A DNA stretch of 31,885 nt from positions 1 through 31,885 of the IMG/VR virus record IMGVR_UViG_3300035187_001784, one strand, 5' to 3'. The notes beneath the pieces are model-generated. The model was not told the DNA's origin. It saw only the letters and a program-made list of their open reading frames with translations, and ran no database searches. Of the stretch, positions 1 to 31,885 are shown piece after piece; positions within the stretch are counted from its first letter, which is position 1, and each line of letters opens with the position of its first letter. The DNA comes from a virus. The position numbers and the translations under genes are program-made.

Positions 1-3000
1 CGGTTTTACAACCGACACTACGGGGGCTTCTGAGGCTTCGCCACCCTCTCTTACGACTAGATAAACATCGGCGGCTCTATCGAATGCTGGTTTATTGATA
101 AATGTTAACGTTGATCCGATAGCTGGATTAGAAGGTACTTCTATCGTCGAATCACTAATTGGAGTTACGATAATAGTCTTATCGATTTCGTCTTCACTTA
201 GCGTCTTATCGATTGAGCTTTCTAGAGTTACTAAACCGCCAGATCCGGTAACGGCCTGACCATTGTAACTAAATACGACACCACCCAATGCTGCCTTAGC
301 TCCGATAGTTGTCCAGTTAACTGTTCCTACTGTCACGATTCGATACTGTCTATTTACAACGAGATTCGATGTTGTTGCGTCTATAGAATCTCTAGATCCA
401 TCGGCTTGCGTTGGCGGTCTCTTACCGTCTAGAACGTACTCGATGTAAGAATTATCAACAAAGTCATCGACGTTATTTTCTAAATAACCGCTAACAGCAG
501 CGGACATAACCCCAGTTCCAAAATCATCGCGAGGATGGAATTTGAAATAATACCATGCGTCTCTTTGGATTGAAGGTCCACCAAGCTGAATAAGATTAAG
601 GTAAGATCTGCCCGGTACGTTATAAACGGCATGTAGATTTTGTTTTGTTTCCGTATCTGGAACGAAAGCACCGCTGCTTCCTGTATAAATATCTACCGAT
701 AAGACATCCTTGTTTGACGTAGACGAGTAGCAGTAGAACTTAATTGTATTGTAGGAAACTTCATCGTAAATAACCGAAACGCCGATTCCCGAGAAACCAG
801 TTTGATTGGACGGAATATCAGCAAAGTCAGAAATGCCTAAGATATTGCCTTTTGTTCTTGGTAGCTGTCTTGGCTCTTCGTAGCCATAAGTTTCCCAATG
901 CTCTCTTCCCCATTGCTCTTTCGTCTTTGTGCCGCCTTCACGAACTTCCGATTCATAGGCACTCAGCAAATCGGGCCATTCATTAACGTATCCTTCGTAA
1001 CTTGGCTCGCCAAGACCAGAGTAATTAATATTTATGCCTTGCAGTGTTCCTACGCCAGAATCATTTAATCCGGTAGCTAATTTAAATGCACCAGAAATAT
1101 CTTTGAACGTAAGCTCTCTAGTTTCATCTTCGCTGCGTAAAAGGCTGGCGGTTTGCCAATCTCTGATACCAGACCCAGATACGATGCCATCGGTTCCGCT
1201 ATTCCATACAGCAACTCTTGTGAATGTTGAATTGCCATAGTAACCAGAGTAAATAAAGTAGGGCGAGAACTGATAAGAATCAACTACATCGATTCTTGAG
1301 TAAGAAGCTGGTACGTTATAGGCGTCATAGCTTCCTGTAAATAAATTATCATTTACGTCTTTAACCACTACTCTGAGCTTATAGTTTCTATTTAGCGGCG
1401 AGTTTGTTGTTTTTGCGTCTGACGTTGTGCCGCGCATCGAAAACTCTTGATTCTTCTCTCTGCTCAATGTATATGAGAAACCTTGATAGCCAGAGATCGC
1501 TTCCAGCATTGTTCCAGCATCGCTAAGAAGTGATACCGTAATTTCTGGAGCGTCAGGGAGAAACGGGTTGTTTCTTAATGAATCTGGCGAATTGATTTTT
1601 GTGCCGACTGGATCGACATAAAACCAACGGAACGTCAAATCTTCCGAAGTAAAGTTGCCTTGGCCTTGGCCAGAGAAGTTCCCACTATACGAAACATCGT
1701 ACTTTAAGCTATCAACGTCCGCTGTTTCAAGATAAAAACCAGTGATTGCAACTCTATCTAATGATTGTCCGCCGATTGAAACTGTTGATAACGGTAAAGC
1801 AACGGCACTAACAGTAGCCGCGTCTTCAGATAAGAATCTATAAGGCGCGGCACCTTGGCTGTAAACGCTGATATCGTACTGACCCCAGTTTGAATTGACG
1901 GGAACCGTATAATTTAAATTAGCCGTGGAAACGGCATCGGTGATCGACCCATCAACGGTGCTAGAGTAATCTGGCCTGCTGATATAAAGCTTATAAAGCG
2001 GAGGAGAGTCTGGAGATGCACCCCAAGAAACATAGATTCCAGTAGTTACGTTAGATCCATCCTTGCGAAGAATTGCGCTAACAGGACCAGTTGGAGGCTG
2101 TGGCTTTATAACTATATCATAAGGAGACTTCACATAAACATTCGGAGACGAGTCCGAAATGTCTCTTTCCACAAAGTTTTCTTTATCTGGATAAAACTCA
2201 ACACCAGCAACTGCGTAATTGTTTGCCTCTTCTTCTTTAACGGAAATCGTCTTATAAAGCTTCGGCTCTACTCCAGAACCACTGAGAAGATAAATCGAAC
2301 CTTCTTCAATTAAATTAATTTTTGTTGGAGTTGTGTCTACTGCTAGCGAGTAAAATCCTCTACCATAACCAGTTCCATAAACTAGACCACTATAGCCAAT
2401 TCCACTGCTTTCGTTTAGTGTTCTGATATCAGACTGTCCAAATGCGCCTCCACCAACATAAACAGAAACTCCAAGACTATCAAACGCGCCAGAAACGTGA
2501 GCGCTTGTTAGTGTTGTGGTGATCGGCACTTTTGTTGAACCGTAGAAGTCTTTCGGGAAGCCGATTGTTCTATAAGTTGTCGCATTTCCTGCCGTCCAAT
2601 AAGTGGCTGAGTCAGTAGCAAATAAAGCCGAAGAAGTGTAGGCGACATTACATGAGTATATCACTCCAGAAACATTTACTATGTTCCCAACCGCGTAAGA
2701 TTTATTCGCTACCCAATCATCGTAGTTAGAGTTCGATGCGTTCCCAACGTCAGCATTAATAAACGTGTAATATGGGGTCATCTTGCTTAGTGCAAGAAGG
2801 TCACGATAATTGAATGTAATCTTGCCAAAGTCGTTTAGGGCTTTCGAAGCTCTTTCTACGATTCTTCCTGCTCCAGATGCAACTTTAACGAGAGCGGCTA
2901 AATAACCGAAAGACGTTGAGACGGCAGATACGTCTTTACCGATCTTGCCGATTTCAGTTGCAGCGTAAGTCGCGAAAGTAGCTGGTGGCGTGACGTTATT

Positions 3001-5616
3001 AGCAACGGCAGCGTTGTTAGAAACTACAACTACAACGTTACCAGCCGTAGCTCCATCAATAAACGTGGCAACATTAGCCAGCGATGCGGTCGTTGAGCTT
3101 TGACTTACTAAAGCTCCAGCAGAATCAAGTTGAATAGCAGTGAAGTATCCGTTGCTGGCCGCGCTACCTACTTGAGAACCGTTAACAGAAACTGTTCCGT
3201 TTGTCCCATTGATAATGCACGACCAGTTGGTTTCATTGCCGATAAGCTGTCCTGTACCAGCGGAACCTTGAATGTCGATATCTATTTCGTTTTCGAGCAA
3301 TACTCCAGAGACTGCCGCAAAATTTAAAGTTTCCCATCTTGGATTGCCAGTTACAGTCGTATTATCTGGGAAAACATAAACCTCTCCGGTCAAAATAGTA
3401 TCGCCAGTGATCGATCCGCCACCAGAAATTCTTCCTTCGATTGGATAGGTTTCGAATATTCCAGATCTCAACAGGAACTCGCCAGTCAGGGTAATTCTCG
3501 ATCCGAATAAGTTATCGTTCGCTACACCATCGGTTACGGTATGGATGTTATAGCGTTGCAGTTGCTGCTGGCGTCTCGCCCTAATATTTTGCAGCGTTCC
3601 AGTAAATTCTCCATCGTTATTGGTCAGGTTGTTCAAGTCCGATACTGAATAGTTGCCAGACGGAACATGAATATAAATACCAGAATCTAATCCAATTGTA
3701 GATGCAGTCCCCTGCTTGAATTCACCATCGATAGAGATTACGTTCGTCGCGTCGTCTACATTTAAAATTCTACCGAACGTTCTAGCGACATTCTTAACCT
3801 CATCGCTAACTGCGAATATGTCGCCGGGTTGTAGGTACGCTGCCTCCATGCCGCCAACAAAAGATACGATATCCGACTCAAACATCGAAGAACAAAGAAC
3901 GTAACGCCCGATTCTTCTAGCTTCTGATCTAGACGTACATCCAGCGGCGTTAATTTTAAATGGATTTAAACCGAACTTTCTAATACCATCAACGTCTTCA
4001 ATGTACTCTACTTTTGTTTTGTAGTTGTCGTACTTGTCATTGTATACAACTTCAACCGATGTGTGGCGAACGTTTCTAGCTGTTTCAGTATATTCGAACG
4101 CGCCACCACGAACGTTGGCATTCGAAAACTGCATTACAGGATCTTGCGGACGGTCGGCGTAGAACGAGAACCCTTCAGTATTCCAGAAAATGATGCCTTT
4201 AAATACTGCGGCAACGTCCCTCAAAACGTTGTAAGCCTCGTCTTTGTTGTAGAAGATTACGTTGTAAGAATAGCGCGGTTCAAGACCGCCCTTGCCGTCT
4301 GGAACGCCTCTGAACACACCTTTATCATCAACGGCGTCACAGTATCTTCCGATATCGTAAAGCGTCCATTTATCTAGGCTCGAAAAATCAATCTGATTGC
4401 CCAAACCATAATTTGTGTTTGTGGCGATATCATAAATGATCCATGCTGGATTATCGGTCCAGCCAAGCTTAAACGTACCGTCCCAATCGCCATAATAGAT
4501 CTTATTGCTATCGTAAAACTTATCGTCGCAAAACTGCTGAAAGTCGATATCCGAATCGTGCATCATATTGAATGCACCACCATTAACTTTGTCGCCTAAC
4601 TCTCTAAATGTTCTTGTTCCAGAAAATGAACTCGCTCCGTAGAAATAATAAAGCTGAATGCAGTTTTCCGTAGCGTATCTAAACAGCCCATCGAATGCAG
4701 CCTCGGTCATTGATTCTGGCGTGTCGCCGCCGAAAAATACGACCTTACGCACAGTGTTTGTCCATATCGAGGAAACGGCAGTAGACTCTAAATCCTTGCC
4801 AACTTCAAGGCTAGGAGCATAAAGATTCTTTCTGATTAAATAAGAGATTACTTCTACCTCTCCATAAGCTGCGGTTACGGTCGCTCCCGACAAAAGCGTA
4901 TCTAGCGATGTGAATAAATTTTGATTATTAGCCCCAGCAGAATCGGGCGTCTTTACCGTCATGAACTGTTCCGAATTATGATAGGTAAAATTAGAAATAG
5001 ATAAGTTGTTGGACAGATCGTATTTATACGATACGCCAGATGCAGTTTTCCAAATCGCGGCTCTTACTGAAGTGTAACCAGCCGTCATCTTCGCAATCAT
5101 TTCCTTTAGGTTGCGCCGAATAAGCGACCTATAGGCGTAACTCATATTTTGATCGACAACGAAAATGATATCTACGTTGTTTGGATTAGCTGGATAATTT
5201 GCGCTTGGATAAACATATCTACGATCTAAACCGTTTCCGCCCAAAGGATAATAGTTCGAAGGAATCTTTACCTTCTTCATTCGAACGTCAAAGGCACGCT
5301 CTGGGAACGAACTGAAAGTTCGCGAATCGAACTTCATACCAACGTGCGCAGTTAGAGGGTACGAGAAATTACGATCAACAACTTCAGTAATACTATCCAC
5401 CGAAACTTCGCGTCTAACTAGCGGAGAAATAGTTTCTTCGCTTCGCTTTTCGATTTTTATGTAGCGATCCTTACCGTCAACAGACTCTGGAAGGATAATC
5501 TCGTCCTGCGAATCAAGAATATTAGTCTTTTGCGCAGTCTTAGAGAATGTGCTTTGAGAAGAATCGGTTGGATTTTCTGCTCCTTTTGCGAATCTAAACG
5601 GATTTAAAATTTTCAT
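1..5616 (-). CDS. Tail tip protein, J-like large C-terminal part (partial, runs off left edge)
   Basis: Open for about 1,870 codons from the ATG at 5614-5616 to the window edge, so the C-terminus is missing. It should form the central tail tip/host-contact protein. The motif NPAWIIYDIATNTNYGLG (about residues 389-406) matches the lambda J family. Residues about 147-350 look like a von Willebrand factor A domain: a hydrophobic strand ending in D155-x-N157-x-S159, then VVFFGGDTPES with D298. Further on are a carbohydrate-binding-like module (about 961-1009), a fibronectin III-like domain (about 1170-1255), a WGREHWETYGYEEPRQLP motif (about 1565) and a WTTIGA-type module (about 1750-1795). The N-terminus MKILNPFRF repeats that of the gene at 6166-6999. 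An AGGA sits directly against the ATG, too close for a normal SD. The J assignment is strong; the receptor is unknown. Confidence 0.9.
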   Translation of the reverse strand, partial: MKILNPFRFAKGAENPTDSSQSTFSKTAQKTNILDSQDEIILPESVDGKDRYIKIEKRSEETISPLVRREVSVDSITEVVDRNFSYPLTAHVGMKFDSRTFSSFPERAFDVRMKKVKIPSNYYPLGGNGLDRRYVYPSANYPANPNNVDIIFVVDQNMSYAYRSLIRRNLKEMIAKMTAGYTSVRAAIWKTASGVSYKYDLSNNLSISNFTYHNSEQFMTVKTPDSAGANNQNLFTSLDTLLSGATVTAAYGEVEVISYLIRKNLYAPSLEVGKDLESTAVSSIWTNTVRKVVFFGGDTPESMTEAAFDGLFRYATENCIQLYYFYGASSFSGTRTFRELGDKVNGGAFNMMHDSDIDFQQFCDDKFYDSNKIYYGDWDGTFKLGWTDNPAWIIYDIATNTNYGLGNQIDFSSLDKWTLYDIGRYCDAVDDKGVFRGVPDGKGGLEPRYSYNVIFYNKDEAYNVLRDVAAVFKGIIFWNTEGFSFYADRPQDPVMQFSNANVRGGAFEYTETARNVRHTSVEVVYNDKYDNYKTKVEYIEDVDGIRKFGLNPFKINAAGCTSRSEARRIGRYVLCSSMFESDIVSFVGGMEAAYLQPGDIFAVSDEVKNVARTFGRILNVDDATNVISIDGEFKQGTASTIGLDSGIYIHVPSGNYSVSDLNNLTNNDGEFTGTLQNIRARRQQQLQRYNIHTVTDGVANDNLFGSRITLTGEFLLRSGIFETYPIEGRISGGGSITGDTILTGEVYVFPDNTTVTGNPRWETLNFAAVSGVLLENEIDIDIQGSAGTGQLIGNETNWSCIINGTNGTVSVNGSQVGSAASNGYFTAIQLDSAGALVSQSSTTASLANVATFIDGATAGNVVVVVSNNAAVANNVTPPATFATYAATEIGKIGKDVSAVSTSFGYLAALVKVASGAGRIVERASKALNDFGKITFNYRDLLALSKMTPYYTFINADVGNASNSNYDDWVANKSYAVGNIVNVSGVIYSCNVAYTSSALFATDSATYWTAGNATTYRTIGFPKDFYGSTKVPITTTLTSAHVSGAFDSLGVSVYVGGGAFGQSDIRTLNESSGIGYSGLVYGTGYGRGFYSLAVDTTPTKINLIEEGSIYLLSGSGVEPKLYKTISVKEEEANNYAVAGVEFYPDKENFVERDISDSSPNVYVKSPYDIVIKPQPPTGPVSAILRKDGSNVTTGIYVSWGASPDSPPLYKLYISRPDYSSTVDGSITDAVSTANLNYTVPVNSNWGQYDISVYSQGAAPYRFLSEDAATVSAVALPLSTVSIGGQSLDRVAITGFYLETADVDSLKYDVSYSGNFSGQGQGNFTSEDLTFRWFYVDPVGTKINSPDSLRNNPFLPDAPEITVSLLSDAGTMLEAISGYQGFSYTLSREKNQEFSMRGTTSDAKTTNSPLNRNYKLRVVVKDVNDNLFTGSYDAYNVPASYSRIDVVDSYQFSPYFIYSGYYGNSTFTRVAVWNSGTDGIVSGSGIRDWQTASLLRSEDETRELTFKDISGAFKLATGLNDSGVGTLQGININYSGLGEPSYEGYVNEWPDLLSAYESEVREGGTKTKEQWGREHWETYGYEEPRQLPRTKGNILGISDFADIPSNQTGFSGIGVSVIYDEVSYNTIKFYCYSSTSNKDVLSVDIYTGSSGAFVPDTETKQNLHAVYNVPGRSYLNLIQLGGPSIQRDAWYYFKFHPRDDFGTGVMSAAVSGYLENNVDDFVDNSYIEYVLDGKRPPTQADGSRDSIDATTSNLVVNRQYRIVTVGTVNWTTIGAKAALGGVVFSYNGQAVTGSGGLVTLESSIDKTLSEDEIDKTIIVTPISDSTIEVPSNPAIGSTLTFINKPAFDRAADVYLVVREGGEASEAPVVSVVKP

Positions 5617-5629
5617 CTCCTAAGTAATA

Positions 5630-6160
5630 TTATTCTGTAATCGTAAATGTTCTAACTCCATCTGTGCCACCAGTTAATTTAACTACTCCCTTTGGAGATT
5701 GAGCGTCGATATAAATTGTATGAGAGCCAGTAGCTAACTGAGAGGTAATTTCGGCTGGAATGGTAAACGAAAAATTGCCGCTGCTATCTATTTCTTGACC
5801 ATTAGCAAATACAACGATTGGCTGATTGCCTTGCGCTGACGGAGTGTCTATTCGCGCCTCCAAAGAAATAGCTGGTTTAGTGACGGTTGTCGCTCCAGAA
5901 GTCGCTTTAAAAGTAGCTGTGCCTGTTAAAGTGATAACGGCACCTTTAGCATAAGAAGCTGAAGACAAGGCATTAAACGTGGCCGTTGTTCCACTTTCTC
6001 CGACTAACGTATAAGTATAGTTAGCTACCGAAGCATACGGATTAGAGAACGGAGATCTGGCAATCTTTTTTAAGAAATAAATCAAACCAAGAGAAGTGGA
6101 ATAGTTTCTCTTGTTTAATTTGATCGCGGCCAACTCTTCTGGTGTGTATTGAATAGACAT
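5630..6160 (-). CDS. Small Ig-like beta-sandwich tail protein (176 aa)
   Basis: Lies between the two J-like pieces, 5 bases after the upstream gene and 13 bases before the large J-like start, so it belongs to the tail-tip operon. Residues 1-40 are mixed (LGLIYFLKKIARSPF). The rest is Thr/Ser/Ala/Gly-rich alternating strands, such as GAVITLTGTATF and GSHTIYIDAQSPKG, ending in RTFTITE. This pattern is typical of bacterial Ig-like or decoration domains. I recognise no specific family. It could be a tip decoration protein or a fibre connector. No SD precedes the ATG, so translation probably depends on coupling. Confidence 0.8.
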   Translation of the reverse strand: MSIQYTPEELAAIKLNKRNYSTSLGLIYFLKKIARSPFSNPYASVANYTYTLVGESGTTATFNALSSASYAKGAVITLTGTATFKATSGATTVTKPAISLEARIDTPSAQGNQPIVVFANGQEIDSSGNFSFTIPAEITSQLATGSHTIYIDAQSPKGVVKLTGGTDGVRTFTITE

Positions 6161-6165
6161 GTCAA

Positions 6166-6999
6166 TTATGGCGTGATCACTGGGATGTTCTTATAGATAT
6201 CGTCGGTTCCGAAATCAATCGGAGCGACCGTAGCGCGAGAACCGATTCCGCCAACCATAGAAGCAGGATTATAGTTGGTATTGATGTAGTAAGCGGACCC
6301 TTCTCTTTCTGCGTCTTCGATTGTACCGTCGCCAATAGTATAAGCGTATGGAGACTGAACGAGTCCGTGGAAGTTAACGTCTTTAATTTGAATATTTGGA
6401 TCTCCGTCTAAACCCCACATCAAGCGTAAATTAAGTGTAGATTCCTTTGCTGTTCCGGCAGTCTTACCAGAGTCTACCGTGTCAGACAAAGCCTCTATGA
6501 GAAAATTAACTCTTAGCCGTTTTACGTCACGATTTCTAATCTGATATGTAAATATGAACGGGTCTTGCGGCGTTGAAGGCCATCCGTCACTTGAACGCGC
6601 CCAGCTAGTGAAGTTTCTGCCGTCGCTTTTTATATCGTCTTGAGTAGTGATTGGACCTAGCAATTTAAAACCAGCAGGCTTTGTAATGTAGGCGTTTTTA
6701 AAACTCGGCAAGGATTTCTGTTTCTCTGTTCCAAAATTAACCTCGACCATTATACTGCGATAATTATATTCTCCATTGGCATTCATGACAGGAACGCCAT
6801 TGAGATAAATACCTTTAAGCATATCCAAGCCGTAAACTTTTTTCCCGAATGGATCGACAATGCCCTCGATTGGACCTTCGCAAAGCAAATCTACGATCTC
6901 TGCTACAGAAATAGATTTTTTGAGCTTCTTTGTAGAATCTGGAGGTTGAAGAACCGCTTCCATTCCTCTGAAAAATCTTAAAGGATTGAGAATCTTCAT
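6166..6999 (-). CDS. Tail tip protein J, N-terminal domain as a separate protein (277 aa)
   Basis: The segment SVAEIVDLLCEGPIEGIVDP (about residues 31-50), followed by a short strand and IYLNGVPVMNANGEYNY, is the N-terminal signature of lambda J-type proteins. In lambda J this is one end of a chain of more than 1,100 residues; here the frame stops after 277. The remaining J homology resumes in the gene starting at 5616. The first residues MKILNPLRFFRGME resemble the start of that downstream gene (MKILNPFRFAKGAE), suggesting duplication of the start region. The ATG lies one base after the stop of the I-like gene with no SD, which implies coupled translation. Likely a tip component at the tail-tube end. 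Confident on family; the split is read directly from the sequence. Confidence 0.9.
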   Translation of the reverse strand: MKILNPLRFFRGMEAVLQPPDSTKKLKKSISVAEIVDLLCEGPIEGIVDPFGKKVYGLDMLKGIYLNGVPVMNANGEYNYRSIMVEVNFGTEKQKSLPSFKNAYITKPAGFKLLGPITTQDDIKSDGRNFTSWARSSDGWPSTPQDPFIFTYQIRNRDVKRLRVNFLIEALSDTVDSGKTAGTAKESTLNLRLMWGLDGDPNIQIKDVNFHGLVQSPYAYTIGDGTIEDAEREGSAYYINTNYNPASMVGGIGSRATVAPIDFGTDDIYKNIPVITP

Positions 7000-7000
7000 T

Positions 7001-9994
7001 TTACAGATAAGACGGTGGATTTAGCAGCGATTCAATCGGAGGAGTCGATCTTACGATGCTCTCTGCTTGCGTAGACAGAAATGTAACACCAACTCTAACA
7101 GTCGGAGATAAATATTTATTAACGCCCTTTGTTACTTCGCATTGCCAGTACGAAACATATCTTGCGTAGCCAGTATCTCCGCGCTCTGCCGTAAATGTAA
7201 CTAAACGTTGGTTGTCGGCCTGAATTGTAGCCAAATCAAAAGCCTCTGATGCAAATGCTCCAGTTCCCGAAAACGCAGTTGAGTTTTTCTTAAACACGGT
7301 TCCAACTGTAGCTGTCGTTGCTCCGACGCTCGTCCAGTTCGCGCCCGTTCCAACTACATTGATGCGATACTTTTTACCAGCGATCATTGAAGCTGCCGGA
7401 ATATCGCCTCGTTGATTGTAAATGGCTTGATTTAATGGAATCAAGTTGTCGTAGTTCTTTCTATTCAGCATTTGATTCTCGCTGACTGTTTGATAAGATG
7501 CTGCACCAGTTCTTCTGTAAGAGATCGTGAATTTGTTCTGAGACGCGCCAGCCCTCATTCTCGCATAAATTCTATGATAACCAGTTCCGAGTCTAACTGC
7601 CGTAACAGTTGGCGAGGTGTCTTCAAGATGACTAGAAGCAGCGATGCCGTTGACATACAAATCCACGAATGCATCGTTTTGATCTTGCAGTTCAATTTTG
7701 AAATCGTACTGATAAACAGGAGCAACTTTACCGTTGCCAGTTGCAGCAGTTGCATTTTTTGTGAACGTCATCCCAACGACTGGAGTTACAGAGCCGACTC
7801 CGATTGTTGACCATTGAGCAGGATCTCCAACCTTTGTAATTTCGTATATCGTTCCATTTACAGCCGAAAGCACGTTAATTTCTCTTACGCTTAATAGGTC
7901 TGGAGAAACTAACTCCGATGTTTTATTTAGCGGAATGTAGAAGTAGCCGATAAATTCTAGGGTATATTGGCCCATTTGCGAATCGTTATCAGTAACTTTC
8001 GAAACATTTACGTTCGAAAATTCGTCGAAGTATAGGTCTTGCTTATTTGGGAGTCTAACATAGCTCAGGTAAGAGTCGAGAGCAGCGGAGTTGACAGGAA
8101 CATCTTCTGCCGTCCATTTTGAAGCGTCAGTCGGCAAATAACCTTGAGAAATTGCTGTAGCACGATAAATAAGCTCGCGAATCGGAGGAATGAATAGCGA
8201 CCAAAAACTATTGGTCGTTAGCTTCATAACGCTCGTCTTTTCATATTCGTTTAAAACATCGGACGACTGTTCAACGACCGTGTATGTTTCAGTGCCAGAA
8301 AATGAACCTGCCAGAGTGTATGTGAACGTCGTGTCGTTAACTCTAGTGATCGTGTACGTTCCATTCGGATCAACAACAAGCGAAGGAGAGCCAATCAAAT
8401 TCGATATTTGAACCGTTGATCCATTTAGTTCCGTCAGATTAATAGGATTGAGCGGCGTGGCCGAATCGCCAAGAACAACCGTCACAACGCTATTTGTGCG
8501 CGATGCGCTAGCAATATAAGACTTTTTGATTGGCGGTGGAGTTTGAAGTTGCGCAGAACCCTCTGAAACTGTATAAGTTTCGGTTCCAGTAACTGTACCG
8601 TTCAACGTGTAAGTGAATTGCGTTACGCTTGTTACCGTGATCGTATAAGTACCGTTTGGATTAGCGTTGCCTTTGCTCAATCCAGAGATCACTGCTTTTA
8701 AACCAGATTCGAATCCATGATTCGAAGAAGTCGTAATAGTAACAGTAGAAGCGGAACGTGTCGCAGCGGTTATCGTTGCTGTTGCCGGAATATTTGCCGT
8801 ACAACTATAATAAATACCAATAACATTAACGATTTCGCCAAAAACATATCGAGTATTGTTATTCCAAGCTGGCTTTGGCAGTTTTTCGAATTGGCTTGGT
8901 CCCCAGATCACTAGCGATCCAACGGGATACGAAATCATGTAGTTCGAATCTTCGCGACTTTGCGCAGCATCAGAAATTAATTTAAATTCCTGCGGACGCG
9001 AAAATCTGTAAACCATGCCGTCCGAGAAAGAATAAGAGTTCTCTTGCTGAATCGTGCCTTTGTTTCCATCAGAGCTTTTGAGCAATGTCCATTTGTACGT
9101 TAAGTCTTCATTGAATGAAGAAACATTTGGATTAGAGATCACTTCGCCGTTCTGCTTGACGCGAAGTTCAATGACGTTCGAAGACACTTTCTTCGCGGAC
9201 TTTGATACGATATCGACGTAAGACTCAGACAATTCGACTCCAACAACAGTCGGAATATCGTCGAAGATAGCCGTTTGGTTAGAGCGATAACCGTCGATTT
9301 CAAGCTCATCAACGCCTTCGTAGACCGGAATCGTATCAATCGGTTTAGTAGCAGGAGCCATTAAACTGCGCGTATCTTGACCTAGTTTGTAATTGCTGAC
9401 GGACGCGCTAACCTGAGAAGAACCAATCATTAATCTACCGTACCCGACTGGAATGGCTTGGCCTTGAGACGTGTTGCTCGGCTTGCTACCGAATAGATAA
9501 GACTTGCCGCCAGCAGAAACTTCTTGATTAAAATCAGGTTTCGGAGGCGGGAACAAGATGCCAGTTACGCCTTGAATAAATAAAGCAGCCGCTAAGAAGT
9601 TCAGTGCAGTTCCAAGGCCAGCCAGTGATTTGCCAGCAGCCAGTGCTGGCACTAAAGCAGTTGTTCCTAAACCGCCAGTTGCCACCACGATTGCAACGGC
9701 AGCGACAATCAGTAAAATATTTCCAAGATTTTTGCCTGCACCCCAAATAACGGGAACTAAATGAATCTCTTTCGGAGTTTTTGTGATATCGAGTTCCGCG
9801 ATGTTTTCTATTACTGCATCGTCAACAACGATGCGATAAAATACGCCCTTCGAAGCCAAACGCTTGACTGCGTTTAAAAATCCTCTGCGATTCGCATTGA
9901 TAGCTGAAAAAGCTTCTCTCGGTTTCGAGATATTATATCGAAACTCATGCCCAAACAAGTTACGCAACTCTCCGTGAAGATAAATATTAGTCAT
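7001..9994 (-). CDS. Tail assembly protein I-like, greatly extended (997 aa)
   Basis: The N-terminus resembles lambda gpI: a beta-grasp-like domain (residues 1-85, starting MTNIYLHGELRNLFGHEFRY), a long Ala/Gly/Val hydrophobic stretch (about 92-150) and QAIPVGYGRLMIGSSQVSAS (about 180-200). Lambda gpI is only a little over 200 residues; here about 790 more follow. They contain a CBM5/12-like module (about 367-403), two copies of a GTYTIT...TFTYTL...GTETYTV module (about 412-480 and 495-578) and two WTSVGA/GTVFKKN modules (about 710-760 and 867-919). It overlaps the K-like gene by 8 bases. In lambda, I acts in tip assembly; this version probably also contributes surface-exposed beta structure to the particle, which is inference. 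Confidence 0.85.
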   Translation of the reverse strand: MTNIYLHGELRNLFGHEFRYNISKPREAFSAINANRRGFLNAVKRLASKGVFYRIVVDDAVIENIAELDITKTPKEIHLVPVIWGAGKNLGNILLIVAAVAIVVATGGLGTTALVPALAAGKSLAGLGTALNFLAAALFIQGVTGILFPPPKPDFNQEVSAGGKSYLFGSKPSNTSQGQAIPVGYGRLMIGSSQVSASVSNYKLGQDTRSLMAPATKPIDTIPVYEGVDELEIDGYRSNQTAIFDDIPTVVGVELSESYVDIVSKSAKKVSSNVIELRVKQNGEVISNPNVSSFNEDLTYKWTLLKSSDGNKGTIQQENSYSFSDGMVYRFSRPQEFKLISDAAQSREDSNYMISYPVGSLVIWGPSQFEKLPKPAWNNNTRYVFGEIVNVIGIYYSCTANIPATATITAATRSASTVTITTSSNHGFESGLKAVISGLSKGNANPNGTYTITVTSVTQFTYTLNGTVTGTETYTVSEGSAQLQTPPPIKKSYIASASRTNSVVTVVLGDSATPLNPINLTELNGSTVQISNLIGSPSLVVDPNGTYTITRVNDTTFTYTLAGSFSGTETYTVVEQSSDVLNEYEKTSVMKLTTNSFWSLFIPPIRELIYRATAISQGYLPTDASKWTAEDVPVNSAALDSYLSYVRLPNKQDLYFDEFSNVNVSKVTDNDSQMGQYTLEFIGYFYIPLNKTSELVSPDLLSVREINVLSAVNGTIYEITKVGDPAQWSTIGVGSVTPVVGMTFTKNATAATGNGKVAPVYQYDFKIELQDQNDAFVDLYVNGIAASSHLEDTSPTVTAVRLGTGYHRIYARMRAGASQNKFTISYRRTGAASYQTVSENQMLNRKNYDNLIPLNQAIYNQRGDIPAASMIAGKKYRINVVGTGANWTSVGATTATVGTVFKKNSTAFSGTGAFASEAFDLATIQADNQRLVTFTAERGDTGYARYVSYWQCEVTKGVNKYLSPTVRVGVTFLSTQAESIVRSTPPIESLLNPPSYL

Positions 9995-10349
9995 AGTTTT
10001 TCTTTAACAGATCGACGTACTCTTTCTTCACATGCGAAATTTTCGGCATGACCAGATTAAACTTCTCAGATTGCTTGCTATAAATAAGATAAGGAATGCA
10101 AGAGTTGTCGCAGTTGAACTGATCGAACTTAGACTCTTCTTCGCCAGTAGTCGGGTGCGAATGGTAAATCGCAACAAGCTTGCCAGAGCGCATCTTTTTT
10201 AAGATTTCGAGCGGATGAATCTCAAATACATCATCTGCGTAAGAGGCGATATTCTTTGCTGGCTCAGATTTGAATTCGCCATCTTCGTAAGTCACGAATC
10301 CACAAACCTCTAGCGATGAAGATGCTGCGTGTTCAATTATTGTTTTCAT
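9987..10349 (-). CDS. Tail assembly protein K-like, JAMM/MPN peptidase domain only (120 aa)
   Basis: Carries the JAMM metalloprotease signature: E14 in LEVCGF, then H63-S-H65, seven residues, S73-x-x-D76. Two histidines and the aspartate would bind zinc and Glu14 would be catalytic. The gene order (L, this gene, I, J) matches lambda K. Lambda K also has a C-terminal NlpC/P60 peptidase domain, absent here, since the protein ends at residue 120. It may cleave a tail protein during tip assembly; the substrate is unknown. Its ATG overlaps the stop of the upstream L-like gene (TAATG) and its end overlaps the next gene by 8 bases, so the three are probably translationally coupled. Confidence 0.88.
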   Translation of the reverse strand: MKTIIEHAASSSLEVCGFVTYEDGEFKSEPAKNIASYADDVFEIHPLEILKKMRSGKLVAIYHSHPTTGEEESKFDQFNCDNSCIPYLIYSKQSEKFNLVMPKISHVKKEYVDLLKKNYD

Positions 10350-11329
10350 TACTGATTAAAGTTGATTGGATACTCTTCTGTTCCGGGGAAGCCGCCGAAT
10401 GGAAGCTCATTGTTCTTGCCAAAACGAAGTTTGCATCCCGTAATAGACTTTGAGCACTGATCGGCCATCCAGAACTCTTTATTGATCGATGGATTTTTGC
10501 CTGCCGAAGAAGTGTGAGCTTTAACGCAAATGTAAAACTTTTGTAAAGGACGCCAGTTCGGATTTTTATTAATATCTTCTTCCGAGACTTTCACGTTGCT
10601 GTTTTCAACGTAAACGAAATCGCCTACCGAATATGCTGTGGCAGCTTTCCATAACCCCTTGTTTACCTTGTTTGCTAAAGAAGTTGATGTTCCAGCGTTG
10701 ACATCGATTGCAGTGACAAACTCTTTGTCGTTATCGTCTGCGACTGGAGGACCATTAAATCCACAGCCATTACCGCGATAATGGAACGAACAATAGCGCG
10801 ACATCACGATTCTGCGAGGAAACGTAACGTTCTCTAGCTCTAGAGGCGAGGCCAACTCAAACTCTACGATAGCCCGATTCTCGGAAGAACGGCGCAAAAT
10901 AAAGAAGACTTGATCTTCCAAACCAGCAGTAGAGTCTGCTGAACCGTAAGGATTCTTGGAATCCGAGAAGTTGTTGTTATCCAAGAATTTCAGAAAAGTT
11001 CTTTTTCTGACTACCTTTGCTCCAACAAGGTTGTTGTAGCGGCGAATTAAGTTAGAAACAAAGAAATCTTGGTTCGATACGGTCAGTTTCGGGCGCGGAA
11101 GCGACCCGTCTCCTTTAGATTCGAATCCAGAGCTTTGAATCGGAAATGGAGAATACTCTTGTCCCTGCCAATAGATCGGGCCATTTATTCCATTTGTCCC
11201 GCCGTGAATGTAAAGTTTCTCGTCTGGCTGATTAACGTAATCATAGTAAATAACGAAGAATTCCAAAAGAGCCGTTGGCTCTAGTGAAAAAAGCTCCGCA
11301 TTGACTTTCTGATTAGACTCCTTAGACAT
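10349..11329 (-). CDS. Minor tail protein L-like, probable Fe-S protein with inserted binding module (326 aa)
   Basis: First gene of the leftward tail-tip operon. It matches lambda L: N-terminal beta-rich part with LPRPKLTVSN (about 77-86), ELASPLELENVTFPRR (about 158-173), and four cysteines at C180 and C189 (CSFHYRGNGCGF) and C292 and C299 (DQCSKSITGCKLRFG), the pattern that ligates an iron-sulfur cluster in this family. Between the two cysteine pairs is an insertion (about 225-290) with W227, AYSVGDFVYV, FYICVKAHTSS and FW287, resembling a CBM5/12-type carbohydrate-binding module. L is a tail-tip component linking tail tube and J. AAGGA sits one base from the ATG, too close to be a good SD. 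Confidence 0.92.
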   Translation of the reverse strand: MSKESNQKVNAELFSLEPTALLEFFVIYYDYVNQPDEKLYIHGGTNGINGPIYWQGQEYSPFPIQSSGFESKGDGSLPRPKLTVSNQDFFVSNLIRRYNNLVGAKVVRKRTFLKFLDNNNFSDSKNPYGSADSTAGLEDQVFFILRRSSENRAIVEFELASPLELENVTFPRRIVMSRYCSFHYRGNGCGFNGPPVADDNDKEFVTAIDVNAGTSTSLANKVNKGLWKAATAYSVGDFVYVENSNVKVSEEDINKNPNWRPLQKFYICVKAHTSSAGKNPSINKEFWMADQCSKSITGCKLRFGKNNELPFGGFPGTEEYPINFNQ

Positions 11330-11359
11330 TTCCTTTTACCTTTAGATTATATTACACTA
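11330..11359. promoter_or_regulatory. 30-base divergent gap between tail operon and rightward genes
   Basis: The leftward L-like gene and the rightward GTG start at 11360 are only 30 bases apart. The AT-rich stretch TTAGATTATATTACA could hold a -10 element, but I cannot assign -35/-10 pairs with confidence for either side. Any promoter must overlap the opposing coding region. Confidence 0.3.
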
Positions 11360-11839
11360 GTGAACGATAAAAACCAGATAAAAATAGACGCTTTGCAGAT
11401 AGAGAAGATGCGTCTTAACGACATACCCGACGTTTTGCGGCTCGCTTCGAAAGCCCAGTCTAAGCTAAAAGTTTTTGCAATTGGTGCGCCATCTGTTATT
11501 TTTAAACAAGTTTCGCTAGTTTTGCAGCAAAACTTCAGAAGTTCGTTCGTTTTCCTATCGAACGATAAGATTGTGGGAGCTTTTGTTGTTAAGCGTGAAA
11601 CGAGCATCTCGGCAGAGATTGTTTACTGTTTCTTCTCTCCAGACTTTGATTTGCACGAAAAAGCGGCAGAAATGCTTAAAAACCATTTAATTTCATCAAA
11701 ATTTTCGGTACTTTCGACCAAAATAAGCAAAACGAGAAAAGACTACGACTTGTTAATCGAGTTTATGAACGCGCTGAAATTGACGGAAATTCTAGCCGAA
11801 AACGACGCTTTTCAAACGATTTCTACTAAAAAGCCTTGA
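11360..11839 (+). CDS. GNAT-like acetyltransferase fold protein (159 aa)
   Basis: Begins with GTG. It has the layout of a GNAT domain: KMRLNDIPDVLRLASKA at the start, then SFVFLSNDKIVGAFVVKR as the paired central strands, then AEIVYCFFSPDFDLHEKAAEMLKNHL where GNAT proteins place the acetyl-CoA-binding strand and helix. The canonical Q/R-x-x-G-x-G/A loop is not clear, so the fold may be degenerate or the protein may not bind acetyl-CoA. First rightward gene after the tail operon; the next gene starts 30 bases later from its own promoter. Substrate unknown. Confidence 0.6.
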   Translation: MNDKNQIKIDALQIEKMRLNDIPDVLRLASKAQSKLKVFAIGAPSVIFKQVSLVLQQNFRSSFVFLSNDKIVGAFVVKRETSISAEIVYCFFSPDFDLHEKAAEMLKNHLISSKFSVLSTKISKTRKDYDLLIEFMNALKLTEILAENDAFQTISTKKP

Positions 11840-11863
11840 CTTTACGTCAGAATCGCGTAAGTT
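11836..11863 (+). promoter_or_regulatory. Sigma70-like promoter for deaminase gene, leaderless start
   Basis: TTGACT at 11836-11841, a 16-base spacer, then TAAGTT at 11858-11863. The expected +1 falls at about 11869-11870, which is the GTG start of the next gene. The preceding GNAT-like gene ends inside the promoter. Confidence 0.6.
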
Positions 11864-11869
11864 CGTTGC

Positions 11870-12247
11870 GTGAAATTCGAAAGGCTAATCCAGCTTGCTC
11901 GCAACTTAGTTATCTACGACGACATTGACCTCCGTTGTCGGCATTTTGCGTTCATTCTGGATAAAAATCGAATCGTTTCAATCGGAAAGAATTCTAAGAA
12001 AGGTCATCCGATCAATCAGAAGTTTGGCTATCCGAGCGGCTGCGGTCTTCACGCCGAAGCTAGTGCAGTTATCAAGTCGGGCAAGATCGACCATTCTAGA
12101 CACACGATGGTCACGTTTCGCATCGACCGTAATAATAACATCGCTATGGGCAAGCCGTGTAGTCATTGCCAAAAACTTTTAAATGATGTTGAATTTAAGA
12201 ATGTTTTTTACTCTAATGAGAGTGGAGAGTTTGTTCGCTCAAAATGA
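11870..12247 (+). CDS. Zinc-dependent cytidine/dCMP deaminase family protein (125 aa)
   Basis: Shows both halves of the deaminase zinc site: H61-A-E63 (CGLHAEASAV) and P96-C97-S-H-C100 (GKPCSHCQKLL). Glu63 would be the proton shuttle; His61, Cys97 and Cys100 bind zinc. Length fits a single-domain deaminase. The likely substrate is a cytosine nucleotide, with dCMP to dUMP the common phage reaction, but this cannot be fixed from sequence and it could act on another base. The GTG start sits at the predicted +1 of its own promoter with no SD, so it may be leaderless. It overlaps the glycosyltransferase gene by 4 bases (ATGA). Confidence 0.78.
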   Translation: MKFERLIQLARNLVIYDDIDLRCRHFAFILDKNRIVSIGKNSKKGHPINQKFGYPSGCGLHAEASAVIKSGKIDHSRHTMVTFRIDRNNNIAMGKPCSHCQKLLNDVEFKNVFYSNESGEFVRSK

Positions 12248-13233
12248 ATATTTTAATCATCGAAGCTACCAGTAAACGCAAGCCATTAGCACAAGACTAT
12301 AGCGACACGTCAATCGTGCATTGTCGCAACAGTCTGATCTTAAAGAATGCGCTAGGAGCCGACTTGCTAGACGGCGAGTATGCACTGCCAGAAGTCTTGT
12401 CGAAGCAGTACGACGTTATCGTTTGCGCCTATGCGTCTCCGTATATGCCGCACGTTCCGTACAGAGAAGTCTTGAAAAAGAATCCGAACGCTCGTTACGT
12501 TTGGCTCGTAAACGATCACGACATCGAAGACAACCAGCTTTTGCGCTGGGGAATCGTTGAGATGGGCATCAAGTACGACATGATCTGCAACAATCCAAGA
12601 TCGGGCTATCGGCACTGGATATTGAACAAGAACATCGCAAATAAGAAGTTAAATGACTTTATTGGCGAGTGGTTAACGGTCAACTTGAACTCTTTGATTA
12701 TGGACACGTTCGCGCCCGTTGACTTGAGCGCAAAGAACGGCATCATCTACTACGGCACTTACCGCAAGTGGCGACAAGCATCGTTCCAAAAGTATCTCAC
12801 AAAAGGAGTGTCGCTCTCTGCTTCGAATAAAAATTGGAAAAAATTCAAAGCGATCAACTGCGATTGCGAGTATTTGCCGAAGCTAGAATGGACAAAGAAC
12901 AACGAAGACCTTCGCAAGTACAAGTACTCGATCTACATCGAGGACGAGCATACGCACAACAATTATGCTTTCTTGGCGAACCGATTCTACGAGGCACTAA
13001 TGACCGATACTGTCGTCTTGTTTGACTCGGCGTGCAGCAACACGATTTCTATGTGCGGCTATCCGCTTTCGGAAAACATCATTATTACTCCAGAAAAGTT
13101 GCAAATGGGCTTGACAAACTATGTCAACACGCTCAATTTTGAAGCTGAACTCAAGCACCAGCGTTCGTTTCTCGACAAAGCATACGAGGAAAAACGAGCG
13201 ACAATCGAACAAATAAAGAACTTCTTAACATGA
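12244..13233 (+). CDS. GT-B-type glycosyltransferase (329 aa)
   Basis: A single domain pair with an N-terminal Rossmann-like half (MNILIIEATS; later YDVIVCAYAS and RYVWLVNDHDIE) and a C-terminal half with the sugar-nucleotide-binding pattern KYSIYIEDE...NNYAFLANRFYEALMTDTVVLFD (about residues 226-262). The FxxNRFyEAlm segment with its acidic residue is typical of GT-B enzymes. It may glycosylate phage DNA bases, as T4 glucosyltransferases do, or a surface or virion component. Its position directly after a cytosine-deaminase-like gene weakly favours nucleotide or DNA chemistry. ATGA overlaps at both ends indicate a coupled operon. Acceptor and donor unknown. Confidence 0.7.
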   Translation: MNILIIEATSKRKPLAQDYSDTSIVHCRNSLILKNALGADLLDGEYALPEVLSKQYDVIVCAYASPYMPHVPYREVLKKNPNARYVWLVNDHDIEDNQLLRWGIVEMGIKYDMICNNPRSGYRHWILNKNIANKKLNDFIGEWLTVNLNSLIMDTFAPVDLSAKNGIIYYGTYRKWRQASFQKYLTKGVSLSASNKNWKKFKAINCDCEYLPKLEWTKNNEDLRKYKYSIYIEDEHTHNNYAFLANRFYEALMTDTVVLFDSACSNTISMCGYPLSENIIITPEKLQMGLTNYVNTLNFEAELKHQRSFLDKAYEEKRATIEQIKNFLT

Positions 13234-13514
13234 AAGCAAAAGCGAGATTCGTAATCCCGAACGTTTCGGCTCAAGCAATTGGCGTTGACTTGCGCGAGCT
13301 TTACGATATTGAAATCACGACCAACACTGAGTCTCTTTATCCAGACACTCACTTTGCTACGGTCAAAGTGCCTGAAAAGGCTCCAATGCAAATTCAAATT
13401 GCCGACGTGTCTTTCGTGCCGCATGGCATGACGATTCGTTGTTGGTTCGTATTCGATCCAGAAAGCGCATCGCCCCGCTTGTTCCAAGGAGCAATTTCAA
13501 TCACCAACTCATGA
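13230..13514 (+). CDS. Unknown protein, beta-rich (94 aa)
   Basis: Not recognised. It has alternating strands (KARFVIPNVS, FATVKVPEKAPMQIQIADVSFV, TIRCWFVFD), suggesting a small beta-sandwich or barrel; no catalytic motif, signal peptide or membrane segment is visible. It starts inside the glycosyltransferase stop (ATGA) and overlaps the next gene by ATGA, so it is co-translated with both. Confidence 0.75.
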   Translation: MKAKARFVIPNVSAQAIGVDLRELYDIEITTNTESLYPDTHFATVKVPEKAPMQIQIADVSFVPHGMTIRCWFVFDPESASPRLFQGAISITNS

Positions 13515-13729
13515 ACAGATACTTACTTCTTGAAGACGTGATCGTACAAGCGGACTGCCCGATTGAAAATCGCGAGAGCGATAGGGTCGTTCTTAATAGC
13601 GGAGAAGAGATCGTTATCTTTGGCGAAACAAACGATTTGTTCGATCCAACTTTGCGCTATCTAGTTACAAATAACGGTTGGATTCTTAAAGTGCCCGACG
13701 AAGATTTTAAATTTTTTAAATCAATATAA
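13511..13729 (+). CDS. Unknown small acidic protein (72 aa)
   Basis: Start chosen at the ATG in the ATGA overlap (13511) rather than an upstream GTG, because nearly all neighbours use this junction. The protein reads MNRYLLLEDVIVQADCPIE and ends in KVPDEDFKFFKSI. It is beta-rich and acidic with no recognised domain. It shares one base with the next gene. Confidence 0.72.
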   Translation: MNRYLLLEDVIVQADCPIENRESDRVVLNSGEEIVIFGETNDLFDPTLRYLVTNNGWILKVPDEDFKFFKSI

Positions 13730-14373
13730 TGACCTCTGAAAAAGAAAGCGAAAACACAGTTTTCGAAGCTTACAAGAAAGTCAAAGAAGACGTTGAGCTT
13801 CTGCTCGGCAGAAAAACGACGCGCAAAAACTACAAGCAAGCCATCGTTGATGTTTCTTCAGAGATCGTCTCGAAATCGCTAGAAGGCGACTCGTCGAATG
13901 TCGAACAGATATCGCGCATTTCAAATTTCTTTGACGAGTGCAAGTATTTGCTCGGTCAAGTTGTGTGGAGTCAAGTCGAGCACAAGAGCATCAAGATCGA
14001 AATCTCTTACGATAATTTGTCGATCTCTCGATGGGACATTCCGATTGATATGATCTTCACTCACGAAGACACGTTCAAGGCGGCGTTCCCACTGATTCAA
14101 CAAAGCTTCGACGACGTTTTCAATTCAAGCTTTCTCAATCCTCTCGTTCGCAAGTATATCATGGACGGCGACGAAGCGTCGATCAAGTGGCTTTACACGA
14201 TCTACGAGAAGTCATCTCCAGAAACGTGTCTCGCTATTTCTACTATGTTAAAAGAGACGTTTCCCGCTTTCTATAAGCATATTACCGAAAAGCTTGACGT
14301 AATGAACACCGAAGAGATCGGAAGCACGAAAAAGAAGCGATCAAATAAAAAGATCAATAAGACTAAAAAGTAA
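13729..14373 (+). CDS. Unknown helical protein with basic tail (214 aa)
   Basis: Not recognised. Mostly helical and charged, with aromatic strands in the middle (SIKIEISYDNLSISRWDIP, about residues 86-104) and a Lys-rich C-terminus (KKKRSNKKINKTKK) that could contact nucleic acid. No enzyme motif seen. It starts one base from the previous stop and ends 6 bases before the next gene. Confidence 0.75.
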   Translation: MTSEKESENTVFEAYKKVKEDVELLLGRKTTRKNYKQAIVDVSSEIVSKSLEGDSSNVEQISRISNFFDECKYLLGQVVWSQVEHKSIKIEISYDNLSISRWDIPIDMIFTHEDTFKAAFPLIQQSFDDVFNSSFLNPLVRKYIMDGDEASIKWLYTIYEKSSPETCLAISTMLKETFPAFYKHITEKLDVMNTEEIGSTKKKRSNKKINKTKK

Positions 14374-14379
14374 TCGTTT

Positions 14380-15030
14380 ATGCCGTACCTAAACGCTAAC
14401 ATTCCCGTCTTCGCCGCTTACGTTAAAAGTGATTTTTTATACAACAACGAGAACAAAAAAACCGACTATGTTTTATGCGAGGTGTTTGGGATTACTAGCT
14501 TAACAAGACGGTGCTTAACGTTTCAAATAATGACAGAATACGGTTCGCGCCATGATCGCGTTCCGATTCATTATTTAGTTAACGAACCAGAGCACTCGGA
14601 TTTACCGCTCGATTGGCTTCAGCTTTGGGACTGCTTCTCGTACAACTTGTCTGTTACTCGCTGGGAATACCACAAGAACGCTAAAGTTAAAATTCAATTA
14701 AAGAACCGTGAATGGATCGAAGGCAAATATCTTTTTACAATTGATTGGCACGACAACCCCGATGCTGCGTATGGCTACTCGGAAATGGCGGGTGGCCATA
14801 AGTGCGGTCACGTCATTTGGGGCGTGAGCGACAAAGATGGCAAGCCAGTTAATCAGCTATTTTGCCAACCAAATAATCGCGTAATCTGGACCGATGGTGG
14901 AGCTTTTATTTCTAAAAAATTAGAAAAGCCTGACTGGAAAGTCTTTACGCAAGAATTTACTTGCGAAGGCAACAGCAAGTGGGTAGCAGAAGATAACTGG
15001 GATTACTTTTACCAATTCAAAAAGGAATGA
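14380..15030 (+). CDS. Unknown conserved-looking phage protein (216 aa)
   Basis: Not assigned. It is rich in aromatic residues, with compact motifs such as VCEVFGITS-like strands near residue 33, RVPIHYLVNEPEH (about 60-72), LQLWDCFSYNLSVTRW (about 80-95) and DWHDNPDAAYGYSEMAGGHKC (about 121-141). The middle and end (GHVIWGVSDKDGKPV, NRVIWTDGGAF) look like a beta-rich globular domain. No signal or membrane segment. Its last 4 bases overlap the next gene (ATGA), which looks nuclease-like, so a joint role in nucleic-acid handling is possible but unproven. Confidence 0.75.
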   Translation: MPYLNANIPVFAAYVKSDFLYNNENKKTDYVLCEVFGITSLTRRCLTFQIMTEYGSRHDRVPIHYLVNEPEHSDLPLDWLQLWDCFSYNLSVTRWEYHKNAKVKIQLKNREWIEGKYLFTIDWHDNPDAAYGYSEMAGGHKCGHVIWGVSDKDGKPVNQLFCQPNNRVIWTDGGAFISKKLEKPDWKVFTQEFTCEGNSKWVAEDNWDYFYQFKKE

Positions 15031-15515
15031 TCGAGGTCGAAATAACTAAAGATATGATCGAGCTTGCGCTAGAAAGAGCGGCGCAAGTTCCGCTGCTTCG
15101 CAACTCGGACACGCAAGGTCACGGTACAAAAATCGCCGCACTGAGCGATCTTATGGTACAAAAAGTTTGGGGCGGTAGGATCATGTCCGACAAGAGTTAC
15201 GACTTCGACTGGATCTCTCCGAAGCTTTTTTTATTCGAAATAAAAGCCAAAGAGCGAAACGTTGTGCCTGAACCTTGGCACAACTGCACGGTAAAAGAGT
15301 ACAACACGAACCAGCGGTGCGACTACTACTTGTTTACTAGTATCTTTGGCGACTATAGCCGAGGATGGATTCTCGGTTACATCGAAAAGAAAAAGTTTTT
15401 CGAAAACGCTCGGCTCTTCAAGAAAGGCGAGATCGATCCCGATCCTCGCGGCGACCGATACGCTTTCCCTTCGAACTGCTACAATTTAAAAATTGAACAA
15501 TTAAGCTGCAAATAG
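15027..15515 (+). CDS. PD-(D/E)XK nuclease-like protein (162 aa)
   Basis: The central pattern is SYDFDWISPKLFLFEIKAKER (about residues 55-75): an acidic residue, a turn, then E-I-K on a strand, as in the D...ExK core of PD-(D/E)XK enzymes. A preceding helix (KIAALSDLMVQKVWGG) takes the place of the usual N-terminal helix, although the glutamate often found there is not obvious. A later RGWILGYIEKKKFF strand-helix fits the same fold. It may be an endonuclease acting on DNA or a relic. Overlaps the upstream gene by ATGA. Family-level call only. Confidence 0.55.
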   Translation: MIEVEITKDMIELALERAAQVPLLRNSDTQGHGTKIAALSDLMVQKVWGGRIMSDKSYDFDWISPKLFLFEIKAKERNVVPEPWHNCTVKEYNTNQRCDYYLFTSIFGDYSRGWILGYIEKKKFFENARLFKKGEIDPDPRGDRYAFPSNCYNLKIEQLSCK

Positions 15516-15517
15516 GC

Positions 15518-15546
15518 TTGACTTTTGAAATCAAGCTTGGCAGAAC
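15518..15546 (+). promoter_or_regulatory. Possible promoter or operator before uvsE
   Basis: TTGACT at 15518-15523 lies in the same CTTGACT context as better promoters in this window, immediately after the previous stop. The -10 is poor (CAGAAC at 15541-15546, spacer 17). The -35 lies inside an interrupted palindrome, CTTGA at 15517-15521 and TCAAG at 15531-15535, which could be an operator. Confidence 0.4.
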
Positions 15547-15555
15547 ATTGCGATC

Positions 15556-16470
15556 ATGAACCTCGCCCTCTGTTGCATCTCGAATATCCTTGCGGAACAA
15601 GGTCACAAGTTCCAGACGATGACGTACACGCGCTTTGCCGCTTTACCGCGAGACGAAGCTTTACGCATCTTGTCCGAGCGCATTTTAAATAACTTTTTAG
15701 TCACCGACAAGACTATCGAGCACTGCGCAAGCCTCGGCATCGCTGGCTATCGCCTCTCGTCTAGTCTCACTCCGGTCATCGATCACCCCGACGTTGACCT
15801 TCAGCTAGAAGACTTGCCCAACTGGACAGAACTGTCTGCGGCTCTAGCGTCGATCAAGGCAACAATCGAGCGCACCAAAGTTCGCATCTCGGCTCACCCA
15901 TCCGAATACGTCTCACTCACTAGCGAGTCGCCAACGGTCATCGCTAACAGCACTCGCGATCTCATTTCTCACGCTAATTTGTTCGACCGCATCGGCTTGC
16001 CAAACGATTATCGTTCGCCGCTCAACATTCATTGTCGTCAAGACGGCAACGCAAAAGAAATTTCGCAGCGTTTTCTCAGCAACTTCAACAAGCTGCCGAG
16101 CAACGTTCAGTCGCGGCTGACGCTAGAAGTAAACGATAACGTGAACGGCACTTGGAATCTTTCGAATCTGTTCTCTCACTTCTTCAAGACTGCTGGCATT
16201 CCGATCACTTACGATTCGCTGCATCGCCAGTTTTGTAACAGCGGCAATTCCGATGGGCAAGACTTTATGCTCGCGTTCAGTACATGGAACACGACGCCGC
16301 TATTTCACTTTTCCGAAGGCATCAACGGCACCCGCAAGCACGCCGATATGCCAACATCGATTCCCGAAGCTTACGGCACCGATGTCTTTTTCGACGTAGA
16401 ACTTAAAAACAAAGATCATGCGATCCTCCAAATCCTCCAAAACCTCAAAGCTTCAAAAGCTACTCAATAA
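15556..16470 (+). CDS. uvsE: UV damage endonuclease UvsE/UVDE (304 aa)
   Basis: Full-length match to the UVDE family (TIM-barrel metal-dependent repair endonuclease that nicks 5' of UV photoproducts). Family motifs run in order: TMTYTRFAALP (about 22-32), ILNNFLVTDKTIEHCASLGI, YRLSSSLTPVIDHPD, VRISAHPSEYVSLTS (about 113-127), PLNIHCRQDGNAKEI, SRLTLEVNDN, ITYDSLHRQFC, FHFSEGINGTRKHADMP and DVELKNKDHAIL. The metal-binding His and Glu residues in these motifs are present. It would repair phage DNA in UV-exposed, probably surface-water, settings. The ATG at 15556 begins MNLALCCISN, fitting the usual family start. Confidence 0.95.
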   Translation: MNLALCCISNILAEQGHKFQTMTYTRFAALPRDEALRILSERILNNFLVTDKTIEHCASLGIAGYRLSSSLTPVIDHPDVDLQLEDLPNWTELSAALASIKATIERTKVRISAHPSEYVSLTSESPTVIANSTRDLISHANLFDRIGLPNDYRSPLNIHCRQDGNAKEISQRFLSNFNKLPSNVQSRLTLEVNDNVNGTWNLSNLFSHFFKTAGIPITYDSLHRQFCNSGNSDGQDFMLAFSTWNTTPLFHFSEGINGTRKHADMPTSIPEAYGTDVFFDVELKNKDHAILQILQNLKASKATQ

Positions 16471-16492
16471 GAATCGAGACCTCATCGAGTCG

Positions 16493-16774
16493 ATGCTATT
16501 CAAGATAGAAGTTGACTTCATTATCGAAAGCTTTCAGTGTCAAGAAGAGAGCGGCGAGTACGAAGTCACTGCTTATGTTGTTTGCACCGAAGGCGTTGAT
16601 GGCGCGATCTTGCCAGATATGGGCAAAGGAACCGTTGCTTTCTTGGTTTACAACCAGAACTTGGCAGACCACATGAAAGAAGAAGGATTTACAAACGAAG
16701 AGATAGAAAAGAACGGTAAAGTGTGGACAATAATTGAAAATGCAGAAGATTTTGTTAAAATTCTAGCGTCATAA
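16493..16774 (+). CDS. Unknown small acidic protein (93 aa)
   Basis: Start set at the ATG at 16493 (MLFKIEVDFIIES). An in-frame ATG at 16418 would add 25 low-complexity residues overlapping uvsE by 53 bases and looks less natural. The protein is acidic and beta/alpha mixed (YEVTAYVVCTEGVDGA; GFTNEEIEKNGKVWTIIENAEDFVKILA). No domain recognised. Next gene begins 2 bases after its stop. Confidence 0.7.
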   Translation: MLFKIEVDFIIESFQCQEESGEYEVTAYVVCTEGVDGAILPDMGKGTVAFLVYNQNLADHMKEEGFTNEEIEKNGKVWTIIENAEDFVKILAS

Positions 16775-16776
16775 CT

Positions 16777-17022
16777 ATGCCCTCCGTCACCATCTTTTCC
16801 TCCTCGGACATTAAAGAGGTTTACGACGTTTGCAAAGAAGCTTCCGCAAGCTTTTTAAAACATTTTAAATTCCAAGCTGAATTTGGCATTTCTCACAAGA
16901 CTACCGAGAAAGTTTACTCGCTCGTAGCTCATGACGTGAACTCCGTTGAACAGAAGTTCTTGGAAACGAGCGTCTTAGAAATTTCTCAAAAAAAGTTGAA
17001 GAAACCTGTTGACGGTTCTTAA
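16777..17022 (+). CDS. Unknown small protein (81 aa)
   Basis: Starts with ATG two bases after the previous stop. It reads MPSVTIFSSSDIKEVYDVCKE, then a mixed helix/strand region. No motif recognised. Its 3' end contains the -35 element of the rIIA promoter (17009-17014). Confidence 0.65.
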   Translation: MPSVTIFSSSDIKEVYDVCKEASASFLKHFKFQAEFGISHKTTEKVYSLVAHDVNSVEQKFLETSVLEISQKKLKKPVDGS

Positions 17023-17036
17023 AAGTGTGGTAGATT
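17009..17036 (+). promoter_or_regulatory. Sigma70-like promoter for rIIA-rIIB
   Basis: TTGACG at 17009-17014, 16-base spacer, TAGATT at 17031-17036. The expected +1 is near 17043, leaving a leader of about 17 bases with no SD before the ATG at 17060. This is also the reason for rejecting the in-frame TTG at 17009 as the rIIA start. Confidence 0.6.
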
Positions 17037-17059
17037 GTTGCTCGAAACTAATTGCTCCA

Positions 17060-19207
17060 ATGATTGTTAAACAGATCCAACGCAACGTTGTTCAGTCTCA
17101 CGATTTCAAGTCCGAAATCGCTTCCATCGATGTGGCCGAAATGCGGTACGTCTCGTCGCTGCTCCGCAACAACTATTCGAATCCGATCCTTGCTACCGTG
17201 CGCGAGATTATCGCGAATGCCGTAGATGCTAATCGCGGCGATCAAGCAGTCGTCGTTACCGCTCCGACACGCTTCGATCAGACGTTCAAGGTGCGCGACT
17301 TTGGTGCTGGCCTGAGCGAAGAAGATTTGTTCGGTCTCTACACGAAGTACGGTCGTTCGACGAAGCGCGACGAGAATCTTTCGATTGGCGGCTTTGGCAT
17401 CGGACGCTTTGCTCCGCTGTCTTATACCGATGCGTTCACCGTCACGTCGATTCACGGCGGCGAGAAGACGGTCGTCTCCGTATTCGTTGACGAGCACGGC
17501 GACACTCGCTTCACGAAGCTGCACGGCAGCACGACTAACGAGCCGAGCGGCGTAGAGATCGAAGTTGCCGTTAAGGACAGCGACATCTCGGCTTTCGAAT
17601 CTTCGATCAAGAAGGTTGCGCGTTTTCTCTCGCAAAAGATCGAGTATCGCAACATTGAAGTTAAAGCGGTCGAGTGGGCGATTAAGAACGAAAGCTGGGG
17701 TATCGTCTCGGATCGTTCAGTTAGCGGGTGCTGCGCCGTGATGGGCGGCATCGCTTATCCGGTCACGAACATCGACTTCTCGTCGCATCTCTCTCCTGAG
17801 CGTCATCCGAACATCTGTAAGATCCTGCAAGGCAATAGCCGCGATCTTTTTTCGATGAATCTCGTTATGTTCCTGCCGATTGGATCGGTGCAGCTTCATC
17901 ACTCTCGCGAGCAGCTAGAGTACAATTCGACGACAAAGCGGGTACTTTTGGCCACGCTTGAGTCTATTTTTTCTGAATTAAAAACGAGCATCCAAAGCAA
18001 GCTCGACGCCAAAAAGACCGTCTCGGAGTTCTTTACCGAGATGCAGCTAATCTTCAGCGACCGCTACTCGATTTCTTCGCTCGTCGCAGGCAATCCTTTC
18101 TTCTTTACTGCCCCAGACGGCTCAAAGCATCCCGTATCGTATCTCGATAGGTTTCAAAACAAGTACAGTTGGCGCAGAAAGAACGGTGGAGCGTTCATGC
18201 GCCGACTCAAGCAGAGCGTCTCCGTATCTCCGTGCGATTACGTTATGCAAGCAGCGTCTGGAGAGCGTATGGTTACGCTGATCGTTGATGACGTTAATGG
18301 TCGTCTTATTCCTTCGCGCATCGATTCGTTTGCCGTTGCAAATCTGGACGCGACGACTGTCGTCACGATCTCTGACGAGGAGGCGCAAAAGTTTCTTTTC
18401 AGCTTCATGAACGACAATGAGCGCAAGTCTCTCGTCAAGGCGTCTTCAATCGTTCCGTTCAAGAAGAAGAAGAATGCGGACCTCGCTTTGCGCATCGCTT
18501 ACGATCACAATTCGTACAACTCTGGTTCTTTCATAAGCTCGGACAAGGCAATGGCTCCGAGCAACGAGCCGTTTTACTTTGTCTACGTTGCAAACAACAC
18601 GACTTCTCTTTCGTTTTATCCGAGGCAGGATTTGACTCGCGGTCAGTTCCGCGACGTTGTGCATCTCGTCAATAACTTTCTCGATGATGACGATCAAGTT
18701 AAGCGTGTTTTCATCATGAAGAGCGGCGTTGAACTGCCAGCAAATGCTGTCTCGCTAGACGAATATTTTTGCAAAAAAATCAAGGAGACTTTCGAAAAGA
18801 ACTCGGCTCATTTCAAAGTCAAGCAAAAGGCGTCTCTTTATCGTTCCGAGATGGGTCACTCTCAGCGTTTGGTCGAATTGGCCGCGAAGCTTCCTGCCGA
18901 TCACGTTATCTCCGTCTTTGCGCGGAACTCGACGGAAGACATGAAGGCTTCTAATTTGAAGCCAAGCGAACAGCGAAAGCAGCAGGACTTTATGTCCTTT
19001 CTGAATCGAATCGCTGGCGACTGGACGAACAACAACGTTTCTGACGTTACGGCAAACAGCGAAGGCAAGGCCGAAGCGCAAAAGGTTGTCAACGAGATCA
19101 ATGCCAAGTATCCGATGATTGCCCTCATGATGGACATTTGGAACTGGAACAAAGAGCACTTCGAAAGAACCTTGCAGTATATTTTGTTCGTAGACAAGCA
19201 TTCCTAA
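17060..19207 (+). CDS. rIIA: RIIA-like GHKL-type ATPase protein (715 aa)
   Basis: The N-terminal domain carries the GHKL ATP-binding motifs in T4 rIIA style: VREIIANAVDA (Glu49, Asn53, Asp56), VRDFGAGLS (Asp80 to Gly84) and SIGGFGIGRFAPLSYTDAF (about 108-126). Length is near that of T4 rIIA. The gene is followed 33 bases later by an rIIB homologue, the conserved pair order. In T4, rIIA/rIIB are membrane-associated and block abortive infection triggered by the RexAB exclusion system; the biochemical activity is not settled. The start at 17060 (MIVKQIQRNVV) sits just after a promoter. Very long minus-strand open frames opposite this gene are composition artefacts. Confidence 0.9.
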   Translation: MIVKQIQRNVVQSHDFKSEIASIDVAEMRYVSSLLRNNYSNPILATVREIIANAVDANRGDQAVVVTAPTRFDQTFKVRDFGAGLSEEDLFGLYTKYGRSTKRDENLSIGGFGIGRFAPLSYTDAFTVTSIHGGEKTVVSVFVDEHGDTRFTKLHGSTTNEPSGVEIEVAVKDSDISAFESSIKKVARFLSQKIEYRNIEVKAVEWAIKNESWGIVSDRSVSGCCAVMGGIAYPVTNIDFSSHLSPERHPNICKILQGNSRDLFSMNLVMFLPIGSVQLHHSREQLEYNSTTKRVLLATLESIFSELKTSIQSKLDAKKTVSEFFTEMQLIFSDRYSISSLVAGNPFFFTAPDGSKHPVSYLDRFQNKYSWRRKNGGAFMRRLKQSVSVSPCDYVMQAASGERMVTLIVDDVNGRLIPSRIDSFAVANLDATTVVTISDEEAQKFLFSFMNDNERKSLVKASSIVPFKKKKNADLALRIAYDHNSYNSGSFISSDKAMAPSNEPFYFVYVANNTTSLSFYPRQDLTRGQFRDVVHLVNNFLDDDDQVKRVFIMKSGVELPANAVSLDEYFCKKIKETFEKNSAHFKVKQKASLYRSEMGHSQRLVELAAKLPADHVISVFARNSTEDMKASNLKPSEQRKQQDFMSFLNRIAGDWTNNNVSDVTANSEGKAEAQKVVNEINAKYPMIALMMDIWNWNKEHFERTLQYILFVDKHS

Positions 19208-19240
19208 TTTCGCCAGCAACAACACTAAAAGCATAAAAAA

Positions 19241-20329
19241 ATGAACAAGCCAGCATACATCATGCGCGACGAATCGATCACGGTTTTCTGTGACGGTAAG
19301 CCGCACACTATCAACAGCACGCACGTTAATTTTCGCGCTTTGCGCAAGGCAATTCTTGACGCCAAGTACGATGAGATTCCGCCGTTGCTTTCTATCGAAG
19401 GGAAGATTGCCGACATGACGCACGGCAACGTTAAGATCGTGAACGAAAAGCTCTACTATCGGAACTTCGAAGTTCACGGCGTCGTTGTCGATAAGCTGTT
19501 TAAGATGCTCAAGGAAGGCGCGTCTGACGCAACTTCACTGATTAACTTCATCGAGCGCATCATGCGCAATCCGTCCGCAAACTCGGTCAACGAGCTTTAC
19601 ACGTTCCTCTCGTATCGCGATTTGCCGATCACGCCTGACGGTAAGTTCCTCGCTTACAAGGGAGTTAAAAATGATTTTTACTCAAAGCACGGCAACGCAA
19701 GCACGATTGTTTTGCAGGGGAAGGTTAACTCGTCTGGCGAAATCTACAACGGAGTCGGGGAAACTATCGAAGTCTCGCGCAATCAAGTTGACGACAACAA
19801 GGATAGACACTGCTCGTTCGGCTTGCACGTTGGAAGCTACAACTACGCTAACGACTGGGCAGGAAGTGACGGTCGGCTGCTCGTAGTTGAAGTCGATCCA
19901 GCCGATGCGGTTAGCGTTCCTACCGACTCTTCGTTCCAGAAGCTTCGCGCTTGCAAGTACAAGGTCGTCTCGGACATCACGGCAGACCGCAAGGAAATCC
20001 CCGATACGGTCTATAACTACAGCGACGATGTTCAAGAGAGCGATTGCGACGGCTATTGCGAGCGTTGCGACTGCGAGAATGGCGACTGCGACAATGGCGA
20101 CAATATCTACGACATGGACTTTAGCGATGCGATGGGCGAAGCGAGCGACTATATCGCTTGGGTCGATAAGAATGGAGGTTCGGTGCTTGAGAGCGGTCTT
20201 CGTGGCCAACTTGCAGTCGCTGGCCTCGATCACGTCGATTTTGACGATCTTCTTTCTGCGATTGGCTACATCAGCGTTCCGAGCCTATTCCATGACTCTG
20301 CGTTGATCGTAAAGGACACTTCCGTTTAA
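19241..20329 (+). CDS. rIIB: RIIB-like protein with Cys/Asp-rich insertion (362 aa)
   Basis: Matches T4 rIIB in its conserved centre: NELYTFLSYRDLPITPDGKF (about 117-136), LAYKGVKNDFY, VEVSRNQVDDN-type strand, HCSFGLHVGSYNYANDW (about 189-205) and LLVVEVDPADAVSVPTDSS, then LRACKYKVVSDI. After this core comes an unusual acidic cysteine-rich stretch, DCDGYCERCDCENGDCDNGD (about 268-287), which may bind a metal ion. It should act with the upstream rIIA protein. The leader is A-rich (CATAAAAAA before ATG) without an SD. Confidence 0.9.
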   Translation: MNKPAYIMRDESITVFCDGKPHTINSTHVNFRALRKAILDAKYDEIPPLLSIEGKIADMTHGNVKIVNEKLYYRNFEVHGVVVDKLFKMLKEGASDATSLINFIERIMRNPSANSVNELYTFLSYRDLPITPDGKFLAYKGVKNDFYSKHGNASTIVLQGKVNSSGEIYNGVGETIEVSRNQVDDNKDRHCSFGLHVGSYNYANDWAGSDGRLLVVEVDPADAVSVPTDSSFQKLRACKYKVVSDITADRKEIPDTVYNYSDDVQESDCDGYCERCDCENGDCDNGDNIYDMDFSDAMGEASDYIAWVDKNGGSVLESGLRGQLAVAGLDHVDFDDLLSAIGYISVPSLFHDSALIVKDTSV

Positions 20330-20338
20330 ACATTAATT

Positions 20339-20605
20339 ATGAATAAAAATTCACTAGTAGAAACGCTCGAAAATGCGTCCGAAACTCAACTTGACGTGGC
20401 TTTTGCTCTCTTGAAGTACAAGGAAATCGGTATCTACCGAAAGATCAAGGGACTGTGCCTCGCGTTCAATCTAGATTTCGACTCGGTAATTAAGGATCTT
20501 CCGCACGAAAACGGACGCCTTCTCGACCGTGAAACGCGCCACTTCATCCACGATTATATGCTCGCTCGCGCAAAGCAGTTTCGCCCTCAAACATCAAACG
20601 AATGA
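20339..20605 (+). CDS. Unknown small helical protein (88 aa)
   Basis: Starts 9 bases after rIIB. Helical composition (TLENASETQLDVAFALLKYK; ETRHFIHDYMLARAKQF). No motif recognised. ATGA overlap with the next gene suggests one operon with rIIB and the DUF1599-like gene further on. Confidence 0.7.
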   Translation: MNKNSLVETLENASETQLDVAFALLKYKEIGIYRKIKGLCLAFNLDFDSVIKDLPHENGRLLDRETRHFIHDYMLARAKQFRPQTSNE

Positions 20606-20904
20606 ATAACCTAGATCCAAAGTTTACTCCTAATCGTCATTGGTTCGAAATCTGGACCATTGAGAATAACGGAAATCTTTTGAGCTGCGTCAATTTTTAT
20701 GACATGGCTTGGAAGGATTCCCCGAATTGGGCAGTTCAATGCTACTCGCAGGAAACTTCGCGTACTGCTGACGCTTACTATGCCGTTGTTCACGCTCGGC
20801 AAAGCGATAATTCGGGCATCGCTCGCGAGATCATCCCGCTGCCGTTCGAAGAGCCGTCGAAGCGAGTTGCGAAGCTCACTAAGTATCGGGAGGCAGTACA
20901 ATGA
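20602..20904 (+). CDS. Unknown protein (100 aa)
   Basis: Not recognised. Starts in an ATGA overlap and ends in another. The chain has an aromatic beta-rich first half (HWFEIWTIENNGNLLSCVNF, WAVQCYSQE) and a Pro/Arg-containing second half. No signal or membrane segment. Confidence 0.7.
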   Translation: MNNLDPKFTPNRHWFEIWTIENNGNLLSCVNFYDMAWKDSPNWAVQCYSQETSRTADAYYAVVHARQSDNSGIAREIIPLPFEEPSKRVAKLTKYREAVQ

Positions 20905-21242
20905 TGAATCGAACTGAACTGTTTCAGCACCACAGAACGCTTTGCGAACAAGCGTTCAAGATCATGCAAGCCAAGAATAACGACTATGCTGGCAGCAAAG
21001 GAGATAATCCTTTTGCCAATTTCCAACGCTGCGAAGCGATGGGAATCTGTTCAGCAGAACAAGGTTTTCTTGTCCGCATCTGTGATAAGCTTTCGCGTCT
21101 GAGCACTTTCGCTCAAGATGGCAAGCTCATCGTTAAGAACGAGAGTTACGAGGACGCTATTCTGGACATCATGAACTACTGCGTTCTTATGTCCGCTTAC
21201 GTTAAGGGCAAAGAGAAGTTAACTGATAGCAATCCCAGTTAA
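20901..21242 (+). CDS. DUF1599/MazG-like nucleotide-associated protein (113 aa)
   Basis: Matches the DUF1599 family (also called nucleotide modification associated domain 1), an all-alpha relative of MazG/dUTPase-type pyrophosphatases. Visible motifs: KNNDYAGSKGDNPFANF (about 25-41), LVRICDKLSRLSTF (about 57-70) and ESYEDAILDIMNYCVLM (about 81-97), with the acidic residues expected for metal-nucleotide binding. It may hydrolyse or bind a deoxynucleotide. It sits in the operon following rIIB, and its 3' end overlaps a minus-strand gene by 24 bases in convergent orientation. Confidence 0.75.
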   Translation: MMNRTELFQHHRTLCEQAFKIMQAKNNDYAGSKGDNPFANFQRCEAMGICSAEQGFLVRICDKLSRLSTFAQDGKLIVKNESYEDAILDIMNYCVLMSAYVKGKEKLTDSNPS

Positions 21243-21482
21243 GCGATAACCAGCGTCATGGGGCTTGATAAGGATACCAGTCGGCATCCCAAGCTCTATG
21301 ACCTTGGTATTGAACTCACGAACCAAATGATCGGAAAAGTCGCCAAAAGTAGCGTTACCAGATGCGCCGTATCCCGTAGCAGAGTAAAGACCAGTTATTT
21401 CTGCGCGGTAAGCTACCCAGTCACCAGAGACGGTACTGAAGTTACTGTGAATCTCGGCCTGTAGAAGTCGCGGACTTTCCAT
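21219..21482 (-). CDS. Unknown small protein on opposite strand (87 aa)
   Basis: The only minus-strand gene between 11330 and 24920. The protein looks real: balanced composition, with DWVAYRAEITGLYSATGYGA (about 21-40) and GMPTGILIKPHDAGYRLTGI near the end. It resembles small alpha/beta proteins with a GxGA turn but I cannot name a family. A 14-codon frame on the same strand (21531 down to 21487) ends 4 bases before its ATG and might be a leader peptide. It fills the gap between the DUF1599-like gene and the tRNA-Thr. The shorter plus-strand frame across the same bases (21258-21464) has less protein-like composition. Confidence 0.6.
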   Translation of the reverse strand: MESPRLLQAEIHSNFSTVSGDWVAYRAEITGLYSATGYGASGNATFGDFSDHLVREFNTKVIELGMPTGILIKPHDAGYRLTGIAIS

Positions 21483-21582
21483 ACTATTAATTTACACCTT
21501 GAATGACTTGGATTTCCTTGATTCTGTTCATATTATTCACTATCAAACTATTGCGTAACCCTAACCATTTTAAGGATTAAAA

Positions 21583-21657
21583 GCCTCTATAGCACAGTGG
21601 TAGTGCAACAACCTTGTAAGTTGTAGGTCGCTCGTTCGAATCGAGCTAGAGGCTCCA
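21583..21657 (+). tRNA. tRNA-Thr (anticodon TGT)
   Basis: Full cloverleaf: acceptor GCCTCTA/TAGAGGC, D stem GCAC/GTGC, anticodon stem ACAAC/GTTGT with loop CTTGTAA (anticodon TGT), T stem GCTCG/CGAGC with loop TTCGAAT, discriminator T and encoded CCA. It would read ACA codons (and others by wobble). Confidence 0.95.
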
Positions 21658-21666
21658 ATTTAAACC

Positions 21667-22380
21667 ATGAAGAAACTACTAAAGACGTTATTCGGCTACC
21701 AACATAGCTACGGCAACCAATTCAATTCGCACAAGTTCACTTGGGGCGAGATTAACTTGTGGAGCAAAGAGATTTGTTGCCACTGGCGCGGTCCAGTTTA
21801 TTGTTTCGAACCAACACTGATCGTTGGACTCTATTTTATTACATTTTATATCTACACGCCAGCTTTTGGCGTCGAAATGGCACAGTCTTGCGATAAGCAC
21901 CGCAATTACGGGTTCTACGTCTACTCTAACTTGCACAACTGGTCATCTATTGTTTTTCAGTTCGGCACAAAGAGCGTTACCATCGATATGCCTTGGACGT
22001 ACAAGTGGCACGCTACCGAAAAGCTCGATTGGGATATGAACGTTGTGCTCGTTAAGAAGCAACATAACGACGTTTTGTATGACCGTGCACTACAGGATTT
22101 TAAGCGCGATTACGCTCGCGTGTTCGACTTCAACTACAAGCTGAGAAGCGGCGAAGTTCAGCATCGCAAGGCATCGGTTACTATCGAACGAAGGGTTTGG
22201 CGTTGTCGCGGATGGCCTTGGAAGAAGAAAAGCACCGTGCATCTCGACGTGAACTTCGACAAGGAAGTGGGCGAAGGCATCGGAACGTGGGAGGGCGGCA
22301 CTATCGGCGTTACTCACAACGTTTTGCCGAATGAGACTCCAGAAGAAGCTTTCCGCAGACTAGAACAAGAACGTTTCTAA
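21667..22380 (+). CDS. Unknown conserved-looking phage protein (237 aa)
   Basis: Begins 9 bases after the tRNA. It is rich in Trp and Tyr. A hydrophobic stretch (about 47-65, EPTLIVGLYFITFYIYTP) may be a buried strand pair or a membrane segment. The C-terminal part has GEGIGTWEGGTIGV and NETPEEAFRRLEQERF, a combination I recall from uncharacterised proteins of many unrelated large phages. No enzymatic motif identified. The last part overlaps nothing; the next gene follows after 2 bases. Confidence 0.8.
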   Translation: MKKLLKTLFGYQHSYGNQFNSHKFTWGEINLWSKEICCHWRGPVYCFEPTLIVGLYFITFYIYTPAFGVEMAQSCDKHRNYGFYVYSNLHNWSSIVFQFGTKSVTIDMPWTYKWHATEKLDWDMNVVLVKKQHNDVLYDRALQDFKRDYARVFDFNYKLRSGEVQHRKASVTIERRVWRCRGWPWKKKSTVHLDVNFDKEVGEGIGTWEGGTIGVTHNVLPNETPEEAFRRLEQERF

Positions 22381-22382
22381 CG

Positions 22383-22577
22383 ATGAAACTAAAAATCACA
22401 GCCTCTGAGTATAAAAAAATCGAAGAAATTCGCGACGCTATCGAAGACAATCGCTGGAAAGAAGACAAGTTGGTAGCTGCACTCGCAAAAAAGATGCGGC
22501 TTAAAAGACGAAAAGCTGAAATTCTTTGGGACTATATTTACAACGATTCGTATTGGTTGGTGGAAATTAAAAAATGA
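22383..22577 (+). CDS. Unknown small charged protein (64 aa)
   Basis: Charged helical protein (ITASEYKKIEEIRDAIED; AALAKKMRLKRRKAEILW), basic in the middle, which could fit a small helix-bundle or HTH-like binder. Not recognised. ATGA overlap with the next gene. Confidence 0.7.
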   Translation: MKLKITASEYKKIEEIRDAIEDNRWKEDKLVAALAKKMRLKRRKAEILWDYIYNDSYWLVEIKK

Positions 22578-22915
22578 CAACAAAAGACAAACAACTTCTC
22601 AACACGTTCAGAACAAACACGCCGTCCGATCTTGTGTTTTGGTCGTTTCGTTACTTCCTTGGGCGCATGACTATCGCTACGAGTTCGTTCGCGGAAGACC
22701 TCGCTAAAGCTTGGCCTCATCTCGACTCGCGAGTTCAAAAACTTATCATGCGCGAGCTTGAAGAAGAGTTTCGGCGCGACGATACGGTTCGTCAAAACGT
22801 AGCGGAAGGCAAAGATAAAAGCATCGCTCGTCTCGGTTTTCCGCTCGGCATGGATTGTGATCGAGCCGCATGGCAACAGGTACGAGACGCTTATAAGCAT
22901 GAAAACAAAAACTAA
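22574..22915 (+). CDS. Unknown phage protein with SFRYFLGR motif (113 aa)
   Basis: Contains DLVFWSFRYFLGRMTIATSS (about 18-37) and FAEDLAKAWPHLD, a pattern I recall in small uncharacterised phage proteins that share an R-Y-x-L-G-R core. All-helical prediction; no catalytic signature. It overlaps the upstream gene by ATGA and the downstream gene by 17 bases. Confidence 0.72.
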   Translation: MTTKDKQLLNTFRTNTPSDLVFWSFRYFLGRMTIATSSFAEDLAKAWPHLDSRVQKLIMRELEEEFRRDDTVRQNVAEGKDKSIARLGFPLGMDCDRAAWQQVRDAYKHENKN

Positions 22916-23117
22916 AGTAAGTTACGAAATTCAAGATTTTTATAGATGCTCGATTTTTGACCGAGGTTACTGGTCTATCGACGTTCGCAGCACCACGTTA
23001 AAAAGTAAGCGTTTTAAAAATAAAATCGCTGAGTTCGAAAAAGAGGGAAGAAAGTTTAAGGTAGTCAAGGTTACCGAAGAGGTCATTTTAGAAAGAAAAA
23101 AGCGCAGGAAGGCTTGA
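22899..23117 (+). CDS. Unknown small basic protein, paralogue of next gene (72 aa)
   Basis: Start placed at the ATG at 22899 (MKTKTKVSYEIQDFY), which overlaps the previous gene by 17 bases; an upstream start at 22857 would overlap far more. The layout (YEIQ near the start, a central strand, then KFKVVKVTEEVILERKK) resembles that of the next gene (YEIQ ... TYKLRLIEIAERVV), so the two may be tandem duplicates. Function unknown. Confidence 0.65.
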   Translation: MKTKTKVSYEIQDFYRCSIFDRGYWSIDVRSTTLKSKRFKNKIAEFEKEGRKFKVVKVTEEVILERKKRRKA

Positions 23118-23142
23118 TTTATTCAACAACTGCTACCATACT
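23114..23142 (+). promoter_or_regulatory. Sigma70-like promoter, near-leaderless
   Basis: TTGATT at 23114-23119, 17-base spacer, CATACT at 23137-23142. The expected +1 is at about 23149, three bases before the ATG at 23152. It overlaps the stop of the preceding gene. Confidence 0.5.
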
Positions 23143-23151
23143 GTACGGACA

Positions 23152-23337
23152 ATGAAGAAACGTTACGAGATTCAGACTTATTGTAAGTCATATAACAAAT
23201 GGGAAACGTTTGACGGTATCAGATACCGTAGCAAAAACAACGGGATTAACCAGATTAATAAATACCGTAAAGATCCGTACGATAAAACTTACAAACTTCG
23301 GTTGATAGAGATTGCTGAACGGGTTGTTAAAGCTTGA
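23152..23337 (+). CDS. Unknown small basic protein (61 aa)
   Basis: Possible paralogue of the gene at 22899-23117 (see there). Very basic (MKKRYEIQTYCKSYNKWETF; RSKNNGINQINKYRK). It has its own promoter with almost no leader, and its stop overlaps the next promoter. Function unknown. Confidence 0.65.
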   Translation: MKKRYEIQTYCKSYNKWETFDGIRYRSKNNGINQINKYRKDPYDKTYKLRLIEIAERVVKA

Positions 23338-23361
23338 CTTATTCGATAGCATAGGTATCCT
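23334..23361 (+). promoter_or_regulatory. Sigma70-like promoter, leaderless start
   Basis: TTGACT at 23334-23339, 16-base spacer, TATCCT at 23356-23361. The expected +1 at about 23368-23369 coincides with the ATG at 23369. No room exists for an SD. Confidence 0.6.
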
Positions 23362-23368
23362 ATTAATT

Positions 23369-23863
23369 ATGAATATTAAATACATTTACGACGAAGTAGA
23401 GTTTAAACTTTTGTCCATTTTGTATCGCGCCAACAAGTTCTTTCGCGGCATTCGCCATCGTATCGTCAACCCGCGCAAAGAGATGCGCAAGGCAGTCTTT
23501 CCGTCTCAATGGTGGGATCTCGAAACTCACATCGTAGAGTTTCACGTTCAATGCGTGATCGAATACGTTGAACGCGAAAAGTGTTTCGAAGTCATTAGTT
23601 GGAACTGGAACGAAGAAGTCGTTAAAACGCGCAAAGAACTCCAAGAAGCGTACAATTACGCTACGTCTGGACGAGCGAAGCTTCAGAAAGACATCGGTGA
23701 CGCTTGGGATAAGATTCCGCTAAGAGATTTATCTGAACCAATAAACGCCGAAGAATTCCACAAAATGTACGAAGACGTAACGGCTAAAGAACTGTGGCTC
23801 AACGAGTGCGACACGAAATTCTGCAAGTGGGTCATCGATAACCGCCAAATTCTCTGGACATGA
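23369..23863 (+). CDS. Unknown conserved-looking phage protein (164 aa)
   Basis: Start set at the ATG at 23369, the first codon of a predicted leaderless transcript; an in-frame upstream start at 23312 would lie upstream of the -35 element. It has an amphipathic basic N-terminus, then FPSQWWDLETHIVEFHVQCV (about 49-68), ending in CKWVIDNRQILWT. I recall similar proteins with a P-x-x-W-W/Y-D motif in large phages, none characterised. Ends in an ATGA with an 11-residue micro-frame. Confidence 0.75.
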   Translation: MNIKYIYDEVEFKLLSILYRANKFFRGIRHRIVNPRKEMRKAVFPSQWWDLETHIVEFHVQCVIEYVEREKCFEVISWNWNEEVVKTRKELQEAYNYATSGRAKLQKDIGDAWDKIPLRDLSEPINAEEFHKMYEDVTAKELWLNECDTKFCKWVIDNRQILWT

Positions 23864-23895
23864 AACTGCTAAAAATGGACTGGAACAAGAAATGA
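23860..23895 (+). CDS. Possible 11-residue coupling micro-frame
   Basis: ATG at 23860 overlaps the previous stop (ATGA), encodes MKLLKMDWNKK, and its TGA overlaps the ATG of the next gene (ATGA at 23892). It bridges an otherwise non-overlapping gap so that ribosomes could pass from one gene to the next. This may be a translational coupling device rather than a functional peptide. Confidence 0.4.
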   Translation: MKLLKMDWNKK

Positions 23896-24173
23896 AACCG
23901 ATAAAAAAACTCGCAACCGAAATCAAAAACCACGGATACCTTATGCGCCAAATCAAGCGAACAGAAAACTCTGCCATCTATTCTAAGTGCGGCGGCTACG
24001 AAGTTGTTGTGATTCAGCGTCACGACGGCTACGAGATCAAAGGCAACTGGGTCGAACCCGCCGAATACTTACCGAAGGACGAGGACTTTGGCACGAAAGG
24101 TTGGTACTTTGGAGGGCCAGACGCCTTACAAGATGCAGAAAAAAAGTTCTCAGAAATCGAAAAAGAAGCTTGA
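23892..24173 (+). CDS. Unknown small phage protein (93 aa)
   Basis: Reads as a compact beta-sheet domain: AIYSKCGGYEVVVIQRHDGYEI, then PAEYLPKDEDFGTKGWYFG. Similar short proteins with a YEV strand and a P-x-x-E/D-x-FG-x-x-W/G motif occur in many phages, to my recollection, without known function. Preceded by the micro-frame above. The 74 bases after it (24174-24247) contain no gene. Confidence 0.7.
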   Translation: MKPIKKLATEIKNHGYLMRQIKRTENSAIYSKCGGYEVVVIQRHDGYEIKGNWVEPAEYLPKDEDFGTKGWYFGGPDALQDAEKKFSEIEKEA

Positions 24174-24247
24174 AGTGCTGAAGCGAACGCATAACGTATC
24201 TCTGAAAGCTCAAACTAACCTTAACTTAAACTAAAAAAGCAAGTACA

Positions 24248-24538
24248 ATGAGTCACCACGGACAAATCTACTCGTTCGTTCTCAACAACAAGCGTCAGCG
24301 CGTCGGAGTTCTCGCCGCGACTCTTCCGTTCGACGGAAACGATCAGCGCATTCATATTGGATGGTCGCGCTGCAACAAATCGATGGGCGACAAGTTCGAC
24401 GCGAAGAAGGGCATCGAGATTGCGGTTCTCCGATCCGCGAAGCGAAAGGGGATGGTGTTTCCAACATCGATGCTAGAAGACTATCTTTCATTTGTGGAAC
24501 GCTGCAAGCGTTACTTCAAAGGAGCCGAAATCGCCTAA
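24248..24538 (+). CDS. Unknown small phage protein (96 aa)
   Basis: Begins after an A-rich leader without SD. Motif IGWSRCNKSMGDKFDAKKGI (about 37-56) is distinctive, followed by a basic helix and MLEDYLSFVERCKRYF. Not recognised beyond a general resemblance to uncharacterised phage proteins. The next gene starts 1 base after its stop. Confidence 0.72.
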   Translation: MSHHGQIYSFVLNNKRQRVGVLAATLPFDGNDQRIHIGWSRCNKSMGDKFDAKKGIEIAVLRSAKRKGMVFPTSMLEDYLSFVERCKRYFKGAEIA

Positions 24539-24539
24539 T

Positions 24540-24698
24540 ATGAAGAACCTCTGGAGGCTATGGGCAAAATCAATCGGAGAAAAAGCGAGCAAGGACAACA
24601 AAGAAGCCGATAAAGTTGCAATCATTCGAACCGCAATCGTAATCATCTACGTTGTAACAAACGTTTTCATCTGCGCCAACGTAATTAGACACTGGTAA
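24540..24698 (+). CDS. Small single-pass membrane protein (52 aa)
   Basis: Start set at the ATG at 24540 directly after the previous stop. The N-terminal half is charged (MKNLWRLWAKSIGEKAS, then KDNKEADK), followed by a hydrophobic helix (about 25-47, AIIRTAIVIIYVVTNVFICA) and a short HW end. Likely inner-membrane. A role in lysis timing or exclusion would be speculation. Confidence 0.65.
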   Translation: MKNLWRLWAKSIGEKASKDNKEADKVAIIRTAIVIIYVVTNVFICANVIRHW

Positions 24699-24719
24699 AT
24701 TAACTTAAAAAACATTAAA

Positions 24720-24911
24720 ATGTTATCCGACACTGCTTCGTCTGCAATGAACACTTTCGCTTTTATCTTGGAAAAGTATAAAGACGAGTTCGATAGGGCA
24801 AAGAACTACGACCCAAAGAACGACAAGGCGTATCAACGAGAACAGCGGCGATTGGCGCGAATAGCTGCCAAGCAAAAGTCGGAAAATTTCCTCTCATCGT
24901 CTAACGGATAA
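24720..24911 (+). CDS. Unknown small charged protein (63 aa)
   Basis: A-rich leader without SD. Charged helix (EKYKDEFDRAKNYDPKND; QREQRRLARIAAKQKSEN). No motif recognised. It is the last plus-strand gene before the minus-strand endonuclease, which ends 8 bases away in convergent orientation. Confidence 0.6.
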   Translation: MLSDTASSAMNTFAFILEKYKDEFDRAKNYDPKNDKAYQREQRRLARIAAKQKSENFLSSSNG

Positions 24912-24919
24912 GACTAGGG

Positions 24920-25747
24920 TTAATCATTTGACCTTTTCTTTTCTAAGAACTTTTTCATCCTAAAGCTATTTGACGGAATCATAATGTTCATCTGTTTGCA
25001 TCTTTTTTTTAATCCATTATCGGTTAAACCAAATTTTGCAGCCAAATCTCTCATTGTGTTTTCTAGCAATAGTTTTTGCAATTCTTCCTTGTCTGGAAGC
25101 TTTGTTTTAGGTAAATGTTTCCTAGCGCAGTTTTTGCAACGTTGCGAATGCTTTCCAATTTTTTTATCGCAATCTAGACACTTTTTTTCTTTATTAAGTT
25201 CAAAAAATACTTCATACTGAAACTTATCTAAGGGTCTATAGTGAAATTGGATATCACAATTCTCTTCTAAAGAATTATTTCGGTTTCGAATACCGATAGA
25301 CCCGCCATTTTCCCAAACATCATAATCAAAATCATTCACAACTTGCGACTTTAAAACTTCTTCCGTTAAATTTTTGATATACTCTTTGTTGTAGCACAAT
25401 GAATAATGAATTTCAATCACCTTCCATCCAGCCGCTTCGATTAAATTATGCCTATTTTGATAATATGGCTTTAATTTTCCATCCGCTTCATAATGCTGAT
25501 TTCCATTAATTTCGAAAGCTATCATCTTTTCTGGGAAAGCAATATCTAAAGAAAAGTATCGATCTTCTAGTGCTTTGAATTCTTCGATGAATCTAACTCC
25601 TTCTTTTCTTAAAAAAGATTTAAAATTTTCACACGGAACCGATTTAAAAATAGATCTTCTTTTCCAAGGATGTTTGCCTTCATTTTCCTTTAGCCATTTT
25701 TTACGTTTTTCTGATATTTTCTTTCTTGATTCGGCAGTATGATTCAT
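24920..25747 (-). CDS. Homing-type endonuclease: NUMOD3, VSR/EDxHD-like nuclease, zinc ribbon, HTH (275 aa)
   Basis: N-terminal NUMOD3-like motif (HTAESRKKISEKRKKWLKEN, residues 3-22). The nuclease core spans about 40-120: Glu55/56, Asp68 in SLDIAF, and E79-I-N-G-N-Q-H85-Y, the pattern of the Vsr-like/EDxHD group of phage homing endonucleases. Then a zinc ribbon with C190, C193, C204 and C207, and a C-terminal helix-turn-helix (about 221-254, MRDLAAKFGLTDNGLKKRC) for DNA recognition. The DNA is clearly more AT-rich than flanking genes and lies on the opposite strand next to a tRNA, consistent with a mobile free-standing homing gene. Target unknown. Confidence 0.85.
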   Translation of the reverse strand: MNHTAESRKKISEKRKKWLKENEGKHPWKRRSIFKSVPCENFKSFLRKEGVRFIEEFKALEDRYFSLDIAFPEKMIAFEINGNQHYEADGKLKPYYQNRHNLIEAAGWKVIEIHYSLCYNKEYIKNLTEEVLKSQVVNDFDYDVWENGGSIGIRNRNNSLEENCDIQFHYRPLDKFQYEVFFELNKEKKCLDCDKKIGKHSQRCKNCARKHLPKTKLPDKEELQKLLLENTMRDLAAKFGLTDNGLKKRCKQMNIMIPSNSFRMKKFLEKKRSND

Positions 25748-25813
25748 ATTTAGATTTACACTTACAAAATATAAAAAATTAACAAAATATCATTTCTAAG
25801 TTCAATTCTCTCT

Positions 25814-25889
25814 GGTCCTGTAGCTCAACGGTTAGAGCAGAGGACTCATAATCCTTTGGTTCTGGGTTCGAATCCCAGCGGGACCACCA
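25814..25889 (+). tRNA. tRNA with CAT anticodon, probably tRNA-Ile2
   Basis: Acceptor GGTCCTG/CGGGACC, D stem GCTC/GAGC, anticodon stem GAGGA/TCCTT with loop CTCATAA, T stem CTGGG/CCCAG with TTCGAAT, discriminator A, encoded CCA. Bases C4 and C5 of the acceptor stem and the general resemblance to E. coli tRNA-Ile2 favour an isoleucine tRNA whose C34 is modified to lysidine by TilS to read AUA. Elongator Met is the alternative. Confidence 0.93.
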
Positions 25890-25925
25890 ATTTAGAAAAA
25901 TGATCGGCGCGTTTTATCATCGTTA

Positions 25926-26267
25926 ATGACGAAAGTTTGCCGCCGATGCAGTCAAAAGAAAAATATCGAAGATTTCCCGTTGTTTTCGGGGCAACAAACG
26001 GGCCGAAAAAATACTTGTTCAACGTGCTGCAACGATTTGTCGGTACTTCGTAAAAGGTTAAAGCAAGAAAACCCGCCGCCGCCAGCGGGAGAATGTCCGA
26101 TTTGCCAAAACTTAACGCACGACTGGATCTTAGATCACTGCCACTTCACGAACGAATTTCGCGGCTATATCTGCAACAACTGCAATCTTGCGCTCGGTCG
26201 TTTCAATGACGACGAGAGATTATTGCGAAGAGCTATTGACTATTTGAACAACAACGTAAAGAGTTGA
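25926..26267 (+). CDS. Endonuclease VII-type HNH nuclease (113 aa)
   Basis: Matches the recombination endonuclease VII/HNH family: C57-P-I-C60, then WILDHCHFTNEFRGYICNNCN (D70, H71, H73, C83, C86, N87) followed by LGRFNDDERLLRRAIDYLNN. Four cysteines would hold the structural zinc, with Asp70/His71/Asn87 at the active site. An extra N-terminal C-x-x-C pair set (C5, C8, C31, C34) suggests a second zinc site. It lies between two tRNA genes, so it may be a homing nuclease as readily as a Holliday-junction resolvase for packaging. It lacks the long C-terminal part of T4 gp49. Confidence 0.85.
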   Translation: MTKVCRRCSQKKNIEDFPLFSGQQTGRKNTCSTCCNDLSVLRKRLKQENPPPPAGECPICQNLTHDWILDHCHFTNEFRGYICNNCNLALGRFNDDERLLRRAIDYLNNNVKS

Positions 26268-26279
26268 TTGTTAGTTTTT

Positions 26280-26362
26280 GGTCGTGTGCTGAAACTGGTA
26301 GACAGATTCGACTTAAAATCGAATGTCCGTAGGACGTGTGGGTTCAAATCCCACCACGACTA
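26280..26362 (+). tRNA. tRNA-Leu (anticodon TAA)
   Basis: Class II tRNA: acceptor GGTCGTG/CACGACT (with a G1-U72 wobble), D arm with CTGG/TAGACAG region, anticodon stem TTCGA/TCGAA with loop CTTAAAA (anticodon TAA), long variable arm GTCC-GTA-GGAC, T stem GTGGG/CCCAC with TTCAAAT. CCA is not encoded. End positions may shift by one base. Confidence 0.92.
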
Positions 26363-26374
26363 AACTTAATTTTT

Positions 26375-26632
26375 ATGCAAAAAAATCTTATCAGCAATTT
26401 GGCGAGGCAAGTGAATCGCTTAGTCTGGGACCAAGTATATGACCAAGTGAACGAACAAGTGGAGAGCCGAGTGCGGAACCAATTGTGGGGCCAAGCGGAG
26501 AATCAAGTAACAAACCGACTGTGGGTCCAAGTGGAGATCCAAATGGCGAACCAAGTGGCGAGGCAAGTGAATAGTCAAGTGAAGAGCCAAGTGTGGACCC
26601 AAGTGCAAAAAAAACTGCGCAACAACCTATGA
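26375..26632 (+). CDS. QVxx-repeat protein, array member 1 (85 aa)
   Basis: Start at the ATG at 26375 (MQKNLISNLARQV), 12 bases after the tRNA-Leu; an earlier in-frame start would lie in the tRNA. Nearly the whole protein is a four-residue repeat, Q-V/L-x-x, for example WDQVYDQVNEQVESRV and NQVARQVNSQVKSQV, with aromatic Trp often before the Q. It ends in KKLRNNL. No cysteine or catalytic signature. The regular polar/hydrophobic spacing could form a long amphipathic helix or a repeat scaffold. Function unknown. The stop overlaps member 2 (ATGA). Confidence 0.85.
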   Translation: MQKNLISNLARQVNRLVWDQVYDQVNEQVESRVRNQLWGQAENQVTNRLWVQVEIQMANQVARQVNSQVKSQVWTQVQKKLRNNL

Positions 26633-26829
26633 AACGCGAAAATCTTATCCGCCAGCTACGAGGCCAAGCGTCGATACAAGTGAGTGGTCAAGCGCAGATT
26701 GAATTCCAAAACCAATTATGGAACCTAGTGAACAAGCGAGTGAGCAGCCGAGTGTGGAGTCGAGTAGCGATCCAAGTGGAGAGCCAAGTGCGGGATCAAG
26801 TGGGGGAGCAACTGCGTAACAACCTATGA
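26629..26829 (+). CDS. QVxx-repeat protein, array member 2 (66 aa)
   Basis: Start at the ATGA junction (26629), giving MKRENLIRQLRGQ; an in-frame upstream start would read into member 1. Repeats are looser in the middle (QAQIEFQNQLWNLVNKRV) and regular at the end (SRVAIQVESQVRDQVGEQ). Ends LRNNL like member 1. No SD is visible, so translation should depend on reinitiation after member 1. Confidence 0.85.
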   Translation: MKRENLIRQLRGQASIQVSGQAQIEFQNQLWNLVNKRVSSRVWSRVAIQVESQVRDQVGEQLRNNL

Positions 26830-27050
26830 AACACGAAAATCTTATCAGCGAGTTACAGGATCAACTGCGGAGCCAAGTGCGGGTCCGAGTGGAGAGTCAA
26901 GTGGGGAACCAACTGTATGACCAAGTGGTGAGCCAAATGGCGAACCAAGTGCGGAACCAAGCGTGGCACGAAATGCGGAGTCAAGTGTGGAACCAAGTGA
27001 GGGGCCAAGTAGCTAACCAAGTGGCGAGTCAAGTGCGTAACAATCTATGA
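26826..27050 (+). CDS. QVxx-repeat protein, array member 3 (74 aa)
   Basis: MKHENLISELQDQLRSQV leader, then about 15 four-residue units including RVESQVGNQLYDQVVSQM and SQVWNQVRGQVANQVASQ, ending VRNNL. The leader and end are nearly the same as in members 1 and 2, while the inner x-x positions differ. This suggests duplication followed by unit-level recombination. Coupled by ATGA to members 2 and 4. Confidence 0.86.
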   Translation: MKHENLISELQDQLRSQVRVRVESQVGNQLYDQVVSQMANQVRNQAWHEMRSQVWNQVRGQVANQVASQVRNNL

Positions 27051-27274
27051 AACGCGAAAAATTTATTAATCAATCAAAAAAATTAGTAGAAGCGCAAGTG
27101 GAGAGTCGAGTGCGGAGCCGAATAAGAATCCAAGTGCGGAGCCAACTAGAAAGCCAAGTAGATAGACAAATGCGGGATCAAACGCAGGACCAAGTGTGGG
27201 GCCGAATCGGTAGGCAAGTAGTGGAGCGAGTTGAGAATCGAGTCAGATTTCAATTGCGAGAGGAATTTCCATAA
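27047..27274 (+). CDS. QVxx-repeat protein, array member 4 (75 aa)
   Basis: MKREKFINQSKKLVEAQV leader. The repeat continues with more Arg and Ile (SRVRSRIRIQVRSQLESQ; GRIGRQVVERVENRV). It ends REEFP rather than RNNL, so the C-terminal signature is lost here. Joined to member 3 by ATGA and to member 5 by a one-base TAATG overlap. Confidence 0.84.
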   Translation: MKREKFINQSKKLVEAQVESRVRSRIRIQVRSQLESQVDRQMRDQTQDQVWGRIGRQVVERVENRVRFQLREEFP

Positions 27275-27498
27275 TGAAACGCAAAAAACTTATCAGCAAG
27301 CTACGAGACCAAGTGTGGAGCCAAGTGGAGAGCCAAGTGGGGAACCAAGTGGCGAGCCAAGTGGGGAACCAAATGTGGAGTCAAGCGCGAGGAAAAGCGC
27401 GTGGCCAAGCGTGGGGCCAAGTGCAAAACCAATTGTTGGACCCAGTTAGGAGCCAAGTGCGTGACCAAGTGCGGGACAAAATACACGACAACCCATGA
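27274..27498 (+). CDS. QVxx-repeat protein, array member 5 (74 aa)
   Basis: The most regular member: MKRKKLISKLRDQVWSQV, then SQVGNQVASQVGNQMWSQ. Its centre switches to Q-A units (ARGKARGQAWGQVQNQ) before returning to RSQVRDQVRDKIHDNP. The DNA also shows an open frame in +1 (27231-27449) made of Gly-Glu-Pro-Ser units; this is a by-product of the 12-base period. ATGA to member 6. Confidence 0.86.
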   Translation: MKRKKLISKLRDQVWSQVESQVGNQVASQVGNQMWSQARGKARGQAWGQVQNQLLDPVRSQVRDQVRDKIHDNP

Positions 27499-27713
27499 AG
27501 CGCGAAAAACTTATCAGCGAGATACGCGACAGAATACGGAGCGAAACGTGGAATCGAGTTGACGATCAACTATGGAGCGAAGTACACGCTCATGTAGAGA
27601 GCCAAACAGCGAAAAAGTTGGAACTACTAGCGCAAAGTCAAATCTGGAGTCGATTGTGGAATCGACAGCAACGTCTCGTGCGGTTGCAAGTACAAGAATC
27701 TTATGAAATGTAA
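27495..27713 (+). CDS. QVxx-repeat family protein, degenerate, member 6 (72 aa)
   Basis: The leader MKREKLISEIRDRIRSET is intact but the repeat is eroded to scattered pairs (NRVDDQLWSEVHAHVESQ; SQIWSRLWNRQQRLV). Still an open frame with similar length and composition, so it is probably translated. It overlaps member 7 by 11 bases. Confidence 0.78.
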   Translation: MKREKLISEIRDRIRSETWNRVDDQLWSEVHAHVESQTAKKLELLAQSQIWSRLWNRQQRLVRLQVQESYEM

Positions 27714-27897
27714 AAACGTTATCGATGAGATTAAGTATCAAATGTACAAACGGGCGTCGAGTTCGATGACCACCGAAGTCGCAAACAAACTGCGAGACGA
27801 AATAGTGATGCAAATGTGGGCGCGAGTGCGCGGCCAAGTGCGTAGTCGAATCTACAACAAAATCGTAATGGAAGTGGGTTATCGGCCTATTTTATGA
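27703..27897 (+). CDS. QVxx-repeat family protein, degenerate, member 7 (64 aa)
   Basis: Leader MKCKNVIDEIKYQMYKRA is diverged; a residual repeat is seen in MWARVRGQVRSRIYNKIV. Start chosen at the ATG giving the leader that aligns with its neighbours. ATGA to member 8. Membership rests on position, length and leader rather than repeat purity. Confidence 0.72.
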   Translation: MKCKNVIDEIKYQMYKRASSSMTTEVANKLRDEIVMQMWARVRGQVRSRIYNKIVMEVGYRPIL

Positions 27898-28118
27898 AAC
27901 AAAAAAAACTTTTCAACGAATTGCGAAACACGCTCGATCAAGCTTGGATTCAAGCAACGAAACCAATAAGTGATTTGTCGTTGGCTCAAACGAGTTTAAT
28001 CCAAAAAGAAATGGACGGCAGATTTAGAGTTTCGGTTGCGCTTCAAATGCGCCATTCGCAAGTTAACGAAATACAAAATAAGATTCAATCAGAAATGTAC
28101 CGAATAGCGGCGTTATGA
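27894..28118 (+). CDS. Array member 8, strongly diverged (74 aa)
   Basis: Leader MKQKKLFNELRNTLDQAW keeps the Lys-rich start and the Leu-Ile/Phe position of the family. The rest (ISDLSLAQTSLIQKEMDG; QVNEIQNKIQSEMYR) has Q-rich helical character without a strict period. ATGA overlaps on both sides place it in the same translational chain. Confidence 0.72.
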   Translation: MKQKKLFNELRNTLDQAWIQATKPISDLSLAQTSLIQKEMDGRFRVSVALQMRHSQVNEIQNKIQSEMYRIAAL

Positions 28119-28342
28119 ATGCCAAACAATCGATTCACAAATTTAGAAAATTGGTGCGAGCCGAGGCTACGAATCAATCGGACACTTCAATTTATGATTT
28201 AAATAATAGCATTCAGCTATTCGATGCGAGGGAAGAGTTAAAAACGGAAGTGATTGCGCAGATTTCTGTTGACTTAGTAGGCGTCGTTCAGTTAAGAGTA
28301 GGGAACGAAACGCGAAACAGAGTTCTCGACTCATTATTATGA
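28115..28342 (+). CDS. Array member 9, strongly diverged (75 aa)
   Basis: MNAKQSIHKFRKLVRAEA start, then mixed helix and strand, with a weak remnant (VVQLRVGNETRNRVLDSLL) at the end. Same length class and ATGA junctions as its neighbours. Not recognisable on its own; family membership is inferred from position and leader. Confidence 0.7.
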   Translation: MNAKQSIHKFRKLVRAEATNQSDTSIYDLNNSIQLFDAREELKTEVIAQISVDLVGVVQLRVGNETRNRVLDSLL

Positions 28343-28431
28343 AGCGCGAAAAACTTACCAGCGAGATACAAAGCCAAGTGGTGAACCAAGTGTGGAGTCA
28401 AATGTGGAGTCAAGTGAGAGAGCAAATATGA
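28339..28431 (+). CDS. QVxx-repeat protein, shortened, member 10 (30 aa)
   Basis: A short frame starting in the ATGA at 28339. Leader MKREKLTSEIQSQV is a near-perfect family leader, followed by VNQVWSQMWSQVREQI and a stop in the next ATGA. It looks like a member that lost about 45 residues by internal repeat deletion, keeping frame and coupling. Confidence 0.75.
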   Translation: MKREKLTSEIQSQVVNQVWSQMWSQVREQI

Positions 28432-28511
28432 ACAATAAAAACCTTATCAGCGATTCGCACAGCAAACTTGTGGTTCAATTAGCAAATCAAGTGCGCGGAG
28501 AGTCAATTTAA
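28428..28511 (+). CDS. QVxx-repeat protein, shortened, member 11 (27 aa)
   Basis: MNNKNLISDSHSKLVVQL, then ANQVRGESI and TAA. It carries the NLIS leader seen in members 1-3 and only one clear Q-V unit. Joined to member 10 by ATGA; 4 bases separate it from member 12. Either a deletion relic or a minimal functional form. Confidence 0.65.
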   Translation: MNNKNLISDSHSKLVVQLANQVRGESI

Positions 28512-28515
28512 AACA

Positions 28516-28764
28516 ATGAACAATCGAACGATAAAAAAAATGAATAAAAAATTGCGCGCCAATTTGCTTCGCGAAAGAAACCGACTCGCGAGAGATTTTT
28601 TTCTAAAAATAATCACTGATCCTCGATTCGCGAACAAGCTTTCCACCGACACATCGTCGATTATTCTGCGAGACATCGTAGACAAAATTTTCCGCGAAGT
28701 AGATTTAGCTGTTCGCGACAAGATTCTTGAACTTTTTTCAAAAAAAGAGTTCGAAACCGCTTGA
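28516..28764 (+). CDS. Array member 12 or unrelated basic helical protein (82 aa)
   Basis: MNNRTIKKMNKKLRANLL start resembles the array leaders only loosely. The rest is a charged helical protein (RNRLARDFFLKIITDP; IILRDIVDKIFREVDLAV) without the four-residue period. Its stop lies within the -35 of the promoter for the DUF6745-like gene. It could be a fully diverged paralogue or a separate small gene at the end of the chain. Confidence 0.68.
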   Translation: MNNRTIKKMNKKLRANLLRERNRLARDFFLKIITDPRFANKLSTDTSSIILRDIVDKIFREVDLAVRDKILELFSKKEFETA

Positions 28765-28788
28765 CACCTCTCACAACTGTGCTAAATT
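28761..28788 (+). promoter_or_regulatory. Strong sigma70-like promoter for DUF6745-like gene
   Basis: TTGACA at 28761-28766 (perfect -35), 16-base spacer, TAAATT at 28783-28788. The expected +1 is near 28795, leaving about 23 bases of leader (ending ACAAATAACC before ATG) without SD. The best promoter in the window. Confidence 0.7.
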
Positions 28789-28817
28789 ATGCGCGTTGAA
28801 CTGAACAACAAATAACC

Positions 28818-29876
28818 ATGAAGAAGATTGAAAAACTGACCGAAGAACAAGAGAAGAAAATTCCCATCTACCTTGAAGAGTGGGTACGTCGGGGTCTCAC
28901 TACCGAGCGCAAGACGCTCGTCGATGCCGAGCGCGATTTCACTGCTTTCCAGCGGCTTGTGCTGAATCGCTCAAACCCTGCCCCCGTTGTGCTGCTCGAT
29001 TCGCCAGCCGAGTGTTGGCGCGTCGTTGCGACCGAAACGGCTCGCAATCACCCCGAAGTCAAGACGGAGCTTGCGAAGATCGAAAAGGATGTTGTCGCGA
29101 AGCTCACGAAGGCCGAAACGACAAAGAAGCGCAAGCTCACGAAGGCTAAGTTCGACGAGCGCGTGCGCGAGAAGGTTGAAGCCGAGCAGAACGCCTTCAT
29201 CGAGTCTCTCGTTAAGGACCAGAAGATCGTGTATCCGTACTTCGACTGTCAGTTCTGGGCCGGATGGTTCTCGTTCTACGAGTTCTGCCGCAACGAACTC
29301 GGAATTAAGTTTGACAATATCGAGGCTTACACGGCTCTCTTGAACTGCCAGCCTTACGGCATGGTTTGGCCACTCGACACGCTTTGCGTCGTTTGCCAGC
29401 CGCCAACGATCATCAATAAGAACAACCTCGGCTTGCATTGCGAGGACGGTCCCGCTCTCTCTTACAGCGGAGCGAATGAGATTTACGCTTTGAACGGCGT
29501 TACCGTTCCGAAGCAACTCGTTATGACTCCTGCCGAAGAGCTTTCGCTCGACTTCTTCAAGAAGGAAAAGAACGCTGACGTTAAGGCAGAGTTTGTTCGG
29601 AAGTTCGGTGTTGAGCGAATGCTCGACTTTGGCAAGCTCGTTGACAGTTACAAGAACTACGACGAGAAGTCTCACGACTGGTGGCATCGTAGCGAGTACG
29701 AGCTTCACGATATGAAGAACTTGTTCGGCGTCGATTATCAGCCGTACCTGAAGATGCTGAATCAGACGACCGGAATCTGGCACGTCGAAGCAGTTTCGCC
29801 GCAGTGCCGCACGCTCAAGGACGCGATCAAGGAACGTTTCGGAGGTCGCGAGATGAAGATCGTTGCTATCGCGTAA
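28818..29876 (+). CDS. DUF6745-like protein (352 aa)
   Basis: Motifs I associate with DUF6745 proteins appear in order: LTEEQEKKIPIYLEEW (about 7-22), VVLLDSPAECWRV (57-69), FDCQFWAGWFSFYEFC (142-157), GLHCEDGPALSYSG (205-218) with YALNGVTVPKQLV (223-235), then VKAEFVRKFGVERML (255-269). The His-Cys-Glu-Asp-Gly-Pro-Ala motif is characteristic. Bacterial members often carry a long Q-(V/L)-x-x repeat between the DSP and FW motifs (recollection); here that place (about 75-135) is a Lys/Glu-rich helix, while Q-V-x-x frames lie directly upstream as separate genes. Molecular function unknown. It is driven by its own strong promoter and followed by the small partner gene. Confidence 0.75.
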   Translation: MKKIEKLTEEQEKKIPIYLEEWVRRGLTTERKTLVDAERDFTAFQRLVLNRSNPAPVVLLDSPAECWRVVATETARNHPEVKTELAKIEKDVVAKLTKAETTKKRKLTKAKFDERVREKVEAEQNAFIESLVKDQKIVYPYFDCQFWAGWFSFYEFCRNELGIKFDNIEAYTALLNCQPYGMVWPLDTLCVVCQPPTIINKNNLGLHCEDGPALSYSGANEIYALNGVTVPKQLVMTPAEELSLDFFKKEKNADVKAEFVRKFGVERMLDFGKLVDSYKNYDEKSHDWWHRSEYELHDMKNLFGVDYQPYLKMLNQTTGIWHVEAVSPQCRTLKDAIKERFGGREMKIVAIA

Positions 29877-29926
29877 TTTAATGTAATTTAATTAGACAAT
29901 CCACAACAACTAACAATAATACATAT

Positions 29927-30265
29927 ATGAAGAAGAACGAAGTAATCTTGCACGGCGAGTGCATGATTTTCCAGAGCAGCATCCCCAGCTCTGCGAAGCA
30001 GTTGAACAAGTCAAAGACGGGTTACGTTATCGTCGCAGATTCGGAAACAACTGGTAATCACCATGTTGTAGACGAGATCGAAGGCGTCGATTTCTTCCAA
30101 GACGCTGATGGCAAGCTGTTTATGAAGAACGCCGTCGAAACGACCGTCCGTTGCTTGCACAAGGAACGGCACGACACGATTCGTCTCCCCGCAGGGACTT
30201 ACGAGTTCGGCTCGCAGCAAGAGTACGATCCTTTCACGGCACGTCTTCAGAACGTCCGTGACTAA
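29927..30265 (+). CDS. Small His-containing protein, likely partner of DUF6745-like gene (112 aa)
   Basis: A compact beta-rich protein with SSIPSSAK (about 17-24), VIVADSETTGNHHVVDE (34-50), VRCLHKERHDTIRLPAGTYE (74-93) and SQQEYDPFTARLQNVRD at the end. I recall a family of small proteins with the same order (a GE-x-TGHxH turn, then LxHEEH, LPxGxY and QREYxP) that often sit next to DUF6745 genes. The histidines 45, 46, 78 and 82 could form a metal site. Starts 50 bases after the DUF6745 stop with an A/T-rich leader and no SD, probably in the same transcript. Function unknown. Confidence 0.72.
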   Translation: MKKNEVILHGECMIFQSSIPSSAKQLNKSKTGYVIVADSETTGNHHVVDEIEGVDFFQDADGKLFMKNAVETTVRCLHKERHDTIRLPAGTYEFGSQQEYDPFTARLQNVRD

Positions 30266-30284
30266 CGGTCAGTAGATATAAGGC

Positions 30285-30704
30285 ATGGTTAAACCAACGG
30301 AGCGGGTTATCGTAGCTACAAGCGGTTACTTTAACCCGCTTCACGTTGGTCACGTCGAATACCTTGAGAAAGCGAAACAACTAGGTGATGAGCTAATTGT
30401 TATCGTTAATTCCGATCATCAAGTTGAGCTAAAAGGCTCGAAAAAGTTTCAGACAGAGGAAGATAGGCTTAGGATCATATCGGCCCTTCGATGCGTCGAT
30501 AAGGTAGTGCTATCCATCGATAAGGATGCTACTCAATGCGAGACGCTAAGAATGTTGCGCCCAACGATCTTTGCGAAAGGCGGCGACCGATTCGCTGGAG
30601 AGATCCCCGAATCGCCCGTATGCAAAGAACTCGGAATCCAAATAGTTGACGGTCTTGGCGAGAAGATTCGCGCAAGCTCTCAAATTTTAAATAATTTAAA
30701 ATGA
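30285..30704 (+). CDS. Cytidylyltransferase-family nucleotidyltransferase, HldE-C/TagD-like (139 aa)
   Basis: Nucleotidyltransferase signature SGYFNPLHVGHVEYLEKAKQ (residues 13-32; H20-V-G-H23), then LIVIVNSD, TEEDRLRIISALRCVDKV (about 57-74), RPTIFAKGGDR and a C-terminal KIRASSQIL in place of the usual IS[ST]S motif. This fits enzymes joining a sugar- or polyol-phosphate to a nucleotide, such as heptose-1-phosphate adenylyltransferase or glycerol-3-phosphate cytidylyltransferase. It may make a nucleotide-sugar used by the phage, perhaps by the glycosyltransferase at 12244, which is inference. ATGA overlap with a small hydrophobic peptide. Confidence 0.85.
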   Translation: MVKPTERVIVATSGYFNPLHVGHVEYLEKAKQLGDELIVIVNSDHQVELKGSKKFQTEEDRLRIISALRCVDKVVLSIDKDATQCETLRMLRPTIFAKGGDRFAGEIPESPVCKELGIQIVDGLGEKIRASSQILNNLK

Positions 30705-30766
30705 TCGCGACGTTTTTAACGATCTTAATTTTATTGATCTGCGTAACGGCAGAAGACACGATCTAA
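30701..30766 (+). CDS. 21-residue hydrophobic micropeptide
   Basis: Starts in the ATGA overlapping the nucleotidyltransferase stop. Reads MIATFLTILILLICVTAEDTI: one hydrophobic helix (residues 3-16) with a short acidic end. It could be a tiny membrane peptide or an incidental coupled frame. The clean junction and strongly hydrophobic run support a real product, but length limits confidence. Confidence 0.45.
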   Translation: MIATFLTILILLICVTAEDTI

Positions 30767-30800
30767 ACCGATCATTACAATCTTTACCAACCTACTAAAC

Positions 30801-31115
30801 ATGAATAATCAACAAGCCTTATCCAATATTGAACTGCTTCACCGCCAAGTTCGTTTGACGCCCGAAGCTCACGAAGCGATCAAGGAATCGATCTCGGTTT
30901 TCAAGAATCGAATCGACAACACTGCCGCAACTTCGAACATCTCAATCGAAAATGCTTTCAATAACTTGGTCGCGATGTACAATGCGTCATCGCTGACGTT
31001 ATCCGAGCACGAAGCTTTGAAGGCGAGCTTCCAAGCGTTAGTCGCTCTCGTTCAGCCAGTAAACGAGCCAGTAAACGAGCCAGAAAAGGTTAAAAAGACA
31101 ATTAAACAACTCTAA
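30801..31115 (+). CDS. Unknown helical protein with VNEP repeat (104 aa)
   Basis: Leader AACCTACTAAAC before ATG, no SD. Two similar helical segments are visible: VRLTPEAHEAIKESISVFKN (about 17-36) and LTLSEHEALKASFQALVALV (about 66-85), suggesting an internal duplication of a helix-turn unit. The C-terminus has a direct VNEPVNEP repeat (DNA CCAGTAAACGAG twice) then a Lys-rich end. Function unknown. Confidence 0.7.
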   Translation: MNNQQALSNIELLHRQVRLTPEAHEAIKESISVFKNRIDNTAATSNISIENAFNNLVAMYNASSLTLSEHEALKASFQALVALVQPVNEPVNEPEKVKKTIKQL

Positions 31116-31127
31116 ACGAACCTAACA

Positions 31128-31144
31128 GTTGCATTTTTTGCAAC
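31128..31144 (+). terminator. Weak hairpin after helical protein gene
   Basis: GTTGCA (31128-31133), loop TTTTT, TGCAAC (31139-31144). It lacks a downstream T tract, so terminator function is doubtful. AACAGTT occurs as a direct repeat on both sides. Confidence 0.3.
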
Positions 31145-31241
31145 AGTTCGAAACGATTTTGAATTTAAAATACCCGAGAAGATTAGAGCATTAAAAAACA
31201 ACTATAAATGAGAAACTGTCTCAATTAGAATAAGGAAACGT

Positions 31242-31520
31242 ATGATCCTCGCCTTCATTTCATCCGAGTTTTTGGCCGTTTTTTTCTTGGTTTTGGCAGC
31301 GGTTTTCGGCGCAATTCTGAGGATGAAAATCGCAGAGGAAAAGCACCGTAAATTCTACGAGAAAAGTAGCGAGGTAGACATCGAAAAAATGCATTTAAAT
31401 CTTTGCGAAAAACGGCGGTCAAAACGTAGCAAAAATATCGACTTCCCGAAGACCGAGAAAAAGGTCATTTTCAGAGGAGAAAATGGGCCGAGGCTAGAGA
31501 AAAAGAAGCGGCGAAACTAA
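31242..31520 (+). CDS. Small membrane-anchored basic protein (92 aa)
   Basis: One of the few genes with a well-placed SD-like AAGGA (31232-31236), five bases before the ATG. Residues about 5-27 (ISSEFLAVFFLVLAAVFGAI) form a single membrane helix or an uncleaved signal anchor, followed by a very basic cytoplasmic tail (EKRRSKRSKN; LEKKKRRN). No homologue recognised. It ends just before a terminator, as the last gene of its operon. Confidence 0.68.
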   Translation: MILAFISSEFLAVFFLVLAAVFGAILRMKIAEEKHRKFYEKSSEVDIEKMHLNLCEKRRSKRSKNIDFPKTEKKVIFRGENGPRLEKKKRRN

Positions 31521-31521
31521 G

Positions 31522-31557
31522 CCCCGAAAGACCGCCTCTACGGGGGTTCTTTTTTTA
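31522..31557 (+). terminator. Rho-independent terminator
   Basis: CCCCG (31522-31526) and CGGGG (31541-31545) form a GC stem around a 14-base loop, followed by a run of T at about 31548-31557. It lies directly after the stop of the membrane protein gene and ends the long rightward series. Confidence 0.7.
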
Positions 31558-31885
31558 CCAGAAACCGTGCCCTTTGAACGGTCAGACGCTAGGGACATAA
31601 ACACCCCCAGAATACGGGTAAAGATTAGATTAAAAAACAGATAGATAAGAGATAAGAGACGATAGAGATAAAGATAAGTTATATAAGAATAAGAATAGGG
31701 GAAGAATAGACAAGAAAAAGAAGGGGGGTAATTAAAAATACCACCACGACTCCTCTATTTAAAATTCGCCTTTTCTCACCCATTCTCACCCATTTCTCCC
31801 CACTTGTGTTATCTTACACGCCATTCGATTCACTCTCCGAGAAACTCACACAATTGTTTAAGTGGTTCTTGTTCATGATGTTACT
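31558..31885. other. Non-coding, strand-asymmetric low-complexity region
   Basis: No convincing gene. Bases about 31618-31735 are almost all A/G with repeated GATA and ATAAG words (GATAAGAGATAAGAGACGATAG). Bases about 31741-31800 are pyrimidine-rich with a direct repeat TCTCACCCAT (two copies at about 31775-31794), and GTGTTATCTTACAC at 31806-31819 has short inverted ends. It could hold a replication origin, a promoter for the next gene or a packaging-related site; the sequence alone does not decide. Confidence 0.5.

Follow-up and report, generated by a model that had tools for sequence, protein, structure and literature searches.

What does a phage gain from a run of a dozen small, overlapping genes that repeat a Gln-Val-x-x motif, and where did such a run come from? 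The run lies in the window, by which we mean the whole 31,885-nucleotide stretch of viral DNA analysed here, and the original prediction, made from the letters alone, read it as a possible diversification device that produces many variant amphipathic scaffolds from one mRNA. The coupled small-gene array is real: 12 consecutive frames occupy 26375-28764 on the + strand, 11 of them small array frames and one aperiodic (28516-28764), with tRNA-Leu (26279-26363) as the upstream limit and 28764 as the downstream limit. The main members are 64-85 codons long, and members 10 and 11 are shortened to 30 and 27 codons, as had been proposed. The key neighbour, overlooked in the original prediction, is a DUF6745 gene that starts 54 bases downstream of the array. 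The array and this gene are laid out as follows:

26375..26632, + strand: array member 1, 85 aa, periodic
26629..26829, + strand: array member 2, 66 aa, periodic, ATGA overlap with member 1
26826..27050, + strand: array member 3, 74 aa, periodic
27047..27274, + strand: array member 4, 75 aa, periodic
27274..27498, + strand: array member 5, 74 aa, periodic, TAATG junction, predicted single helix
27495..27713, + strand: array member 6, 72 aa, period degenerate
27703..27897, + strand: array member 7, 64 aa, period degenerate, 11-base overlap with member 6
27894..28118, + strand: array member 8, 74 aa, period almost gone
28115..28342, + strand: array member 9, 75 aa, period almost gone
28339..28431, + strand: array member 10, 30 aa, short, periodic
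28428..28512, + strand: array member 11, 27 aa, short
28516..28764, + strand: member 12, last small gene of the array, 82 aa, aperiodic, doubtful as a member
28818..29876, + strand: DUF6745 protein, 352 aa, matching PF20530 (5.1e-11) and phrog_31813 (8.8e-14), proposed partner of the array

Eight junctions within the array are of the ATGA type (1-2, 2-3, 3-4, 5-6, 7-8, 8-9, 9-10 and 10-11), one is TAATG (4-5) and the remaining overlap, at 6-7, spans 11 bases; the eight ATGA and one TAATG had been counted correctly, as had the MKREKLIS-like leader common to most members. Since at least five further ATGA junctions occur outside the array in the same phage (12244, 13230, 15027, 20602, 20901), this translational overlap is not peculiar to the array. 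Tandem Repeats Finder detected 12-, 24- and 36-base periods in the array, whose 12-base unit is CAAGTG NNN NNN. When the proteins were shuffled, none of 20,000 shuffles showed a four-residue period as strong as that of members 1-7 and 10 (P<=5e-5); the period was marginal in members 8 (P=0.09), 9 (P=0.007) and 11 (P=0.06), and none was found in member 12 (P=0.38). These results bear out the strict Q-V-x-x period described for members 1-5. The companion claim, that members 6-9 lose it, agrees with the marginal values for 8 and 9 but not with members 6 and 7, which keep a degenerate period. GTG accounts for 37 of the 46 valine codons in the units (80%), compared with 11% in the large genes of the window, an excess that indicates descent of the array units from a recent common unit. 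A second 12-base tandem repeat (95% match) lies at 31054-31087 of the window, in the gene at 30801-31115, and encodes VNEP repeats.

The neighbouring gene (28818-29876) matches PF20530 at 42.7 bits against a Pfam cut-off of 27, and its product contains no internal tetrad units. None of the array members tested matches the PF20530 core; their likeness is only to the variable middle segment of DUF6745 proteins, outside the Pfam core, where the same tandem (Q/S/A)(V/L)x(D/N/S/G/A) units stand in register as in members 1-7 and 10. Searches with the array members found no Pfam family over its cut-off and nothing in PHROGs or NCBIfam, blastn against named phages gave no match, and PADLOC models of anti-phage defence proteins gave only weak and short matches (best 0.0065, in the repeat segment). 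The remark that no phage module of this kind is known agrees with the outcome of a literature search largely confined to journals outside subscription, which found no description of such an array and no paper on DUF6745 or on repeat strings. We know of no function or structure for DUF6745 proteins or their tetrad repeat. The locus belongs to a non-structural part of the genome, close to rIIA/rIIB-like genes, tRNAs and endonuclease VII. The RIIA- and RIIB-like genes are adjacent to each other (window 17009-20329), and the tRNA genes for Arg, Met and Leu, with the endonuclease VII gene among them, lie just upstream of the array (window 25232-26363).

Homologous arrays were looked for in related phages and are present in many. 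Viral contigs were scanned blindly for six in-step Q-V codon pairs, which gave at least 120 stretches. Among the matches listed, many have a DUF6745 protein carrying the repeat inside, others are free gene arrays and some are unrelated simple repeats, and most of the larger array contigs also carry a DUF6745 gene. Viral DUF6745 genes fall into two classes: most encode 5-66 internal tetrads, placed between an N-terminal domain and the conserved DUF6745 core, and the others encode almost none, including some that lie near free Q-V-x-x genes. The unit type of the window occurs inside the fused proteins of contigs L012, L037, L098 and others. Because the Q-V scan selects on the repeat itself, a second search used the DUF6745 core motif alone and yielded 62 loci. 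With lineages clustered at 85% identity and at least 5 internal units counted as repeat-bearing, free arrays accompany 0 of 37 repeat-bearing lineages versus 6 of 14 repeat-free ones (Fisher P=1.7e-4), a contrast that is weakened, not reversed, by the end-cut state of some records. On a tree of 94 DUF6745 cores the free state changes 7 times, with at least 4 of the changes forced by well-supported branches. The repeat is linked to DUF6745, and its fused and free forms alternate with repeated switching; a recurrent array for which we found no description stands at the centre of an unstudied protein family.

The closest viral relatives of the window DUF6745 led to the most direct comparison of the two forms. 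L012 carries ~60 Q-V-x-x units inside DUF6745, between the N-terminal domain and the core, and its sister in the core tree, L013, comes from the same metagenome and has the free form. The L013 DUF6745 is split in two, with the N-terminal half at 2811-3128 and the core gene at 5833-6834. Gene order runs from the N-terminal half through nine Q-V-x-x genes to the core and then dozens more Q-V-x-x genes, so that the run begins in the gap between the DUF6745 halves and amounts to ~45 genes in 12.8 kb. The arrangement varies in other phages: the array lies upstream of DUF6745 in the window lineage and downstream of it in L010 and L011, between a cytidylyltransferase gene and the next conserved gene. 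Array genes occupy both strands in L053 and L082, and the idea that all variants come from one mRNA is thus not general. On L067, a 102-kb contig with ~20 repeat matches and no DUF6745, the array runs into both contig ends.

Related phages also differ in the arrays themselves, and turnover is rapid at both unit and gene level. A single 12-base unit is the sole difference between L076 and L084 in 9.6 kb, and L056 carries 24 bp more than L121 and L068, in frame; these 12 or 24 bp differences between contigs that are >99% identical substantiate the suggestion that units can change without frameshift. At the gene level, whole arrays differ between phages whose flanks are 95-98% identical: L010 and L011 have 2 and 6 periodic members despite flanking blocks that are 93-97% identical, L273 and L276 are 97.6-98% identical to near the DUF6745 end and then carry different arrays, and two adjacent array genes of L273 are identical. 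In L009, the sole near-identical contig found for the window, the array is the same over the overlapping half.

We favour, at somewhat better than even confidence for the whole reading, an explanation in which the array is an un-fused DUF6745 tetrad segment. The segment that the window DUF6745 lacks would be supplied by ~ten small paralogous proteins, each free-standing, whose genes lie just upstream. The set would be remade continually, by slippage of 12-base units inside genes and by duplication, loss or replacement of whole genes, while selection would maintain the backbone (Q/S/A)-(V/L)-x-(D/N/S/G/A) and diversify the x residues. The free members may work in trans, on the DUF6745 protein or together with it, and the x residues may form a variable binding surface. 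Given the non-structural setting of the locus, near rIIA/rIIB-like genes, tRNAs and endonuclease VII, the driving pressure might be conflict inside the infected cell.

Diversification at x was assessed from pairs of units, and pairs within one gene are not independent. Within a gene, units differ from one another mainly in the two x codons, and there mainly in the first and second bases. Over 159 free genes, pN/pS at x3+x4 was 1.52, with 128 of the 159 above 1 (P=3e-15); it was 1.41 in L013 (20/20 genes), and at x3 of fused genes it reached 5.05. Other Q-V period-4 frames from bacterial contigs, a negative control drawn from pattern-scan matches in bacterial genomes that are mostly unrelated simple repeats, gave 0.90 (P=0.5). 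For the window alone the value was 1.02 (three genes). An excess of amino-acid change at x is thus a property shown across the family and is not detectable in the window alone. The proposed diversification device finds its evidence in the relatives, with their unit and gene turnover and pN>pS at x, and applies to this window only indirectly. A ratio near 1, one of three things that the original prediction had named together as pointing to a non-functional repeat expansion, appears at x in the three window genes but not across the 159 free genes.

These ratios bear on an unlikely alternative, in which an in-frame-open 12-base repeat amplifies neutrally or selfishly where the genome tolerates it, with products of little or no effect. 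Such an expansion would account for the value of ~1.0 in the window but not for the excess at x elsewhere in the family, which other Q-V period-4 frames of bacterial contigs do not share. Among the L010/L011 members, a periodic one (pN/pS 0.97) fits it and an aperiodic one (0.37) does not. The weak period of members 8, 9 and 11 and its absence from member 12 are compatible with decay of useless products, yet ~45 consecutive genes stay open in L013. In seven contigs with DUF6745 and neither form, no Q-V-x-x run was found; the repeat is thus dispensable for some phages, as a passenger would be, although the switch between forms has happened repeatedly and the free and fused forms exclude each other. 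The valine codon differs between phages (GTG, GTC or GTT) for one protein pattern, which argues that the protein is what is kept.

A purely structural role, with long helices or a repetitive polymer (coiled coil, filament or beta-solenoid) serving as a length-varying assembly or scaffold that needs no variable target, also seems improbable to us. AlphaFold2 models member 5 as one continuous helix (pLDDT 87.5, pTM 0.38), in keeping with such a role, and repeats of this kind are readily over-predicted as helix. For the fused protein of L037, the models of the N-terminal domain and the core were good, and that of the repeat had a pLDDT of only ~45. Structure prediction, one of the checks originally suggested, thus returned a helix for a single member and very low confidence for the fused repeat, and the amphipathic scaffold stays conjectural. 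The period and the hydrophobic position are constant even where QL, SL, SV or AV replaces QV in other lineages, as a scaffold would require; however, 28% of fused units have glycine at x3, and along free genes the x3 residues follow no order distinguishable from a shuffled one at lags 1-11, which argues against fixed higher-order stacking. The amino-acid excess at x would also be unexpected for a pure scaffold. Foldseek comparison of the fused DUF6745 model with the PDB gave no match at E<=0.001 (best VIA-align Z 4.2), comparison with viral models returned essentially only DUF6745 itself and unnamed phage proteins, and solved structures searched by profile yielded nothing beyond chance-like matches. 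That the 12-base units are DNA iterons or RNA sites with incidental frames is hardly credible: the units are indeed DNA repeats, and V is GTG in most units of the window phage, but other phages use GTC or GTT for the same residues, or QL, SL or AV in their place, indels keep the frame, and the repeat lies in frame inside a conserved protein.

Comparison with known systems places the un-fused segment closest to the DUF6745 proteins themselves (PF20530; phrog_31813), which carry the same tetrad repeat internally and whose gene adjoins the window array; the difference is that the window repeat is divided among separate genes and the window DUF6745 protein is without it. Diversity-generating retroelements are phage loci that vary a protein at set positions of an otherwise constant frame, a likeness to the array. 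The array differs from them in varying by duplication or loss of units and genes, and its varied codons are mostly NGG and not adenine-rich. Of 14 array contigs, 13 (the window record and 12 others) yielded no reverse transcriptase, in records that may be fragments; the L013 contig (G028, 368 kb) has a reverse transcriptase domain at 117430-118020, ~220 kb from its array. Repeat proteins with hypervariable positions, such as TAL effectors, likewise combine a constant repeat frame with variable residues per repeat and a copy number altered by recombination, but the TAL effector unit has 34 residues, against four in the array, which moreover consists of many separate small genes. Pentapeptide repeat proteins, like the array, repeat a very short peptide in tandem and have a single hydrophobic position in it; the array period is four residues (12 bases), not five. 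To our knowledge, no system described so far has converted a repeat inside one protein into a series of variable genes.

If the un-fused reading is true, phages have a route other than retroelements to keep a library of variant small proteins, one that arises from a single protein's internal repeat and grows to a run of up to ~45 genes. It would predict a physical partnership between the array members and the DUF6745 protein of one locus, and the DUF6745 family, known from bacteria, plasmids and prophages as well, would gain its first testable hypothesis on the variable part. A more specific and rather doubtful extension is modular recognition, in which the backbone would stay constant and each tetrad would present one variable x. 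Dozens of such strings, either fused to DUF6745 or serving it, would form a library that binds changing targets of hosts or rivals. The residues at x3 are mainly W, R, G, E, S and Y, encoded by NGG, GAG and AGY/TAT codons.

Few named phages carry DUF6745: Microcystis phages, MW202476 and a Mycobacterium abscessus prophage with a fused QLxx repeat. The MW202476 record (L137) and the prophage record (L135) hold fused variants with SSLx and QLxx repeats, respectively. We considered whether the SSLx repeats are QVxx DNA in another frame and dropped the idea, as the variable residues do not fit. In L254 and L287, from a Ruegeria genome and a viral contig, the DUF6745 cores are close relatives, and the internal units number 9 and 33. 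DUF6745 genes carried on plasmids of two Deinococcus and two Streptomyces (L326, L327, L340, L341) adjoin a cluster of the STM4011-STM4015 type, which contains radical SAM proteins, a hydrolase and two further families; among the papers listed by our literature search, largely confined to journals outside subscription, none names STM4011 or STM4015. In the DUF6745 protein of L326, the N-terminal part looks like leucine-rich repeats, in place of the tetrad repeat.
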